Shown in pieces: positions 1 through 64,000 of a stretch of DNA of 64,000 nucleotides. Source of the stretch: Acidimicrobium ferrooxidans (GTDB taxonomy: Bacteria > Actinomycetota > Geothermincolia > Fen-727 > Anoxymicrobiaceae); contig DYIU01000001.1 in assembly GCA_020723485.1 (NCBI GenBank), positions 496,001 through 560,000 of the forward strand. Reading direction: 5' to 3'. Position numbers and translations under genes: made by a program. The notes under the pieces were generated by a model that saw only the letters and a program-made list of their open reading frames with translations, made no database searches and was not told the origin of the DNA. Positions within the stretch are counted from its first letter, which is position 1; each line of letters opens with the position of its first letter.

Positions 1-94
1 GATCTACCCTGAGGAAGCACACTGCGTAAACGATCCCGCCGGGCGCGCCGAGGTTTGGGAGATGATGTTCAACTGGTTCCAGACTCACGTCTAA
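1..94 (+). CDS. C-terminal end of an S9-type (prolyl oligopeptidase family) hydrolase, partial
   Basis: A reading frame open from the window edge ends at the TAA at 92-94 and encodes about 30 residues. The piece contains YPEEAH followed by a helix ending in MMFNWFQTHV. This resembles the last segment of prolyl-oligopeptidase or acylaminoacyl-peptidase alpha/beta hydrolases, where the catalytic His sits in a similar E-x-H context and the protein ends in a W-F helix. The catalytic Ser and Asp would lie upstream of the window. The call rests on a short piece, so the family is likely but not certain. Confidence 0.5.
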   Translation, partial: IYPEEAHCVNDPAGRAEVWEMMFNWFQTHV

Positions 95-663
95 GCTCCA
101 ATGAGGGGCCCCGCGCCGAGCTCGGTCGCGAGCCCTGGCTGCGGACGGGTATCCTGCTCGAACTGCTGGATCCCGCCCCCGGCTCCGCGGTCCTCCTGGC
201 AGGAGAGCGCGAGGGCGTTCTCGCGGCGAGGCTCGCCGCCGAGAGGGCGGCGAACGCGACATGGCTGACGGACCCGGGCTCCGTGGTCCCTTTTGACGAT
301 GGAGAGTTCGACGCGGTGGCCTCTCAATTCGCCCTCGAGCACCTCGATGACCCGGGGGCGACACTGAGAGAGTGGGCCAGGGTACTCAAGGATGGAGGCG
401 CCCTCGCGCTGGTTACCAGGAACGCACTGTTCAGGGGGCCGGAGCTCCGACCGGGCGCGAGGGCGCTCCGGACATACGCGCCGTCACAGCTGAGGGAGCT
501 AGTGTCGGGCGCGGGGCTCCGGGTGCGGGTGGTCCGCACTCTTATCCCCGATCTCAAGCTGCCGCGCCTGTACAGGGGAGACCTGTCATTCTGCACCCGG
601 CTGGAGAAGCTGCCCTACTTCAGGGAGAGGGGAATGCTCCTGTTCCTGGGGGCCGTGAAGTGA
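55..663 (+). CDS. Class I SAM-dependent methyltransferase (Methyltransf_11 type)
   Basis: This 202-residue protein has the second half of a Methyltransf_11 fold: VPFDDGEFDAVASQFALEHL, then a short segment ending in VLKDGGALALVTRN. The SAM-binding glycine motif is degraded (VLLAGEREG near residue 47 instead of E-V-G-C-G-x-G), so activity is uncertain. Its C-terminus (KLPYFRERG) resembles that of the methyltransferase at 4249-4887 (RLPYFSGRG), which suggests the two are paralogues. The start is taken as TTG 55, inside the end of the upstream hydrolase; no better start is visible. The gene opens a glycan-synthesis operon and probably modifies a sugar or lipid-linked intermediate. Confidence 0.65.
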   Translation: MGDDVQLVPDSRLSSNEGPRAELGREPWLRTGILLELLDPAPGSAVLLAGEREGVLAARLAAERAANATWLTDPGSVVPFDDGEFDAVASQFALEHLDDPGATLREWARVLKDGGALALVTRNALFRGPELRPGARALRTYAPSQLRELVSGAGLRVRVVRTLIPDLKLPRLYRGDLSFCTRLEKLPYFRERGMLLFLGAVK

Positions 664-672
664 GGAGGTCTG

Positions 673-1824
673 TTGGCTGACAGGGTCGGCGTTGACTGCC
701 GCGCTCTAGGCAACATAAACAGGAACCGGGGGATCGGTCGCTATACCGCCAACGTGGTGAACGGGCTCGTCGCTTCGGCCGAAGGGTTCGAACCCGTCCT
801 CTTCGGGTACGGCGACGGCCCCGCGCCCGGGCTGCTCGACGCGGCGGTCTTTGACAGGTTCGAGTGGCGGAGACTTCCCGGCGCCGACGACGGCTCGATA
901 TACCGCGGCCCGCGTGGACACCTCGAGCTGGCCAGGGCCGTGAACACTTCCGGCGTGGACCTCTTCCACGGCATCGACCACAACATGACGCCCCTGCTCA
1001 GGTGCCCCAGCATAATCACCGTACACGACCTCATCCCGCTGGTGCTCCGGGGTCCGTACCTCGGGCCGAAGTCCTTGCTCTGGATGCTGTCGCACCGGGC
1101 AGCCTGCATGAGGGCGAATCGTGTAATAGCGGTATCGGAGTGTACCAGGGACGATATCGTGCGCATCTGGAAGATCCCCGGTGACAGGATAGTGGTGGTG
1201 CCGGAGGGCGTGAGCCCCGGATATCAGCCGGTGGAGGGTCCCCTGCTCGAGAAGGGCCTCGAACGCTACGGGATAAAGCGTCCCTACTTCCTGTACCTCG
1301 GGGGGTTCGACCCCCGAAAGAACATAGGCAACATGCTGCTCGCCTTCAAGCGCTTCCTGCCCTCGGACGGGGAGGTCACCCTGGTCCTGTGCGGAGACAC
1401 GGGCGGATACGAGGAGTACCTGGCCGACGAGATCGAGGAGCTCGGCCTCGAGGACAGCGTCCTGCTGCCGGGCTTCATCGACGATGACGACCTGCCCGCG
1501 CTGTACTCCGGCGCCCTCGCTCTGGTGTTCGTCTCGGTTTACGAAGGGTTCGGGCTGCCGCTGCTGGAGGCGATGGCCTGCGGAACACCCGTTCTCGCGT
1601 CGGACGTCTCGTCGATACCCGGGGTCGCGGGTGACGCCGCGCTGCTGGTCGACCCTCTCGACCCCGCCGCGATAGCGCTCGGTCTTTCCGTTCTCGCCGG
1701 CAACCCGGACGCCAGGGCGCGCCTGGTGGAGAAAGGGTTCGAGAGGTCCTCCGGGTTCACTTGGGAGAAGGCAGTCACGAGCATATGCGGGCTGTACCGG
1801 GATGTTCTCGGGGGGGCGACATGA
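673..1824 (+). CDS. Glycosyltransferase family 4
   Basis: This 383-residue GT-B fold enzyme would move a sugar from a nucleotide-sugar to a growing glycan on the cytoplasmic face of the membrane. The N-terminal domain carries the RGIGRYTANVVNGL acceptor-side motif and HDLIPL. The C-terminal domain carries GGFDPRKNIGNML and the donor-binding YEGFGLPLLEAMACGTPV near residues 290-310, including the E-x7-E pattern of GT4 enzymes. It begins at TTG 673, preceded by GAGGAGGT at 662-669. Its stop overlaps the next gene's ATG (ATGA at 1821-1824), so the two are translationally coupled. It is related to the GT4 at 6105-7226. The sugar specificity cannot be read from sequence. Confidence 0.9.
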   Translation: MADRVGVDCRALGNINRNRGIGRYTANVVNGLVASAEGFEPVLFGYGDGPAPGLLDAAVFDRFEWRRLPGADDGSIYRGPRGHLELARAVNTSGVDLFHGIDHNMTPLLRCPSIITVHDLIPLVLRGPYLGPKSLLWMLSHRAACMRANRVIAVSECTRDDIVRIWKIPGDRIVVVPEGVSPGYQPVEGPLLEKGLERYGIKRPYFLYLGGFDPRKNIGNMLLAFKRFLPSDGEVTLVLCGDTGGYEEYLADEIEELGLEDSVLLPGFIDDDDLPALYSGALALVFVSVYEGFGLPLLEAMACGTPVLASDVSSIPGVAGDAALLVDPLDPAAIALGLSVLAGNPDARARLVEKGFERSSGFTWEKAVTSICGLYRDVLGGAT

Positions 1825-3410
1825 GCGACGGCAAGACGGTCGGGGAGCGCTGGCCGCTGCCCGGCACCGCGGCCCAGAAGGCGATGTTCATCGCCGTGCT
1901 GGTCGTCCTCGGACTCATCGCCGGTCTCGCCCCGATAGGGCTGCCGGTCAAGATAATACTCGGGCTCGTCGCGGGCATCGGCCTTTTTGTTCTCATATAC
2001 AGCAACATCCAGATAGGCCTGATCCTGTTCATAGCCTTGAACTGCACCCTCCCGCAGGCTGGCCTGGGATGGGACGTCGGGATGCAGGTGGCCGTCACCG
2101 GGGAGACCAGGGGCATTCACTTCAACTTCCACGAGATAGTCATCGCGATGGTGTTCGTGGCGTGGATAATCCAGGTCTTCCTGAAAAAGGCGGACTGGAC
2201 CGCGACGAGTCCCATGATGATCGGCATCATACTCTACGTGCTGGACGCGATACTGACCTCCTTTGTCGGCCTGCTCAATTCCGGCTCGGAGCTGATCGTA
2301 ATATTCCGTTTCACCCGCACGGTCCTGTTCGCCTACATCTTCTTCGTGTTCATCAACAACCTCAAGACACGCAGGCAGTTGAAGCAGCTCATCGTCGTGG
2401 TGCTCATCTGCGCGACGCTGGTCGCCATGTTCGGTCTCGCCCAGAAGGTGATGGGCCAGTCATGGGCCGAGATGGTCTCCGCCAAGTACCTGGCCAAGCT
2501 CGGCGTGCCCAGCACGGTGAACTACGTCGCGGGAGGCGAGGGGGAGATACAGGCCTTCCGCATCACCTCCACCTTCCTGCACCCCAACGTCCTGGGGGCG
2601 TACCTCATACTCGTCCTCCCCTTCTTCATCAGCCTGCTCTGGTACTACAAGGAACGTTGGCAGCGCGTTCTCCTGCTGGCGGGCATCGCCATCAACGTGG
2701 TGTGCCTCTTCTATACTGGGAGCAGGGCGTCCTGGGTGGCCGGCGGGGCCATCGCGCTCCTCTATGGGGTGTTCGGTTTCATGGACAAGAGGATGGTCCT
2801 CGTACTGGGCGTGGTGGCCCTGGTAGTGATTGTAGCCGTACTGGCTATATTCCCGCCCGACTTCGTGAAGAAGCGGTTCTCATCCCCCAGCGCGACCTAT
2901 GCCGCGACCGCGCGCATCATGCAGTACCAGTTCGCGATAGACTTCTTCTTCGAGCACCCCATCCTGGGCATAGGGTTCGGAATGGAGGGCGAGTATATCA
3001 AGGTCAACCAGATAAAGATGCAGTGGGCGGCGGTGGAGAACGCCTTCCTGACGTATCTCGTGTCGGCCGGCCTGCTGGGCTTGAGCATATTTCTCCTGCT
3101 CTTTGTCATCTTCTGGGGCATGATGCTCTTCACCCGCAACAACTCTCCGGACGACCCCTTCCTCAGGTTCCACGCGGAGGCGTTCCTGCAGGGAACCGTT
3201 GGAATCGCCGTCGCGAGCATGTTCGGTGCCTGGCTGCTGTTCGCCATCCCGATGTGGACGATGTTCATCGCTTTCCTGGGGATGGGCTCGTGCCTTTACA
3301 ACATGTACCGTGAGGAGTCCCCCGCGACCTCCTACGCGCAGCGAAAGCCCGTCGGTATCTCGCGTCAGCCCCGGTCGAGCGCCGACGGCGCCGGGGCGCC
3401 CGCCGGTTGA
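1821..3410 (+). CDS. O-antigen ligase / polymerase-like membrane protein (Wzy_C family)
   Basis: This is a 529-residue polytopic membrane protein with about a dozen hydrophobic segments. The large periplasmic-type loop and following motifs match O-antigen ligase/polymerase proteins: an FRITSTFLHPNVLGAYL stretch near residue 250, FYTGSRASW near 300, and FFEHPILGIGFG near 380. Such proteins polymerise or ligate lipid-linked oligosaccharides outside the membrane. The ATG at 1821 is chosen because it overlaps the upstream stop as ATGA; a longer frame from 1761 would run inside the previous gene. The tail after the last membrane segment is short, Ser/Pro-rich and probably cytoplasmic. It could act as a polymerase or as a ligase to a cell-envelope acceptor. 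Confidence 0.85.
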   Translation: MSDGKTVGERWPLPGTAAQKAMFIAVLVVLGLIAGLAPIGLPVKIILGLVAGIGLFVLIYSNIQIGLILFIALNCTLPQAGLGWDVGMQVAVTGETRGIHFNFHEIVIAMVFVAWIIQVFLKKADWTATSPMMIGIILYVLDAILTSFVGLLNSGSELIVIFRFTRTVLFAYIFFVFINNLKTRRQLKQLIVVVLICATLVAMFGLAQKVMGQSWAEMVSAKYLAKLGVPSTVNYVAGGEGEIQAFRITSTFLHPNVLGAYLILVLPFFISLLWYYKERWQRVLLLAGIAINVVCLFYTGSRASWVAGGAIALLYGVFGFMDKRMVLVLGVVALVVIVAVLAIFPPDFVKKRFSSPSATYAATARIMQYQFAIDFFFEHPILGIGFGMEGEYIKVNQIKMQWAAVENAFLTYLVSAGLLGLSIFLLLFVIFWGMMLFTRNNSPDDPFLRFHAEAFLQGTVGIAVASMFGAWLLFAIPMWTMFIAFLGMGSCLYNMYREESPATSYAQRKPVGISRQPRSSADGAGAPAG

Positions 3411-3513
3411 AGCCCGCCCGGCCTATTTGCTAACATCGGTTGCACCTTTACACCGGCCGCGACATGCGGTGCGCCGAGCGGGCGGCACCTCTATCTCCGA
3501 GGAGAGGAGCGTC

Positions 3514-4248
3514 ATGGACCGAAAGCACATCCTCAAACTGGGCCGCGCTTACGCGTTCCTGGCAAGGAACATCATCGGCGGGAAGATAGTGAACCTCCTC
3601 CTGGACCTCCTGGCGTTCATGGACTTCCGGATGCTCATCTTCCTGTCAATGTGGCACCCTGACCACGATACCCGCATCAAGTACCTCAGGAAGCGGGGAG
3701 TCCAGGTGGGCGAACACGTCTTCGTCGACCAGGGTGCCTGGATCGAGATAACCACGCCGCAGTCCGTCATCCTCGAGGACTACACCGCGGTGGCCTACGG
3801 CGCCGTCATCGTGGCCCACGACGCCACCGGGCCCAGGGTGGTCGACATACCGATGCGGGTGAAAGAGACGAGGTTGAAGTACGGCTCCGGAGTCGGCATG
3901 GGCTGCATAGTGATGCCGGGCGTGACCTTCGAGGAGTACGGGCATGCCATGGCAGGCGCGGTCGTGACGAAGGATGTGCCGGCCGGCATGGTAGTGGCGG
4001 GCAACCCCGCGGAGGTAAAGTGCAAGATGGAGGACATCGGGATCGCCTGGCAGGCAGATATCAAGGTCCACCCGGAGATCTACTATGACCACCCCAGCCC
4101 ATGGCGGCCCCCGTCCACGCCTTACGACTACCTCGTGACATGGCGCAAAGAAGGCCTGAAGGCGAGGCCTCCCACGGACCTGAGGACAGGCACCATACTG
4201 GACTATCTCATCGAAGCAAAGGCGAAGAGAGAGAAAAAGGGACAGTAG
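3514..4248 (+). CDS. Hexapeptide-repeat (left-handed beta-helix) acyltransferase
   Basis: This 244-residue protein has imperfect hexapeptide repeats from about residue 70 (VQVGEHVFVDQGAWIEI) to 165 (GVGMGCIVMPGVTFEEY), then the typical VTKDVPAGMVVAGNPA cap of WbbJ/maltose-acetyltransferase-like enzymes. A His in VIVAHDATG is a candidate catalytic base. It probably O-acetylates a sugar of the polysaccharide. The ATG at 3514 is preceded by GGAGAGGAG at 3501-3509. The 103 bases before it contain no other gene. The C-terminal 70 residues are rich in basic and aromatic residues and are longer than in typical acetyltransferases. Confidence 0.85.
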   Translation: MDRKHILKLGRAYAFLARNIIGGKIVNLLLDLLAFMDFRMLIFLSMWHPDHDTRIKYLRKRGVQVGEHVFVDQGAWIEITTPQSVILEDYTAVAYGAVIVAHDATGPRVVDIPMRVKETRLKYGSGVGMGCIVMPGVTFEEYGHAMAGAVVTKDVPAGMVVAGNPAEVKCKMEDIGIAWQADIKVHPEIYYDHPSPWRPPSTPYDYLVTWRKEGLKARPPTDLRTGTILDYLIEAKAKREKKGQ

Positions 4249-4887
4249 TTGTACGACGAAGGGTACTACCGGTACCGTGAGCAGACACGTGACTTCCGCG
4301 CCGAGACAGACATCCTCATCAGGCTGCTGCGCCTCGAGCCGGGCTGCAGGATACTCGAAGTCGGGTGCGGAGGCGGCGCCTTCCTGGCAAGGCTCGAGCA
4401 GGAAGGATACGAGGCGACCGGCGTAGACCTGCTCGACGAGGCCGTGGAGTCCGCCCGGAAGCTCGTGCAGGGGTCCGAGGTGCTGAGCGGAGACGCGTCC
4501 GACCTTCCCTTTGAAGACGGCTGCTTCGACCGCCTCGTCAGCCACCATCTCGTCGAGCACCTCCCTGACCTTCCCGCCGCGCTGTACGAGTGGGGGCGCG
4601 TGCTCCGTCCCGGCGGCATCATGGCGATCTGCACACCCAACCGGCTGTACCCGAACCCGCGCATCTTTGATGACCCGGGGCACCTTCATATCTACGACCC
4701 GGACGAACTCCGGCGGGCCGTGAGCGCGGCGGGCTTCGAACCCCGCGAGTCCGTCACTGTATTCCCCGGGCTCTGGAAGGACAGGATAAGCGTGAAGGTC
4801 GGCGTCCCTCTCTACCCGGTCTTCAGCAGGCTGCCTTACTTCAGCGGGCGCGGAAGGAGCATACTGCTCTCCGCGGACAGGTGTTAG
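4249..4887 (+). CDS. Class I SAM-dependent methyltransferase
   Basis: This 212-residue Methyltransf_11-type enzyme has an intact SAM motif, ILEVGCGGGAFLARL, near residue 35. The acidic second-strand end GVDLL and the LPFEDGCFDRLVSHHLVEHL segment follow. It begins at TTG 4249 directly after the preceding TAG, so translation is likely coupled. It is the intact relative of the degenerate methyltransferase at 55-663. Its position between an acyltransferase and a GT4 suggests O-methylation of a polysaccharide sugar or capping of the chain. Confidence 0.85.
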   Translation: MYDEGYYRYREQTRDFRAETDILIRLLRLEPGCRILEVGCGGGAFLARLEQEGYEATGVDLLDEAVESARKLVQGSEVLSGDASDLPFEDGCFDRLVSHHLVEHLPDLPAALYEWGRVLRPGGIMAICTPNRLYPNPRIFDDPGHLHIYDPDELRRAVSAAGFEPRESVTVFPGLWKDRISVKVGVPLYPVFSRLPYFSGRGRSILLSADRC

Positions 4888-4896
4888 GGGGGTGCC

Positions 4897-6108
4897 TTGG
4901 CCGAGTACCGGCTCCTGGTAGTCAACCACGCGGTGGATATCGGCGGCGCCGAGCGCGTTCTGCTGAGGTTGCTGGGCTCCCTCGACCCCGAGCTGTTCTC
5001 CGCTTCGCTGGCCGTCCCGGGCGAGGGGCCCCTGACCGCGGAGGCGCGAGACATGGGCATCACGGTCCACACCGGGCACCCCTCCCCGAGGCTCCTGGAG
5101 ATAAGGAGGAAGTCGCTGGGCCGCGACCGCCTCGCCATTGCCCTGTACCCTTACGACCTTGCCGCATCGGCCGTGCGGCTGGCGAGGCTCGCGACCTCGG
5201 GCGGCTTCGACCTCGTCTATACAAACAGCGCCAAGGCTGACGTATACGGGACCCTGGCAGCGAGGCTCGCCCGGCGGCCCGCGGTCATCAGGCTGCATGA
5301 CATCGTAGACGCGGACGCTTTCAGCAGGCTCAATATCTGGCTGCTCAAGACGTGCGCCCGCTACCTTGCCACACTGACGCTGCCGGTCTCGAGGGCCTCC
5401 GAGGACATGATGGCGGCCCTGGGCGTCCCCCGCTCGAAGCTGCTCACCGTCTACAACGGCATAGACCTCGACGCCAGGGCAAAGCCGCAGGACCGGGCGG
5501 CCGTGCGCGCGGAGTTCGGCATCGAAGACACCGCCCCGCTGGCAGGTATGGTCGGCAGGCTCGTCGACTGGAAGGGCCCCGACTACTTCATAAAGGCTGC
5601 GGCTATCGTGGCGGACGAACTGCCTGAGTCCCGCTTCGTGCTGGTGGGAGACGCGGTCTTCGGCGAGAGCGGGTACGTCGACGGCCTGAAAAAGCTGGCG
5701 CGTGACCTCGGCCTGGGGAAAAGGCTGGTTTTCACCGGCCTGCGCACCGACGCCCGGCGCATCATGTCGGCGCTGGACGTCCTGGTCCACGCCTCCACGC
5801 TTCCCGATCCGCTTCCAACAGTCCTCATCGAGGCGATGTCGATGGGCCGGCCCGTGGTCGCTTCCGACTCGGGAGGCGTACCGGAGATCGTTGATGACGG
5901 CGTCACCGGACTGCTCGTAGCGCCGGGTGGCAGCCGCTCGATGGCCGAAGCGGTCACCGGGTTGTTCCGGGAGCCCGCAAGGGCGAGGGCGATGGGCGAA
6001 GCCGGGCTCGAGCGCGCACGGCGCCTCTTCGACATCGAGCGCACCACCAGGGACATGGAAGAGGCTCTCCTCGAAGCGCTGGGGGGCGGACGGGGGGGCG
6101 ACCGATGA
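4897..6108 (+). CDS. Glycosyltransferase family 4
   Basis: This is a 403-residue GT-B enzyme. The N-terminal VDIGGAERVLLRLLGSL motif is typical of GT4 proteins. The middle has VYNGIDLDA and GMVGRLVDWKGPDYFIKA, and the donor site is LPTVLIEAMSMGRPVVASDSGGVPEI near residues 307-330. It starts with TTG 4897 after a G-rich ribosome site (AGGGGGGTG), 9 bases after the previous stop. Its TGA overlaps the next ATG at 6105. It acts in the cytoplasm on a membrane-bound acceptor; the sugar donor is unknown. Confidence 0.9.
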   Translation: MAEYRLLVVNHAVDIGGAERVLLRLLGSLDPELFSASLAVPGEGPLTAEARDMGITVHTGHPSPRLLEIRRKSLGRDRLAIALYPYDLAASAVRLARLATSGGFDLVYTNSAKADVYGTLAARLARRPAVIRLHDIVDADAFSRLNIWLLKTCARYLATLTLPVSRASEDMMAALGVPRSKLLTVYNGIDLDARAKPQDRAAVRAEFGIEDTAPLAGMVGRLVDWKGPDYFIKAAAIVADELPESRFVLVGDAVFGESGYVDGLKKLARDLGLGKRLVFTGLRTDARRIMSALDVLVHASTLPDPLPTVLIEAMSMGRPVVASDSGGVPEIVDDGVTGLLVAPGGSRSMAEAVTGLFREPARARAMGEAGLERARRLFDIERTTRDMEEALLEALGGGRGGDR

Positions 6109-7226
6109 GGATTGGAGTAGAGGGCAGGACGCTGCAGGGCCGGAGGTACGGTGTCGCGCGCTACCTCACCAACCTGCTACGCGAGCTCGTGGCCATCGAC
6201 GCGGAGAACCAGTACATCGTGTACCTCTCAGAGCCGATCGAGCCCCTTGGATTCCGAGCGGCGAACCTCTCGACCAGTGTCCTCAGCGGGCGGGGGCCAT
6301 CCCTGGCATGGAGGCACATGCGCCTGCCGCGCCAGATGAGGAGAGACGGCATAGACCTGCATTTCTCACCCGCGTACTTCCTGCCTCTCTTCAAGGTCTG
6401 CCCCTCTATCGTCGTGGTGCACGACCTCACGTTCAGGGTCCACCCCGAGTGGTTCGCGCGCGACTGGAGGATGCGTTTCGATGAGCTGTTCTGGCGCAAG
6501 GTCAGGCAGGCCGAGCGCATACTGACCGTCAGCGAACACTCGAAGAGGGACATCGTGCGCCTGCTGGGGGTCGAGCCCGGGAGAGTGGTAGCGATCCCGG
6601 AGGCCGCCGATGAGCGGTTCGTCCAGGTGGAGGACGGGCGGCTTCTCTCCGGCGTGCGTGACAGGTACGGCCTGCCGGAGAGGTTCGTGCTCACGGTCGG
6701 CGCCATCCACACCAGGAGGAACCTCGAGCGGCTCATCGAGGCGCTCGCCATCACACGCGAGCAGACGGGCGCCGACGTGTTCCTGATGATAATCGGGACG
6801 CCGGCTGAGTTCAGCCCCCCGGTCGACATACACGGCACCGCCGAGAGGTGCGGCCTTTCAGACCGGGTGTTGCACGTCGAATACGTGAGCGAGGAGGACC
6901 TGCTCCTCCTGTACAACGCCTGCGGGCTCTTCGCCTACCCGTCCATCTACGAGGGTTTCGGTCTTCCCGTCATCGAGGCGATGGCGTGCGGCGCCCCGGT
7001 GGCCTGCTCGAACGTGACCTCCATCCCGGAGGTGGCGGGTGACGCGGCGCTTTACTTCGACCCGGAAAAGACCGAAGAAATAGCTGAAGCGATATCGCTC
7101 GCTCTGACCGACGAAGGCGTGCGGAAAAGGCTGCAGGCGGCCGGCCCGGAGCGGGCTTCACTGTTCTCCTGGAGGCGCACAGCCGAGGAGACACTGGAGG
7201 TGTTCAAAGAGGTGGGCCGTCGATGA
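6105..7226 (+). CDS. Glycosyltransferase family 4
   Basis: This 373-residue GT4 enzyme is a close relative of the one at 673-1824. It has GRRYGVARYLTNLLREL at the N-terminus, HDLTFRVHPEW, then VGAIHTRRNLERLIEAL and YEGFGLPVIEAMACGAPVAC. It overlaps the upstream stop as ATGA at 6105 and its own stop overlaps the GT2 gene as ATGA at 7223. Three consecutive transferase genes are thus tightly coupled, consistent with ordered assembly of one repeat unit. Confidence 0.9.
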   Translation: MRIGVEGRTLQGRRYGVARYLTNLLRELVAIDAENQYIVYLSEPIEPLGFRAANLSTSVLSGRGPSLAWRHMRLPRQMRRDGIDLHFSPAYFLPLFKVCPSIVVVHDLTFRVHPEWFARDWRMRFDELFWRKVRQAERILTVSEHSKRDIVRLLGVEPGRVVAIPEAADERFVQVEDGRLLSGVRDRYGLPERFVLTVGAIHTRRNLERLIEALAITREQTGADVFLMIIGTPAEFSPPVDIHGTAERCGLSDRVLHVEYVSEEDLLLLYNACGLFAYPSIYEGFGLPVIEAMACGAPVACSNVTSIPEVAGDAALYFDPEKTEEIAEAISLALTDEGVRKRLQAAGPERASLFSWRRTAEETLEVFKEVGRR

Positions 7227-8188
7227 GCGCGCAAGAGACGCTGCCGTGGGCCGGGCGCGCGCCCGTGGTGAGCGCCGTCATCCCCAACTGGAAGCGCAAG
7301 GACGACCTCGTTGACGCCATCGAGGCCATAAAGGCGCAGACCTACCCCGTTTCAGAGATAATCGTGGTGGATAACAACTCCTCTGACGGCACCCGGGAGA
7401 TGATCGAGGAGCGTTTCCCCGAGGTCAACTTCATCGAGTCTCCGCACAACATCGTCATCCAGGCCCTCAACATAGGGGCGAAGACGGCACGCGGTGACGT
7501 CATACTACACCAGGACAACGACGGCGTCCTTGCCCCTGACGCGGTCGAGAAGCTGCTCTCAGTCTTCGAGCGCGACCCCTCGATCGCGGTGGTCCACAGC
7601 AAGAACCTGTATTACGACTCAGGCGAGGTGTTCGACCCGTACCGCTGGTTCACTCCCGAGGAGCACTCCTCGGACGAGGTGTTCGACGTGCCCAGCTTTC
7701 ACGGCAACGGGGCGCTCATCCGGCGCGACGTCCTCGAGGAGACTGGTTATATCGAGCCGGAGATACTGCTCTACCAGTTCGAGCGCAACATCTCCGCGAA
7801 GGCCATCGACCGGGGATACCGCATCGTCTACTACCCCGGGGCGACGATTAGGCACAAGATATCCCCGGTGCGTAACAGGGGATGGAGCCTCTACATGACC
7901 ATGACGGGCGGGATATGGTTCCTGGCCCGCTTTTATCCGGTTGGCGCCGCGCTGAAGAAGTCGTTCTTCTACATGATCTTTTTCGTGCTGTACACCCTGA
8001 AGCACCGGACGTTCAAGGACTTCTACAGGGGCCTGCTCGACACCGCGCTGGGGCTGCCGAAGGTTCTCAGGGGCAGGACCGTGGTGTCGCCGGAGACCGT
8101 CAGGATACTGGAGAGCAAGCCGTACGAGACCTCTCTGATCAAGTACGGCTCGTACGACACCGTGAAGAAGTGGCTGAAGAGAGCCTGA
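7223..8188 (+). CDS. Glycosyltransferase family 2
   Basis: This 321-residue GT-A fold enzyme has the entry motif VSAVIPNWKRKDDLVDAIEA and the nucleotide-binding VVDNNSSDGT. The metal-binding acidic motif is QDNDGV near residue 98, in place of a simple DxD. HGNGALIRRDVLEETG follows, as in rhamnosyltransferase-like GT2 proteins. A hydrophobic stretch near residues 225-265 suggests membrane association. Translation is coupled to the upstream gene by the ATGA overlap. A rhamnosyl donor would fit the rmlC and rmlD genes in the window, but this is inference. Confidence 0.9.
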   Translation: MSAQETLPWAGRAPVVSAVIPNWKRKDDLVDAIEAIKAQTYPVSEIIVVDNNSSDGTREMIEERFPEVNFIESPHNIVIQALNIGAKTARGDVILHQDNDGVLAPDAVEKLLSVFERDPSIAVVHSKNLYYDSGEVFDPYRWFTPEEHSSDEVFDVPSFHGNGALIRRDVLEETGYIEPEILLYQFERNISAKAIDRGYRIVYYPGATIRHKISPVRNRGWSLYMTMTGGIWFLARFYPVGAALKKSFFYMIFFVLYTLKHRTFKDFYRGLLDTALGLPKVLRGRTVVSPETVRILESKPYETSLIKYGSYDTVKKWLKRA

Positions 8189-8205
8189 GCCGGGAAGGAG
8201 CGGTA

Positions 8206-8826
8206 ATGGAGGAGCAGCAGGCGACGTCGCACATCCTGTCTGACCTCAAGCTGGCCATCAAGCGCAAAGGACTGGGCGGCATGCTGAGGGACATACTCCT
8301 GCACCCCGGCAACCAGGCGATAGCCTTTTACCGAGTCTACCGCTGGCTCTACCTGCGCGGACACACCTTCCTGGCGTTCCTGGGGTACAGGCTCAACTTC
8401 TTCCTGTGCGACGTCGAGATCAACCCCGACGCGGACATCGGCCCCGACTGCCACCTCGACCACGCCCTGAGCGTGCTCATAGGCCAGAGGACCCGCCTTG
8501 GACGGGGCGTGCGCATCTACTCTCACGTCGCGGTCGGAGCCCTGGGGCTGCCGGGCACAGACCCGTTCATGGACGTGCGCGACTACGTGCAGATATACCA
8601 CGGCGCGATGGTCGGGGGCGACTGCATCATCGGGGAGTTCGCCCAGATCGGACTGAACGCGGTCGTGCTCGACAGGGACATCCCGCCTTACGCAATAGTG
8701 GTCGGCAATCCCGGCCTCGTGGTCAAGGTAAACGGCGAGCGCGTAAATCCCGACGACTACAAGGACTACAAGTACGACCCCGCCGACTACCACGGTCCAC
8801 CGTTCGACATGAGCCTCTACGAGTAG
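8206..8826 (+). CDS. Serine-acetyltransferase-like hexapeptide acyltransferase
   Basis: This 206-residue protein has an N-terminal helical region (HPGNQAIAFYRVYRWLY) followed by beta-helix repeats: INPDADIGPDCHLDHALSVL, then IGQRTRLGRGVRIYSHVAVG. The order resembles the catalytic part of CysE. Polysaccharide clusters often carry CysE-like O-acetyltransferases, so it is more likely a sugar acetyltransferase than a cysteine-biosynthesis enzyme. The start at ATG 8206 has GGAAGGAG at 8192-8199. It is the last gene before a 366-base gap with a new promoter. Confidence 0.8.
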   Translation: MEEQQATSHILSDLKLAIKRKGLGGMLRDILLHPGNQAIAFYRVYRWLYLRGHTFLAFLGYRLNFFLCDVEINPDADIGPDCHLDHALSVLIGQRTRLGRGVRIYSHVAVGALGLPGTDPFMDVRDYVQIYHGAMVGGDCIIGEFAQIGLNAVVLDRDIPPYAIVVGNPGLVVKVNGERVNPDDYKDYKYDPADYHGPPFDMSLYE

Positions 8827-9192
8827 TCACTGTCGATCGCGCCGCCCGCAGTGAGCGAGCGCATCCCTGAATCAGCGCGGGAAATCGCCGTCATCACGCA
8901 CTGACCGCGGTGTCAGTTAAGCAGACCAACCGTAGTATGAATTCCCGGCCGTGCGTTGCCTGTACTGCTTGGGCGGCAAACCTCCGGAATTGTCTTTAAA
9001 CAAGGCAATCAAGCAAATCAACCGTTAGTACTAACACCATTATACGAACGGGCGACTCGTTGACTGCTTCAAAATGCGTTGCTATTATGACTGAACAGTT
9101 TGGGGTTTTCACAGGTGCGAACGATGGGACTGCGTGTCCTCGCACACGCGCTCTCTGGATTCGCACTTTGTAGTCTACGGGGAGGGTAGAAC
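8827..9192. other. Intergenic region carrying the promoter of the second glycan operon
   Basis: These 366 bases are more AT-rich than the flanking genes and hold no convincing reading frame or RNA gene. A weak hairpin (TCACTG with CAGTGA, 8826-8852) lies just after the upstream stop but has no T tract. The only clear signal is the promoter at 9060-9088. The leader from there to the start at 9193 is about 100 bases and could hold regulation, but I see no known riboswitch. Confidence 0.6.
9060..9088 (+). promoter_or_regulatory. Sigma70-type promoter
   Basis: TTGACT at 9060-9065 and TATTAT at 9083-9088 are separated by exactly 17 bases. This is one of the two best matches to a housekeeping promoter seen in the window. 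It points toward the GT4 gene at 9193 and predicts a transcript start near 9095. Confidence 0.75.
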
Positions 9193-10392
9193 TTGAGGGT
9201 CGCTCTGGTCCACGACTGGTTGACCAACCTGGCAGGCGCCGAGCGCGTGATATTCGCGATGCACGAGAGCTTCCCGGAGGCCCCCATCTACACCTCGGTG
9301 TTCGTGCCCGAACTTTTCAGCGAGCTCTCTGACGCGGACGTGCGGACGTCATTCCTGCAGAAGGTGCCTTACGCCAAGGTGAAGCACCAGGCTTTCCCGT
9401 TCCTGCGGACGATCGCGTTCGAGGGCTTCGACATGTCGGAGTACGACGTCGTCGTCTCCAGCTGCCACGCGGAGGCCAAGGGCGTGCTGACCCGCCCGGA
9501 GACGCTTCACATCTGCTACTGCTATACACCTGTCCGTTACTGGTGGGGCGGTTACAACGAGTACCTCGCGAACCCGAGGTTCGGCCCCCTCAACCCCCTC
9601 GTGAAGGCCGTAATGCCCTTCGTCGCCAACTACATGCGGGTCTGGGACCGCTGCGCGGCAGACCGGGTAGACGTCTTCGTCGCGACATGCGGCAACGTGG
9701 CCAACAGGATAAAGAAGTACTACAGGCGCGACTCGCTGGTGCTTTACCCGCCGGTCAACACGGCCTGGCTCACGCCCTCCGAGGACGTCGATGAGTACTA
9801 CCTGCTGGCGGGGCGGCAGATCCCGTACAAGCGCACGGACATCGCGGTCAGGGCGTTCAACAAGCTCGGCCTGCCGTTGAAGGTCGCCGGGACCGGCAGC
9901 GAACTCGACTATCTCAGGAGCATCGCCCGGCCTAACATAGAGTTCCTCGGAAGGGTACCGGACGATGAGCTGGCCGAGCTCTACTCCAGGTGCAGGGCGT
10001 TCATCTTCCCCCAGGAGGAAGACTTCGGGATCACCCCTCTAGAGGCCATGGCGGCCGGCAGGCCGGTCATCGCGTTCAGGGGAGGCGGCGCACTCGAGAC
10101 GGTGCTGGAGGGAGAGACGGGCGTCTTCTTCGATACCCAGGACGAAGACAGCCTCATCGAGGCCGTTAAGGCGTTCAAGCCCGAGGAATTCAGGCCCGAT
10201 ATATTACGTAGACACGCGCAGAAGTTTGACGTGGGCGCCTTCAAGGTCAACTTCAAGGAGCTTGTCGCCACGGAGTGGCAGAAGTACAGGGACGCTCACA
10301 TGGCGGGTGTCTGGCCGTACTCGCCGGTAACGTATGGGCGGGAAGAGCGTTATATCTCAGTGCAGGGGGGAGGTGGAATACCTGAAGGTTGA
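9193..10392 (+). CDS. Glycosyltransferase family 4, mannosyltransferase-like
   Basis: This 399-residue GT4 enzyme begins VALVHDWLTNLAGAERVI, followed by CYCYTPVRYWW, a signature of a subgroup often annotated as GDP-mannose-dependent transferases. The C-terminal domain has LLAGRQIPYKRTDIAVRAF and FPQEEDFGITPLEAMAAGRPV. The start is TTG 9193 with GGGGAGGG just upstream. It is first in a unit with the chain-initiating transferase and rmlD. It probably adds the second sugar to the lipid carrier; the exact sugar is not shown by sequence. Confidence 0.9.
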   Translation: MRVALVHDWLTNLAGAERVIFAMHESFPEAPIYTSVFVPELFSELSDADVRTSFLQKVPYAKVKHQAFPFLRTIAFEGFDMSEYDVVVSSCHAEAKGVLTRPETLHICYCYTPVRYWWGGYNEYLANPRFGPLNPLVKAVMPFVANYMRVWDRCAADRVDVFVATCGNVANRIKKYYRRDSLVLYPPVNTAWLTPSEDVDEYYLLAGRQIPYKRTDIAVRAFNKLGLPLKVAGTGSELDYLRSIARPNIEFLGRVPDDELAELYSRCRAFIFPQEEDFGITPLEAMAAGRPVIAFRGGGALETVLEGETGVFFDTQDEDSLIEAVKAFKPEEFRPDILRRHAQKFDVGAFKVNFKELVATEWQKYRDAHMAGVWPYSPVTYGREERYISVQGGGGIPEG

Positions 10393-11959
10393 CCAGGACA
10401 CAGGCCCGCGCGGCAGGACAGGCGCGGAGATGCAGGACGTGCTTCTCGACCTGGTGGTCGAGCCCGCGGTAAAGCGCGCCCAGCTCCCCGGGTATTCCGA
10501 AGATTTCGTTGCAGCGGTCCCCCGCGACAGGAGAAAGCACTTCACGATCCTCCTGCTGAGGGTGGCGACCGACACCCTCGCCTACATGTGCGCGGCCCGG
10601 TTCGCCTACTGGCTTCGCTTCGAGAACGGGTTCATCACCTCCCGCTTCCCGCCGGAGAGCGTGCTAACGTTCAACGATGTGTTCCTCTCACTGCTCATCG
10701 CCCTGCCGGTACTTTTCTTCTTCATGAAGATCTGCGGCCTCTACGAGACCCGCATCAGGGTACGGACGCTGGACCGGTTCCCCAGGATAATCGCGGCGGT
10801 GAACGGCTTCATCATCACCCTGCTCGTCGCGATGTTCCTGCTGGACGCCTCGGGAAGCTACAGGGGCTACATCATATTCTTCTGGTTCGCCTGCGTGCTG
10901 CTCCTGTTCGTGGGCAGGGTGCTCCTTCAGACGGGGTACTCCGTTATGAACAGGGCGGACGTCGTCGAGCGCAACACGCTCCTGGTAGGCGCCGGGCAGG
11001 TCGGGAAGACTCTGGCCCTCAAGCTGGCGCAGCACCCGGAGTACGGCCTGAAGCCCATCGGCTTCATCGACGACAATCCGCTGATCGAGAGGTTCAACGA
11101 GCCGGAGATCAAGGACCTCCGGGTCCTGGGAGGCCTGGGCGACATCACAGACATAATCGCCGAGAAGAACGTCGAGAAGGTGATAGTCGGCTTCTCCAAG
11201 GACTCCCACGAATCGATGCTCGAGCTCATCACGCTGTGCAACAACTCCGGCATCGAGTGCTCGGTCCTCCCGCGCCTGTTCGAGGTCATCACCGATGACG
11301 TGCTTGTGAGGGATGTCGGCGGCATCTCTATGGTACCCGTGAGCAAGAAGAGCATCGCGGGTTCGCGCAGCGCGGTGAAGACGATCGAGGACTACGTGAT
11401 CGTGCTGACGGGGCTGTTCATCTTCTGGCCGGTCCTCGCCGCGATAGCCCTGGCGATCAAGCTCGACAGCCACGGCCCGGTCTTCTACAAGCAGACCAGG
11501 ATCGGCAGGCACGGCAGGCCGTTCCAGTTCATCAAGTTCCGCTCGATGGTCACGGGCGCGGACCAGATGCGCGATGAGCTCGAGAACGGGCGCGGCGACG
11601 ACCTCCTGTTCAAGAGGGTGGACGACCCGCGTATCACCCGGGTCGGCAAGTGGATACGGAAGTTCTCCCTTGACGAGGTGCCCCAGGTGTTCAACGTGCT
11701 GAAGGGGCAGATGAGCATCGTCGGGCCGAGGCCGGGGCTGCCGGAGGAAGTCGACGAGTACAAGGGCTGGCAGAGGCTCAGGCTCAATACGAAGCCGGGC
11801 ATCACGGGACTATGGCAGGTCAATGGGCGAAGTGACCTGCCCTTCGACGAGATGGTAAAGTACGACCTGTACTACATCGAGCGCTGGTCCCTGTGGCTGG
11901 ACATAAAGACGATATTGAGGACCGTCCTCGCCGTCGTTCGCGGCAAGGGCGCATATTGA
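10373..11959 (+). CDS. Polyprenyl-phosphate sugar phosphotransferase (initiating glycosyltransferase)
   Basis: This protein of about 528 residues would load the first sugar-1-phosphate onto undecaprenyl phosphate. Four to five N-terminal membrane segments lie at about residues 50-190. A Rossmann-like domain follows (LLVGAGQVGKTLALKL near 200), then a fifth hydrophobic segment (YVIVLTGLFIFWPVLAAIAL). The C-terminal catalytic Bac_transf domain has FKRVDDPRITRVGKWIRKFS, DEVPQVFNVLKGQMSIVGPRP and PGITGLWQVNGRS. The start is uncertain: GTG 10373 or CTG 10382 both overlap the previous gene, and CTG has the better spaced GGGGGGAGG site. It is a WbaP/CpsE-type full-length enzyme. Confidence 0.9.
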   Translation: MEYLKVDQDTGPRGRTGAEMQDVLLDLVVEPAVKRAQLPGYSEDFVAAVPRDRRKHFTILLLRVATDTLAYMCAARFAYWLRFENGFITSRFPPESVLTFNDVFLSLLIALPVLFFFMKICGLYETRIRVRTLDRFPRIIAAVNGFIITLLVAMFLLDASGSYRGYIIFFWFACVLLLFVGRVLLQTGYSVMNRADVVERNTLLVGAGQVGKTLALKLAQHPEYGLKPIGFIDDNPLIERFNEPEIKDLRVLGGLGDITDIIAEKNVEKVIVGFSKDSHESMLELITLCNNSGIECSVLPRLFEVITDDVLVRDVGGISMVPVSKKSIAGSRSAVKTIEDYVIVLTGLFIFWPVLAAIALAIKLDSHGPVFYKQTRIGRHGRPFQFIKFRSMVTGADQMRDELENGRGDDLLFKRVDDPRITRVGKWIRKFSLDEVPQVFNVLKGQMSIVGPRPGLPEEVDEYKGWQRLRLNTKPGITGLWQVNGRSDLPFDEMVKYDLYYIERWSLWLDIKTILRTVLAVVRGKGAY

Positions 11960-11975
11960 CCGGTCCTCAGGGCGG

Positions 11976-12860
11976 GTGCACTCTCGGGGGGCGAAGGAAA
12001 TAAGAGTAGTGATATGTGGCGCCGCCGGCCAGCTCGGCAACGAGCTGGTCGACGTGTTCCAGGGCGCGGGCGCCGAGGTGCACGGCTTCGACCTGGACAT
12101 GGACATCACCAGCTACGACATCCTGGCGGAGAAGGTCCCGCCGCTGGAGCCCGACCTGGTCATAAACTCGGCGGCTCACGTGGACGCGGACGAGGCCGAG
12201 CGCGACCCCGAGATCTCATACAGGATAAATTTCGTGGGAACCCAGAACCTCGCCCTGGTGTGCGCTTCGCTCGGGGTCCCGCTGGCTTTCGTGAGCTCCG
12301 ACTACGTGTTCGACGGCCTGAAGGGAAGCGCATACAGCGAGTTCGACGAGCCGTGCCCCCGCGGCGTGTACGGGAGGGCCAAGCTGGCCGCCGAGCGCTA
12401 CATGGCGTCGGCGCTCGACGGGTACTACATCTTCCGGACGCAGTGGCTGTTCGGCAAGTACGGCAGGAAGAACTTCGTGAAGAGCATCCTGCGCAACGCG
12501 CGCGACCGTGGCGGCCTCCGAGTGGTCACCGACGAGGTGGGAACGCCCACCTCCTGCGAGGACCTGGCGCGCGTGATGTACGAGGTCACCACCTCCGGCA
12601 AGTACGGGCTGTACCACGCGACCAACCAGGGGGAGTGCTCGCGGTTCGACTTCGCCAGGGAGATTCTCCAGGCCGCCGGCTGGAACGACATACCGGTCGA
12701 GCCCATCCAGTACTGCGACCTTGACCTGCCCTGCCCCAGGCCCCCCTACTCCCCACTGGACAACATGCTGCTCAGGCTGCAGGGATTCACCCCCGCGAGG
12801 GATTACCACGAGCCGCTCGGGGAGTACGTCTCGATGCTCGTCGAGAGCGGGGAGTTCTAA
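11976..12860 (+). CDS. rmlD: dTDP-4-dehydrorhamnose reductase (RmlD family)
   Basis: This 294-residue extended SDR has the nucleotide motif CGAAGQLGNEL, the VSSDYVFDG strand, and the catalytic Y-x3-K as YGRAK near residue 129. RmlD reduces dTDP-4-dehydro-L-rhamnose to dTDP-L-rhamnose with NAD(P)H. GTG 11976 is the first in-frame start, but a strong GGGGCGAAGGAAA sequence at about 11988-12000 suggests a start 8 codons later at a non-standard codon. The end overlaps the convergent methyltransferase gene by 4 bases. A candidate rmlC is at 16935; rmlA and rmlB are not in the window. Confidence 0.88.
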   Translation: MHSRGAKEIRVVICGAAGQLGNELVDVFQGAGAEVHGFDLDMDITSYDILAEKVPPLEPDLVINSAAHVDADEAERDPEISYRINFVGTQNLALVCASLGVPLAFVSSDYVFDGLKGSAYSEFDEPCPRGVYGRAKLAAERYMASALDGYYIFRTQWLFGKYGRKNFVKSILRNARDRGGLRVVTDEVGTPTSCEDLARVMYEVTTSGKYGLYHATNQGECSRFDFAREILQAAGWNDIPVEPIQYCDLDLPCPRPPYSPLDNMLLRLQGFTPARDYHEPLGEYVSMLVESGEF

Positions 12861-13831
12861 GGGGTACGCGCGACCGCGTTCCAGTGCCAGGGATAGCGCT
12901 TCAGCAAGCCCGCTCTTTCGAGTGCCTCGTCGAGCACGATGCCCAGCCGCTCCAGCCTGAACAGCCGCAGCTGTATGCCGAAATGCTCCGAGAACTCCTG
13001 CGCTATGAAGAAGGCCGCAGCGGAGACGAAGCCTGCGGGCTCGAGCTCCCAGGAATTGAATCCCGCCCGTATGAACAGGGACTCGAGCTCGTATCGGGAG
13101 AACCCCTCGGTCTCCTTGTCAGCCGCGGAGACCATCTCGCCCGGGTCGCCGCTCTTGCCCATGAGCCGGTAAGCGGCGTGGAGGAGCCGCTTTCCGGCGG
13201 GAAAGAGGAACGAGTGCTGCCACGTGTTGGGCTCCGTGCCCAGGACGAGCACGCCCCCCGGCCTGAGGACCCGGTGCGCCTCGCGCAGGGCCGCCAGCGG
13301 ATCCGGGAGGTGGTGCAGCATCGCTACCATGAGGACGCCGTCGAACGAGCCCGCGGCGAAGGGCAGGCGCGCCGCGTCGGCCAGCATGTGCTCGCAGCCG
13401 GCGGAGTAGCCCTGCTCCAGGTGCAGCTCACGCGCACAGCCCAGCTGGCCCGGGGCGATGTCCGTCTCCACCAGCCGGTAACCGGAGCGTAGGAGCTCGA
13501 GGCCGTCGTGCCCGAGGCCGCAGCCCAGCTCCAGCACCAGCGAGCCGGGGGGCAGGGTCCTAACCTCGTCCAGGAACCTCCTGTGGTAATGGTTGTAGAA
13601 GGGGCTGGCGCACCAGGTGCGGTGCATCTCCAGGTAGTATTCCGTCTTCTCCGTGTAGTGCTCCCGCTCGGCGACGGTGATGTCCGCCGCGTCGGGCGGC
13701 ATGAAGTCCCACAGCCCTGCGTTCTCGCCGTAGCGTGACCCGCAGCCCGGGCACAGCATCCCACCGGATTCGTCCTCAAGCGGGGCTCCGCATGCGGGGC
13801 ACCTCCATTTCCCGGCGAGGAGGTCCTTCAC
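12857..13831 (-). CDS. Zinc-ribbon class I SAM methyltransferase
   Basis: This 324-residue protein starts with a zinc ribbon: CPACGAP at residue 11 and CPGCGSRYG at about 27. A UbiE-like methyltransferase domain follows (VLELGCGLGHDGLELL near 103, LPFAAGSFDGVLMVAMLHHL near 154, VLRPGGVLVLGTEPN). Trm112-like zinc leaders of this type are common in rRNA, quinone and glycan methyltransferases, so the substrate is open. The start GTG 13831 overlaps the TGA of the upstream acyltransferase gene (GTGA at 13828-13831), which indicates one operon running down from 15820. Confidence 0.85.
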   Translation of the reverse strand: MKDLLAGKWRCPACGAPLEDESGGMLCPGCGSRYGENAGLWDFMPPDAADITVAEREHYTEKTEYYLEMHRTWCASPFYNHYHRRFLDEVRTLPPGSLVLELGCGLGHDGLELLRSGYRLVETDIAPGQLGCARELHLEQGYSAGCEHMLADAARLPFAAGSFDGVLMVAMLHHLPDPLAALREAHRVLRPGGVLVLGTEPNTWQHSFLFPAGKRLLHAAYRLMGKSGDPGEMVSAADKETEGFSRYELESLFIRAGFNSWELEPAGFVSAAAFFIAQEFSEHFGIQLRLFRLERLGIVLDEALERAGLLKRYPWHWNAVARTP

Positions 13832-14808
13832 TGCTGCTTCCTTCCTTCAGCCGCTCGCTGCAGCATGTCGATGCCCATCGCCCACCAGCGCCCCAGCCCG
13901 AACCAGCTCATCCACTGGTCGGGCGCTTCGCGTATCATCTCTTCACCCGCCCGCGCCACGCGTTCCATGATGGTGACGACGTCGGCCCGTTTGTCACCGG
14001 TCAGCTCGAACTCGAGAGGCTCCCCTATTATCAGCCTGCTCCGATATACGTCATCGGTCCGCAGCGCCACGGCCGGAAGTACCGGGGCGCCCGACTCTAT
14101 CGCCCAGTGCGCTATGCCGTCGGCCAGGGCGGCGGGGCGGCCGAACAGGTCCACCGCGCGCTTGCCCGTGACGTCAAATGGCACCCCCACGCGTTTCCCC
14201 TCAGCGAGGGCGGCCCTCACCTCGCCTATGGTGTCGTGACCCGGCCCGACCCATATCACCAGGTTATCGGGGTCGACCCCCAGGGTCGACGCGACAAGTA
14301 CCATCTTCATCACGTATCGCGGAACCGGCGTGGTGTCCGGGTGGAACATCACCAGCGTGAAAGGCATCCCCAGGCGGGCCATCATGATGTGGAGGAGGGG
14401 AGAGCGCCCCGTGTGTGTCATGTGGAGGAGGACACCCTTCCCCTGCGCGTCCGCGCGCTCCAGGTTCTCTACTCCCTCCACATGGAGCTCGCGCATGAAG
14501 CGGTCGCCCCGCTTCTCCCAGTAGATCATGTCCGGGACGTTCAGGAGGAGCGCACAGTAGGCGCCGCGGCCGATCCTGTCAAGCTCGCGTACGTCGTCGA
14601 CGTCACCCAGCGCGTCCGCTATCCTGCTTCGCAGGTCGTCGCGGACCTTCGGGCGGGAGTGGTAGAGCAGGGCTCCAAATGCTTCAACCAGCCGGTAGAA
14701 GAGCGCGGGCGGGAGCATCGTGAGCATCCTGGTCAGGTAATAGAGGCCCAGCATGCACCTCTCGACCAGGAAAAAGAAGAACCTCCTCTTGAGGCTTTGT
14801 TCTTCCAA
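13828..14808 (-). CDS. LpxL/HtrB-like lysophospholipid acyltransferase
   Basis: This 326-residue protein belongs to the LABLAT acyltransferase family, which in actinobacteria includes phosphatidylinositol-mannoside acyltransferases. It has GKGVLLHMTHTGRSPLLH near residue 122, FHPDTTPVP near 153, GKRAVDLFGRPAALADGIA near 207 and a conserved DQWMSWFGL near the C-terminus. The canonical H-x4-D/E pair is not evident, because neither His at the expected place has an acidic residue five positions on. Start TTG 14808 follows GGGAGCGAG. The adjacent gene at 14867 is a clear paralogue. Confidence 0.8.
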   Translation of the reverse strand: MEEQSLKRRFFFFLVERCMLGLYYLTRMLTMLPPALFYRLVEAFGALLYHSRPKVRDDLRSRIADALGDVDDVRELDRIGRGAYCALLLNVPDMIYWEKRGDRFMRELHVEGVENLERADAQGKGVLLHMTHTGRSPLLHIMMARLGMPFTLVMFHPDTTPVPRYVMKMVLVASTLGVDPDNLVIWVGPGHDTIGEVRAALAEGKRVGVPFDVTGKRAVDLFGRPAALADGIAHWAIESGAPVLPAVALRTDDVYRSRLIIGEPLEFELTGDKRADVVTIMERVARAGEEMIREAPDQWMSWFGLGRWWAMGIDMLQRAAEGRKQQ

Positions 14809-14866
14809 TTCTTCTCGCTCCCCCGGGTCCCCGTCAGTGTCCGGCCCGCCGCTGCTTAGGCGCGCT

Positions 14867-15820
14867 TCAGCCCTCGAGCTCCTCCGCCTCGGCCCACCAG
14901 GTCCAGAGGCCGAACCAGCTCATCCACTGCTCAGGCGCCAAGCGTACCAGACTCTCGCCGGCTTTAACAGACGCCTGCATTACCGCTTTCACGTCGGTTT
15001 TACGGTCGCCGGTGAGCTCGTAGCTGACGGGCTCGAGGAAGACCAGCCGGAAGCGGTACGGGCGCTCAGTCCTCAGGACCGCGCACGGCACGATCGGCGC
15101 TCCCGTGTCGATGGCCCATCGCGCCAGGCCGTCCGCGAGGGCGGCCGGGCGGCCGAAGAAGTCGACCTTGCACTTGCCCGAGACGTCGATGGCCATGGCG
15201 ACGCGCCTGCCCTCCGCGAGATAGTCCCGCACCTCTCCTATCGTGTCGTAGCCGGGCCCGACCCAGATGACGGGCTTCACCGGGTCGCAGCCCAGTTTCC
15301 AGCCCTCCAGGCACAGCCGCATCGTGTACCCGGGGACCGGCGTGGTGTCCGGGTGCCACATCACCAGGGCGTATGGCCTGTCGATGCGCGCCATGATGGC
15401 GTGCTTCTGCGCCGGCCCGTGGTGCACGTGGAGGATGAGAACGCCCTTTCCCTCGGCGTCGGCCGCATCCAGGTTCTCGATGCCCTCTACCTCGAGCTCC
15501 CGCATGACCCTCTCGGGGTGCTTTCGGAAGTAGATGAAATCCGGGACCACGAAGAGAAGGGAGGCGTACGCCCCACGCCCGATTCGGTCGAGCTCGCGCG
15601 TGTCGGTGATCTCCGGCATGGCATCGGTTATCTTCCCCCGCAGCCCGCGCCTGACCCTCGGCCTCGCGTAGTAGATGAGTGCGACGAAGGCGTTGCCGAG
15701 CGGGTAATAGATGGACGCGGGCAGGATGCGCGCCAGCCCGGCGGCCAGGTAGTAGTGGCCCAGCATGACGCGCTCCAGCGTCGCCATGAAGACCTTCCGC
15801 TTCAAGCTTACCTTCTCCAA
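14867..15820 (-). CDS. LpxL/HtrB-like lysophospholipid acyltransferase, tandem paralogue
   Basis: This 317-residue protein aligns along its length with the next gene (13828-14808): GKGVLILHVHHGPAQKHA, WHPDTTPVPGYTM, VIWVGPGYDTIGEVRD, KVDFFGRPAALADGLA and QWMSWFGLWTWWAE. It too lacks a plain H-x4-D/E motif. It starts at TTG 15820 with GAGAGGA seven bases upstream. Two such enzymes in a row would fit sequential acylation of a glycolipid anchor next to the polysaccharide genes. The acceptor is not known. Confidence 0.8.
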   Translation of the reverse strand: MEKVSLKRKVFMATLERVMLGHYYLAAGLARILPASIYYPLGNAFVALIYYARPRVRRGLRGKITDAMPEITDTRELDRIGRGAYASLLFVVPDFIYFRKHPERVMRELEVEGIENLDAADAEGKGVLILHVHHGPAQKHAIMARIDRPYALVMWHPDTTPVPGYTMRLCLEGWKLGCDPVKPVIWVGPGYDTIGEVRDYLAEGRRVAMAIDVSGKCKVDFFGRPAALADGLARWAIDTGAPIVPCAVLRTERPYRFRLVFLEPVSYELTGDRKTDVKAVMQASVKAGESLVRLAPEQWMSWFGLWTWWAEAEELEG

Positions 15821-16060
15821 TATGTCCTCTCAGACAGACAGCGGGATCTCCGGCGGCCTGAGAACCCGTTGGTCTCGGTCCGGCTGCCCCGTCGAATCCG
15901 ACCGGGCACCGTCCCTCCCTTATCTCATCGGCATCAGCGCGCCGGCGCCAAAGCCCGCACCGGCCGACCGTCCCGCGGGAATAACGAGCGCAGGATGTCG
16001 GGCACCAGGGATTGGTGGTCGGACCTTCCGGGCGGCAGGCGGCTCAGCCGCCCGCGTCGA

Positions 16061-16747
16061 TCACTGCGGCATGAGGCCCCGGACCTTGGCGTTGGCCTCG
16101 TTGATGAGATTGCCCGCCTGCTGCACCTGCGACATGTCCGCGTTCGCGATGCCCTGGAGGAGCAGGTCGCAGGCCTGTATGTACATGTCGAAGACCTGGA
16201 GCCCCTGTTGCTTCAACGGCTCCAGCTCGGGGGCGACCGGTATCGCCGCGAGCTGGTTGCGGTAGTTCACCAGGGTGGACTTGGTGCTGCTTATCTGCGA
16301 TGCCATCTCCATGCCGCTGATGAGGCTATCGCCGGCGGTCTCTATGTTGGACTGGAGCGTCTCCAGGTCCTGCATGGTCTGCTCGTCGATCGGTGCCTGC
16401 AGCTTGGTGAGCCCTGAAGGTGACTCGCCGGCAGCCTGCTGCTGGGTTTCCGCGGCCTGGGCGGCGGCCTGCTGCTCGTGTTCCGGGCTCAACTTGTCCA
16501 CGTACTCCACGCGGTAGTCGTCGGCCTGTGACGGGTCGACCCAGGCTGTCTTCGTATTGTCCTCCCAGACGTGCCCGTCCACCGGGTCCCGGACTATCGT
16601 CCCGTACCTGACCTGGACCTTCTGGGGGTGGAATACCATGTAGCCTATGGCCCCGACGATTGCCAGCAGGACTACAGCCGAAACGGCTATCACCCCTATC
16701 CTGGCGCCCTTTCCGAGGCCTCTATACCATATGGTTATCCTGCTCAT
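16061..16747 (-). CDS. Membrane-anchored protein of unknown function
   Basis: This 228-residue protein has one membrane segment at about residues 17-38 (IGVIAVSAVVLLAIVGAIGY). A short beta-rich segment with VRYGTIVRDPVDGHVWEDN follows. Next comes a Gln/Ala-rich stretch (about 90-110) and a helical, coiled-coil-like C-terminal domain. No catalytic motif is visible and I do not recognise the family. It is probably exposed outside the membrane. The 240 bases between it and the acyltransferase gene (15821-16060) contain a small GC hairpin but no gene. Confidence 0.7.
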   Translation of the reverse strand: MSRITIWYRGLGKGARIGVIAVSAVVLLAIVGAIGYMVFHPQKVQVRYGTIVRDPVDGHVWEDNTKTAWVDPSQADDYRVEYVDKLSPEHEQQAAAQAAETQQQAAGESPSGLTKLQAPIDEQTMQDLETLQSNIETAGDSLISGMEMASQISSTKSTLVNYRNQLAAIPVAPELEPLKQQGLQVFDMYIQACDLLLQGIANADMSQVQQAGNLINEANAKVRGLMPQ

Positions 16748-16934
16748 GCGATCTCCCGGGCACTGATTGCATGCCTGCTTCAGGCTGCCGGCCGCGCTTT
16801 ATCGTCCCTCTGTCTTTGACGAATGATAACAGATTGAAGTTGCCCGTTATAGATTGACCGGCCGCGGGCGGCGGCCGGGTCCGCTTGCCTGCGCTTCCAA
16901 CCTGATATAACGTTCTGAGGCGGAGGTGGTTCCT

Positions 16935-17396
16935 GTGCCGGACGCAAAAAAGCCCGCGATCGACGGCGTGGTCATAAAGCCGCTCGTCCGCCACTGCGAC
17001 GAAAGGGGCTTCTTCATGGAGGTCCTGAGGGACGACGACGAGCTGCTGGAACGCTTCGGCCAGACCAGCTTCACAATGGCCTATCCCGGCGTCATCAAGG
17101 CGTTCCACTGGCACGAGAAGCAGTGGGACCTGTGGTTCATGTGCATGGGAGAGGCGCGAGTGACACTGTACGACCTGCGGCCGGAATCGCCCACCTTCCA
17201 CGTGCTCGAGGAGATATTCGCCGGCGAGCGTGAGCCGATGCTCATCGCCATCCCGCCGAGGGTCGCGCATGGGTACCAGGTGGTGGGGAACCGGCCCGCG
17301 TTCCTCTTCTACCATACTACCGAGTCGTACAACCGGGCCGACCCGGACGAGGGGCGGATCCCCTACGACGACCCCGACATCGCTTTCCCCTGGTGA
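16935..17396 (+). CDS. RmlC-like dTDP-4-dehydrorhamnose 3,5-epimerase family protein
   Basis: This 153-residue cupin has CDERGFFMEVLRDDD, then GVIKAFHWHEKQWDLWFMC with the candidate catalytic His, DLRPESPTF, IPPRVAHGYQVV and a C-terminal YDDPDIAFPW. These are in RmlC order. The segment after the His (EKQWDLW) differs from the classical QGKLV, so it belongs to a divergent branch and the substrate could be another dTDP-keto-sugar. Start GTG 16935 is preferred over GTG 16926 because GGAGG lies at 16922-16926. A weak promoter (TTGCCT 16885, TATAAC 16906) precedes it. Confidence 0.75.
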   Translation: MPDAKKPAIDGVVIKPLVRHCDERGFFMEVLRDDDELLERFGQTSFTMAYPGVIKAFHWHEKQWDLWFMCMGEARVTLYDLRPESPTFHVLEEIFAGEREPMLIAIPPRVAHGYQVVGNRPAFLFYHTTESYNRADPDEGRIPYDDPDIAFPW

Positions 17397-17406
17397 GCCA
17401 ACTTGA

Positions 17407-17420
17407 ATCGGGGTCAGGCC
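17407..17420. repeat. Truncated REP-like repeat arm
   Basis: The 14 bases ATCGGGGTCAGGCC match the start of the repeat arm seen complete at 19619-19642. The copy sits between the convergent stops of the rmlC-like gene and lgt. It is short, so chance cannot be fully excluded. Confidence 0.45.
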
Positions 17421-17425
17421 CGGGT

Positions 17426-18178
17426 TTAAGTGTCAGCCGGCGCCCGCGACTCACGGCCCCGCCTTCGCACCAGCAGTACCGCCGTGCACACCCCGAAGAT
17501 AGCGGCGCTGAACAGCTGGAAGAAGAGCCCAGCGCGCGCGTCGGAGTGCTGACGGAAGAACTCCATGAAGAACCGGATGAGCGAGTATCCCGCCAGCGAG
17601 GCGAGCAGCAGGTCCCATCCCTCGAGCATCCGGGTGCCCACCAGCAGGAGGAACGCGAACAGTGCGAGGTCGAGAAGCGCCTCGTACAGCTGGGTGGGGT
17701 GGACGCCTGCAGCCGTACCCGGGAATGTGACCGCCCACGGCAGACCGGTCGGCTTGCCCCCGCAGCAACCGTTCAGGAAGCACCCTATCCTCGCTATGCC
17801 GAGCGACAGCGGCAGGGCGAGCCCGGCGGCGGCCGCGGCGGTCTCTGAGGGTATCTTGAGCCACTTCACGGTCAGCAGGGCCGCCGGGAACGCGAAGACC
17901 AGGCCGCCGTAGTACACCAGTCCCACGGTGTTGATGTCGAAGACCGCCGACCAGCGCCCGGAGAACTCCGAGAGGTGCCCGAGAACGAAGAAGACCCGCG
18001 ACCCCACCAGGCCGGCGATAGCTATCACGGCGACGAGCGTGTAGAGCGGCGCGCGGTCCAGGCCCTTCCTGGTGAACTCGCGGCCCGCCACGAACACCCC
18101 CGCGACGAGCGCGACGAAAAGCATCGCCCCGTACGAGTACACGGGAAAACCGCCTATTCTGAAGAGGACCGGGTGCAT
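17426..18178 (-). CDS. lgt: Prolipoprotein diacylglyceryl transferase
   Basis: This 250-residue membrane protein transfers diacylglycerol from phosphatidylglycerol to the lipobox Cys of prelipoproteins. About seven hydrophobic segments are seen. The Lgt motifs are clear: YYGGLVFAF, RIGCFLNGCCGGKPT near residue 131, HPTQLYE near 158, and RFFMEFFR near 203. Lipobox-bearing proteins encoded at 37390-38394 and 43489-44103 are likely substrates. The gene is divergent from the thiolase gene, with 192 bases between them. Confidence 0.95.
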   Translation of the reverse strand: MHPVLFRIGGFPVYSYGAMLFVALVAGVFVAGREFTRKGLDRAPLYTLVAVIAIAGLVGSRVFFVLGHLSEFSGRWSAVFDINTVGLVYYGGLVFAFPAALLTVKWLKIPSETAAAAAGLALPLSLGIARIGCFLNGCCGGKPTGLPWAVTFPGTAAGVHPTQLYEALLDLALFAFLLLVGTRMLEGWDLLLASLAGYSLIRFFMEFFRQHSDARAGLFFQLFSAAIFGVCTAVLLVRRRGRESRAPADT

Positions 18179-18370
18179 ATCTTCCCACTCGGTATTACAA
18201 AGAGCCCCGTCATGCCCGGAGGCGGCACGGCAGGGAGACCGCCTGGCGTTCAGACAACGTTAACACTCGCAGCGGCAATCGTCGAGGCGCGTCTCCGGGA
18301 CGCGTATTTCTTCGACCGCGCGGTTTCGATAGAATAGGCACCCCGAACGAAACGGAACTAGGAGGTCGAA

Positions 18371-19567
18371 ATGCCAGATGCAGTGATAGTGGACATGCTG
18401 CGGGTCCCGTTCTCCCGGTCGCGGCCGGCGCAGCCGGAGAGGGACGCTTACAACAAGCAGAGGATGGACGAAGCGCTCTCTATGGTCATCAACGAGCTCA
18501 TCAAGCGGAACAAAGTCGATCCGATGGACATAGGCGACATGATCACCGGGTGCTCTCTCCAGATGCGGGAGAACTTCCTGATGGGCGGGCGGACGATCGT
18601 GATGCTGGCCGAGCTTCCCTTCGAGGTGCCGGCGCAGGCCATCGACAGGGTCTGCATCTCCGGCATGAGCGCCGTCCACCAGTGCTCGATGGAGATAATG
18701 CTCGGCTACTCGGATGTGTGCATCGCGAGCGGGATGGAGCACATGACGCACGTGCCGCTCGACGCGCGGTTCAACACCGACCTGATGATGGTGAGCCCGC
18801 GGTTCTTCTCCGACCCGAGCCTCGGCAAGTACGAGCTGCAGACGGCGCTGTCCATGGGACTGACCGCCGAGAAGCTGTGGTCGCAGACCGACTTCACCCG
18901 CGAGCAGATGGACGAATGGTCTCTCGGCAGCCACAAGAAAGCAGCCGCGGCCATCGACGCCGGTTACTTCGCGGGCGAGATGCTCCCGCTCGAGGTCGAG
19001 CAGGAGGACGGCTCGATGCTCAAGGTGGAGACAGACCTCTCGATCCGCGGCGACACCACCCTGGAGGGCCTGGCGGGCCTTAAGCCCGCGTTCAACCCCG
19101 AGGGGCAGATAACCGCGGGGAACTCATCCCCGCTCAACGCGGGCTGCTCCTCTGTGCTGCTGATGAGCGACGAGAAGGCGAAGAAGATGGGCCTCAAGCC
19201 CCTGGCGAAGGTAGTGTCGATGGGCTGGGCTGGCGTCGACCCCAGCATCATGGGAGCAGGCCCGGTGCCGGCCAGCCAGAAGGCGTTGGACAAGGTCGGG
19301 ATGAGCGCCAAGGACATCGACTTCTGGGAGATAAACGAGGCGTTCTCTATCGTGCCCCTCTACGCCATCGAGAAGCTCGGCCTGGACCCGGAGCGGGTCA
19401 ATGTCAAGGGCGGGGCCGTCGCAATCGGCCACCCGCTCGCGGCTTCAGGACCCCGCATCACCGGCACCCTTGCCCGCATCCTCCACGAGGAGGGCGGTAA
19501 GTACGGGGCTGCGACGCTCTGCGGCGGCGGCGGCCAGGGCGGCACGATAATAATCGAGAAGCTGTAA
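18371..19567 (+). CDS. Thiolase family acetyl-CoA acetyltransferase
   Basis: This 398-residue enzyme would cleave acetoacetyl-CoA (or a longer 3-ketoacyl-CoA) with CoA, or run in reverse. The nucleophile Cys is in DRVCISGMSAVHQC near residue 96. The second catalytic set is NEAFS, GGAVAIGHPLAASGPRI with the His, and TLCGGGGQGGT with the C-terminal Cys. The start ATG 18371 has AGGAGGT upstream. It converges on the acetone carboxylase operon. That supports a role in splitting acetoacetyl-CoA made from acetone, although the gene could also serve other beta-oxidation steps. Confidence 0.9.
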   Translation: MPDAVIVDMLRVPFSRSRPAQPERDAYNKQRMDEALSMVINELIKRNKVDPMDIGDMITGCSLQMRENFLMGGRTIVMLAELPFEVPAQAIDRVCISGMSAVHQCSMEIMLGYSDVCIASGMEHMTHVPLDARFNTDLMMVSPRFFSDPSLGKYELQTALSMGLTAEKLWSQTDFTREQMDEWSLGSHKKAAAAIDAGYFAGEMLPLEVEQEDGSMLKVETDLSIRGDTTLEGLAGLKPAFNPEGQITAGNSSPLNAGCSSVLLMSDEKAKKMGLKPLAKVVSMGWAGVDPSIMGAGPVPASQKALDKVGMSAKDIDFWEINEAFSIVPLYAIEKLGLDPERVNVKGGAVAIGHPLAASGPRITGTLARILHEEGGKYGAATLCGGGGQGGTIIIEKL

Positions 19568-19581
19568 GGACCTTGCTGACA

Positions 19582-19609
19582 AGAGCCGGGGCTCGAGAGC
19601 CCCGGCTCT
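19582..19609 (+). terminator. Hairpin terminator after the thiolase gene
   Basis: A perfect 12-base-pair stem (19582-19593 with 19598-19609) with a CGAG loop lies 15 bases after the thiolase stop. The following bases CTTAT are only weakly T-rich. It could also stop transcription arriving from the opposite strand. Confidence 0.7.
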
Positions 19610-19618
19610 CTTATGCAC

Positions 19619-19701
19619 ATCGGGGTCAGGTCACTTTGTTGCATTTATACCCGTTCGCCGGGAATGATCCTTGAAACGCAACAAAGTGACCTGACCCCGA
19701 T
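19619..19701. repeat. REP-like palindrome with complete arms
   Basis: A perfect 24-base inverted repeat occupies 19619-19642 and 19678-19701. It is separated by 35 bases that hold a small inner hairpin (CCCG with CGGG). The arm reads ATCGGGGTCAGGTCACTTTG and ends TTGC. The same arm is found at 48395-48418 and 51026-51049, always at a gene end. Palindromes with this GGGGTCAGGTC core resemble REP elements moved by TnpA-REP (RAYT) transposases; no such transposase is in the window. Confidence 0.85.
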
Positions 19702-19710
19702 GTTGCAGCG

Positions 19711-20118
19711 TCACTTCGCGTAGTCGCCCTCGTAATCGGAGGGGACCTCGCCCAGCACCTCGACGTAGCGGTCGATCGCGCGCTTGAACTTCAGAAGGTT
19801 CGCGAGGTTGCCCTTCACCTTGAGCTTGCGGAGCGTTATCGCCTTCGTGGCTCCGATGGCGCCGGAGAGAACGTCCACGTAAACACCGTACTTGCCGCTC
19901 ATGGTGTAGTTGGCGTTCTCGTTTATGCCCTCCCAGGTCTCGTCGCACTCGGGCAGCTTTATGCCGACCTCCTTGCGGTCGGGTATGCCCTTGTCAGGCT
20001 CGGGCTCGACGATGAACTGGAATATGGCGTTGAAGCCTACCGCCGCCTCCTGGTACTGCTGGTCATCCTTGAGCTTTGCGGCCAGGGCGTCTATCCACTC
20101 CTTGCTGAACGCGAGCAT
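19711..20118 (-). CDS. SCP2-like sterol-carrier domain protein
   Basis: This 135-residue protein has the SCP2 layout: an N-terminal helix (SKEWIDALAAKLKDD), a beta-sheet, then ANYTMSGKYGVYVDVLSG and the closing KLKVKGNLANLLKFKRAID. SCP2 domains bind lipids or acyl-CoA in a hydrophobic tunnel. It is last in the acetone carboxylase operon, 27 bases after the gamma subunit gene, and faces the thiolase gene. Thiolase and SCP2 domains are fused in animal SCP-x, which makes the pairing suggestive. Its exact role is unknown. Confidence 0.75.
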   Translation of the reverse strand: MLAFSKEWIDALAAKLKDDQQYQEAAVGFNAIFQFIVEPEPDKGIPDRKEVGIKLPECDETWEGINENANYTMSGKYGVYVDVLSGAIGATKAITLRKLKVKGNLANLLKFKRAIDRYVEVLGEVPSDYEGDYAK

Positions 20119-20145
20119 CGCCTTCTCCTTTCTCCCCTTGTCACA

Positions 20146-20634
20146 CTAGATCTCCCGGCCGAGCCACTCCTTGTAGAACGTCTCGAGGTCAGGCTTGAAG
20201 TCGAAGACGACCGGGTAGCCCGGCGGAACAGCCTCCACCTCCAGCTGTGTCCTGCACCCCGGGCAGTAGTACTCCCGCAGCACGATCCAGTTGGGATTCG
20301 AGTGCATCAGCGGCGGGTACACCTCCTGCATCTTCTCCTCGGAGTCCCGCACGTAGACGAGCGCGCCGAGCTTCCAGTTCTCCTGGTAGTCCCCGAACTC
20401 ATGCCCGCAGTCGCACTTCACCACGCGCGCCCCGTCCTTCTTCTGGACTATGTTCAGGTGGAGGGCGAGCGGCAGCAGTATCCTGTCGTCGTACGGCACC
20501 CGGTCCTGCAGTATCTGCACGTACTTGTCGAACCGGTCCGGGTCCTTGAACGAGCTCATTATGCTCTTGGTCTCGTGCCAGGAGAGCTTGCCGTCCATCA
20601 GCTTCTCGAGCGTTCCCTTTTCGTATTCCGGCAT
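20146..20634 (-). CDS. acxC: Acetone carboxylase gamma subunit
   Basis: This 162-residue protein matches the small gamma subunit of acetone carboxylase (Acetone_carb_G family). It has a helical N-terminus (GKLSWHETKSIMSSFKD), a metal-binding CDCGHEFGDY near residue 74 and YYCPGCRTQLEVEAVPPG near 122. In the known enzyme the gamma subunit joins the alpha and beta subunits in an (alpha-beta-gamma)2 complex. It follows the alpha gene by 13 bases. The pairing with both large subunits distinguishes this locus from hydantoinase or oxoprolinase operons. Confidence 0.9.
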   Translation of the reverse strand: MPEYEKGTLEKLMDGKLSWHETKSIMSSFKDPDRFDKYVQILQDRVPYDDRILLPLALHLNIVQKKDGARVVKCDCGHEFGDYQENWKLGALVYVRDSEEKMQEVYPPLMHSNPNWIVLREYYCPGCRTQLEVEAVPPGYPVVFDFKPDLETFYKEWLGREI

Positions 20635-20647
20635 CGTTCCTCCTCTC

Positions 20648-22876
20648 CTAGACCGTTTCCTCGAACTGGAAGGCGGCGGGCAGGTCCCAGAACTCCTTGA
20701 AGTACTTCCCCCACCTCTCCGAGAGCTCGAACGAGGAGTTGTACATCTTCTTCAGGATCGGGTCGAGCTCGCTGTTCTTCACCCTGCGCTGCTCGGCCTT
20801 CAGGAACTCCTTGACCGGGACGGCCCGCTTGGCCCGCTCGTCGCGCATCTCCGCGCGCCTCTGCTCCGTTGCGGCAACATCCACCTTGTAGGAGCCATTG
20901 TCCTTCACCAGCTTCGCCCCGCAGACCTTCTCCAGGTACCTTGGGAGGATGAAGTTGCCCTCGAGGTCGTGCTCAATGAGCTCCGGGTCGCGCTCGAGCG
21001 GGTCCCCGAGCCCGCCGCCCCCGCGGTAGTAGGAGTAGTAGATGTCGCCGTGCTCCATGCGGTACGGGTAGTTGAGCGTGCGCCCGTCGAACAGGTGCTC
21101 GCCCTTGCAGAACTTCGTTATCTCCGAGTCGGCCGGGTCGTCCTCCCTGGAGGGGTAAGGCTCGTGCTTGCGGAACCTCTCGAGCAGGTCCGCCTTCAGC
21201 ACGTTGTGCCGGTACCCGCATGCCCCGGGGTAGCCGCCGAACAGGCCCGCGCTGGGGAACGAGTTGCCGTTGCCGGCGTTCTGCATCACGACGTCGGTGG
21301 TCTTCCAGATGGCGTAGACCGACTGGAAACCGCTCCCGCCCCTGTACTTGCCGAGGCCGCCTGTGCACGGCTTCACGCTCCTGCCCATGTAAAGGAGCGG
21401 CATGATGAGCTCCCAGACCTCCATGTCCCCCATGTCGCCCTCGGGGTTCCACATCGCCGCGCCGTAATCCAGGCCGTCGCAGATGCCGCGGGCCCCACCG
21501 CCCACGCAGGATATCTCGAATGAGAGCATCCCGGTGTCGTTGCCGTACTGGTCCTTGCCCCCGCCCTGGAGGGCATTCATGGTCATGGCGTAGCTCGAGA
21601 GGACCTCCTCGACGTACCCTCGAGCGTACACCCCGCGGGAGATGCTGCGGATGAGCCCGGTGAACGCCGGGATGAGGTACCCCCACGCCGCCCCGGTCGC
21701 GGCCTCCTTCTCCACGGGGTTGCAGAGGCTGTACTCCGGGAACTCGCTCGAGGTCGCGAAGTACGCCCCGTCGTTCACCTTGTCGTTGGGTATCATCGTC
21801 TGGGTCAGCAGGACCCAGATAGCTCCCTGCATCGCCGACGGCGGGCAGTTGAACGAGTGGTAGCCCCACTTGTTCGCCCCGTCGAAGGAGATATGGAACT
21901 CGCCGTTCGAGCCCACCGTCAGCTCGAGCGGCGCGTGGCAGACGCTGTCGATGGCCGCGTACTCCGGTAGGCCCATCTCCCCCTTGAGCGGGATGTCCAT
22001 GAAGGCCGGGGCGAAGTACGTGCCCGGTATCATGAGCTCTTTCACGCGCTGGATGAACGTCCGGCGGCCTTCCTCGATGGCCTCCCTGATGAACTGCTTG
22101 TAGGTGTCGATGCCCTCCTCGGCGATGGTGCGCTCGACCGCGTCGCGTATCATGTGGCACCCGGCGATGCGGCAGCGCTCGTCGAGCTTCCAGAACATCG
22201 GGGTGCGCACGCCGAGCTCGCAGCGTATCTGGTGGTCGCGGTAGACAACGTCGTTCTCGCCTATCTTGTTGGCGGTGAGGTCCAGCCCGTCCTCGTAGCT
22301 CGAGATGGGCCCCACCGGCACGTTGCCGGGGGTGGACGCGCCGATATCGGTGACGTGGGTGACGCCGCCCGCCCATCCCACGAGCTCGTCCTCCCAGAAG
22401 ATGGGGATGAGCGTCTGGACGTCGGCGTTGTGCACGTCGCCCAGCTTCGGGATGTTGTTGGAGAAGATGTCGCCGGGGCTTATCCGCGGGTTCTCTTCGT
22501 AGTCGTTTCGCACCATGAACTTTATGGCGTCGCTCATGGTGTGCACGTGCACGATGATGCCGGTCGAGAGCGCGACCGAGTCGCCCTCCGGCGTGTAGAG
22601 GGCGAAGCATAGTTCGCCTATCTCCTGCACGATGGGGGAGGCCGAGACGTTCATCGCGGTCTCGCGGGCGTTGACCAGCCCGCCGCGGAGCTTGGCGAAT
22701 ATCTTCTCGTAGCGGATGGGGTCCTCTTTCATGAGCGAGAGCTCTTCGACCCCGCAGTAGTGGCCCGACTCCTCGAAGAGCCGCTCGGACTCTTCGAGCA
22801 TCTCGAGCACTGTCTTTCCGTCCCAGCCGATGGGCTCGTACTCCTCTACGAACCTTCCTTTCTTGAACTCAGCCAT
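20648..22876 (-). CDS. acxB: Acetone carboxylase alpha subunit (HyuB family)
   Basis: This 742-residue protein belongs to the hydantoinase B / acetone carboxylase alpha family and has near-full length for the latter. Recognisable segments are ELCFALYTPEGDSVALSTG near residue 90, HVHTMSDAIKFMVRNDY, RISPGDIFSNNIPKLGDVHN and GGVTHVTDIGASTPGNVPVG. In known enzymes the alpha subunit holds the metal site where the acetone enolate meets CO2. The complex converts acetone plus bicarbonate to acetoacetate at the cost of ATP. It starts three bases after the beta-subunit stop. Close relatives act on acetophenone, so the ketone is inferred. Confidence 0.88.
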   Translation of the reverse strand: MAEFKKGRFVEEYEPIGWDGKTVLEMLEESERLFEESGHYCGVEELSLMKEDPIRYEKIFAKLRGGLVNARETAMNVSASPIVQEIGELCFALYTPEGDSVALSTGIIVHVHTMSDAIKFMVRNDYEENPRISPGDIFSNNIPKLGDVHNADVQTLIPIFWEDELVGWAGGVTHVTDIGASTPGNVPVGPISSYEDGLDLTANKIGENDVVYRDHQIRCELGVRTPMFWKLDERCRIAGCHMIRDAVERTIAEEGIDTYKQFIREAIEEGRRTFIQRVKELMIPGTYFAPAFMDIPLKGEMGLPEYAAIDSVCHAPLELTVGSNGEFHISFDGANKWGYHSFNCPPSAMQGAIWVLLTQTMIPNDKVNDGAYFATSSEFPEYSLCNPVEKEAATGAAWGYLIPAFTGLIRSISRGVYARGYVEEVLSSYAMTMNALQGGGKDQYGNDTGMLSFEISCVGGGARGICDGLDYGAAMWNPEGDMGDMEVWELIMPLLYMGRSVKPCTGGLGKYRGGSGFQSVYAIWKTTDVVMQNAGNGNSFPSAGLFGGYPGACGYRHNVLKADLLERFRKHEPYPSREDDPADSEITKFCKGEHLFDGRTLNYPYRMEHGDIYYSYYRGGGGLGDPLERDPELIEHDLEGNFILPRYLEKVCGAKLVKDNGSYKVDVAATEQRRAEMRDERAKRAVPVKEFLKAEQRRVKNSELDPILKKMYNSSFELSERWGKYFKEFWDLPAAFQFEETV

Positions 22877-22879
22877 GTC

Positions 22880-25030
22880 TCAACCCTCCTTTTCCCATTC
22901 GAGGTGGAATATCCGGTGCTTGTCCAGGTAAGCGGAAGACCCCGGGGGCACCACGAAGGTGGTGGCGGGGCTCTCGACTATTGCCAGGCCGGGAAGGCGG
23001 TTGCCCGCCTTGAGCTTCTCCATCTCCCATATCGTGCCCTCGAGCCAGTCGCCGCGCCAGTACACCTCCCTCGTGCCCTTGGAGGCTTCCGGGGGCGGTT
23101 CGGCGTCTCCAGGCGGCTCCTCGGGCAGGGCGGGCTTCTCCACGTCGACCGTACCGGACAGGACGATCTGCGTGATGAGGTAGCCGAGCTCCGGGGAGCG
23201 CGCGGAGAGCGCGTACACCTTCGCGTACAGGACCTCGAAGTCAGCCACCACCTGGTCCAGGGACTCCGGACCGTCCAGCCACTCGAAGTCGGTGCGGACC
23301 TCCAGGTCGCGGAGCTGCCCCATGTACTGCATCCGGATGGCTATCCGCACCCGGAGGTCGTCCTCGTCTATACCGCTCTTGCCGAACTCCTCGACTATCT
23401 TCTCTCGGAGGAAGGCTGCCTGGCCGTTTATCATGTCGACCAGGCCCTCCTTCTCGTCCGGGGAGACGTCCGGGGCGAGCGGAAGGTCGAGGGACGCGTT
23501 GAACCGGTACTCGAAGTCCGAGCACGAGCACCCGAAAGCCGAGAAGCCCGCCGCCCACGTCGGCACCAGCACCCGCTCGAAACCCATGCCCTCCGAGATG
23601 CCGCCCACGTGGAGCGGGCCTCCCCCGCCGTAGTTGAGCAGGGTGTAGTTGATGGGGGCGTAACCCTTGCCCATGATGCGCGAGAGGACGTCGTTCTTGA
23701 GGCTCTCCTCGAAGAGCTCCACCACCCCGCTCGCCGCGCGGTAGACGTCGATGCCGAGCGGCTCGGCTATCTGCATCTGCACGGCCTTGAGCGCGCGCTC
23801 CCGGTCGAGCTTTATGTCGCCGCCCAGGAAGTAGTCCGGGTTGATGAGGCCCAGCACCACGTTGCAGTCGTTGATGGTCACGGTGGTGACGTTGCCCTCG
23901 GGCCAGGAGGTGCCGATGCGGTACCCGGCCGAATCGGGCCCGATCTCTATGCGCCCCGAGGTAGGGTTCACACGGACGTAGGAGCCGGTGCCCTCGCCGA
24001 CGGAGTCCATCTCGACCAGCGGGATGGCGAGGAGCATGCGCGCCATGTCGGGGTACGGCTTCACGTCGTACTCGCCTCCGGTGATGATGGCCAGGTCGAA
24101 CGACGTGCCCCCGATGTCCGTGCAGAAGACGTTCTCCACCCCGATGTGGTCGCACAGCCAGGTGGCGCCGATGACGCCGCCGATGGGGCCGGAGACCAGG
24201 GTGCGGGCAAGCTCCCTGGACTCGATGGAGATGGTGCCGCCGTGGGACGCCATGATGCGCAGGTCGAAGTGCGCCCCCTTCTCCTTGACGCGCGCGTCGA
24301 TGGCGCGCAGGTGCTGGCGCGACGGTTCGGCCGCGAACGCCTCCACCGTCAGGGTGTTGAGTCTCGGGAAGTCACCGCGCACCGAGTAGTGGTCGGAGGC
24401 TATGGTCACCGGGATGTCCACGCCGCGCGCGGAGAGGACCTCCTCCACGATGTCCTTCATCTGCAGCTCGTGCGCCGGGTTGCGGTAGGAGAACATGAAG
24501 TTGACGCAGATGGCCTCGACGCCCTCGTCCAGCAGCTCCTCCACCGCGCGCCGCGCCGCGTCGTCGTCCATAGGGATGGCGGCGTCGCCGAAGACGTCGA
24601 TGCGCTCGGGCACACCGCGTATCTGGCTGCGCGGGATTATGGGCTCGTTGTGCTGGTGGGTGCAGACGTGGAGGCGGTCAGAGTAGGAGTACCCCAGGTA
24701 GCTCTGCTTCCCGCGCTCCAGGCGGAAGTAGTCCTCCATGCCCTTGGTGACAATAACCCCCACCTTGCGCCCCTTGCGCTCGAGGAGGCGGTTTAGCATG
24801 GAGGTGCCGGAGTAGATGCCGGTCACCAGTGACGGGAACGCCTCCTCCACCGTCATGTCCCAGTAAGCGAGAGCGTCCCGGGACGAGTTCATGAACCCTT
24901 CCGACTCGTCCTCCGGGGTGGTCTGCGCCTTGCCGACGATGAAGTCACCCTTCTCGTTGATGATGAAGGTGTCCGTCATGGTGCCGCCGGCGTCGATTGC
25001 GAGGATCCTCGGCGTGGTCTCGAGAGACAT
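22880..25030 (-). CDS. acxA: Acetone carboxylase beta subunit (HyuA family)
   Basis: This 716-residue HyuA-type ATPase has the ASKHA-fold entry ILAIDAGGTMTDTFIINEKG and a second glycine-rich phosphate site, FCTDIGGTSFDLAIITGG, near residue 305. GTSMLNRLLERKGRKVGVI and FMFSYRNPAHE also fit. The beta subunit phosphorylates bicarbonate and the ketone. It is the first gene of the four-gene minus-strand operon. The length, the gamma-subunit gene and the close spacing favour acetone carboxylase over N-methylhydantoinase or 5-oxoprolinase. Confidence 0.88.
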   Translation of the reverse strand: MSLETTPRILAIDAGGTMTDTFIINEKGDFIVGKAQTTPEDESEGFMNSSRDALAYWDMTVEEAFPSLVTGIYSGTSMLNRLLERKGRKVGVIVTKGMEDYFRLERGKQSYLGYSYSDRLHVCTHQHNEPIIPRSQIRGVPERIDVFGDAAIPMDDDAARRAVEELLDEGVEAICVNFMFSYRNPAHELQMKDIVEEVLSARGVDIPVTIASDHYSVRGDFPRLNTLTVEAFAAEPSRQHLRAIDARVKEKGAHFDLRIMASHGGTISIESRELARTLVSGPIGGVIGATWLCDHIGVENVFCTDIGGTSFDLAIITGGEYDVKPYPDMARMLLAIPLVEMDSVGEGTGSYVRVNPTSGRIEIGPDSAGYRIGTSWPEGNVTTVTINDCNVVLGLINPDYFLGGDIKLDRERALKAVQMQIAEPLGIDVYRAASGVVELFEESLKNDVLSRIMGKGYAPINYTLLNYGGGGPLHVGGISEGMGFERVLVPTWAAGFSAFGCSCSDFEYRFNASLDLPLAPDVSPDEKEGLVDMINGQAAFLREKIVEEFGKSGIDEDDLRVRIAIRMQYMGQLRDLEVRTDFEWLDGPESLDQVVADFEVLYAKVYALSARSPELGYLITQIVLSGTVDVEKPALPEEPPGDAEPPPEASKGTREVYWRGDWLEGTIWEMEKLKAGNRLPGLAIVESPATTFVVPPGSSAYLDKHRIFHLEWEKEG

Positions 25031-25381
25031 TTCACCCTCCTGCTAGTCCGACTGGCAAAGTGCCTGAAATCAAGGGCATAAAGCCCGTGTCGCCTTACAG
25101 GTCGCCTGGTAGAGGTGATGCTCCGCTTGTTAGAGGTATCGCTGGTTTTCCGCGTCAGTTGGTCGAACCGGCTGCCTCAAATACTATGAGGTCGCTCTGC
25201 CCGCGCGCAAGGCCCTTGTTTGTCACGAGTCCGGATTTCGGCTTTTGCGGTCGTGATATTGCGGTGAGCGGCATGAATCGAGGGTTAGCGGTGGCCTGCT
25301 GAGAGTGCGCCCGGGCGCGTCTGGTAAACTTGAGGCGCCTGCGATGTCGAAGAAGAAGAAACGCGAGACGAGAGAGAGTGT
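25031..25381. other. Intergenic region between divergent acxA and DUF4436 genes
   Basis: These 351 bases should hold the promoters for the acetone carboxylase operon (minus) and the membrane protein (plus), but no strong -35/-10 pair is evident on either strand. A TAAACT hexamer at 25325-25330 is a possible plus-strand -10. A 19-codon frame, MSKKKKRETRESVWPAARD, runs at 25344-25403 and overlaps the next gene's start in another frame; it might couple translation. No RNA gene is seen. Confidence 0.5.
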
Positions 25382-26281
25382 ATGGCCGGCAGCAAGAGAC
25401 TGAACCGCAATGTCCGAATAGCCATCATCTGCTCCCTGACCGTGGCGGCGCTGGCCCTGCTCTTTGTCACCGTTATCTACATCCACGAGAAGGAGGCCTC
25501 CTCGGACGTCGCGAGCTACCTCGAGGAACCCCCCGATGAGGCCGGATACGTTGACGTCGCCGTCAAGGTCATCTCCGCCGACCTCTCAAGGGAGACCATG
25601 GAAGTCGAGATGGAGTTCCTGGCCATGGGCGACCTGGTCGGGGAGGACAACCAGCTCAAACAGGACACGACAGTGTCTGTCCTCGCCCCGGGCTTGAGGG
25701 AGGACCAGGTCCTGCCGGCCGGTGAGTTCGTCGGCTACATGGGTGGGACTGTCGTCCTCAGCGGGAACGTGTCCGACTACCCGTGGGACAGGCACGAGGG
25801 GCAGATATTCATCGAGGTGAACGCTCCCGACGCCTCAGGAGCGGAGCAAGTTGTCCCGACCAGGCTGAAGTTCTACGGCGCGCTTCCGGGTCTGGACATA
25901 AACTTCACTCCCGGCCCGGTAGAGGACGAGGCGCGGGAGCTGCAGGTAGCGATCATCAGGTCAACCGTGACCACCGCGGCGGTGTGCTTCTCGATTCTGC
26001 TCATCTGGATCCTCATCGCTACCGTGGTCTCGATGGTCGTGATGGTCCTCCTGGGACACGACCTTCAGCTGATGATGTTCGCGTTCTTCGGGACCCTTCT
26101 GTTCGCGATGACTTCGTTCCGCAACGCCTTGCCCGGCACCCCGCCGATGGGTGTTCTAAGCGACTACCTCGCGTTCTTCTGGGGGTACGCGGTCGCGATA
26201 ATCGCGCTGGGCATACTGACCGTCATCTGGCTGCGGAGGCTGCCCTCCAGAAGCGAGCTCGAGGAAAAGAAGAGCGGGTAG
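25382..26281 (+). CDS. DUF4436 family membrane protein
   Basis: This 299-residue protein has one N-terminal membrane segment (about 12-32), an extracellular beta-rich domain with the family hallmark SDYPWDRHEGQIFIEV near residue 130, and three to four C-terminal membrane segments from about residue 195. DUF4436 proteins are found in actinobacteria and have no assigned function. ATG 25382 follows a purine-rich GACGAGAGAGAG. An MFS transporter gene follows 67 bases later. Confidence 0.8.
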   Translation: MAGSKRLNRNVRIAIICSLTVAALALLFVTVIYIHEKEASSDVASYLEEPPDEAGYVDVAVKVISADLSRETMEVEMEFLAMGDLVGEDNQLKQDTTVSVLAPGLREDQVLPAGEFVGYMGGTVVLSGNVSDYPWDRHEGQIFIEVNAPDASGAEQVVPTRLKFYGALPGLDINFTPGPVEDEARELQVAIIRSTVTTAAVCFSILLIWILIATVVSMVVMVLLGHDLQLMMFAFFGTLLFAMTSFRNALPGTPPMGVLSDYLAFFWGYAVAIIALGILTVIWLRRLPSRSELEEKKSG

Positions 26282-26348
26282 ACAGCGACGCGGAAGGCCG
26301 GGGAGTACCAGCAGTCTCCACTGGTAAAGGCCCAACCGGAGGATCTCA

Positions 26349-27554
26349 TTGGCCGATACGGTTACGCGTAGTTCATGGCGGATAACCGGGGGCAACCCGC
26401 TCCTGGCCCTTGTATGCCTCGTGATATTCCTCGACTCGGTCGGCTACGGGGTCGTGGTGCCGGTGCTGCCGATCTACGCGAAGACCCTTGATGCCACCGA
26501 CTTCCAGATAGGTTTCCTCTTCGCGACTTACGCCATAGCGCTGCTGCTGGGCGCGATACCGATGGGGATGCTCTCGGACCGCCTCGGGCGCAAGCCTTTC
26601 GTGCTGTTCGGCATGTTCGCGATGTCCGGCGCCTTCGTCTTCTACGCGCTGGCGAAGAGCTACTGGGTGTTGGTCATCGCGCGGACCCTCGATGGGCTTA
26701 CGGCCGCCGCCACATGGAGCGCAGGGCTCGCCCTGCTCGGCGACCGTTTCGAGGAGAGCGAGATGGGCTCCAAGATGGGGTGGGCAATCGGCGTGATGGC
26801 GGTCGGAGGCATCGCGGGCACCGTGCTCGGCGGGTTCCTGTCCGATGCGCTCGGGTACCGCGCGCCGTTCTACGCGATAGCCATAGGCTGCTTAGTCGGC
26901 GGTCTGGTGGCAATCTTCCTCGAGGAGGAGCGCGACAGGCAGGTAGCCATCGTCCCCGCGGGGCGCATGCTGGCTAACGTGCTCAAGAACAAGACCATCC
27001 TTATCGCCTGCGTGATATCGATGATAACCACCGCCGGGATGGGCCTGCTCGAGCCGACGCTGCCCCTGTACCTGCGCGAGGAGTTCTCGATGTCTCGGAC
27101 GGGCATCGGGCTCCTGTTCGGCTTCATGATGCTGCTGTACGCGGCTGCGAGCCCGCTTGCCGGCAAGCTCTCCGATGCGGTCGGGCGTAAGAAGCCTATA
27201 CTAGTCGGGCTGGTGGCGACGGCGGCCATCATGCCGTTCATCGTGGTGTTCAAGAACGTGGCCGCGGTCGCGGTGCTGCTTGGGCTTCTCGGGATGACGT
27301 TCTCCATCTTCGAGAGCCCATCGGTGCCGCTCATCACCGACTCGATGCCGAAGGCCGGCGGGGGGGACATCCACTACGGCACCGCGTTCGGCGTGCTCAA
27401 CTTCTTCTGGAGCCTTGGTTACGCGCTGGGCCCTCTGCTCGGAGGCGCGTTGATGGGATGGGCGGGCCTGTTTACCGCGCTAATCGTGTACTCGGTGATG
27501 CTGCTGGGGCTCGCAGTGATGACTGGTGTTCTGCTCGAAAACGGCGAAAGTTAG
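26349..27554 (+). CDS. Major facilitator superfamily transporter
   Basis: This 401-residue protein has about twelve membrane segments. The cytoplasmic loop motif A is clear as GMLSDRLGRKP near residue 74, with a second-half counterpart GKLSDAVGRKKP near 275. The start is TTG 26349 with GGAGGAT upstream. The resemblance is to drug-efflux and small-solute MFS proteins; the substrate cannot be told. It ends 16 bases before the convergent tRNA-Leu gene. Confidence 0.9.
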   Translation: MADTVTRSSWRITGGNPLLALVCLVIFLDSVGYGVVVPVLPIYAKTLDATDFQIGFLFATYAIALLLGAIPMGMLSDRLGRKPFVLFGMFAMSGAFVFYALAKSYWVLVIARTLDGLTAAATWSAGLALLGDRFEESEMGSKMGWAIGVMAVGGIAGTVLGGFLSDALGYRAPFYAIAIGCLVGGLVAIFLEEERDRQVAIVPAGRMLANVLKNKTILIACVISMITTAGMGLLEPTLPLYLREEFSMSRTGIGLLFGFMMLLYAAASPLAGKLSDAVGRKKPILVGLVATAAIMPFIVVFKNVAAVAVLLGLLGMTFSIFESPSVPLITDSMPKAGGGDIHYGTAFGVLNFFWSLGYALGPLLGGALMGWAGLFTALIVYSVMLLGLAVMTGVLLENGES

Positions 27555-27570
27555 AGAGCTTCCCAGGAGA

Positions 27571-27657
27571 TGGTGCGGGGAGAGGGATTCGAACCCTCAC
27601 GCCTTTCGGCACGACATTTTAAGTGTCGAGTGTCTGCCTGTTCCACCATCCCCGCAC
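27571..27657 (-). tRNA. tRNA-Leu (anticodon UAA)
   Basis: Read on minus, the acceptor stem pairs GTGCGGG with CCCGCAC, and CCA is encoded at 27571-27573. The anticodon stem CGACA/TGTCG holds the loop CTTAAAA. The T-arm contains GGTTCGAATCC. The long variable arm (TGCCGAAAGGCG) marks it as a class II Leu tRNA. Confidence 0.95.
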
Positions 27658-27664
27658 GTTTATA

Positions 27665-28159
27665 CTACTTCTTGAGGTACCCGTTCTTTATGTTTTTACC
27701 CCGGTAGTTGTCCGTCTGCGCGTGACAGTTCGGACAAAGCAACTGAAGGTTCTCCAGCCTGTGATCGAACCTGTTGCCGTTCACATGATTCAATTCTAAC
27801 GCTATTTCACTGTCGTTCCAGGTCTTCAGGCCACACTTCTCGCAGATATGCTCCTTGAGGCCGGCAGCGATGATGCGTTTCTTCAGGTTCTGGGTGTTTG
27901 TATAGGTTGAGTTCTCAACGAGGATCTCTTCAAGAGGAATGGTATTGAACAAAGACAGCCCCATGATATCGCCCCTGTTCCAGCCCTGGCCTGTCATGTG
28001 AGAAGTATCAATGTTCATCTCATCGATGATCTTATAGATGGTGGTGTAATTGGCGCCTTCAGGTTTCATGCCCACCTTTATTAAGGCTTGCCTTATAGAC
28101 CTCGATGTCTCCAGTGCCTCTTTCAAATCTTCCACTGGGTACTTCCGCCTTCGCGGCAT
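27665..28159 (-). CDS. HNH endonuclease
   Basis: This 164-residue protein ends with an HNH nuclease domain: CEKCGLKTW near residue 111, then LELNHVNGNRFDHRLENLQ and LLCPNCHAQTDNY. The N-terminal half looks like a helical DNA-binding region (SIRQALIKVGMKPEGANYTTIY). The start ATG 28159 has GGAGGAAGA. The gene sits 7 bases downstream of tRNA-Leu and is AT-richer than its neighbours (27 of 60 bases are G or C in 27661-27720 and again in 28021-28080). This suggests acquisition, possibly as a free-standing homing-type nuclease, but no intron or element end is visible. Confidence 0.85.
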   Translation of the reverse strand: MPRRRKYPVEDLKEALETSRSIRQALIKVGMKPEGANYTTIYKIIDEMNIDTSHMTGQGWNRGDIMGLSLFNTIPLEEILVENSTYTNTQNLKKRIIAAGLKEHICEKCGLKTWNDSEIALELNHVNGNRFDHRLENLQLLCPNCHAQTDNYRGKNIKNGYLKK

Positions 28160-28253
28160 ATCTTCCTCCGGAGCTTTGCCTGTACTGCTTTGATTGTACA
28201 GCGGGGCACGGACAAGTAATCCAAGCTTATTCCGCGCGGCTGGGGTGCCGCGC

Positions 28254-29234
28254 TCAGGAGGTGGCTAACCGGCGGTGAAGGTCGAGCACAAGGCCGTCGA
28301 GGATGTCCTTCTCGCTGACCAGTATCTCGTCGAGGCCGGCGAGGTCCATCACGACGCGGAGCACCGCGGCGCCCCCGACTATGATGTCGGCGCGGCCCGG
28401 CTCAAGGCCCATCAACTTCTTGCGCTCCTCCAGTTCGACCGAGGCGAGCTTCCTGAACAGCTCCTCGACCTTGGCGCGGGTGAGCCGCGAATGATGTATT
28501 CGGTCGGTGTCGTACTCCTCGAGCCCCATGTTCATGCCCGAGAGAGTGGTGACGGTCCCGGCGAGCCCGACCGCGAGCGCCGGCTTCTCGCCCCCGAGGA
28601 GCGAGCTCACGGCGGGCTTCACGGCCTGCACTATGTGGGACTCCATGCGCCCGACGGAGACCGGGGAGGGAGGGTCAGTCTTGAGGAACCGCTCGCTCAT
28701 CCTGACGCAGCCGACGTTCACGCTGCGCATTGAGAGCGAGTCGGGCGCCGCGCCGGGGCGCGCGGCTCCGGCCTCGCCGACTATGAGCTCGGTGCTCCCG
28801 CCGCCGATGTCGAACACGAGCACGGGCCCCTCCAGGCCTGCCGTTTCCTCGCCCAGGCCGGAGACCGCCCCGAGGAAGCTCATCATCGCCTCCTCGTCGC
28901 CGGAGAGGACGCGCGGCTTCACGCCGATTACCCCCTCGGCCCGGTCCAGGAACTCCCAGGAGTTGTCACACCCTCGCAGCGCCGCGGTCGCGGCCGCGGC
29001 TATGCCCGCTGGCCCGAGGGGGGCCATCACGTCGCGGTACCCCTCCAGCGCGGCGACGGTGCGCTCCACCGCCTCGGGCATGAGGCTGCCCGCCTCGTCC
29101 ACGCCCTCACCAAGGCGGGTTATCACCATCATGCGCTCGACCGTCTCCGTGCGCTGGCCGTCACAATCGGCGACCAGCAGCCTGGTCGAATTGGTCCCTA
29201 TGTCAATCGACGCAAGTCTCAGGGGGGTGCTCAC
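28254..29234 (-). CDS. ppx: Ppx/GppA family exopolyphosphatase
   Basis: This 326-residue protein hydrolyses polyphosphate or the ppGpp precursor pppGpp. It has the ASKHA entry ASIDIGTNSTRLLVAD, the catalytic-Glu region VDEAGSLMPEAVERTVAAL, and the second phosphate site VFDIGGGSTELIVGE near residue 135. The GTG at 29234 is chosen because GGGAGGAC precedes it and the family motif starts 8 residues later. It overlaps the DUF501 gene by 32 bases. It ends the long housekeeping operon that starts at mfd, as in many actinobacteria. Confidence 0.92.
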   Translation of the reverse strand: MSTPLRLASIDIGTNSTRLLVADCDGQRTETVERMMVITRLGEGVDEAGSLMPEAVERTVAALEGYRDVMAPLGPAGIAAAATAALRGCDNSWEFLDRAEGVIGVKPRVLSGDEEAMMSFLGAVSGLGEETAGLEGPVLVFDIGGGSTELIVGEAGAARPGAAPDSLSMRSVNVGCVRMSERFLKTDPPSPVSVGRMESHIVQAVKPAVSSLLGGEKPALAVGLAGTVTTLSGMNMGLEEYDTDRIHHSRLTRAKVEELFRKLASVELEERKKLMGLEPGRADIIVGGAAVLRVVMDLAGLDEILVSEKDILDGLVLDLHRRLATS

Positions 29235-29769
29235 ACGTCCTCCCGGCGTTCCTGACCAGCTCCTCGAGGCACCATCCTCCCACAACTCCCCTCCCGCTTG
29301 CGAGCCTGTAGGCGAGGTGCGCGTGCAGGCACTTCACGTCGCCGGGCCTGCCCCCTGCCACCCCGCGTCCCTCCACCCGCCGCGCCGCCTCGCCGCTCAC
29401 CAGCCGCGCCAGCCTCACCTGCATCGCCCCGAAGCGCTCCTCCTCCGCGAGGAACTCCTCCCGTTCGGCCGCCCGCCCCTCCAGCATCCCGGCGAACCTG
29501 CGAGCCGCACCCCCGCTTTCAAGCCCGCCGACGAAGCGGCCGGCGTGAGGGCAGGTGAGCCAGAGCAGTGGGGGCGTGGGACCGCCGGAGACGGCGGACG
29601 GCATCGTGAGGATGACGGTAGGGCGCCCGTGCCTGCACCTCGCGGCCACGAAGACGTCTCCAGAAGGGGGCCTCCCGAGCTGCCGCTCGACGATTCCGAG
29701 GTCGTTCTCTCCGGGGGTCTCGAGCCTGGGGAACTCGGCCAGCGCCTCGGTCGGCGCAGCCCCGCTCAC
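29203..29769 (-). CDS. DUF501 family protein
   Basis: This 188-residue protein matches DUF501, which lies between ftsB and ppx in actinobacteria. It has DLGIVERQLGRPPSGDVFVA near residue 22, CRHGRPTVILT, LLWLTCPH, and a C-terminal GDVKCLHAHLAYRLASG with conserved Cys and His residues. The function is unknown. The GTG start at 29769 overlaps the TGA of the upstream gene (GTGA at 29766-29769). Confidence 0.88.
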   Translation of the reverse strand: MSGAAPTEALAEFPRLETPGENDLGIVERQLGRPPSGDVFVAARCRHGRPTVILTMPSAVSGGPTPPLLWLTCPHAGRFVGGLESGGAARRFAGMLEGRAAEREEFLAEEERFGAMQVRLARLVSGEAARRVEGRGVAGGRPGDVKCLHAHLAYRLASGRGVVGGWCLEELVRNAGRTCEHPPETCVD

Positions 29770-30320
29770 TGGTATATCACGGTCATAAGGGCGATCCGCC
29801 AAGAGTCGCCCTCCCTTGCGAAATGGGTCTCTACCTTGCTCCTGCCGCCGGCCTTGTACTCCACGTAGCCTACGACCTTGGCGGCAGTGCCGTTCACCTC
29901 GTAAGTCGCGCAGCGGTAGCCCCCGACCTCCCTGAGGAGCATGTTGTTCGCCTTCGCGTTCGCGACGAACTCGTCGTAGCTCGTGACGTCCTTCAGGCCT
30001 TTGCACAGGTTGCCGTAAGCGGAGCGGAAAGCCCCCTTCCGGGTCGCCTCGAGGTGCTCCTGCAGGACTATGCACGGGTTGTCCGGGTCGGGCTGGTGAC
30101 CGGTGTCCGTCGAGAATCCGGTCAGGTCGAACTCGGGCCCCGGCGGGGGAGGCTCTGTGTTGAACGCGGTGCGGTAGACGGCGAACGCGGCGGCAGCGAC
30201 TATCACGATGAAGGAGAGGAGCAGCACCCTCGCGTAGAACTTCCGGTCATAGGAGCGCGGCTCCACCGCCTCGTAGACCGGGTGCCTGTGCTTTTGCTTC
30301 TTCTCGCGGGCCGGGCTCAT
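29766..30320 (-). CDS. Single-pass membrane protein with an NTF2-like outer domain
   Basis: This 184-residue protein has a basic cytoplasmic N-terminus, one membrane segment (about 31-50, VLLLSFIVIVAAAAFAVY), a short Pro-rich linker and a domain of about 110 residues. That domain has a cone-like NTF2 or DUF4878 pattern (ATRKGAFRSAYGNLCKGLKD, then YDEFVANA, ending WRIALMTVIY). Such domains often bind small molecules or partner proteins outside the membrane. It lies 10 bases after the B-box gene and is coupled to DUF501. Confidence 0.7.
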   Translation of the reverse strand: MSPAREKKQKHRHPVYEAVEPRSYDRKFYARVLLLSFIVIVAAAAFAVYRTAFNTEPPPPGPEFDLTGFSTDTGHQPDPDNPCIVLQEHLEATRKGAFRSAYGNLCKGLKDVTSYDEFVANAKANNMLLREVGGYRCATYEVNGTAAKVVGYVEYKAGGRSKVETHFAREGDSWRIALMTVIYQ

Positions 30321-30330
30321 CTGGCGATGC

Positions 30331-33153
30331 TCACTCCCAGAAAGGTTCCGGCTCTCCCCCCTTGCCCCTGTCCTTCTTCTCGGTATCTTCCTCGAAGAAG
30401 AAGGAATCGAGTTTCTCCTCCGCCGGAGGGCCCGGCGGTGGCGGGCCCCCTGGAGGCGGCGGGGGCGGCGTCTCGTACGCGGGCGGCGGTTCCGGAGCCG
30501 GCGGGGGCGGCGTCTCGTACGCGGGCGGCGCTTCAGGAGCCGGCGGAGGCGGCGCTCCCTCCTGCCCGGAAGCCCAGCCTACGCTGGTCAAGCCCTCGGC
30601 GTCGGAGATGCTCTGCTCCCACCCCCGGTCCACCGGAGGCGGGGGCGCGGCGCCCGGGGCCTGCCCGCCCTGGGGAGGCGCCTCGTCGAAAGGCCAGTCG
30701 TAGTCCCCGGCGGGAGGCGGCGGCGCCGCTTCCGGGGGAACGGTGTACTCGGTCGTCTGCTCGAGCGGCGAAGGCTCGGGGGGCGGCTCCTCCTGCGCCG
30801 GCACGGGCCGCTCGCCCATCAGCTCCTGGTACTCGGGTGGGAGCTTGTAGTCGTCGGCGGTCACGTGCTCGGGCCTTATCTGCTCCATCATCCCGCCGTC
30901 CTCCTCGAACGGGACGGGCGGCGCCTCGGCCTGGAACGGCTCTTCACCGGGCGGAGCCGGCTCGCCAGGCGGCGGGGCCGGGGGCTCCTCGAACGCCGGG
31001 GGGGGTCCCACCGGCGGTGGCGCCAGCGGCTCCTCAACTGCCGGCGGCGGCGCGGCAAGCGGCTCCTCGAATATCGGCGGCGGCGCGGCCAGAGGCTCCT
31101 CGAAAGCTGGAGGCGCTTCTGCTACAGGGGGTGGCGGGGCCTCGTAGGCTGGTGCGGCCTCGGCGAATGGAGGAGCGGGTTCCGGTGACAGCGGAACCGA
31201 TTCTACGTCCCAGGGAGCGACATCCCCGGCCACCTCGTCCGCGGTCACGGGAGGGGCCTCGAAAGCCGGTGGCTCCTCGAACGGAGGAGGTGCGGGCGCC
31301 AGCGGTTCCTCGAAAGTGGGCGGGGCTTCGCTCACCGGGGGAGCTGCGGCCTCCTCGAAAACCGGCGGGGCCTCTGCGAAAGTAGGCGGCGCTTCCGGTG
31401 GTGCCTCCTCAAAAGCAGGCGGGGCCGGAGCCTGGTCCATGGTCGGGGGCGCCTCGATCCCGGGCGGGGCCTCGAAAGCCGGCGGCTCCGTGACCGGGGG
31501 TGCAGGCGCGGGCGCTATCGGTTCCTCGAACGAGGGGGGCGCCTCAGCGAAAGTAGGCGGCGCTTCGGCGAACGGCGGTGGAGGTGCCGGAGCCTCAACG
31601 GCCGGGGGTGGCGCCTCGTACGCGGGAGCCTCCGGCTGCGGAGCCTCCACGTATGCGGGCGGGACCGGCGGCACTACCGTCGGCATCACTCCGGCAAGGG
31701 CCTCGGGAGCCTTGCCCTTCTTCGCCTTCTTCGGGGGCTTCTCTTTCTTGACCCGCTCCGGCTTCTCTCGCGGGGCCTTGACCGGCTTTTCCTTCTTGAC
31801 CCGCTCCGGCTTCTCCCGGGGGGCCTTGACCGGCTTCTCGCGCGGAACCTTCGGCGGCTTCTCTTTCTTTGCCTTTCCCCTCTTGCCCGGTGCTTCTACG
31901 GGCGCCGGGGCAGGGGCCTGCACGTAAGCCGGCGGCGCGGCCGCGTATTCAGGCGGCGCGCCGGGCGCATACTGGGGCGCGGCCGGCGGAACAGGCATGC
32001 CGGGGGCCGCCATTCCAGGCGGCGGGTACCCCGGAGGAGCGGGCGCGCCCATCACCGGGGCCTCGGGGAGCTCGCCCTTCTTCGGCTTCTTCGGCGGCCT
32101 CTCCTTCTTCACCCGCTCCGGCTTCTCGCGCGGGACCTTGACCGGCTTTTCCTTCTTCACCCGCTCCGGCTTCTCCCGGGGGGCCTTGACCGGCTTCTCG
32201 CGCGGGGCTTTGACCGGCTTCTCCCGCGGGACCCTGCCCTCGGGCTGGAGCAGCCCCTCCGCCTCCAGCTCCTGCACGTCCCCGGTCGGCGCCACGACGA
32301 GCGGCTCGTGCGTGTACGCCGCGGCCTCGCGTATCTCCAGGGCCTGGGGCGGCGCGGGCGCGGTTGGCGCGGCAGCCGCGGGCGGTACCTGGGCGCCCAT
32401 CACCGGGGCCTCGGGGAGCTCGCCCTTCTTCGGCTTCTTCGGGGGCTTCTCTTTCTTGACCCGCTCCGGCTTCTCGCGGGGGGCTTTGACCGGCTTCTCG
32501 CGGGGGGCCTTCGGGGGCCTCTCTTTCTTCGCCCTGCCCTTCTTGCTTTTCGCCTCCTCCTCCGCGGCTGGAGGCGCCTGATAAGCCGGCGCGGCCGCCT
32601 GCTCGACTGCCGCCACAGACGCCAGCATCTCGTACGCCGGGGGCTCTTCATCGACAGCCGGCTCCTGGTAGGCGGGCGGCTCCTCCAGTGCCTGGGGGGG
32701 CTCCTCGAACGTGGGTGGCGCGCTGTACTCAGGGGCAGGTGGAACCTCCGCTGCCGCAGCGGGCGGAGGCGGCGGGGCGGCTTGGGCCGGTGGGGCGGCC
32801 ACCTGAGGCGGCGGGGGCGCCGCCGCTTCGGGCATCACCGCCGCTTCGGGCATCACCGCGACTGCGGGGACCGCCTCGGCGAGCTCGGGCTCGCCCTTCC
32901 GTTTCTTCGGAGCTTTTTCCTTCTTGGGCTTCGGGGGCTTCGGCGCCCTGGCCGGCTTCTGGGCTCTCGGCGCCTTGCCTATCGGGGTGTTCATCTTGGC
33001 GGCGAGCTCGGCTACCTCCTTCTGGTGGCACGCCGGACACCTCAAGACCTGTCCCGTCTCCTTGACGCACTCCGGACAGATGCCCTCACCACACTCGAGG
33101 CACTTGCCGATCACCGCCTGGCCCGGATGCCGTTCACAATCCAAGACATTCAC
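30331..33153 (-). CDS. B-box zinc finger protein with very long Pro/Glu- and Lys/Arg-rich repeats
   Basis: This 940-residue protein opens with a Cys/His cluster (CERHPGQ at residue 6, GKCLECGEGICPECVKE at 17-33, RCPACHQ at 38), a B-box-like zinc finger. Almost all the rest is predicted disordered. It alternates acidic Pro/Ala-rich stretches (AFEEPPA-like units) with basic blocks built from APREKPVK and PERVKKEK units; three large basic blocks are encoded at about 32401-32555, 32052-32240 and 31697-31885. The end is acidic (SFFFEEDTEKK). No membrane segment is seen. It lies 95 bases after the ftsB-like gene. ATG 33153 follows GGGGAGTGA. Function unknown; a scaffold for nucleic acid, polymer or divisome partners is possible. 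Confidence 0.75.
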   Translation of the reverse strand: MNVLDCERHPGQAVIGKCLECGEGICPECVKETGQVLRCPACHQKEVAELAAKMNTPIGKAPRAQKPARAPKPPKPKKEKAPKKRKGEPELAEAVPAVAVMPEAAVMPEAAAPPPPQVAAPPAQAAPPPPPAAAAEVPPAPEYSAPPTFEEPPQALEEPPAYQEPAVDEEPPAYEMLASVAAVEQAAAPAYQAPPAAEEEAKSKKGRAKKERPPKAPREKPVKAPREKPERVKKEKPPKKPKKGELPEAPVMGAQVPPAAAAPTAPAPPQALEIREAAAYTHEPLVVAPTGDVQELEAEGLLQPEGRVPREKPVKAPREKPVKAPREKPERVKKEKPVKVPREKPERVKKERPPKKPKKGELPEAPVMGAPAPPGYPPPGMAAPGMPVPPAAPQYAPGAPPEYAAAPPAYVQAPAPAPVEAPGKRGKAKKEKPPKVPREKPVKAPREKPERVKKEKPVKAPREKPERVKKEKPPKKAKKGKAPEALAGVMPTVVPPVPPAYVEAPQPEAPAYEAPPPAVEAPAPPPPFAEAPPTFAEAPPSFEEPIAPAPAPPVTEPPAFEAPPGIEAPPTMDQAPAPPAFEEAPPEAPPTFAEAPPVFEEAAAPPVSEAPPTFEEPLAPAPPPFEEPPAFEAPPVTADEVAGDVAPWDVESVPLSPEPAPPFAEAAPAYEAPPPPVAEAPPAFEEPLAAPPPIFEEPLAAPPPAVEEPLAPPPVGPPPAFEEPPAPPPGEPAPPGEEPFQAEAPPVPFEEDGGMMEQIRPEHVTADDYKLPPEYQELMGERPVPAQEEPPPEPSPLEQTTEYTVPPEAAPPPPAGDYDWPFDEAPPQGGQAPGAAPPPPVDRGWEQSISDAEGLTSVGWASGQEGAPPPPAPEAPPAYETPPPPAPEPPPAYETPPPPPPGGPPPPGPPAEEKLDSFFFEEDTEKKDRGKGGEPEPFWE

Positions 33154-33248
33154 TCCCCGGAATCATAAGAGCTCGAAAGAGCCTATTTGCCCCAGTCTCG
33201 GTTCTCCTCATGATAATTAGAGCTTGGCAGAGTTCGCCCTTCCGCTCA

Positions 33249-33803
33249 TCACTGCCCGCGGGGAACGCTGTGGAGCATCTGCCTCACCCGGGCCCACGCC
33301 TCTTCCTTCGACTGGATGGCTTTGACCCGGTACTTCACCTCGTTCTCGGAGCTGTCGGTCGTCACCAGGTAAAGAATCTCCCCGGGCGCCACCAGTCGCT
33401 GCTTGCGGGCCTCCTTTTCGACGTAGTCGAGCGTTCCGGCTTCGGCGACGTCTTTTTTCAGAGATTCGGTAACGGCTTTCTGATTCTTGAGCTCATCGGC
33501 GAGCCTGTTCAGCCTGGACCTGGCCTCGAGGTTCCGGCTCACCGGGCTCACGGACAGGACCACGAAGAGGACGAACAGCGCGATGATTATCGCCGCCCGG
33601 GGCGACGCGCCGGAGATGAACGCGGCGACTTTTTTCACGCCGGTCTTCGGCTCGGACCGCGCGGCCCTCGAGGTCTTCGCGCTTGCGCGTCCGCCACTGC
33701 TGGAGGCGCTCCCACGCGGGATGGTGTCACCGCGACGGGTGGCCGGAGGCGGCCTTCGCCCCGGCCGCACGGCGGCCGCGGGTGCGCCACTGCGCCTATC
33801 CAT
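33249..33803 (-). CDS. ftsB: FtsB/DivIC-like septum formation initiator
   Basis: This 184-residue protein has a basic, Ser/Arg-rich cytoplasmic leader (about 1-70), one membrane segment (IIIALFVLFVVLSVSPV) and a coiled coil (about 100-135, RLADELKNQKAVTESLKKD). YVEKEARKQRLVAPGEILYLV follows, the FtsB/DivIC hallmark. These proteins act in the divisome with FtsL and FtsQ. The start ATG 33803 lies two bases after the pyk stop, so translation is coupled. The location between enolase/pyk and DUF501 is the usual one in actinobacteria. Confidence 0.88.
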   Translation of the reverse strand: MDRRSGAPAAAVRPGRRPPPATRRGDTIPRGSASSSGGRASAKTSRAARSEPKTGVKKVAAFISGASPRAAIIIALFVLFVVLSVSPVSRNLEARSRLNRLADELKNQKAVTESLKKDVAEAGTLDYVEKEARKQRLVAPGEILYLVTTDSSENEVKYRVKAIQSKEEAWARVRQMLHSVPRGQ

Positions 33804-33805
33804 TC

Positions 33806-35236
33806 TTACTCCACCGTGTGTACGTGCACGACATTGGTCTTGCTGCTCTCCTCGTCTATGAAGCCGCCGGTCACGACCACTACGTCGCCCCTGTTGACCC
33901 AGCCGGCTTTGACGCACGCGCCCGTGGCCTCGCGGATCATGCTCCGCAGGTCCGGCTCCTCGCCGATGACGACCCCTTTGATGCCCCACACGAGCGTCAT
34001 GGCGCCGACAACGCGGGCATCGGGGCTCACCGCGAGGATGGGGGTCCCCGGGCGGTACCGCGCTATCAGCCTCGCCGTGTACCCGCCCCTCGTCATCGTG
34101 ATTATCGCCCTGGCGCCCACGTCAGCGGCGACCTTGCAGGCGGCGAAGCCTATCGCGTCGGCGGTTCCCTGGTGCGTCCAGCGGCCGCGCTCCTCCAGTA
34201 TGCGCCCGAAATCCAGTGCACCCTCGGCCCTGGCGGCGATCCTCGCCATCATGGCGACGGTCTCTACCGGGTAGTAACCGATGGCGGTCTCCGCGGACAG
34301 CATCACGGCGTCCGTACCGTCCAGTATCGCGTTGGCGACGTCGCTCGCCTCCGCCCTTGTCGGGCGTGGCTTCTCCACCATCGACTCGAGCATCTGAGTG
34401 GCGGTGACCACCGGCCTCGCCGCCCGCACCGCCCGGTCTATGAGGTCTTTCTGGACGATGGGGACTTCCTCCGGCTCCATCTCGACGCCGAGGTCACCCC
34501 TGGCCACCATGATGCCGGAGGCGGCCTCGAGTATCTCGTCTATGTTGTCCACGGCCTGTGGCTTTTCTATCTTTGCGATGACGGGTGCGCGGACCCCTAT
34601 CTCTTCCATTGCACTGGTCAGGTCGCGGACGTCCCCGGCGGTCCGTACGAACGACTGCGCGACCCAGTCGACACCCGCCTGGAGGCCCGCTTCGAGGTAA
34701 GCCCTGTCACGCTTTGTGAACGCGGCCAGGTTCAGGACCGCGCCGGGGAAGTTCATCCCCTTGCCCTGTAGCAGCGTGCCGCCCTCCTCGACCTCGGTGC
34801 GTATCTCGCGGCCCTCGATGCCGGTCACCTTCAGCCTTATCAGCCCGTCGTCCATCAGGACGGTGTCGCCCGGCCGCAGGTCCTGCGGAAGGCCCTCGTA
34901 CTCGACCGACACGCCCGAGGAATCCCCGCGACTGGGCTTCGTGGTGATGGTGAAAGCCTGCCCGGCGACCAGCACGACGCTGGACCCCTTGATCGGCCCC
35001 ACCCGCAGCCTCGGGCCCTGGAGGTCCAGCATCACTCCGACCCTGCGCTCCGACTCGAGCGACGCCTGCCTGACCATCTCAGCGTAGCCGGCCACCTCGT
35101 CTGGTGCGCAGTGGCCGCTGTTTATGCGGGCCACGTCCATCCCGGCAGCCACCATGCGCTTGAGAACCTCCAGCTCACCCGACGAGGGCCCCAGCGTGCA
35201 TATTATCTTTGTCTTGAGCGAGTCGTCCGTAGCCAT
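33806..35236 (-). CDS. pyk: Pyruvate kinase
   Basis: This 476-residue enzyme makes pyruvate and ATP from phosphoenolpyruvate and ADP. It shows TKIICTLGPSS, the catalytic-Lys strand AKIEKPQAVDNIDEIL near residue 220, metal-site MVARGDLGVEMEPEEVPIVQK near 243, and TATQMLESM plus PTRAEASDVANAILDGTDAVMLS. The first K+/nucleotide motif, normally R-x-N-F-S-H-G, reads RINSGHC here (residues 38-44), keeping R, N and H but changing F, S and G. A regulatory C-terminal domain of normal size follows. It lies 22 bases after the enolase-family gene. Confidence 0.9.
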   Translation of the reverse strand: MATDDSLKTKIICTLGPSSGELEVLKRMVAAGMDVARINSGHCAPDEVAGYAEMVRQASLESERRVGVMLDLQGPRLRVGPIKGSSVVLVAGQAFTITTKPSRGDSSGVSVEYEGLPQDLRPGDTVLMDDGLIRLKVTGIEGREIRTEVEEGGTLLQGKGMNFPGAVLNLAAFTKRDRAYLEAGLQAGVDWVAQSFVRTAGDVRDLTSAMEEIGVRAPVIAKIEKPQAVDNIDEILEAASGIMVARGDLGVEMEPEEVPIVQKDLIDRAVRAARPVVTATQMLESMVEKPRPTRAEASDVANAILDGTDAVMLSAETAIGYYPVETVAMMARIAARAEGALDFGRILEERGRWTHQGTADAIGFAACKVAADVGARAIITMTRGGYTARLIARYRPGTPILAVSPDARVVGAMTLVWGIKGVVIGEEPDLRSMIREATGACVKAGWVNRGDVVVVTGGFIDEESSKTNVVHVHTVE

Positions 35237-35258
35237 GTCTCTCCTGTCGGGGTGTCCC

Positions 35259-36536
35259 CTATCCGCCCCCCGCGAACCGGCGCGAGAACGCCGGGCCGCC
35301 GAACCTCGCGTCGTCGCAGAGGTTCTCCTCGATCCGGAGGAGCTGGTTGTACTCGGCCACGTGCTCCCCGCGGCAGGGCGCGCCGGCCTTCACCTGCCCC
35401 AGCCTGCAGCCCACGGCGATGTCTGCGACGGCGCTGTCATCCGTCTCCCCTGAAAGGTTCGAGGCTACCGTCCCGTATCCCGCGCCGCGCGCGAGCTCTA
35501 TCACCTCGAGCGCCCGGGTCAGCGTCCCTGCCCGCGCGGGCGAGATCGACAGGGCGTTCCCCGCACCGCGGTCGATCCCCATCGCGAGCCTCTCCGCGCC
35601 GGTCGCGAAGAGGTCGCCGCCCACGAGCTGTACGCGGCTTCCGAGCCTTTCCGTCAGGGACTTCCAGCCGTCCCAGTCCTCCGGGTCCATCCCGTCCTCT
35701 ATACTCACAACCGGGTAGGCGCCGGCCAGGTCGGCGAAGTACTCGACCATCCCCTCCGGCTCGAGCTTCTTTCCCTCCCGGGTTGAATAGAGACCGTCCT
35801 CGAAAAAGCGGCCCGCGCCCGCGTCCAGCGCGATCGAGACGTCCCGCCCGGGCTCGTGTCCCGCGCTCTCGACAGCGCGCATCACCATGTCGAGCATCTC
35901 CCGGTCAGAGGCGGGTTCGAGCACGAATCCGCCGTCGTTTCCGACGCCGGCCGCCCGGCCCGTATCCTCCAGTGCTTTCCCGAGCGCGTGGTAGGTCTCG
36001 ACGCCCACTCGGAGCGCTCCGGAGAAGCTCTCCGCGCCCAGGGGGCAGACCATCAGCGCGCGCAGGCCCGGCCCGGTGCCCGCCGTGATAACGCTCATCA
36101 AGGGCACGGGGAGCACGTTTCCCTCTATGCCGCCCAGGTACTGGTACAGGGGGACGCTGTGGTCCACCGCTGCCGCCCTGGCCACCGCCAGTGAGACCCC
36201 CAGCAGGGAGTTGGCCCCCAGGTTGCTCATGTTGGGAGTGCCGTCGAGGGCTGCCATCGTCCTGTCTATGTCGCCTTGCTCGTCGGCGTCCATCCCCTCG
36301 AGCTCCGGGCCCAGCACGTCGTTCACGTTGCCGGCCGCGCGCCGCACGCCCAGGCCCATGTAGCGGCTCTCCTCCCCGTCGCGCAGCCCGACGGCCTCGT
36401 AAGGTCCGGCCGAGGTCTCCGCCGGCACCGACGCCCTGCCGAACGCCCCCGAGGACAGGAGCACGTCGACCTCGAGCGTCGGTACGCCCCGCGAGTCCAG
36501 TATCTCTCTTGCGAATATGTCAGATATCGAGCTCAT
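35259..36536 (-). CDS. Enolase-family protein lacking several catalytic residues
   Basis: This 425-residue protein is enolase-like from end to end (AREILDSRG at 9, SRYMGLGV, LDGTPNMSNLGANSLLGVSLA at 97, VSIEDGMD at 277, GQVKAGAPCR at 380, AEYNQLLRIEENL). Compared with the canonical family, the catalytic Lys of I-K-x-N-Q-I-G-T is Ser332 (SISPARAGT), the third metal Asp of VGDD is Gly307 (VGGDLF) and the base Glu of GDEGG is Asp201 (GNDGG). SHRSGET reads SNLSGET (360-361), the SGASTG loop reads AETSAG (39-44), and the GGxHADNNxDxQEF segment is shortened and lost (151-161). Metal ligands Asp238 and Glu280 and Lys383 remain. It sits where actinobacteria keep eno, but normal activity looks unlikely. 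Confidence 0.85.
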   Translation of the reverse strand: MSSISDIFAREILDSRGVPTLEVDVLLSSGAFGRASVPAETSAGPYEAVGLRDGEESRYMGLGVRRAAGNVNDVLGPELEGMDADEQGDIDRTMAALDGTPNMSNLGANSLLGVSLAVARAAAVDHSVPLYQYLGGIEGNVLPVPLMSVITAGTGPGLRALMVCPLGAESFSGALRVGVETYHALGKALEDTGRAAGVGNDGGFVLEPASDREMLDMVMRAVESAGHEPGRDVSIALDAGAGRFFEDGLYSTREGKKLEPEGMVEYFADLAGAYPVVSIEDGMDPEDWDGWKSLTERLGSRVQLVGGDLFATGAERLAMGIDRGAGNALSISPARAGTLTRALEVIELARGAGYGTVASNLSGETDDSAVADIAVGCRLGQVKAGAPCRGEHVAEYNQLLRIEENLCDDARFGGPAFSRRFAGGG

Positions 36537-36546
36537 GTCCCCGCTC

Positions 36547-37362
36547 TCAGTCCCCCTCTTCAGTCTTCGCCGTCTGCCAGAGCTCCTCTTTCTCTTCTAT
36601 GCTCATCGAGCCGAGCGTCACTCCCCGCCTGTCGGCTTCGGCCTCCATCAGGGAGTACCGCCTGACGAACTCCAGCGCGGTCCGCCTCAGTGCCTTCTCC
36701 GGGTCGACCCCCACGTGGCGGGAGAGGTTGACCGCGGTGAAGAGCAGGTCTCCGAGCTCCTGCTCGACCTCCTCGGCCGGGCCGTCCAGGGCGGCCTTCA
36801 GTTCCGCGACCTCCTCGTCGAGCTTGTCCAGGACCCCCCGGGCGTCCTGCCAGTCGAACCCGTCCCTGGCAGCCTGCCCCTGTATCTTGCGTGACGCCAG
36901 GACCGCCGGGAGCCCGGCCGGCATCCTCACGCCGACCTCCTTGCCTTCCTGCTCCCTCTTTATGCGCTCCCAGTTGGCGATGACCTGCTCGGAGCTGTCC
37001 ACCTCCTCGGTGCCGAAGATGTGAGGGTGCCTGCGCTCGAGCTTCTCCGTTATGCCGACGACCACGTCCGCCAGGTCGAAACGACCGTGCTCCTGGGCGA
37101 TCCGCGCCTGGAACACTATCTGCAGGAGCAGGTCGCCCAGCTCCTCGGACAGGTGCTCCCAGTCCGCCGAATCGATTGCATCGACGGCTTCGTACGCCTC
37201 CTCGAGGATGTGCTTGGCGAGGGTGGCCGGGGTCTGCTCGTTGTCCCAGGGACAGCCACCAGGCGACCTCAACCGCGCCATGACCTCGGCAAGCCTCTCG
37301 AACTCGCCGCCTATGTCGGCCGGGACTCCGCCAGTCTCCTCGTTAACCTTTTCCTCGTCCAC
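36547..37362 (-). CDS. mazG: MazG family nucleotide pyrophosphohydrolase
   Basis: This 271-residue protein carries two MazG domains in tandem. The first has CPWDNEQTPATLAKHILEEA and EELGDLLLQIVFQA with the ExxE...ExxD metal pattern. The second has LDEEVAELKAAL and QELGDLLFTAVNLSRH. It hydrolyses non-canonical or excess NTPs to NMP and PPi. GTG 37362 begins 27 bases after the isomerase gene's stop. The enolase-family gene follows 10 bases on. Confidence 0.92.
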   Translation of the reverse strand: MDEEKVNEETGGVPADIGGEFERLAEVMARLRSPGGCPWDNEQTPATLAKHILEEAYEAVDAIDSADWEHLSEELGDLLLQIVFQARIAQEHGRFDLADVVVGITEKLERRHPHIFGTEEVDSSEQVIANWERIKREQEGKEVGVRMPAGLPAVLASRKIQGQAARDGFDWQDARGVLDKLDEEVAELKAALDGPAEEVEQELGDLLFTAVNLSRHVGVDPEKALRRTALEFVRRYSLMEAEADRRGVTLGSMSIEEKEELWQTAKTEEGD

Positions 37363-37389
37363 GGGGTGCCTTCCCTTTTACCGGCTTTC

Positions 37390-38394
37390 CTACGGCTCGA
37401 CGACCATCCCCAGCCGCGGGTCCCAGCGGCCCCAGCCGCCGGCGTCGACCTTCGCGTTGGCGTAGACGGTCCGCAGCCAGTCCGAGTACGTTTCCTCCTT
37501 CTTACGGTTGGCGAGCATGTTCATCGCCTGGCCCCTGACCTCCGAGTACGGCGGCACGCTCGCCTCACGCCGCTCCAGCACCTTGACCACGTGGAAGCCG
37601 TCCGAAGCCCTCACCACGCCGCTCACCTGCCCCGGCTTCAGCGAGAAGATGGCCTCCTCCATCGCGGGCTCCCTGGTCCCCTTCTCGATCCAGCCGAGGT
37701 CGCCTCCGCTGCCCCTGGTGGCCTGGTCCGTCGAGAGGCCCTTGGCCAGAGCCGCGAAGTCAGCCCCGCTCTTAGCCTGCGCCGCCACCATGTCGGCCTG
37801 GCTCTCCGAATCCAGCAGTATGTGCGCGGCGTGCACCATCAGGGTGCTTCCGAACAGCTCCTTGTTGGTCAGGTAGAAGGACTCCGCCTCGTCTTCCGTG
37901 ACGGTCACGCCCTCGCCGACCTTCGCCCCGAGGGCGTCCACGAGGGCCTCCACCTCCAGCGTCTCCCTGTACTGCTCGATGGTGAGCCCCTGGGCTCGGA
38001 GGTCTCTGTTGAACTGCTGTTCGCCGACCGACGCCTTCTCCTCCTCGAGCCTGCGGTTGAGCTCGTCCGCCGGGAGCGTCACCCCCAGCTTCTCCGCCTG
38101 CTGCCTTATCAGCTCGGCCCTGACCAGCTCGGTCGCCACCTGCCTTCCGGTCCGGTCTCGCAGCTTCTCGCCGCGCTCTCCCTCTGCCTCGTCGGGGTCA
38201 TCCTTCTCGGCCACGGCCAGCCTGCGGTCGACCTCGACCTCGACACGCGACGCCGGTATCCGGGTGCCGTTTACTGTCATCGAGCCCGGCTGAGAGCACC
38301 CGCCGGATACGAGCAATACGCAAATGACGGCTGCCAGCACCGCCGGAAGCGCCCGAGCGCCCGTCCTCTCAATGCGCGCTTTTTCCGTGCCCAA
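37390..38394 (-). CDS. Lipoprotein peptidylprolyl isomerase (SurA/PrsA type)
   Basis: This 334-residue protein has a signal peptide ending in the lipobox VSGGC at about residue 33, then a SurA_N-like helical domain. A parvulin domain follows (VHAAHILLDSES near 200, FAALAKGLSTDQATRGSGGDL, and SDGFHVVKVLERR). It is likely anchored outside the membrane and helps fold exported proteins. The start is TTG 38394, 34 bases after the mfd stop. Actinobacterial mfd-mazG operons commonly carry this gene. Confidence 0.88.
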   Translation of the reverse strand: MGTEKARIERTGARALPAVLAAVICVLLVSGGCSQPGSMTVNGTRIPASRVEVEVDRRLAVAEKDDPDEAEGERGEKLRDRTGRQVATELVRAELIRQQAEKLGVTLPADELNRRLEEEKASVGEQQFNRDLRAQGLTIEQYRETLEVEALVDALGAKVGEGVTVTEDEAESFYLTNKELFGSTLMVHAAHILLDSESQADMVAAQAKSGADFAALAKGLSTDQATRGSGGDLGWIEKGTREPAMEEAIFSLKPGQVSGVVRASDGFHVVKVLERREASVPPYSEVRGQAMNMLANRKKEETYSDWLRTVYANAKVDAGGWGRWDPRLGMVVEP

Positions 38395-38428
38395 TCAGAG
38401 GCCCCTCATCGCTCGAAAAAGCCTGTAT

Positions 38429-41400
38429 TCAGCCACTTTCGCGGCCTCGAACGGACCGCCCACCTTCGAGTATATCATCAATAATTAAATTTAACCACTT
38501 TAACAACAGTTCTTGCCTGTTGTTTACTTCTCCAAATCTCAACTTCAAGTATAGCGTTCTCGACTTTTCGTCGGCAAAAAGCCCCCTGTCCTCGCAGAAA
38601 TCGTGCTTTGCAGCGCATCCTGCCGCCGCCGCGAGGGCGCCCTCCTCCCCAGGAAAAGCCTTGAGCTGCAGCTCCCCCGAGCGGGCAGCCACAGATTCGA
38701 GCCCGGCGGCCGAAGCCCGGGCGCGGAGGCGCTCCAGTTCGAGAAGCTGTCTCACGGGAGCGGGCGGCCGGCCGAACCGGTCCTCGAGCTCCGCGGCGAA
38801 GTCATCCACGGCGCCGGACCTCCCCGCCACGATAAGCCTCCTGTACTCTTCGACCCGCGTCTCCTGGTCGGACACGTACTCCTCGGGGATGTAGGCGTCC
38901 ACCGGGAGCTCGACCGAAGCCTCGCGCTCGGGCGCCGGGGCCTCCCCCTTGAGCGCCTCCACCGCTTCCTTGAGAAGCTCGCAGTACATCTCGAAGCCGA
39001 CAGCCTCGATCTGCCCGCTCTGCTCGGCGCCGAGGAGGCTTCCGGCGCCACGGATCTCGAGGTCCCGCATGGCGACCCTCATCCCCGAGCCCAGCGGGGT
39101 CATCTCGCTGATGGTTGCAAGGCGCGCCACGGCCGTGTCCGTGAGGACCTCCCTTCTCGGGTAGAAGAGGTAGGCGTACGCGCGTTTCCCGGACCGTCCC
39201 ACCCTTCCCCTTATCTGGTATAGCTGCGCCAGCCCGAGCCGGTCGGCGCGGTCGACGACGAGGGTGTTCACGTTCGGCAGGTCGAGGCCCGACTCGATGA
39301 TGGTGGTGCAGACCAGGACCGCGTGGGCCCTGTCGGCGAACTCCAGCATCACCCGCTCGAGCTCGTCCTCCTCCATCCGCCCGTGGGCGACCGCTATCGA
39401 CAGGTCTTTGAACGTCCCACGCAGGCTCTCGGCGATGCGCTCTATGCTGGCTATCCTGTTGTGTACGTAGAACACCTGGCCCCCGCGGGCGGCCTCGTAG
39501 TTCACGGCGTGGCGCACCAGCCCCAGGTCGAACTCGCCCACGTACGTCGCCACCGGGTGCCGGTCCTCCGGCGGCGTGTCTATTATGCTGATGTCCCTCA
39601 CCCCCGAGATGGACATCTGGAGGGTCCTGGGAATCGGCGTGGCGGTAAGCGTGAGCGTGTCGACGTTCCTCGCCATGCGCCGGAGCCGCTCCTTCTGCTC
39701 GACCCCGAACCTCTGCTCCTCGTCCACGACCAGCAGCCCAACGTCGCTGAACGAGACGTCGTCCTGCAGCATCCTGTGCGTTCCGACCAGGATGTCGACC
39801 TCCCCTTTCCTGACCAGGGCGGCCACCCGCTCCTGCTGTGCCCTCGACAGGAACCGCGACAGCATCTCCACCTTCACCGGGAACGGCGCCATCCGCTCCG
39901 AGAACGTCTCGAAATGCTGGCGGGCGAGCACCGTGGTCGGAACCAGAACCGCCACCTGCTTGGAGTCGAGCACCGCTTTCATCGCCGCCCGTATGGCCAC
40001 CTCGGTCTTGCCGTAGCCCACGTCTCCGCAGACCAGGCGGTCCATCACGCTCTCGGACTCCATGTCCGTCTTGACCTCGGCTGCAGCCCTCGCCTGGTCA
40101 GGAGTGTCCTCGTAAGGGAATGAGCTCTCGAGCTCCTTCTGCCACAGGCCGTCCACGGAGAACGCGAACCCGGGCCTGCTCTTGCGCTCCAGGTAGAGCT
40201 GCAGCAGCTCCCTCGCCGTCTTCTCGGCGGACCGACGGGCGGCCCGGCGCGAGCCGGACCACTCCTTGCCGCGCAGCCTGTGGAGCTTTGGTGTCTCCGC
40301 GCCCACGTAGCGCTGGACCTTGTCCAGCTGCGCAGTCGGGACGTAGAGCCTGTCACCCCCCGCGTACTCGATGAGCAGGTACTCTCGAGTCACGCCGAGC
40401 GCCTCCTGGGGCATCAGTCCCCTGTACACCCCTATGCCCTGGTCCACATGGACCACGTAGCCCCCCACCTCGAGCTCGGCGAAGCTGGAGACCGGCGTCC
40501 CGCTCGATAACTTTCTCGCCGGCCGCGGCCGGGCCCTCCTCCCGACCAGGTCGGCCGAGGTGAAGAGCGCGAGGTTCAGTTCGGGTATCTGGAACCCGCG
40601 CCGCAGGGTCCCGACCCCCATGACCGGCTCGGCCGCCCTTCCCCCCGACTCGTGCCACAGCTCGCGCGCCCGTTCGACCTGGCCGGCGGCGTCGAGCAGT
40701 AGGAAAACGTCCTGGCCCACTCTCGACAGCTCCCGCCAGGCCTTCACGGCCGCGTCCAGGTCCCCGCGGAACTCGCCGACGGCGCTTCCGGGGAACGCGA
40801 CCGCTTCCCCGCCCGCGCCCATCGTGTCTACCGCGACGGGTGTCCCCCACCTCTCGACCGCCGGCGCCTCCAGCTCGCCCAGGCCCACCTCCATGCGGAA
40901 CTCCTCGACCCTCGCCTCCAGCAGCCCGGGATTGACCGCCAGCACCACCGCTCCCGGCAGAGGAGCCTGCTCCGGGGTGAACGACTCGTCGGAAGCCGGG
41001 AAAATCTCAACGCGGTCGACGGGCGCGGAGGACCTCTGCGTGACTAGGTTGAACTCGCGCAGGGATGCCACCGTGTCCCCCTCCAGCTCGATGCGGACCG
41101 GCCGCTCGGTTGTGGAGGGGAAGACGTCGAGTATCCCTCCCCGGAGCGCGAACCTGCCCCAGCCCTCGACCGTGAACTCCCTCTGGTAGCCCCCGGCGAC
41201 CAGCAGACGCATCGTCTCCTCGAGATCGAGCTCCTCTCCTGTCTGGAGCGTTAGGGGCCAGGGAGCGGGCAGCTCGGTCGGCATCCCCCCGGCCAGGGCC
41301 TCGACGCCGACCACGGCCACCTTGCCGGACCTGAGCGCGCGGCCCGCCATGAGCCTCCGGCCGACCGCGTCCTCGTACGGCCTGAACCTGTCCCCGGCGG

Positions 41401-41653
41401 GACCGGAGCCGGGGAGGTGGAACACCTCGCCCGGTATGAAGCACTCGATGTCTGCGGCCAGGCCCGCCGCCCCGGTGGGCGCCGCTACCACCAGCGGCCC
41501 GCCCCCGGTCCTGAATATCACGGCTGCCAGCAGGGGGAGCACCGCCTCGGCGGCGAAGATGCGCCCGCCGGCACGGGCCTGCCCCGCGGCCTTCTCCGCC
41601 TCCTCCGAGGCGAGCGCCCTCTCGAGCACCTCTTGTGTTATCGAATGGTCCAA
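38429..41653 (-). CDS. mfd: Transcription-repair coupling factor
   Basis: This 1074-residue ATP-dependent translocase removes stalled RNA polymerase and recruits UvrA. Domains in order are the UvrB-like N-terminal modules (about 1-330) and the CarD-like RNA-polymerase interaction domain (LEVGGYVVHVDQGIGVYRGL near 395). The helicase follows, with Walker A GDVGYGKTE near 540, the VDEEQRFG box near 640, LTATPIPRTL near 665, and QIRGRVGRSGKRAYAYL near 810. The TRCF C-terminal domain is last. Start TTG 41653 has GAGGAAGGA. A candidate extended -10 promoter lies at 41724-41732. It heads the ten-gene operon ending with ppx. Confidence 0.95.
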   Translation of the reverse strand: MDHSITQEVLERALASEEAEKAAGQARAGGRIFAAEAVLPLLAAVIFRTGGGPLVVAAPTGAAGLAADIECFIPGEVFHLPGSGPAGDRFRPYEDAVGRRLMAGRALRSGKVAVVGVEALAGGMPTELPAPWPLTLQTGEELDLEETMRLLVAGGYQREFTVEGWGRFALRGGILDVFPSTTERPVRIELEGDTVASLREFNLVTQRSSAPVDRVEIFPASDESFTPEQAPLPGAVVLAVNPGLLEARVEEFRMEVGLGELEAPAVERWGTPVAVDTMGAGGEAVAFPGSAVGEFRGDLDAAVKAWRELSRVGQDVFLLLDAAGQVERARELWHESGGRAAEPVMGVGTLRRGFQIPELNLALFTSADLVGRRARPRPARKLSSGTPVSSFAELEVGGYVVHVDQGIGVYRGLMPQEALGVTREYLLIEYAGGDRLYVPTAQLDKVQRYVGAETPKLHRLRGKEWSGSRRAARRSAEKTARELLQLYLERKSRPGFAFSVDGLWQKELESSFPYEDTPDQARAAAEVKTDMESESVMDRLVCGDVGYGKTEVAIRAAMKAVLDSKQVAVLVPTTVLARQHFETFSERMAPFPVKVEMLSRFLSRAQQERVAALVRKGEVDILVGTHRMLQDDVSFSDVGLLVVDEEQRFGVEQKERLRRMARNVDTLTLTATPIPRTLQMSISGVRDISIIDTPPEDRHPVATYVGEFDLGLVRHAVNYEAARGGQVFYVHNRIASIERIAESLRGTFKDLSIAVAHGRMEEDELERVMLEFADRAHAVLVCTTIIESGLDLPNVNTLVVDRADRLGLAQLYQIRGRVGRSGKRAYAYLFYPRREVLTDTAVARLATISEMTPLGSGMRVAMRDLEIRGAGSLLGAEQSGQIEAVGFEMYCELLKEAVEALKGEAPAPEREASVELPVDAYIPEEYVSDQETRVEEYRRLIVAGRSGAVDDFAAELEDRFGRPPAPVRQLLELERLRARASAAGLESVAARSGELQLKAFPGEEGALAAAAGCAAKHDFCEDRGLFADEKSRTLYLKLRFGEVNNRQELLLKWLNLIIDDILEGGRSVRGRESG

Positions 41654-41723
41654 TTCCTTCCTCGCTGAAACGCCGAACGGGCCTCGGCGCCAAGCACCCA
41701 GGCCTTTTGCTCACTTCACTTCA

Positions 41724-41732
41724 ATAGTATCA
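41724..41732 (-). promoter_or_regulatory. Candidate extended -10 promoter for mfd
   Basis: On minus the sequence TGATACTAT combines a TG dinucleotide and a TACTAT -10 box. No good -35 is present at the usual distance. A transcript start near 41717 would give a leader of about 64 bases before mfd. Confidence 0.5.
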
Positions 41733-41804
41733 GACGGAACGGGCTGGGTGACGGTTCGTCAGTGACTCAATCGCAGCCGGGCGGAGCCGGCCGGGAGGCC
41801 GGCG

Positions 41805-42251
41805 CTACTTCTCGAGCTTGCCCCGGTCGCGCTCCCATCCGGAGGTGCCGAGAGCGATCGTGCCCCTTATGAAGGCGTCGTGCAGGGCGGGGTGCCGCCG
41901 GAGCACCTCGAGGCAGATGAGAAGGTCGGCCGCCCTGGCCGCGAGCTCGCCAGTGATCCTGCCCATCCAGGCCTCGGCCGCTTCCCCCCGGAGCCCGGCG
42001 GAGACCGCCTCCTCGAGGCTGCTGTTGGTGGTACACCAGTAGACCAGCGCGTTGGCCGTATCCATGTGGGAGATCCCGCGCTCATTGAAACTCTTCATGC
42101 CTATGTCTATGACACCGGTTATCACCTGTGTGAGGTTGCGCGCCATGTGCCGCGCCTTCGCGGGCGGCAGCCCGGGGTACGCCTCCAGGAAGGCGTCCTC
42201 GAGCTCGGCGCCGAGCTGCGCGGACCTGCTATCCCGCCCTTCTCCCGTCAA
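41805..42251 (-). CDS. Helical protein of unknown function
   Basis: This 148-residue protein is mostly alpha-helical by composition (LGAELEDAFLEAYPG, ARHMARNLTQVITGVIDIG, EEAVSAGLRGEAAEAWMGRI). It has three Cys, no signal peptide and no recognisable motif. TTG 42251 is chosen because the candidate promoter at 42289-42318 predicts a transcript starting near 42282, which excludes a longer frame reaching to 42623. It is divergent from the zinc-ribbon gene at 42406 and lies upstream of mfd. Confidence 0.6.
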   Translation of the reverse strand: MTGEGRDSRSAQLGAELEDAFLEAYPGLPPAKARHMARNLTQVITGVIDIGMKSFNERGISHMDTANALVYWCTTNSSLEEAVSAGLRGEAAEAWMGRITGELAARAADLLICLEVLRRHPALHDAFIRGTIALGTSGWERDRGKLEK

Positions 42252-42288
42252 ACCTCGTTGCCTTTCTCTCGAGCTTCGTGGCACCTCG

Positions 42289-42318
42289 ATAGTATCGCCG
42301 ACCCGCACCCGCGGGCAA
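42289..42318 (-). promoter_or_regulatory. Candidate sigma70 promoter for the gene at 41805-42251
   Basis: On minus, TTGCCC (42318-42313) and TACTAT (42294-42289) are separated by 18 bases. It is divergent from the promoter at 42333-42361, with the two -35 boxes only 14 bases apart, so one regulator could affect both. Confidence 0.55.
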
Positions 42319-42332
42319 GGCCGTGCACAGTT

Positions 42333-42361
42333 TTGACCGGCTGCTCCCCCATTCATATAAT
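42333..42361 (+). promoter_or_regulatory. Strong sigma70-type promoter
   Basis: TTGACC at 42333-42338 and a perfect TATAAT at 42356-42361 are spaced by 17 bases. The predicted transcript start near 42368 gives a leader of about 38 bases before the GTG at 42406. Confidence 0.8.
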
Positions 42362-42405
42362 GGTTGTATTCGAGCTCTTGTCCACCTTCGGCGAACGGGG
42401 AGCCT

Positions 42406-43476
42406 GTGGCTGCTTTCAAGCGATGCAAGGTCTGCGGAGTTCCTGTCCGCGTCGGCAAGGACCACGTCTGGTCGTCCGACGGCACGATTGCCCAGAGGCG
42501 CGACCGCGACCACAGGATGATCTTCTTCGACTCTGAGGGAATAGACGCCCTATTCCAGAACATCGAGCAGCTGATCGGCATGCCGATCGAAAAGATGATA
42601 ATCGAGAGCAAGGCACGGGCCACAGCGGCCTACATCTCACACCTGATGCGCGGTATCAGGGGGCCCGCGGCCCGCGTGGTGGGGCTCGGGCGCGTGATCC
42701 AGCGGGTGATAGACCAGGGCAGGGTCATGGGCTACGGGGACATCAACATGGTGTCCTTCAGCTGGAAGAACCTGAAGATAGTCAATGACGTATCCAATCC
42801 CTACTCCCTGCCGCTGTTCTGCGGAGACATGCGGGGCTCCGTCGAGGCGATACGCAAGGTCGAGGGCACCGTAGCCTACGAGCAGCAGGGCCCGGGGAGG
42901 TACGTCGTCACGGCCTGGCACGAGGCGCACGCCTCGGAGCTCGAAGGCCGCCTGACACCCAAGCGGCCTCCGCGCAAGCAGGGCGACATAGCTTTCAACT
43001 TCTGCCCGGGCTGCGGAGTCCCGGTAGAGATCTCGCAGTTCAAGTGGGACACCGAGGCCGGGACCATCACGCACGAGCCCACGGGGGTCCGCTACGCCAT
43101 CTTCGGCCCGGCCGGGCTCCAGGCTATCTTCGACGAGCTGGAGAGAGAGCTCGGCGAGTCGATACCGGAGGCGATTATCGAGGCCCAGCGCATGCACGTC
43201 GAGAGCCGGATGGGCAACCAGTGGAAGGCCATCGGCGGGGCCGACCTCAAGGGATGGCTCAGGGGGTGGCTCGCCATGCAGGGCATGGGCAACCTGCGGG
43301 AGCTCGACCTCGTCGACGGCGTCTACAGGGCGCGCATGGAGAACCCGGCCGCGCCGCTGGTGCTGCTGGGGACCGCCGCCGCGCTCTTCGAGTTCATGAC
43401 GGAATCAAAGGGAGTGCTCGAATGGTCCGTCGCCGATGACGGCGACCTTTCCTTCACCATCTCTCCCGCGGGATAG
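42406..43476 (+). CDS. Two-module zinc-ribbon protein of unknown function
   Basis: This 356-residue protein contains two similar halves. Each begins with a Cys pair (CKVCGVPV at residue 7; CPGCGVPV near 197), then W-x-x-D/E-x-GTI, an amphipathic helix (IDALFQNIEQLIGMPIEKMI; LQAIFDELERELGESIPEAI), and an Asn-Pro/Pro-Leu strand region (NPYSLPLFCG; NPAAPLVLLG). The gene at 51058-52137 is a paralogue with the same two-module layout. I do not recognise the family. The helix and strand pattern is faintly like V4R small-molecule domains, but this is speculative. It has its own strong promoter, so it is probably well expressed. It converges on the lipoprotein gene 12 bases away. Confidence 0.7.
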   Translation: MAAFKRCKVCGVPVRVGKDHVWSSDGTIAQRRDRDHRMIFFDSEGIDALFQNIEQLIGMPIEKMIIESKARATAAYISHLMRGIRGPAARVVGLGRVIQRVIDQGRVMGYGDINMVSFSWKNLKIVNDVSNPYSLPLFCGDMRGSVEAIRKVEGTVAYEQQGPGRYVVTAWHEAHASELEGRLTPKRPPRKQGDIAFNFCPGCGVPVEISQFKWDTEAGTITHEPTGVRYAIFGPAGLQAIFDELERELGESIPEAIIEAQRMHVESRMGNQWKAIGGADLKGWLRGWLAMQGMGNLRELDLVDGVYRARMENPAAPLVLLGTAAALFEFMTESKGVLEWSVADDGDLSFTISPAG

Positions 43477-43488
43477 GGACGCGGGCGG

Positions 43489-44103
43489 TCAGCTGCCCAG
43501 CTTGTTCTTCTCGAAGTACTCCTCGGCGCGCTTCTCGGCCGCCTGCACTTCCTCGAGCTTCTGGGCGGATTCGCTCACGAGGTTCGTGATCTCCTGCGCC
43601 TTGGCGTTCTGCTCGGTGAGCGGCCGGCCGTAGGCGATTATCTCGACCATCCCGCTGTAAGCCGCGATCAGCGGGCGCAGGTAGTCTTCCACGTACTCCT
43701 GCCACAGGCCTACCGCCAGGAGCTTGAGCCGGATGTACTCCTTCACGCCCTGCTCCACGTTGAGCTTCGAGATGGAGCGGAGGTCGGTTTCCCAGTCCGC
43801 GAGCGTTTTCTCCAGGGTGTCGAGGTCGGCTTCCCTCGCCGCTACAAGCTGCCTCGCGCTGTCCACCTGGGGCTGCCCGATCTTGGAGACGTTGAAGAGG
43901 GCCTCCCACTCTGCGGGGAACGCCCTGACCCTCGCCAGTATCGCCTCGGCCTCCTCCTGGTGTTTCGTCGCGGCGGCGAGCTGCTTGTTAGCCTCGTCCG
44001 TCTGGAGCCCGCATCCCCCCAGGGAGAGCGCGACCGCCAGCAGCGCGACCGCCAGTGGCAGCCACGCGTGCCTGCATCCTCTCGCTCGGCATCCTTTCTT
44101 CAT
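43489..44103 (-). CDS. Lipoprotein with coiled-coil domain, unknown function
   Basis: This protein of about 204 residues has a signal peptide with lipobox LSLGGC (Cys at about residue 31), then a long helical region rich in Gln, Glu and Ala with heptad-like spacing (AATKHQEEAEAILARV, AQKLEEVQAAEKRAEEYF). It should be anchored on the outer face of the membrane after Lgt processing. ATG 44103 is preferred; a GTG at 44121 adds six residues. I do not recognise a family. Confidence 0.75.
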   Translation of the reverse strand: MKKGCRARGCRHAWLPLAVALLAVALSLGGCGLQTDEANKQLAAATKHQEEAEAILARVRAFPAEWEALFNVSKIGQPQVDSARQLVAAREADLDTLEKTLADWETDLRSISKLNVEQGVKEYIRLKLLAVGLWQEYVEDYLRPLIAAYSGMVEIIAYGRPLTEQNAKAQEITNLVSESAQKLEEVQAAEKRAEEYFEKNKLGS

Positions 44104-44222
44104 AGCAGTCTTTCGTCCCACGGCGCCGCTGTCCCAAACGCCGGCGCCTCTCTCGCAGTCTTCACCCCGCGCAGCGCCGGCTCCTCTTTCGGGCGGGCCC
44201 GCGGGTTAACGCCCGGAAGGCG

Positions 44223-44804
44223 CTAACCGGCCACATCCCCTGCGCCCCGGACGAGTTCCATCGCGGCCTCCGCCGCTCTCTGGACGGCCGACCGGAATTC
44301 CTCGGTCTCCTCTTCGGGGCAGCGGCTCAAAACGTATTCCGCGGGGTCGATGCCCTCCGGGGGCCTTCCGACCCCAACGCGCACCCGTGCGAACCCCGTG
44401 CCTCCGGCCTCCCTGACTATGGAATCCAGCCCGCGGTGCCCCGCCGTCCCACCGCCCTTCCTGACGCGAACGTCACCTAGGGGGATATCGATGTCGTCAT
44501 GGATGACTACCGTGCTCGAGATATCCAGCCCGTAAGTCTTCAGGACCTGCGCCACCGCGCGGCCGCTCTCGTTCATGAAGGTCGACGGCTTAGCGACCAG
44601 GAAGCGGTGGCCTGACTCCTCGAGGAGAACGAGCTCCCCCTCGGGCCATCTGCCGTTTGCAAGGACCCTGCCCCGCTCGACCAGCAGGTCGGCGGCCATG
44701 TAACCCGCGTTGTGACGCGTCTGGCGGTACCTGCGGCCGGGATTGCCGAGACCGACGACGAGCGTCGGAGGCCCGCCGCCCTGGACGACGCCGAGGACCG
44801 GCAC
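44223..44804 (-). CDS. pth: Peptidyl-tRNA hydrolase
   Basis: This 193-residue enzyme releases peptides from tRNAs dropped by stalled ribosomes. It has LVVGLGNPGRRYRQTRHNAG with the catalytic His, FLVAKPSTFMNESG, VVIHDDIDIPLG and GGTAGHRGLDSI, all in family order. GTG 44804 lies 25 bases after the L25 stop; a GTG at 44849 would overlap L25 and add 15 residues. Pairing with L25 is common in bacteria. Confidence 0.92.
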   Translation of the reverse strand: MPVLGVVQGGGPPTLVVGLGNPGRRYRQTRHNAGYMAADLLVERGRVLANGRWPEGELVLLEESGHRFLVAKPSTFMNESGRAVAQVLKTYGLDISSTVVIHDDIDIPLGDVRVRKGGGTAGHRGLDSIVREAGGTGFARVRVGVGRPPEGIDPAEYVLSRCPEEETEEFRSAVQRAAEAAMELVRGAGDVAG

Positions 44805-44829
44805 CCCGCGCCGCGAGGAGCGGCCCCGC

Positions 44830-45513
44830 TTACTCCTGTTCCTCGCCACTTTCAGGTGAGGCGGCTTCGGCGGCCTTCTCTTCCGCCGCCACCTCCTCCA
44901 TGGCCTCGGCCTCTTCCTCGACTTCCGCTTCTTCCTCGACAACGAGCCGCGGGGCCAGTATCGTGAGGATGACGTCGTCCGGCTCGGTCATCATGGTGAC
45001 TCCCGGGGCCGGCTGGAGGTCGCCGACGCTCAGGTGGTCCCCGATGTTCAGGCCCTTGATGTCGGCGAACAGGTGGTCGGGCACCTCGGTGGGAAGGCAC
45101 TCCACCTCCACCTCCCAGAGGTTGTGCTGGAGCGTGCCTCCGGCGCGCAGGCCGAGGGACTCCTCCTCCCCGGTGATGGCGATGGGCACCTTCATCGTGA
45201 CCTTCTCGTCGCGAGCTACCTTGAGGAAGTCAACATGCAGCAGCAGCTCCTTCAAGGGGTGTCTCTGAAGCTCCTTTATCATCACCAGGTGGCTGTCCTT
45301 CTCCTTGCCCTCGACGACCTGGAGGTCGATGAGGACGTTGAGGCCCGCCTCCCCGTGAATCACGTCCTGCAGCTCGTCCTTCTTCACCGCGAGAGCTCTC
45401 GGCTCTATGCCGTGGCCGTACATGACCGCCGGGACCTCGCCCTGCGCTCTCATCTTCTTCGCGGCGCCCTTTCCGGTCTCGGACCGGTTCCTTGCCTTAA
45501 GCTTTATCTCCAA
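44830..45513 (-). CDS. rplY: Ribosomal protein L25/Ctc, long form
   Basis: This 227-residue protein has the L25 5S-rRNA-binding domain (KARNRSETGKGAAKKMRAQG and VPAVMYGHGI, up to about residue 95), the Ctc beta domain (VPIAITGEEESLGLRAGG), and an acidic Glu/Ala tail from about 190. The long form is typical of actinobacteria. It follows prs by 15 bases. Confidence 0.93.
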   Translation of the reverse strand: MEIKLKARNRSETGKGAAKKMRAQGEVPAVMYGHGIEPRALAVKKDELQDVIHGEAGLNVLIDLQVVEGKEKDSHLVMIKELQRHPLKELLLHVDFLKVARDEKVTMKVPIAITGEEESLGLRAGGTLQHNLWEVEVECLPTEVPDHLFADIKGLNIGDHLSVGDLQPAPGVTMMTEPDDVILTILAPRLVVEEEAEVEEEAEAMEEVAAEEKAAEAASPESGEEQE

Positions 45514-45528
45514 CTTCTACCACTCCAG

Positions 45529-46494
45529 TTATGTCTGGTTGTCTCCACCCACTATCTCGCTCACCGACTCTTCCTTGAACACCGCCGTAATGGTGTTCGC
45601 GAGCAGCGGGGCTATCGAAAGCACGGTTATTTTATCAATCTTCTTCTCAGGAGGCACCGGCAGGCTGTTGGTGACCACCAGTTCCTTGATGGCCGACAGC
45701 TCGATGCGCTCCACGGCGGAGCCCGAGAGTATCGGGTGCGTGGCGCACGCGTAGATCTCGACGGCCCCGTATTTCTTGAGCGCGTCCGCGGCCTCCACGA
45801 TGGTGCCGGCGGTGTCGATCATGTCGTCGATGAGGATTGCGGTCTTGCCTTCCACTTCTCCGATGACGTGCACTATCTCGGCGACGTTCTTCTCCGGCCT
45901 GCGCTTGTGCATGATCGCCATCGGGACGTGCAGCCGGTCGGAGAGCTTCTTGGCCACCTTGACCCTGCCGGCGTCCGGTGAGACGACTACCAGGTCCTTC
46001 AGGTTCTTCTGGATGATGTAGCTCCCGAGCAGCGGGAGCGCCGTCACGTGGTCCAGCGGGAAGTCGAAGAAACCCTGTATCTGCCCGGCGTGCAGGTCGA
46101 CCGACACGACGCGGTCTGCGCCGGCCGCGGTGATCACGTCCGCCACAAGGTGGGCGCTGATGGGCTCGCGGGCCAGCGTCTTCTTGTCCTGCCTCGAGTA
46201 CCCGTAGTACGGCATAACCGCCGTTATCCTTTTCGCGGAGGCCCGCTTCAGGGCGTCGATCATCAGGAGAAGCTCCATGATACTGTCGTTCACGGGCTCG
46301 GCGCACGTCTGGACTATGAACGCGTCGACGCCGCGGACGCTCTCCAGGAACCTGACGTAGATCTCGCCGTTCGAGAACCTCGATATCTCGACTCCCCCCA
46401 GCGTGATACCTATGCCGGTGGCGATCTCCTCGCCCAGCTCAGGGTATGCGGTCCCCGTGAAAACCATCAACCTCTTTCGGGTGACCTCCCTCAA
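45529..46494 (-). CDS. prs: Ribose-phosphate pyrophosphokinase
   Basis: This 321-residue enzyme makes PRPP from ribose 5-phosphate and ATP. It has FSNGEIYVRFLESVRG, MPYYGYSRQDKKTLAREPIS near residue 97, VSVDLHAGQIQGFFD near 130 and the PRPP loop ILIDDMIDTAGT near 220. TTG 46494 is chosen because GAGGGAGG lies at the right distance and the family starts there; a frame reaching 46749 has no family match. It follows glmU, as is usual in Gram-positive bacteria. Confidence 0.94.
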   Translation of the reverse strand: MREVTRKRLMVFTGTAYPELGEEIATGIGITLGGVEISRFSNGEIYVRFLESVRGVDAFIVQTCAEPVNDSIMELLLMIDALKRASAKRITAVMPYYGYSRQDKKTLAREPISAHLVADVITAAGADRVVSVDLHAGQIQGFFDFPLDHVTALPLLGSYIIQKNLKDLVVVSPDAGRVKVAKKLSDRLHVPMAIMHKRRPEKNVAEIVHVIGEVEGKTAILIDDMIDTAGTIVEAADALKKYGAVEIYACATHPILSGSAVERIELSAIKELVVTNSLPVPPEKKIDKITVLSIAPLLANTITAVFKEESVSEIVGGDNQT

Positions 46495-46576
46495 ATCCGT
46501 ACCTCCCTCTCGACTGCTCCCTGATACTTCGACGCCTCGAACGGCCAGCCCGGGGCCGGCGCTGGAATGCTCCGGG

Positions 46577-47980
46577 TCACTGTCCCCGGGCCTTCTTGTC
46601 CTTCTTCCTGCGCCGCCAACCCGGCACGTTCGACTGCGGGCACCTCTCGATACCGAGGGCGCCGTCCGGGACATCCTCGGAGATGGCGGAGCCCGCGCCG
46701 GTGGTCGCGTCCTCTCCCACCTCGACGGGCGCGATGAGCATAGTATCACTCCCTATGAACGCCCGGTCGCCTATCACGGTCCGGTACTTGCTCTCGCCGT
46801 CGTAGTTGCAGGTGATGCTGCCCGCGCCGACGTTCACGTCCTCGCCGATGTCGGCGTCACCGATGTAGGACAGGTGGGGCACCTTACTGCCCCGCCCCAC
46901 CGCCGTGTTCTTTATCTCAACGAAGCTGCCGACCTTTGCCCCAGGCCCTATCCTGGTGCCGGGCCTGAGCCGCGAGTAGGGACCTATGGTCGCTCCCGCC
47001 TCGACCTCGCACCCGTCCAGCCACGAATAGCAGACCTCGCACCCGTCACCGATGACGGAGTCATTGATGCTGGAGCAAGGGCCGACGGTGCAGCCCGTCC
47101 CGATGCTGACCTTGCCGGTAGCGAAGACCAGCGGCATCACAACCGTGTCGCGTCCCACCTCGGTCCCGTGGTCCAGGTAGGTGCGCTCAGGGTCGACTAT
47201 GGTCACGCCCGCCGCCATAAGCTCGCCGTTGATACGGGACCTGAGCACCGCGGCCGCGGCTGCCAGCTGCTCCCTGTCGTTCACGCCGAGGACCTCCTCG
47301 GCGGGCGCGGGAACGGCGGCAACGGCGAGCCCCCTGGAGACGAGCCTCTTGACCACTTCTGTCAGGTAGTACTCCCCCTGCGCGTTGTCCGTAGTCAGCA
47401 AGGCCAGCCCGGCCTCGAGCGGCCCCCGCTCGAAGGCGTACATGCACGCGTTAACCTCGTTCACGTCGCGCTCTTCGGCGGAAGCGTCGGCCTCCTCGAC
47501 GATCCGGGCGACGCCGCCCGCGGGGCCCCTGATCACCCTGCCGTATCCGGCGGGGTCTTCGAGGCGGGCCGTGAGAAGCGCAGCGGCGGAGCCTGCGCCG
47601 CGCCTCGCGTCTAGCATCTCCAGGAGCGTTCCCCGCATCACCAGGGGGCTGTCGCCGGGGAGAACCATCACTTCCTCGACCGCGGGGTCGAGCGCCTCGA
47701 CGGCGACCGTCACGGCGTGCCCGGTCCCGTTCTGCGGGCTCTGCTCGACGCACAGGGCGCGGTCGCCGACGGCTTCGCGGACCTCGCCCGCGCCGTGCCC
47801 GACAACGACGACGACCTGCCGTGCCTGCAGGCCCCCGACCTCGTCGAGCACGTAGTCGATGAGAGCGCGCCCGCAGGCGCGGTGCAGCACCTTTGGGAGC
47901 TCGGACTTCATCCGCTTCCCGAGGCCTGCCGCCAGTATCACCACTGCCAGCCTGTCGTTGTTCTCAGCCATCTCTCGCAT
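46577..47980 (-). CDS. glmU: Bifunctional GlcNAc-1-P uridyltransferase / GlcN-1-P acetyltransferase
   Basis: This 467-residue enzyme makes UDP-GlcNAc for peptidoglycan and other glycans. The N-terminal pyrophosphorylase has LAAGLGKRMKSELPKVLH and NGTGHAVTVA. The C-terminal beta-helix has YLDHGTEVGRDTVVMP, HLSYIGDADIGEDVNVGAG, the catalytic-region NYDGESKYRTVIGDRAFIGS and a basic tail. Starts at 47980 and 47971 are both possible. It leads the glmU, prs, L25, pth run. Confidence 0.94.
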   Translation of the reverse strand: MREMAENNDRLAVVILAAGLGKRMKSELPKVLHRACGRALIDYVLDEVGGLQARQVVVVVGHGAGEVREAVGDRALCVEQSPQNGTGHAVTVAVEALDPAVEEVMVLPGDSPLVMRGTLLEMLDARRGAGSAAALLTARLEDPAGYGRVIRGPAGGVARIVEEADASAEERDVNEVNACMYAFERGPLEAGLALLTTDNAQGEYYLTEVVKRLVSRGLAVAAVPAPAEEVLGVNDREQLAAAAAVLRSRINGELMAAGVTIVDPERTYLDHGTEVGRDTVVMPLVFATGKVSIGTGCTVGPCSSINDSVIGDGCEVCYSWLDGCEVEAGATIGPYSRLRPGTRIGPGAKVGSFVEIKNTAVGRGSKVPHLSYIGDADIGEDVNVGAGSITCNYDGESKYRTVIGDRAFIGSDTMLIAPVEVGEDATTGAGSAISEDVPDGALGIERCPQSNVPGWRRRKKDKKARGQ

Positions 47981-48020
47981 CCATCTATTAATACGCTCCC
48001 GGTATTAAAACCGGCCTTTC

Positions 48021-48300
48021 CAACCAGGTTCGAATCCTGCGTTCAGCCCACTCCTTTATGGGTCTCAGCCGGCCTTGGCCTACTACCCGCATCCAACCCC
48101 CCGGTCAACCAATTGTGCTGGTTGGGGTGGCAGGATGTCGAACCGTCGCTCGCCATGCTCGCTTCACCAGGGGGGATTCGCATCCCCCCTAGGTCGCGGG
48201 CCCTTCGGTCCCGCTGTACCCCCCTATGTTTGAGTCTTATTGGGGGGCTCCGCCCCCCTCTACCCCCCAGGTTCGAATCCTGCACAGCCTGAAGGCTGAG
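48021..48300. repeat. tRNA-Gln-linked palindromic element with a partial tRNA copy
   Basis: Between glmU and tRNA-Gln lies a run of repeats. 48119-48144 copies the 3' end of the tRNA-Gln gene (CCA, acceptor strand and T-arm half, compare 48302-48326) with one inserted base. 48170-48189 is an 8-bp hairpin of G6 and C6; 48242-48258 is a 7-bp hairpin of the same kind. 48268-48283 (CAGGTTCGAATCCTGC) is the exact inverted copy of the tRNA T-arm at 48313-48328, and 48026-48040 is another inverted T-arm copy. A similar arrangement is found beside tRNA-Ile. It may be the remnant of a tRNA-targeted element. No gene is seen here. Confidence 0.7.
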
Positions 48301-48301
48301 T

Positions 48302-48375
<74 letters not shown>

Positions 48376-48394
48376 TAGTATCCCAGTGGAAAAC

Positions 48395-48418
48395 GCAACA
48401 AAGTGACCTGACCCCGAT
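48395..48418. repeat. REP-like repeat, single arm
   Basis: 24 bases identical to the right arm of the palindrome at 19678-19701 (GCAACAAAGTGACCTGACCC then CGAT). The copy ends 6 bases before the ispE stop and the partner arm is missing. Confidence 0.8.
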
Positions 48419-48424
48419 TTTGCA

Positions 48425-49327
48425 TCAGACGTCGGAGATCTGCGCGCCCCGGTCGGCGAAGCTCGTGACGATAGTGATGGGCGCCGCCTTCTCCAGCTCC
48501 CACGCGACCTCCGCCGCCTGTTCCATGCCGGACACCAGCGCGAACACGGTGGGTCCACTCCCGGTCATCAGTGCAGCCGTTGCCCCCGCCGCCCTGGCGA
48601 TTTCCTTGTACTCCCCGAGGCGGTCCGTGGCTATCGTTGCAGATTCAAGACTGTTGTGCAAGTTGGAGTAAATGGCCTCAAAATCATGGTTTCTGATGCC
48701 TGCCAGGAGCGACTGGAGGGCGCCCTCCGTGTCGGGCGCCGGGCCGGTCGGCAGGGCGTCGAACCTCTCGTAGACCTCCCTCGTCGAAACCTCTTCGCCG
48801 GTCGAGGCGAGGACGACCTGCATGGGTGGCAGGGGCTCCAGCCTCTCGACCCTCTCGCCCCGGCCCGAGACCAGCGCCGTTCCCCCGAGGAGGCAGAACG
48901 GCACGTCGGAGCCGACTGACGCCCCTATATCGGCCAGTGCCTCTGCGCTCATCTCCAGCTCGTACATCCGGTCCATGGCCACCAGCGCGGCCGCGGCGTC
49001 CGCGCTCCCTCCCGCGAGGCCCGCCCCGACTGGGATGCGCTTGTTTATAAGGACCTCCACGCCGCCCTCGCCCCCGGTTCCCGTGCTCTCCTCGAACGCC
49101 TCCACGGCGCGGCAGACGAGGTTGTCGCTCCCCGTGGGGATCCCGGGATCGCTGCAGCGCACCACGACGTGTCCCGCGGCGCCGTCGGTGCGCCTGAAGT
49201 AAAGCTCGTCCGAGAGCTCGAGCGCCTGCATCACCGAGCGTATCTCGTGGTACCCGTCGTCCCTGCGAGGCCCGACCTCGAGGAACAGGTTTATCTTCGC
49301 GCGGGCGATCGCTTTCGCTCCCAACAT
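48425..49327 (-). CDS. ispE: 4-diphosphocytidyl-2-C-methyl-D-erythritol kinase
   Basis: This 300-residue GHMP kinase phosphorylates CDP-ME in the MEP pathway to isoprenoids. It has ARAKINLFLEV at the N-terminus, the ATP loop IPVGAGLAGGSADAAAAL near residue 99, GSDVPFCLLGGTALVSG near 136, and a C-terminal LMTGSGPTVFAL. ATG 49327 follows TGGAGG, so the frame extending to 49390 is not needed. The polysaccharide locus also depends on isoprenoid carrier lipids. Confidence 0.93.
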   Translation of the reverse strand: MLGAKAIARAKINLFLEVGPRRDDGYHEIRSVMQALELSDELYFRRTDGAAGHVVVRCSDPGIPTGSDNLVCRAVEAFEESTGTGGEGGVEVLINKRIPVGAGLAGGSADAAAALVAMDRMYELEMSAEALADIGASVGSDVPFCLLGGTALVSGRGERVERLEPLPPMQVVLASTGEEVSTREVYERFDALPTGPAPDTEGALQSLLAGIRNHDFEAIYSNLHNSLESATIATDRLGEYKEIARAAGATAALMTGSGPTVFALVSGMEQAAEVAWELEKAAPITIVTSFADRGAQISDV

Positions 49328-49388
49328 CGAGCCTCCAGGGGCCGCACTCCCAGGGTCGTGATCCCTGCTGTACCTGTATAAACATACC

Positions 49389-49445
49389 AAAAAAAGAAGG
49401 AGGCCGGGTCGTCCGCGCGCCTCCTGCGCGCGCCGCCCGGCCTCC
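49389..49445 (-). terminator. Rho-independent terminator after the FAD oxidoreductase gene
   Basis: On minus, a 10-bp stem (GGAGGCCGGG with CCCGGCCTCC, 49445-49436 and 49408-49399) encloses a GC-rich loop and is followed by TTCTTTTTTT. It starts about 18 bases past the stop of the gene at 49464-50852. Confidence 0.85.
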
Positions 49446-49463
49446 CCGCGGCTCCCCGCTCCG

Positions 49464-50852
49464 CTACTTGCCGTACTTCTCGAGGACCTTCTCGGCGCAT
49501 ATCTTGCCCGAGAGGGCCGCTGAGTTCAGCGCCAGCCCGCGGCCCCGATAGGTGTCGCCGGCGAAGTAGAGCCCCTCGACGCCGGGTGCCACCACGTCCG
49601 GCTTGAACGCCCCGACCTGGCCCGGTTTCCGCGCCAGACCGTCGCACCCGATGCACTTGTAGGCGAACTTCCACTCGACCTTCTCGTCTATCCCCGGGAA
49701 CATCTCCTGGATGTCGGTCCACATCGAGGTGAGCAGCCTTTCCAGCTCGAACTTGTCGAATATCTGGTCCACCTCAACGACGCAGTCGGTCTGCAGCAGG
49801 GACTTGCCTTCGGGCGCCACCCCGGGGTCGAACGCCGATGGCACGAATGCCTGGAAGGGCATGCCCGTGTGCTCGAGGGTCGCGGCGGACAGGAAGTTGG
49901 GCCTGTCGTATACCGGCTCGCTCAGTGCGACCGTGTACCCTATCAGGCCGGTCGTCTCGTACTTCAGGTCCTCGTACCTCTTTATCCACCAGTCGGGGAG
50001 CACCGAGGTCTCGGGATTCATGTCCAGGACTCCGCCGAGGCTCCACAGCGGCAGGGCGCACACCACCACGGGCGCCTCGACGTAGGTCAGGTCGTCCATG
50101 TAGAACCAGCCCGGGTACGGCGAAAGGCTTTTCTTCCGGAGGGCGACCCCCTTCGTCCTGCCGCCGTCGAATGCAACCGAGTCGACCTCGGTGGAGAGCA
50201 TGAGCGTGCCGCCGGCTTCCTCGAACGCCTCCCGCTGGGGATCGATTATCCCCAGCATGCCGCCTTTCGGATAGGCGGCCGTCAGGACATTCCTCTTTTT
50301 CGACAGGTTGTCTCGTGAGATGTACAGTATCTCTCCCGCCGACATCTCGTAGGGGTCCGGCACGGTGGTCATTATCATGCCGTTGACCTCCATGAGCTCA
50401 CGGCACACCGCGGACCCGACGTTGGCGTCGAGCCAGTCACCCCAGCTCACAAGGTCGTTCGACTCGAGGGTGCCGTCGTCCATCTTCGCTATGAGCTTCA
50501 TGGTGCTCTTGATGTCCTCGATGTCCTGCGGCGCGGCGATAATCATCTCCTGCAGGGTGCTCCAGCGTCCGTCGCGGAAGATCTCCACGGTCTCGGAGAA
50601 GTTGGCCCACTCGACCTCCTTGCCCACTTCGCGCACAATCATGTCCGCCGAAGACGCGTCCCCCAGTTCCGCCATGTGCAGCCCTATGTCGAGCCTCCAT
50701 CCTCCCTCGAGGTCGAATCCCTGCATGCGGCCCCCTGCGCGGGCGTCCTTCTCGATGCACAGGGTCCGTAGCCCCGCTCGCTGCATCATCCCGGCCGCGC
50801 CAAGCCCGGCTATGCCCGCGCCTATCACTATTGCGTCATACTTCTCAGGCAA
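49464..50852 (-). CDS. FAD-dependent oxidoreductase, phytoene-desaturase/amine-oxidase-like
   Basis: This 462-residue flavoprotein has the dinucleotide motif AIVIGAGIAGLGAAGMMQRAG at the N-terminus, EKDARAGGRMQGFD near residue 34, and the C-terminal FAD motif GLYFAGDTYRGRGLALNSAA near 425. The layout matches carotenoid desaturase/isomerase-like proteins and NAD(P)-binding amine oxidases. No other carotenoid gene is adjacent except ispE nearby, so the substrate is open. It has its own terminator. ATG 50852 begins the frame. Confidence 0.85.
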   Translation of the reverse strand: MPEKYDAIVIGAGIAGLGAAGMMQRAGLRTLCIEKDARAGGRMQGFDLEGGWRLDIGLHMAELGDASSADMIVREVGKEVEWANFSETVEIFRDGRWSTLQEMIIAAPQDIEDIKSTMKLIAKMDDGTLESNDLVSWGDWLDANVGSAVCRELMEVNGMIMTTVPDPYEMSAGEILYISRDNLSKKRNVLTAAYPKGGMLGIIDPQREAFEEAGGTLMLSTEVDSVAFDGGRTKGVALRKKSLSPYPGWFYMDDLTYVEAPVVVCALPLWSLGGVLDMNPETSVLPDWWIKRYEDLKYETTGLIGYTVALSEPVYDRPNFLSAATLEHTGMPFQAFVPSAFDPGVAPEGKSLLQTDCVVEVDQIFDKFELERLLTSMWTDIQEMFPGIDEKVEWKFAYKCIGCDGLARKPGQVGAFKPDVVAPGVEGLYFAGDTYRGRGLALNSAALSGKICAEKVLEKYGK

Positions 50853-50967
50853 TTGTCTCCCCTCCGTGTGTCCCGGGTGCCTCGTTTTCGGTGGTTTCCC
50901 TACGCAGGTTATCTAATTTCGGATACCAGTGCAAGACTGGGCGGTCATTAGCGCTTACACTGCAACA

Positions 50968-51049
50968 CTGGGTTAGGTCACTTTGTTGCGTATGCCACCA
51001 GCTACAAGGTGCGGCTGGGAGAAACGCAACAAAGTGACCTGACCCCGAT
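50968..51049. repeat. REP-like palindrome, left arm slightly decayed
   Basis: The left arm 50968-50989 (CTGGGTTAGGTCACTTTGTT then GC) and the right arm 51026-51049 pair over about 20 bases with a 36-base loop. The right arm is identical to those at 19678 and 48395. The element ends 8 bases before the stop of the gene at 51058. Confidence 0.82.
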
Positions 51050-51057
51050 ATTGCGTC

Positions 51058-52137
51058 TCAGGCGGGCCAGGCCTGGATTATGGTGAAGCCTGCGGTGGAA
51101 GGGGTCCACGAGACCTCCGCCCTTACTCCCTCGAGCGCCTGGTAGTAACCGGCGACCTTGCCTGCGAGGAGCGGCTCGCAGAAAGGATTGTCAATCCTTA
51201 CCGTGAGAAGGCCTGCCTCCCTGGTCACGTCTATTGGGTTCCCCTGGCCGAACAGCCCGATCCCGGCCAGCAGCGCGGAGTACTCCCACGCCGAGGGCTT
51301 CGGGAGTTCGCCGCCGAGGACTCCCGAGACGTAGTCCTGCTCTATCTCGCACACCATCTTCGGAATATCCTCGCCGAGCTCCCACGTGAGCTCGCGTATC
51401 ACCGCGTTCACGGTCTCCACGATGACCAGGACCTCTCTGCGGCCGGTCACCCTGTTGCTGATCACGCCCCTGTCAGTATCCCAGGACATCGCGGCTGTCA
51501 CCTGGACTGGAACCCCGCACCTGGGACAACGCTCGTAAGCGACGTCCCCGGGCATTGTGGGCATCTTTTTCAGGGCAAGCCTGGTGGGGTCTTCCCAGAC
51601 CATTCCGCTCTGCTGCTTCTCCACGGTGATGGTGGCGGAGTCCCCCTCTTCCTCCCAGGTGGCCGAGGCAGTCATTATGAAGTGCGCCTCGTAGGTGCCC
51701 CAGAGGTCTCCGGCGGCCAGGGGCACGCTGTAAGGCTCTCTCATGCGCATGCGGATCATCTTTCCGCGCCTGTGCTCGATGAGCTCGGGCTTTCCGTGAC
51801 CGAGGCCCATGGCGATGTCCCTGGTTATCCTGATTGTGAAGGGAGCCCCGATGAAGCTCCTTCCCAGGAGCCTCAGGAGGCCTCCGCCAGCCGAGAGGAG
51901 CTCGTCGGTGCTGCTCCGGTTGGCCTTCCGCTCGCCTTCGGCGACAATGCGGTGTATGGGGTAGCCGATGCGCGTCGATATGCCGTCGATGAGCCCGTTG
52001 ATCTCGCCGTACTCGACGAAGGCCACGCGCAGGACGTCATTGTATGCCTTGGCAGTGATGGTGCCGTCGGGGTTCCACCTGCCGAATATCTTGACGACCT
52101 TCGGGGCGCCGCAGCCCTTGCACCTGTTCAGTAACAA
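51058..52137 (-). CDS. Two-module zinc-ribbon protein of unknown function, paralogue
   Basis: This 359-residue protein repeats the plan of the protein at 42406-43476. Module one has CKGCGAP, W-N-P-D-GTI, INGLIDGISTRIGYPIHRIV and EPYSVPLAAGDLWG. Module two has CPRCGVPVQV, WDTDRGVISN, VIRELTWELGEDIPKMV and NPFCEPLLAGKVAGYY. Sequence identity between the paralogues looks moderate, but motif order and spacing agree. The start TTG 52137 follows GAAAGG and lies 4 bases after the LarA-like gene's stop. It ends the TPR, LarA-like, zinc-ribbon set. Confidence 0.7.
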   Translation of the reverse strand: MLLNRCKGCGAPKVVKIFGRWNPDGTITAKAYNDVLRVAFVEYGEINGLIDGISTRIGYPIHRIVAEGERKANRSSTDELLSAGGGLLRLLGRSFIGAPFTIRITRDIAMGLGHGKPELIEHRRGKMIRMRMREPYSVPLAAGDLWGTYEAHFIMTASATWEEEGDSATITVEKQQSGMVWEDPTRLALKKMPTMPGDVAYERCPRCGVPVQVTAAMSWDTDRGVISNRVTGRREVLVIVETVNAVIRELTWELGEDIPKMVCEIEQDYVSGVLGGELPKPSAWEYSALLAGIGLFGQGNPIDVTREAGLLTVRIDNPFCEPLLAGKVAGYYQALEGVRAEVSWTPSTAGFTIIQAWPA

Positions 52138-52141
52138 CCTT

Positions 52142-53404
52142 TCACCTTCCTCCGGAAGCGCCCGGCGGCAGCAGGTTCCCCTCGCTGTCGAACTCGAGGG
52201 TGGCCCGCGCGCCGAGCGTCACTCCAGGCACTGCCTCGAGCTCTGATGCGACTGGCCCCGAGACCTGCATCGTCGAGAGCTGGCGGGTGTTCTTTATCCT
52301 CACGACCCTCGCCCGCTCGGAGCTGACTCCTTCGAGGCTCGCGAGCGCCATGGACAGGGCTTCCGCGTCCGAGGCGGCGACGCTCGGTATCCTGGCCCGG
52401 TGCAGGGCCCCCGAGGCGTTCACGTTCCTTTTCATAGCCTCGAAATCTATATCGGCGAGCAGCCGCCCGGTGATGACATCCGCGTGGCCGACGCCGGTCG
52501 CGTTCCCCGCTGACTGAGGGGTGAGCCTCAGGGCTACCACCAACTTCGCGTTGAACGTCGCGGCCCCTTCCTCGGTCTCCTTGCCCCGGCCCGTCACCAT
52601 GGGGTCCATGCCGATGCCCGAGATGTCCTTGCCGATCTCCTCGACTACCAGGATGTCGACGGAGTCCACGGGAAGCCGCGGCCACATGGAGACAGCTGAG
52701 GCGAGCAGCTCCGGTTCGCGCTCCCTCATCTCCCCGCCCACCAGGACCTCCAGGCGCGACAGCTCTTTCACGCCGTCCTCGACGAGCGCGACCGCCGTGA
52801 CCGGCGGCCCGTTCTCGAGCACCAGGTCGGCCACCTCGCCGATAAGGTGCCCAGCGCTGAAACCGTGCCGGTGCAGCGCGCTCGCTCCGGCCTCCTTTCC
52901 GAGCCCGACTGCGAGCATTTTCACCACCCCGCTCTGCACGGGACCCGAGTAACCCGTGTGGGGCCCGACGCGGTTGACTACGACGATAGCGTCCGACTCG
53001 TACGCCGCGCGGTCGACGAAAGCCTCCGCCCCTCCCGGCGTACTCCCGAGGGCCACCACCTCCATGCTCGACTCGACGGGCATCCCGGTAGAATCCTCGG
53101 TTATCCCGAGGCCGGCCAGCATGCGCTCCTGCCCGCCGGCGGTGGCCCCGCCGTGGGAGCCCATGGCCGGGACGATGAAAGGCCGGCACCCCCTGCCGCC
53201 AAGCCGCTCCGCGATGAGCGCCAGGAGCGCGGGCAGCCCCTCTATCCTCCTGCTGCCGACCGCCACAGCCACCCGCCCCCCGTGGGGAAGCAGGTCGATG
53301 CCCCGGTCGAGCGCGGCCGCCGGGTCACCCAGGGGAGCCCTGGCCAGCTCCTGGGTGGCCTCTATCATCGGGGGGAATTCCAGCCCGTGGTTCGCGGGAC
53401 TCAC
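52142..53404 (-). CDS. LarA-like (DUF2088 N-terminal) protein
   Basis: This 420-residue protein resembles the nickel-pincer lactate racemase superfamily. It has GRVAVAVGSRRIEGLPALLAL, FIVPAMGSHGGATAGGQERM near residue 96, VVVNRVGPHTGYSGPVQSG near 153, and VVKMLAVGLGKEAGA. His residues occur at places like those used by LarA for its substrate and cofactor, but the cofactor Lys cannot be assigned with confidence. Related proteins act on other 2-hydroxy acids or have no known role. GTG 53404 follows ACTAGGAC and lies 4 bases after the TPR gene stop. No larB, larC or larE is in the window. Confidence 0.65.
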   Translation of the reverse strand: MSPANHGLEFPPMIEATQELARAPLGDPAAALDRGIDLLPHGGRVAVAVGSRRIEGLPALLALIAERLGGRGCRPFIVPAMGSHGGATAGGQERMLAGLGITEDSTGMPVESSMEVVALGSTPGGAEAFVDRAAYESDAIVVVNRVGPHTGYSGPVQSGVVKMLAVGLGKEAGASALHRHGFSAGHLIGEVADLVLENGPPVTAVALVEDGVKELSRLEVLVGGEMREREPELLASAVSMWPRLPVDSVDILVVEEIGKDISGIGMDPMVTGRGKETEEGAATFNAKLVVALRLTPQSAGNATGVGHADVITGRLLADIDFEAMKRNVNASGALHRARIPSVAASDAEALSMALASLEGVSSERARVVRIKNTRQLSTMQVSGPVASELEAVPGVTLGARATLEFDSEGNLLPPGASGGR

Positions 53405-53408
53405 CGTC

Positions 53409-54299
53409 CTAGTCGGGGGCCATCTCTGACAGGAGCAGGTCCAGGTCGCGGGACTCGAGGCTGACCACCGCGTCGAGGCACCGTTCGGCCTCCTCGTGCC
53501 GACCGAGCTCCTCGAGGCAGTCGGCCTTGTCCACAAGGGCGTCGACGCATTCCGGGTCGACGCGCAGTGCCTGGTCGTAGAGCTGTACCGCCTCCTCGAG
53601 CCGGCCGTACACCTCCAGCACGTGCGCCTTCCCGATCCAGCAGTCGGCGCACTCGGGGTCGTGCTTCAGCGACTCGTCGTAGCTGCGCATCGCCTCGTCG
53701 TGCTTGTCCAGCCTGGCGAGCGCGTATCCCCTGTTGAGCCACGCCGAGCCGTGCTCGGGGGATATGCTCACCGCCCGCTCGTAACAGCCGACGGCCTCCT
53801 CGAAGCGGCCCGCGTAATGAAGGCAGATACCCTTAGCCTCCCAGGCGTCGGCAAGTTCTGGGTTCATCTCGAGAGCCCGGTCGAGGCATCTCATCGCCTC
53901 GTCGTCGCGCGCGAGCTCTATCAGCGCCTGCGCCCTCCAGTACCAGGATGCGGAGGACCAATCCTCCTGCGGGTTTGATTCCGCGGCTATCTGGAAGCAG
54001 CGCTCGGCGCTCGTGAAACTGCTCAGCCGGTAGAGCAGGACGCCCTTGCTGTACCAGACGAGGGGATTTGTCGGGTCGAGCATCGCCGCCCTCGAATAGC
54101 ACTTGAGCGACTTGCGGTCGAAGCCGATCTCGCTCAGCGCCTGCCCCACAGTGCAACAGAACTCGGGGTCCCTTCCCCACGCAGCCACGGCCGCGAGCAG
54201 CGAGGTCAGGACGTCATCCGCCAGCCTCGCCGCCAGCCCGCTCGGCGTTCGCCTCGCGATCTCGTTCAACAGGCGCTTCAAGGCGCTTTCATATCTCAT
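53409..54299 (-). CDS. Tetratricopeptide repeat protein
   Basis: This 296-residue protein has about six TPR units from residue 50 on (CYSRAAMLDPTNPLVWYSKG, CLDRALEMNPELADAWEAKG, CYERAVSISPEHGSAWLNRG, SYDESLKHDPECADCWIGKA, LYDQALRVDPECVDALVDKA). There is no signal peptide, so it is probably a cytoplasmic scaffold. It leads a three-gene unit with the LarA-like and zinc-ribbon proteins. Confidence 0.88.
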   Translation of the reverse strand: MRYESALKRLLNEIARRTPSGLAARLADDVLTSLLAAVAAWGRDPEFCCTVGQALSEIGFDRKSLKCYSRAAMLDPTNPLVWYSKGVLLYRLSSFTSAERCFQIAAESNPQEDWSSASWYWRAQALIELARDDEAMRCLDRALEMNPELADAWEAKGICLHYAGRFEEAVGCYERAVSISPEHGSAWLNRGYALARLDKHDEAMRSYDESLKHDPECADCWIGKAHVLEVYGRLEEAVQLYDQALRVDPECVDALVDKADCLEELGRHEEAERCLDAVVSLESRDLDLLLSEMAPD

Positions 54300-54677
54300 C
54301 TTCTGCTCCTGAAATGCTCAGGCCGGTGCCCGCCGCGGAGGGTTTCTCCGGGCGTCGGGCTCCAGCCTGAGTTTACCCGAAGACGGCTCGGTTGAATATG
54401 CGTTGGCGCGGCTGGCGGCAGGTGTCAGGCAGTCCAGAACGACCTGTTCAGCCACGATTGTGGCCCAGCGGAGGAGAACCGCAGATTTGAATAACGATAA
54501 TTAACAATATTGTTCACTCATATTACCTATTTATCACCTACCCCAGCCTCTTGGTGAATACAAGGCTCGACTGCGTAATTATTGAGGTTAACAGATAATG
54601 TTGTTGTATATTGATTATTATTGTGATTCAAACCTGCGGTGCGTATCGTCGCTCGGGAGACAGCTGTCGGTACAGGC
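54300..54677. other. Intergenic region with an AT-rich stretch
   Basis: The upstream side of the TPR gene holds no gene. About 54485-54630 is strongly AT-rich, unlike the rest of the window, and contains the perfect 12-base palindrome AACAATATTGTT at 54503-54514. It could be an operator or promoter region for the TPR gene on minus, but no clean -35/-10 pair is visible. The piece GATTCAAACCTGCGG near 54625-54639 looks like a decayed T-arm. Confidence 0.5.
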
Positions 54678-54833
54678 GCTGGATTGAAGTGGTCGCTCCC
54701 TCGCTCACCATAGGGGGGGCTCACGCCCCCTGATGGCGCTCGCGCTCGCTCGCTGTCACCCCCTGACGTTGGATTGCGGGGGGACATTCCCCCCGCAAAG
54801 GAAGACCCCCCTGGTCGCTGGTTCGAATCCAGC
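54678..54833. repeat. tRNA-Ile-linked palindromic element
   Basis: 54813-54833 is a perfect 21-base inverted copy of the T-arm of tRNA-Ile (54871-54891), only 27 bases beyond the CCA end. 54776-54796 forms a 9-bp hairpin of GCGGGGGGA with TCCCCCCGC. A second G-run/C-run pair lies at about 54712-54731, and 54678-54696 is a decayed T-arm copy. The order (decayed T-arm, G/C hairpins, inverted T-arm, true tRNA) is the same as beside tRNA-Gln. No gene is seen here. Confidence 0.7.
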
Positions 54834-54859
54834 CAGGATAGCGTGGTGATTGTGTAAAG

Positions 54860-54936
<77 letters not shown>

Positions 54937-54983
54937 GGTGACGGGACTGTAAGTTACCATTAACGACGAGGACGGGCAAGCGC

Positions 54984-56423
54984 TCAGCCCTTGAGGACAC
55001 CCATCGGCCTGAGCCTCGCGACCTTGCGCGAGAGCCCCGCCCCTTCGCACACGTCCACGACCCTTGATACGTCCTTGTAGGCCTCAGGCGCCTCCTCAGC
55101 GAGGAGCGAATCCTTGCCGGCCATCACCACTATCCCCTGCGACGCGAGTCTCTGCCTGAGCTCGCTTCCCCGGATGGTCTTCCTGGCCCGGGAGCGGCTC
55201 ATCGTGCGCCCGGCGCCGTGGCAGGTTGACCCGAAGCTCTCGGCCATCGCCTCGCTCGAGCCCACCAGGACGTAGGAATGTGTCCCCATGTCCCCCGGGA
55301 TGATGACCGGCTGCCCGGTACCCCGGTATGCCTCGGGGACCTCCGGGTGCCCCGCGGGGAAAGACGCGGTGGCCCCCTTGCGGTGGACACAGACCTCCGT
55401 CCGTCTTCCCTCCACATCGTGCGTCTCGAACCTGGCGACGTTGTGTGAGACGTCGAAGAGAAGCTCCATCCCGAGCGCTCTCTCCGGTGAGGAGAAGTGC
55501 TGCTCGAACGAGCGGCGCGTCCAGTGCATGAGCGCCTGCCGGTTGCCGACCGCGTAGTTACAGGCGCACGCCATCGCCGCAAGGTAGTCGTCGGCCTCCC
55601 GGGAGCCGAGCCCGGCGCACGCGAGCTGCCTGTCGGGAAGCTCAAGCCCCGCTTTCTTCACGACGCGGTCCATGACCTGGAGGTAGTCCGTGCACACCTG
55701 GTGCCCCAGTCCGCGCGAGCCGGAGTGTATCATCACGGTGACCTGCCCCTCGAAGAGCCCGAAGTCGCGGGCGGCGCCCTCGAGGAGGACCTCTTCGACG
55801 ACCTGTACCTCGAGGAAGTGGTTGCCGGAGCCGAGCGTGCCGAGCTGGTCGGCTCCCCGTTCGTAGGCGCGCCTGCTCACCTTGTCAGGGTCGGCACCCT
55901 CGTAGGAACCCAGCCGCTCGGCGTGCTCGACGTCACCGTCCCTGCCGTAGCCCATGTCGAGCACTGCTTTCGCCCCTCCAGCGAAGACCTTCCGGAGGAC
56001 CGACTCGTCGGTGTGGATCCTCCCCCTCGTGCCGAGCCCCCTGGGCACATTGGAGGCCATTGCGGCGAGCAGTCCCTCCAGCCCCGGCCGTACGTCGTCC
56101 TCGCTCAGCGCGGTCTTGACCAGCCTGACCCCGCATGAGATGTCGAACCCCACACCACCCGGCGATACCACCCCGTCCGGGCCGAACGCCGCCACCCCAC
56201 CTATGGGGAAGCCGTAACCCCAGTGGATGTCCGGCATGGCAAGGGACCTGAAGACGATGCCGGGCAGGAACGCCACGTTGGCCACCTGCTCGAGGGCACG
56301 GTCCCTGTCCGCGAGGGCGATGAGCTCCTCGTCAGCGAACACCGTCCCGGGCACCCTCATGCCGGACTTGGCGGTCCGCGGTATCTCCCACTTGTATTCA
56401 GATACTCTGTGGAGGCCTTCCAT
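54984..56423 (-). CDS. rtcB: RNA-splicing ligase RtcB
   Basis: This 479-residue GTP- and Mn-dependent ligase joins 2',3'-cyclic phosphate or 3'-phosphate RNA ends to 5'-OH ends. It has GGVGFDISCGVRLVKT near residue 80, GSGNHFLEVQVVEE near 200, IHSGSRGLGHQVCTDY near 230 and the guanylylated-His motif CHGAGRTMSRSRARK near 400. ATG 56423 starts 11 bases after the archease stop. Archease activates RtcB in known systems, so the pair forms a working module. Confidence 0.95.
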   Translation of the reverse strand: MEGLHRVSEYKWEIPRTAKSGMRVPGTVFADEELIALADRDRALEQVANVAFLPGIVFRSLAMPDIHWGYGFPIGGVAAFGPDGVVSPGGVGFDISCGVRLVKTALSEDDVRPGLEGLLAAMASNVPRGLGTRGRIHTDESVLRKVFAGGAKAVLDMGYGRDGDVEHAERLGSYEGADPDKVSRRAYERGADQLGTLGSGNHFLEVQVVEEVLLEGAARDFGLFEGQVTVMIHSGSRGLGHQVCTDYLQVMDRVVKKAGLELPDRQLACAGLGSREADDYLAAMACACNYAVGNRQALMHWTRRSFEQHFSSPERALGMELLFDVSHNVARFETHDVEGRRTEVCVHRKGATASFPAGHPEVPEAYRGTGQPVIIPGDMGTHSYVLVGSSEAMAESFGSTCHGAGRTMSRSRARKTIRGSELRQRLASQGIVVMAGKDSLLAEEAPEAYKDVSRVVDVCEGAGLSRKVARLRPMGVLKG

Positions 56424-56434
56424 GGTTTCGCCCG

Positions 56435-56854
56435 TCAGACGTCGAATATGACCCTGGCGAACCACCCGTCCCCCCGCTCTTCGACGAGCAGCTCGTGGTA
56501 GGTGGCGGCCTTCACGTCCTGCCGCATCCGGTGACGCCCGGGGTCGGCCGGCTCGCCTTTCACTTCTGCTTCAAGGGCAAAGCCCTCAATCCTCTTGACG
56601 TCGAAGCTCGAGAACAGGAGGCCGTTGGCCCCCGACAGGTAGAGGAGCTCGTTGAGCCACAGGAACATGAGCTCGCCCAGGTCTGCAGCCTGGAGGGAGA
56701 CCTCCCTGGACTCCGCGGGGGACACGGAATCCGGAGCGACCATCAGTGAGAACATCCCCGAGGCGGCGCCGGCGAACAGCTCATCGAGGGAACCTGCTTC
56801 CACCTCGATGCCGATGTCAGCGGTATGCTCGATGGTCCTGCAGTTCAAGCTCAT
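56435..56854 (-). CDS. Archease
   Basis: This 139-residue protein has the archease signatures EHTADIGIEVEAGSLDELF at the N-terminus, FLWLNELLYL in the middle and KAATYHELLVEE near the C-terminus, with the acidic metal residues in place. Archease promotes guanylylation and turnover of RtcB. It lies 13 bases after the histidine kinase gene and 11 bases before rtcB, so all three may be one transcript. Confidence 0.92.
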   Translation of the reverse strand: MSLNCRTIEHTADIGIEVEAGSLDELFAGAASGMFSLMVAPDSVSPAESREVSLQAADLGELMFLWLNELLYLSGANGLLFSSFDVKRIEGFALEAEVKGEPADPGRHRMRQDVKAATYHELLVEERGDGWFARVIFDV

Positions 56855-56867
56855 CCGCCTCGAGATA

Positions 56868-59800
56868 TCAACGGGCCAGCGGGAGGGTGAAGGTGAACAC
56901 GGAGCCGTGCCCGGGCATGCTCTCCACGGAGATGTCGCCGCCCATCGCCTGCACGAGCTCCTTCGTGATATACAGGCCGAGGCCGGAGCCCTGGAACGAG
57001 CGGGTCTCTCCGCTCTCCACCTGGTAGAAGCGGTCGAATATCTTGTCCAGCTCCTGGGTGGGGATGCCGATGCCCTGGTCGGTGACGCTCACCTCGGCCA
57101 TCCCTCCGTGCTCCCTCGTCTTTATGTAGATCGTGCCGCCTTCAGGCGAGAACTTGACGGCGTTGCGGACGAGGTTGCCGAGGGCCACCTCTGTCTTCTC
57201 GCGGTCGGCCCGCACCAGTATACGCGGGGCGAGGGCTTCGAAGCTCACCAGGTGGGTCTCGTCGACCGCCTCCTGGTCCGCCCTTATGCGCTCGATGAGC
57301 TCCACGAGCTCGAACTCTTCCCTGGAGACCTCGAGCCTCCCCTCCTCGATGCGGGCCATGTCCAAGATATTCTCGATAAGACCTTCGAGGGCCACCGACT
57401 TCTTGAGGATTATCTCGAGCGATTCCCGCTCAGTCTCGCGGTCTATCTGCTCGAAGTGTTCGACCATGGTCTTGGCGAACCCCTCGATGACCGCCAGCGG
57501 TGAGCGCAGCTCGTGTGACACCGTCGAGACGAAGTCAGATTTCATGCGGTCGAGCGCCTTGAGCTCCTGGTGGGCCTTCTCGAGCGCCTCCAGGTGGCGG
57601 CGTGTCTGCTCATAGAGCCTCGCGTTCTCGATCGCCACGCCGGCCTGCCGGCCGATGGCCTCGAGCAGGAGGACGTCTTCGCTCGAGAGCCTCTTGGAGT
57701 CTGCCTGGGTATGAAGCATCAGGACGCCCAGGACCTTGTCCCCGGACACGAGCGGGACGGCCGCACCCGGCGCGGCGCCGAACGCCAGCTCGACGGCGTC
57801 GCGCTCCGCCGGCTCGAGGTCCAGGCCTTTGTTCAGGAGCAGCGCCCTCTTTGACTCGGTGACCTTGCTCCCTATCCCGCCGTGCTGGCTCAGGACGGTG
57901 CCCTCGAGCTCGGAAAGGTCGATGTTGAACGACGCCCTCCACCTGAACTCGCTCGAACCGTGGTCCGCCAGCGCTATCATCGCGTGCCTCGCGCTCACCG
58001 CCCGCGCGGCCTCCTCGGCGGTCCTGTAAAGCAGGGCATCGAGCTCGAGCTCGCCGGAGATCCCCTGGGCTGTCCGGTAGAGCAGCGAAAGCCTCTCGTG
58101 CTCGGCGGTGAGCTCCCGGTAGATGAGGGAGTTCTCGACCGCCACGCCTATCTCCGCGCCCACAGCGTTGTAGAAGCCCATGTCCCGCTCGTCGAAGGTC
58201 GCCTGCAGCGTCGAACCCAGGCCCATGAAGCCCAGCACCCGCTCGCCGCTCCGCAGCGGGACCAGGAGCACCTGGACGACGCCCGCCTCCCCCAGGACCC
58301 CGAGTATCTTCCTCAGCTGTCCCGCGCCGGCCGAAGAGCTCGTCTCGTGGATCTCGGACCCGGCGAGTGATTCGATCAGCTCCGCTACGAACGCCTGGTT
58401 TGCGCCGCGCTCCATTGCCTCGCGCATCCCTCCTGTCTCCCCAAGGGCGGCGGCTGGCCTGTAGTCGCGGCGGCCGGGATGCGACTCGAGCAGTATCATG
58501 CCGGAATCCGCGCCGCTCGCCTCGGCGGCGGCCGCCAGTATCGCCTCGACTACCGTGTCGAGGTCGAGAGAGCTGGTCGCCGCTTTCACTATCTCGTTCA
58601 GTGAGGAGAGCTGCCTCGCCCTCCGCCAGGTCTCCTCCTCGGCCTTCCGTCTCTCAGTGACGTCCCTCATCGCCGCCAGCACCACCTGTTCCCCCCATAT
58701 CCAGGTGAGCCTCGCGGTGACCTCGACCGGCAGGGCACCCCCGTCCTTTCTGAGGAGGCCGACCTCAAAGGCGGTCATGCTGTCACGGAGCACCTCTTCT
58801 CTGCGCTCACCGTAGAGGCCCCGGACCTGCTCCGGGAACAGTTCTATGATCTGCTTGCCCAGGAGTTCCGCGCGCTCGTAGCCGGAGTACTGGCATGCCC
58901 TCTCGTTGACGTCCTTTATCTCACCGTCGAGGGTGTGGACGAAAAATGCGTCCCCGGCGCTCGAGAACAGGGTCGAGTAGGCGTCGGCGGCCGCGGAGAC
59001 GGCCTCCTGCATCTGCTTCGACTCGGTGATGTCCCTCACCGCGGCGAGTATCTCCCCCGCTCCATCCTCACGAATGCCGAGAGAGGTGATGCTCACCACG
59101 GTGTCGATCGGCCTGCCGTCGGCGCGCCTCGCCTTCTCCTCTGTCACGAACACTTCGCCGCGGGAGAGTGTCTCCAGCATCGCGAGGCCTATCGTCTTGA
59201 GCCGCTCCGGGTCGTAGAGAAGGAACTCCGAGCTGCGGCCGAGCATCTCCTCGGGCGTGTAACCGTAGATGTCGTACACCTGCTGGTTCACCCAGGTTAT
59301 CATCCCATCGGTGACCACGAAGAGGCCCTCTCCAATGCTCTCTGTTATGCGGGTGCGGAACTCCTCGGAGCGGCCCAGCCGCTCTATCCAGTTCTCGCGC
59401 TCGATAGCCCTGGAGATCGTCCGCGCCATCTCCCTCAGAAGGTTCAGCTCATGGGGCGACCAATCGTGCTCACGCCCCGAGCAGTTGAAGCATATCGCCC
59501 CGGCGAGGCGGTCGCGCACCTGCACCGGCACCACCGCCGTCGCCTCGACCTCCAGCTTCTGAAGGAGCTCGGCCCCGCCTTCGGCGGGGATGCTGCCGGT
59601 GCTCCCGAACGCGATCTCCTTCCTGCCGCGAAGCATTTCCGCCCACCATGGGAATGCCTCCGCCCGCAGGCCAAGGATGTGGTCGCGGATGGGCATGACC
59701 CCCTCGCGCACCCACTCGATGACCCTCTCGGCCATGTCGTTTTCCTCGGTTATCCAGATATAGATCGCCCGGTCGAGCCCCAGCAGCTCCCCGGCGCCCT

Positions 59801-62800
59801 CCAGCGTCTCGCCTATCGCCTCGACGAGGTCCTTCGGGTCCACAAAGCGCGTGGCGATCGCGGCCATCGCCTCGTCTATCCTGAGCTGCAGCTCCCTTTC
59901 GGTCTCCCGCTGCTTGCGGTCGGTCACGTTACGTATGATGAATATCTGGACGGCCTGTTCGTCCGGCCACCCGACCAGCCCCGATGAGGCCTCGACGTGC
60001 CTCTCGACACCATCCCGGCCGATGACCCGCAGCGGGTAGTTCGGTATGGTCGAGCCGGTCCTCCAGTCGTTGACGAAGTCCCGGGAGGCCCGCTCCCTGT
60101 CATCCGGGTGGATGAACTCGAACATGTACCTGCCCGTTATCTCCTCAGGGTCGTAGCCGAAGATGTCACTCACGGCGGCGTTGGTATAGAGAATCTCCCC
60201 GGCGCGGTTCAGCATCGCTATAACGTCGCGGCTCGTCTCGACGATGGTCCGGTAGCGCTCCTCGCTCTCCCGGATGAGCCGCTGCGCGTTCTCGCGCTCG
60301 GTGACATCCCTCAGGATGACCATCACGTTCACGGAGGGTCCCGGCTCGCCCAGGAGCACAGTGGTGGCCTCGAAGAACTTCTCCTCCCCTTTCACGGGCA
60401 CGCGGATCGGGTACCGGGTGATGCTCCTGCCGGCCTCCCACTCGCGCACGAAAGACGCGATGACCTCGCCGCGCTCGGTGGGGTGTACGTAGCTGTAGAT
60501 GTTGGTGCCGACCATCTGCTCGGGGGCGAGCCCCGCGAGCTCTACGCTGGCGCTGTTCGCGAAAAGGATGTCGCCGTCCGGGCCGACTATGACGATGCCG
60601 TCGCGCGACGACTCGACCAGGGTCCGGTAGCGCTCCTCCGAGGACTTGAGCGCCTCTTCGGCCAGGACCCTCTGGGTGATGTCAGTCATGGTGACCATGA
60701 ACGCCTTGCGGCCTTCCATGGACAGGTTCCGGGACAGCATGTCCGCGACGACGATGCTCCCGTCTTTCCGGCGGGCCCTCAGCTCGAGCCGCACGTCGGC
60801 CGGCTTGGCCCCCGAGAGAAAGCTGCCGACAAGCCGCGTGACCTTCTGGCGCTCTTCGGGGACGATAAGGCCTATTATCTCCTCGACGCTGTTCAACTCT
60901 CCACGCTCGTAGCCGATCATCTCGTAAGCGCGGTCGTTGGCGTAGAGGACGTCCTTGCCGTCGTGGACGAAGGTCGCGATCATCGAGTTGTCCGACAGCG
61001 CCCGGTACCTTTCCTCTGAATCGCGGAGCTCCTCCACCAGCGAGGCGTTGTGAATCGCGATCGAGGCCTGCCTGGCGAAGCTCTCCATCAGGTCGGCCTC
61101 CCGCCGGCTGAACCGTCGGCGCCGCGAGGTCATGTCGAGCGTCAGGGCCCCGGCGAACCTGCCCTCGGTGATGAGCGGGACCACGAGAGACGACTTTACG
61201 CCGGCCCTTCCGGCGGCAGCGCCGGAGGTCCGCGGGTCGCGCTCGGCGTCCTCGATAATGACGGGCTTGAGTGTCTTGCCTGCCTCTTCTACCGCGCGGT
61301 CCCTCGAGATGGGAACGACCTCTGGCTGCCTGTCGGCCGGGGTCCAGTCATGGCCGGCCGTGGCGCGCAGTGTTCCCGTAAGCTCGTCGTAGAGCCAGAT
61401 GTCGCACCTGTCGACCTCGAGGAGGTCGGCCGCCTCGGCGGCGACCTTCACCAGGGCCGAGGTCAGGTCCAGGGTGCCGGTAAGGCTCTGCGCCACCGTC
61501 AACAGAGAGGTGGCCTGTTTCGCCTGCTCCTCGGCCCGCAGCCTGAGCAGGGCGTTCTCCGCCCCGAGCTCGAGCGCGTCCGCCGCCCCTCTGAGGAGGT
61601 CGATGCCCGCCAGTGCTTTGTCTCCTACCAGGTCGTGGCCCAGCACGAGGAGACCGACGGGCCGGCCCCTCACGAATATCGGGACCGCGACCACGCTGTT
61701 GAGCCCCTCGACAGCCGCGATCTGCCGGAGCACCGGGAGGGCCTCCGAGCTCGACGGAGAGATCATCCTTATCTCCCTGGCCGATATCGCGGTCCCCGGG
61801 AACTTGCCCTTTTCGCCCCTCACCATCGGTGGAGGCTCGCCCTTCATGAAGCCCTTGTGCGCGACGCGCCGCCCTTCGGCGCCGCCTCCCTCGAGGCGAT
61901 AGGCGGCCCCGCACCTGAAACCCGGCAGGGTCAGCAGCGAGCCCAGGGCCACCTCGAGCATCTCGTCGAGGTCCGTCGAGCCTCCTACCTTGGAGAGGAT
62001 CGTGTTGACCACGATCAACTCCTCCGCGAGCTTCTCGGCCTGCCTCCTCCGGGCGAATCGCTCCGTCACGTCCTGGCCGAGCGCGATGGCTCCTTCCACC
62101 TGCCCGTCTTCGACCAGGAGCGGGGAGTAGGTCCACGAGATCATGCGCCGCCTGCCTTCGGCGTTGCGCACCGGGATGAGCACGGCCTCATATGCCCTCG
62201 GTTCGTCGGGAGGGGAGCTGAAGTACTCCCGCGCCAGCTCCCCGAACTCCTCCGGCACCAGAACGCCGATGCCGCCTGCCTTTATCTCGGATTCGCTCAG
62301 GCCGGTGAGCTGCTCGGCCGCGCGGTTCACAAAGGAGACCTCCCCCTCGGAGTCGATGCCCACCACAAGGGCGTTCACCGATTCGAGCAGGGCCTTCGAG
62401 ATCTCCTTCTCCCTGCGGACCTCCCGCTCGAGGACCCTCTTGCCGGGAGAGTCCATGCTCACCAGTGCGAGGAGCGGGTTCCCGGAGACCGGGCCCATGG
62501 CGTACACGTAGAGGTTCTCGCGCTCGACTGTCGCCCCGCCGGAGACCTTCATGCTCATCTCCCGCCTCAGGAGCTCTTTGCTCTCGAGCACCTGTTCGAG
62601 GGGGCAGTCCTGGCAGGGCCCGTCCACCCCTCTCAGCACTTCGAAGCAGGGCTGTCCCACCGAGCTTCCCCAGGCGCGCTCGGCGATATTGTTCATGAAG
62701 CGGATGGTTCTGTCAGGAGAGATCAGGACAAGGGCCGCTTCCGCCGCGTCGAGAAATTCCTGGATTCCCTGGAGAAGAGAAGAAGGGTCCTCGGTTTTGC

Positions 62801-62828
62801 GCTTCCTGGCGTGAAACATCATCCCCAC
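56868..62828 (-). CDS. Giant multi-PAS/GAF sensor histidine kinase
   Basis: This 1986-residue protein has no membrane segment and is probably a cytoplasmic sensor. Approximate order: PAS (20-125), PAS (140-265), GAF (280-450), GAF (470-620), three PAS (630-1000), GAF (1020-1195), two PAS (1200-1450), two GAF (1460-1760), HisKA with VSTVSHELRSPLAV (His about 1772), and HATPase with NLVRNAVKFSPEGG, DQGIGIP and GSGLGLYI. The first PAS has a Cys cluster, CFEVLRGVDGPCQDCPLEQV, which could bind metal or sense redox state. No receiver domain or response regulator gene is adjacent. GTG 62828 or ATG 62822 could be the start. It lies 49 bases after gyrA. Confidence 0.92.
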   Translation of the reverse strand: MGMMFHARKRKTEDPSSLLQGIQEFLDAAEAALVLISPDRTIRFMNNIAERAWGSSVGQPCFEVLRGVDGPCQDCPLEQVLESKELLRREMSMKVSGGATVERENLYVYAMGPVSGNPLLALVSMDSPGKRVLEREVRREKEISKALLESVNALVVGIDSEGEVSFVNRAAEQLTGLSESEIKAGGIGVLVPEEFGELAREYFSSPPDEPRAYEAVLIPVRNAEGRRRMISWTYSPLLVEDGQVEGAIALGQDVTERFARRRQAEKLAEELIVVNTILSKVGGSTDLDEMLEVALGSLLTLPGFRCGAAYRLEGGGAEGRRVAHKGFMKGEPPPMVRGEKGKFPGTAISAREIRMISPSSSEALPVLRQIAAVEGLNSVVAVPIFVRGRPVGLLVLGHDLVGDKALAGIDLLRGAADALELGAENALLRLRAEEQAKQATSLLTVAQSLTGTLDLTSALVKVAAEAADLLEVDRCDIWLYDELTGTLRATAGHDWTPADRQPEVVPISRDRAVEEAGKTLKPVIIEDAERDPRTSGAAAGRAGVKSSLVVPLITEGRFAGALTLDMTSRRRRFSRREADLMESFARQASIAIHNASLVEELRDSEERYRALSDNSMIATFVHDGKDVLYANDRAYEMIGYERGELNSVEEIIGLIVPEERQKVTRLVGSFLSGAKPADVRLELRARRKDGSIVVADMLSRNLSMEGRKAFMVTMTDITQRVLAEEALKSSEERYRTLVESSRDGIVIVGPDGDILFANSASVELAGLAPEQMVGTNIYSYVHPTERGEVIASFVREWEAGRSITRYPIRVPVKGEEKFFEATTVLLGEPGPSVNVMVILRDVTERENAQRLIRESEERYRTIVETSRDVIAMLNRAGEILYTNAAVSDIFGYDPEEITGRYMFEFIHPDDRERASRDFVNDWRTGSTIPNYPLRVIGRDGVERHVEASSGLVGWPDEQAVQIFIIRNVTDRKQRETERELQLRIDEAMAAIATRFVDPKDLVEAIGETLEGAGELLGLDRAIYIWITEENDMAERVIEWVREGVMPIRDHILGLRAEAFPWWAEMLRGRKEIAFGSTGSIPAEGGAELLQKLEVEATAVVPVQVRDRLAGAICFNCSGREHDWSPHELNLLREMARTISRAIERENWIERLGRSEEFRTRITESIGEGLFVVTDGMITWVNQQVYDIYGYTPEEMLGRSSEFLLYDPERLKTIGLAMLETLSRGEVFVTEEKARRADGRPIDTVVSITSLGIREDGAGEILAAVRDITESKQMQEAVSAAADAYSTLFSSAGDAFFVHTLDGEIKDVNERACQYSGYERAELLGKQIIELFPEQVRGLYGERREEVLRDSMTAFEVGLLRKDGGALPVEVTARLTWIWGEQVVLAAMRDVTERRKAEEETWRRARQLSSLNEIVKAATSSLDLDTVVEAILAAAAEASGADSGMILLESHPGRRDYRPAAALGETGGMREAMERGANQAFVAELIESLAGSEIHETSSSAGAGQLRKILGVLGEAGVVQVLLVPLRSGERVLGFMGLGSTLQATFDERDMGFYNAVGAEIGVAVENSLIYRELTAEHERLSLLYRTAQGISGELELDALLYRTAEEAARAVSARHAMIALADHGSSEFRWRASFNIDLSELEGTVLSQHGGIGSKVTESKRALLLNKGLDLEPAERDAVELAFGAAPGAAVPLVSGDKVLGVLMLHTQADSKRLSSEDVLLLEAIGRQAGVAIENARLYEQTRRHLEALEKAHQELKALDRMKSDFVSTVSHELRSPLAVIEGFAKTMVEHFEQIDRETERESLEIILKKSVALEGLIENILDMARIEEGRLEVSREEFELVELIERIRADQEAVDETHLVSFEALAPRILVRADREKTEVALGNLVRNAVKFSPEGGTIYIKTREHGGMAEVSVTDQGIGIPTQELDKIFDRFYQVESGETRSFQGSGLGLYITKELVQAMGGDISVESMPGHGSVFTFTLPLAR

Positions 62829-62877
62829 CCGGAGCTGGTCTAATCTCGGCGATACCCTGTCGAACCCCCGCCCGAAC

Positions 62878-64000
62878 CTACTCCTCCGCTTCGGTCTCCG
62901 GCTCGGGCTCCGTTTCGGACTCCCCGGCCGCGCCCTCGTCGCCGGCCACCACCAGCGCGACCGCGCTGACCGTGTCGTTCGCCTGCACCCTCATGACCTT
63001 GACGCCCTGCGTCGCCCTGCCGGTCCTCGAGATGCCGTTGACGGGGACACGGATGACGATGCCCTCCTTGGAGACCACCACCAGCTCCTGGTTGTCCCTG
63101 ACAATCCTGGCTCCGGCGAGCACTCCCTTGGTCTCGGTCAACTTGATGGTGCGGACGCCCTTGCCGCCTCTCCGGTGGAGCGGGTACAACCCGGTAGACG
63201 TCCTCTTGCCGAATCCGTTAGAGGTTATCACGAACAGGTCAGTGCCGTCGCCGACGACCTCCATGGTGAGCACGCGGTCCCGCTTGTCCAGGTTCATGCC
63301 CTTGACCCCGGCTGCGACCCTTCCCATGGGCCGGCAGTCCCTCTCGTGGAACTTTATGGCCTGCCCCTTCTCCGACACCAGGATGAGCTCCTGGTCGCCG
63401 TCTGTGAGCCTGGCCCGGATCATCTCGTCGCCCGGGAAGAGCTTGAGCGCGATTATCCCGTCCCTGCGCGCCGAGTCGTAGGACTCGAAGGTGGTCTTCT
63501 TGACTATGCCGTTCTTGGTGGCGGTCACCAGGAACCTCCCGCCCCCGAAGTCTTTGGTGGCGATGACCTCGACTATCTTCTCGCCTGCCTCGAGTGGAAG
63601 AAGGTTGACCATGGCCTTGCCCTTGGAGGTCCGGCTGCCCGTCGGCAGCTCGTAGACCTTGAGCCGGTAGACCTTGCCCTTGTTAGAGAAGAAGAGGATG
63701 AAGTGGTGGGTTGTGGTTATGAACAGGTGCTCGACGAAGTCCCCCTCTTTGAGGTCCATGCCGGTCACGCCCCTGCCGCCCCTCTTCTGCTTTCGGAAAG
63801 TGGTCACGGGCACCCGCTTCGCGTAACCGGAGTGGGTGATGGATATGACCATCTCCTCCTCCGCGATGAGGTCTTCCACGGACAGGTCTTCCACCGCGCC
63901 GCCGAGCTCGGTGCGGCGCTCGTCCGAGTACCTTGCGTTTATCTCCTGCAGCTCGTCCTTGATGATGGCGAGCACTTTCCCCGGGTCGGCGAGTATCTCC
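62878..64000 (-). CDS. gyrA: DNA gyrase subunit A, C-terminal part (runs off the window)
   Basis: The frame is open to the window edge. It reads EILADPGK, LAIIKDELQEINARY, then SITHSGYAKRVP and the GyrA-box KQKRGGRGVTGM, followed by six-bladed beta-pinwheel repeats (NKGKVYRLKVYELP, VTATKNGIVKKTTF, EKGQAIKFHERDCRPMGR). The protein ends in an acidic Glu-rich tail, as in many gyrase A subunits. The catalytic Tyr and N-terminal domains are outside the window. The intact GyrA-box argues for gyrase rather than topoisomerase IV. Confidence 0.95.
   Translation of the reverse strand, partial: EILADPGKVLAIIKDELQEINARYSDERRTELGGAVEDLSVEDLIAEEEMVISITHSGYAKRVPVTTFRKQKRGGRGVTGMDLKEGDFVEHLFITTTHHFILFFSNKGKVYRLKVYELPTGSRTSKGKAMVNLLPLEAGEKIVEVIATKDFGGGRFLVTATKNGIVKKTTFESYDSARRDGIIALKLFPGDEMIRARLTDGDQELILVSEKGQAIKFHERDCRPMGRVAAGVKGMNLDKRDRVLTMEVVGDGTDLFVITSNGFGKRTSTGLYPLHRRGGKGVRTIKLTETKGVLAGARIVRDNQELVVVSKEGIVIRVPVNGISRTGRATQGVKVMRVQANDTVSAVALVVAGDEGAAGESETEPEPETEAEE

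Follow-up and report, generated by a model that had tools for sequence, protein, structure and literature searches.

In Caulobacter, the zinc finger of ZitP binds PopZ (available text of PMC5182065), and the acidic, Pro-rich linker of PopZ tunes condensate fluidity (available text of PMC9512792). In Corynebacterium, GlpR joins oppositely charged intrinsically disordered regions (IDRs) in the actinobacterial divisome (available text of PMC10522489). By the tests made here, none of these proteins is a homolog of the product of the gene described below, and we use them as its nearest working models. As far as the consulted part of PMC5182065 describes it, ZitP resembles the gene product in having a cytosolic N-terminal zinc finger, which in ZitP docks onto a disordered hub. 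However, the ZitP finger is a zinc_ribbon_5 that has four Cys and one zinc, and ZitP also has a membrane helix and DUF3426, whereas the gene product has eight ligands and none of these. The PopZ IDR carries -0.28 charges per residue and 29% Pro (consulted part of PMC9512792), compared with -0.17 and 34% in residues 487-912 of the gene product. In PopZ, the ends are helical and the length of the linker is conserved, whereas the gene product has a zinc finger, a peptide tip and a variable length. No PopZ-family match was obtained in Pfam and NCBIfam scans, which returned only zf-B_box, and the N-terminus is a zinc finger, not the PopZ helix. GlpR, as described in the consulted part of PMC10522489, is an actinobacterial division-site protein that shares the oppositely charged disordered regions; unlike the gene product, it has three membrane helices and is a Glp receptor, and a zinc finger is not mentioned in that part. 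Pfam and NCBIfam scans of the full protein gave no match to known divisome families, PADLOC anti-phage defence models gave 0 families at E 0.1, and none of the three scans matched the long middle of the protein.

The gene lies on the - strand of the window (the whole stretch of 64,000 nucleotides that was analysed) at 30331..33144 and comprises 937 codons plus a stop. The first-pass annotation had described an ORF of 940 residues at 30331-33153. The ORF is present, but its GTG start at 33153 was rejected, and a TTG nine bases further in, at 33144, is the most likely start. The homology of every ortholog begins at the residue encoded by this TTG, the codon there is always ATG, GTG or TTG, and it is preceded by a purine-rich Shine-Dalgarno-like stretch (GGAG-type or similar); a protein of 937 residues is therefore likelier than one of 940. 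The product consists of 27% Pro, 17% Ala, 14% Glu and 8% Lys, and no membrane segment was seen when the sequence was read by eye.

The gene belongs to an unannotated family that is fixed behind ftsB across an order of uncultured Actinobacteria, with conserved ends and motifs and quickly evolving charged repeats; no paper on this ftsB-linked finger/tip family was found in the open-access literature. A relative that carries the gene is assigned to Ca. Geohydrothermomicrobium (class Ca. Geothermincolia, order Ca. Geothermincolales, family Ca. Anoxymicrobiaceae). In a search of 59 relatives with the N-terminal finger (the head), matches at E 1.3e-20 or better came from 10 of the order's 12 other genomes, and 11 of the 13 order genomes, the source genome included, carry the gene directly after ftsB. 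True loss was rejected for the other two. In G009, ftsB lies 193 bases from the contig end, and the flank holds a ribosome site and the first ten codons of the gene (LECKRHKGQE, spotted by eye and then translated); in G002, neither ftsB nor DUF501 was found. Because G009 shows these first codons, the gene follows ftsB in 12/12 order genomes in which the 3' flank of ftsB is assembled. A scan of the genome contigs gave 7 loci, of which the weak L053 was dropped. Around the head, FtsB was found in 10/10 ortholog loci, pyruvate kinase in 9/10 and MazG in 9/10, and DUF501 and Ppx were also near where the contig reached them. For the other orders of the class, 10 stretches were fetched around DUF501, with matches to the C-terminal query taken into account at 1e-6 or better; the head was found in 0/10 of them and an ftsB match in 4/10. 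The ORFs of four of these ten stretches were read, and genes that we take to be hydratase-like stood in place of the gene. Frameshifts and absence in close relatives, named in the first-pass annotation as grounds against the gene, were both looked for, and neither told against it.

The putative cross-brace (B-box-like) zinc finger occupies residues 1-50 (32995..33144, - strand), and its predicted ligands C3, H6, C15, C18, C23, C26, C36 and C39 are invariant in 11/11 orthologs. A B-box finger was proposed earlier; the match to Pfam zf-B_box (PF00643; E=0.0027, 18.3 bits) falls below the gathering cut-off of 24.1; it was the sole match of the gene product in a Pfam scan at E 0.01, which gave no zinc_ribbon_5 or DUF3426. 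An AlphaFold2 model of residues 1-58 was compact (mean pLDDT 82). The best Foldseek match of the model was weak (E 0.6), as was the best VIA-align match, a FYVE domain (Z 3.6, rmsd 2.3, 48 aligned), below which came PHD, RING-like and B-box fingers, among them TRIM28 B-box1 (Z 2.4, rmsd 2.8, 36 aligned). Eukaryotic B-box/TRIM, FYVE and PHD fingers share the cross-brace ligand spacing and a weak fold similarity, but the scores are low and the sequence of the gene lies below the Pfam cut-off. In a PDB sequence search, 6g6o (Ika8) at E 5.9e-5 was rejected as spurious, since several repeats were summed and none was significant singly; the other matches, RING/B-box and others, were all at E 0.026 or worse. 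The finger is best read as a cross-brace of B-box/FYVE/PHD-like character, predicted to be of two-zinc type and not assigned to a family. The head is a common module: at an E-value threshold of 1e-5, its profile found relatives in 103/296 genomes of the phylum, most of the matches outside the class being much weaker. Among the extra domains of mycobacterial rhomboids, the consulted part of PMC2989971 also lists a B-box zinc finger.

A homologous N-terminal finger occurs in membrane-anchored proteins of the same class (G000:C5, locus L043; L044-L046, unnamed), with 42% identity over 78 residues between the L043 finger and that of the gene (E 6.9e-14). These proteins share a charged Pro-rich or acidic middle with the gene product; unlike it, they end in a hydrophobic, apparently multi-helix membrane segment, as judged by eye. 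The four stretches fetched around them contained no ftsB match, and the SFW[ED] tip was absent. One of them, L046, comes from a different family within the class and carries a separate long acidic repeat, in which a unit beginning EALEIIEEEAREAVLEEEREE occurs three times, an independent expansion in a related protein. In a finger tree built from 55 columns, the 11 operon copies fell on one side of a branch with moderate support (78/88) that was present in 80% of bootstrap trees. Because support for this branch is only moderate, descent of the operon form from a membrane-anchored finger protein is offered as a guess.

Conservation is concentrated at the two ends of the protein. Mean column identity in the eight complete orthologs was 0.74 for residues 1-50, 0.18 for residues 61-745 and 0.68 for residues 912-937 (the incomplete L035, L037 and L039 were excluded from the alignment). 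The C-terminal tip, M4 (SFFFEED..KK....PFWE-COOH, residues 914-937; 30334..30405, - strand), has the consensus SFFFEE-x4-KK-...-SFW[ED] at the very end of the protein. Its profile matched in 10/31 genomes of the class, every time within this gene; it matched in 0/18 class genomes outside the order and in no other protein of the 31 genomes. The window gene combines the finger head, the SFFFEE..SFW[ED] tip and the position after ftsB. Three further motifs on the - strand lie within the middle of the protein: M1, here APTGDVQEL (residues 286-294; 32263..32289; consensus GPTADFxEL), M2, the RPEHVTADDYKLPPEYQELMGE region (residues 749-779; 30808..30900; consensus RPE..DY.LPPEY), and M3, DYDWPFDEAPP with its WPFDE core (residues 814-824; 30673..30705; consensus W[PS][FI][DE][ED]). 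M1 was present in 10/11 N-terminal sequences and not in G004, M2 in 9/11 C-terminal sequences and not in the two f4 genomes, and M3 in 11/11 C-terminal sequences; for these counts, L084 and the divergent M2 of L033 were judged by eye. Outside the operon, 8 of the 21 finger loci examined in the class had an M1-like GPDEDFSxL; in this count, L029 and L044 represent the same gene. In G007, the head was present and a tip match was absent, and the downstream contig begins with unrelated sequence: at its end (L083, G007:C114), the stretch just ahead of the NTF2-like gene does not translate into the tip expected there. This copy may have been cut by an insertion, or it may reflect a misassembly.

Behind the finger follow about 890 residues that are partly acidic and rich in Pro, partly basic and rich in Lys/Arg. 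The basic blocks, all on the - strand, comprise residues 50-88 (32881..32997), 196-244 (32413..32559), 304-360 (32065..32235) and 416-485 (31690..31899), and the acidic Pro-rich tail of residues 487-912 (30409..31686) contains weaker in-frame repeats. The alternation of charge noted in the first-pass annotation is borne out: in 7/8 complete orthologs charge was blockier than in 1000/1000 shuffles, and in the eighth (L042) 10/1000 shuffles reached the observed blockiness (the incomplete L035, L037 and L039 were again left out). The DNA blocks at 32052-32230 and 32401-32520 had been called near-identical. In-frame duplication is upheld, but the wording is slightly too strong, since they have 99 nt in common at 91.9% identity; a third block, 31690-31899, matches the first of them over 166 nt at 89.2%. 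Self-comparison of 11 coding sequences placed internal DNA repeats in 6/11 orthologs, with 20/20 self-matches in frame (these overlap and hence are not independent). Identity was highest in G011 (111 nt at 100%), G007 (287 nt at 97.6%) and G008 (108 nt at 97.2%), where the repeats appear very recent. By these comparisons, the internal repeats are lineage-specific and arose by in-frame duplication. The eight complete proteins have 4, 3, 2, 2, 3, 2, 4 and 2 basic blocks, so that repeat number differs between related genomes, in line with the expansion proposed earlier. One genome bin, G010, contains two versions of the locus on different contigs (L042 and L075) with slightly different repeat numbers, probably a strain mixture.

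The contrast between head, polyampholyte middle and tip suggests a scaffold with binding ends and short motifs, and our best explanation, to which we give about an even chance, is that the product acts in the cytosol as an intrinsically disordered, multivalent scaffold for docking. Fixed protein partners, at least one of them at the membrane, would be bound by the finger and the short motifs; candidates are the upstream FtsB-type protein and the downstream single-helix NTF2-like protein. The short motifs would thereby tie the scaffold to the envelope or division site, the basic blocks would stick to neighbouring copies at their acidic stretches, or else to an acidic surface such as membrane or nucleic acid, and repeat number would tune the reach and cohesion of a condensate-like assembly. 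In a more specific form, which we put forward only tentatively, the protein may serve the division or pole machinery of Ca. Geothermincolia as a cytosolic hub specific to the order; this hub would descend from a finger protein with a membrane anchor, and the number of basic modules would set its cohesion. If so, the relatives would form a natural series on condensate tuning, with 2, 3 or 4 basic blocks and 447-937 residues. If the protein is a division-site or pole scaffold, its orthologs already provide a set of disordered bacterial hubs that differ in length and valency.

Repeats would likewise be tolerated by a flexible linker with little specific function. A mostly passive spacer is a rather unlikely alternative, in which the finger and tip alone would count and the repeats would reflect near-neutral slippage in DNA rich in GC. 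This reading would accommodate the poorly conserved middle, the twofold range in the length of complete copies (447-937 residues) and the 5/11 orthologs without a self-match at E 1e-8. However, the basic repeat copies of the window differ at 16 silent codons and 1 replacement codon (four overlapping comparisons), basic blocks are present in all orthologs, and M1-M3 survive within the middle.

We consider it unlikely that the product is a nucleic-acid or ribosome-associated protein, in which the Lys/Arg-Pro blocks would act as tails of the histone-H1 or AlgP type and the finger would add specificity. This reading draws on the strongly basic character of blocks such as REKPVKAPREKPERVKKEKPPKKPKKG, on the mostly silent differences between their copies, and on the PHD, piggyBac and ribosomal-protein fingers among the finger's weak fold matches. 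On the other hand, net charge is negative in all eight complete orthologs (-47 to -68), only 1 to 3 basic blocks follow the first, and the best-kept parts outside the finger are acidic-aromatic, unlike DNA-binding tails.

The gene sits among housekeeping genes, which on the - strand run in the order SurA/PPIase-like, MazG, enolase, pyruvate kinase, DivIC/FtsB, the gene, a 184-residue membrane protein, DUF501 and Ppx/GppA. The upstream neighbour was correctly described as ftsB-like (33249..33989 as listed, - strand; Pfam DivIC 2.9e-10), and its true start is probably further in, because the listed ORF overlaps pyk. The membrane-protein gene downstream, the partner candidate (29766..30320, - strand), encodes one membrane helix and an NTF2-like extracytoplasmic domain. 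A hydrophobic helix predicted at residues 26-53 was read as the membrane helix, the NTF2-like domain (pLDDT 66) matched NTF2-like and SEC-C-motif proteins in Foldseek at E 1.9e-4, and the product is weakly Rv0361-like, with a match below the cut-off. This gene was found in 9/31 class genomes, all of the order, and in 9/10 genomes whose assembly covers the stretch ahead of DUF501; since G010 has the finger gene without it, the membrane protein is no obligate partner. The housekeeping run itself is variable, as in 3/10 ortholog loci (L034, L039, L042) no enolase was seen between mazG and pyk.

The gap between ftsB and the gene (33145..33248, - strand) contains the Shine-Dalgarno stretch and a weak -10-like TCTAAT at about 33216-33221, and an exact TATAAT occurs in 5/11 such gaps. 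The summed best -10 match was 59, compared with 49.1 +/- 1.7 in shuffles (0/500 reached 59), and the paired -35/-10 score was 91, compared with 86.2 +/- 2.4 (16/500 reached 91); the shuffles preserved base composition, not dinucleotides. Transcription may thus begin afresh at the gene, apart from ftsB, and extend over the membrane-protein gene, DUF501 and ppx. The place after ftsB is fixed as claimed, but this promoter-like box weakens the argument for a divisome operon, and the neighbourhood, from which a role in the envelope, division or nucleoid had been proposed, is suggestive only. In G006 (L040 5805-5896), the same gap contains a perfect inverted repeat of 32 nt, its arms 28 nt apart, possibly a REP- or MITE-like element.

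The Ppx-GppA gene three genes downstream raises a link to polyphosphate, which the Lys blocks would bind or be modified by; polyphosphate-binding proteins and Lys polyphosphorylation have been reported from other systems. We regard this as quite improbable: DUF501 and ppx adjoin in other orders of the class without the gene, so the ppx linkage is independent of it. The orthologs contain 1-5% Ser, which is poor for the PASK type.

The gene is real and coding. Long antisense ORFs in the region and contigs that break in or at the gene in 4/12 genomes (G001, G007, G008, G009) might suggest a spurious ORF in 72% GC DNA or an assembly error, but this is scarcely credible, as head, motifs and tip are conserved across genera, GC by codon position (0.791/0.572/0.812) resembles that of the neighbouring genes pyk, eno and ppx and differs from that of the antisense ORF at 29823-31385 (520 aa; 0.845/0.672/0.607), and the window copy, inside contig 3 of the 11 contigs of the source genome, is unbroken within a contig of at least 560,000 bases. 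Random ORF drift, already doubted in the first-pass annotation, is ruled out by this conservation across relatives. Because assemblies break there, the gene may go unnoticed or appear truncated in many metagenome bins. Downstream of ppx, an HNH-endonuclease-like gene at 27665-28159 (- strand; Pfam HNH 19.9 bits, below the cut-off of 21.4) lies where the region ends in low-GC DNA (GC 0.58 at 28000-28499) and is perhaps a mobile insertion.
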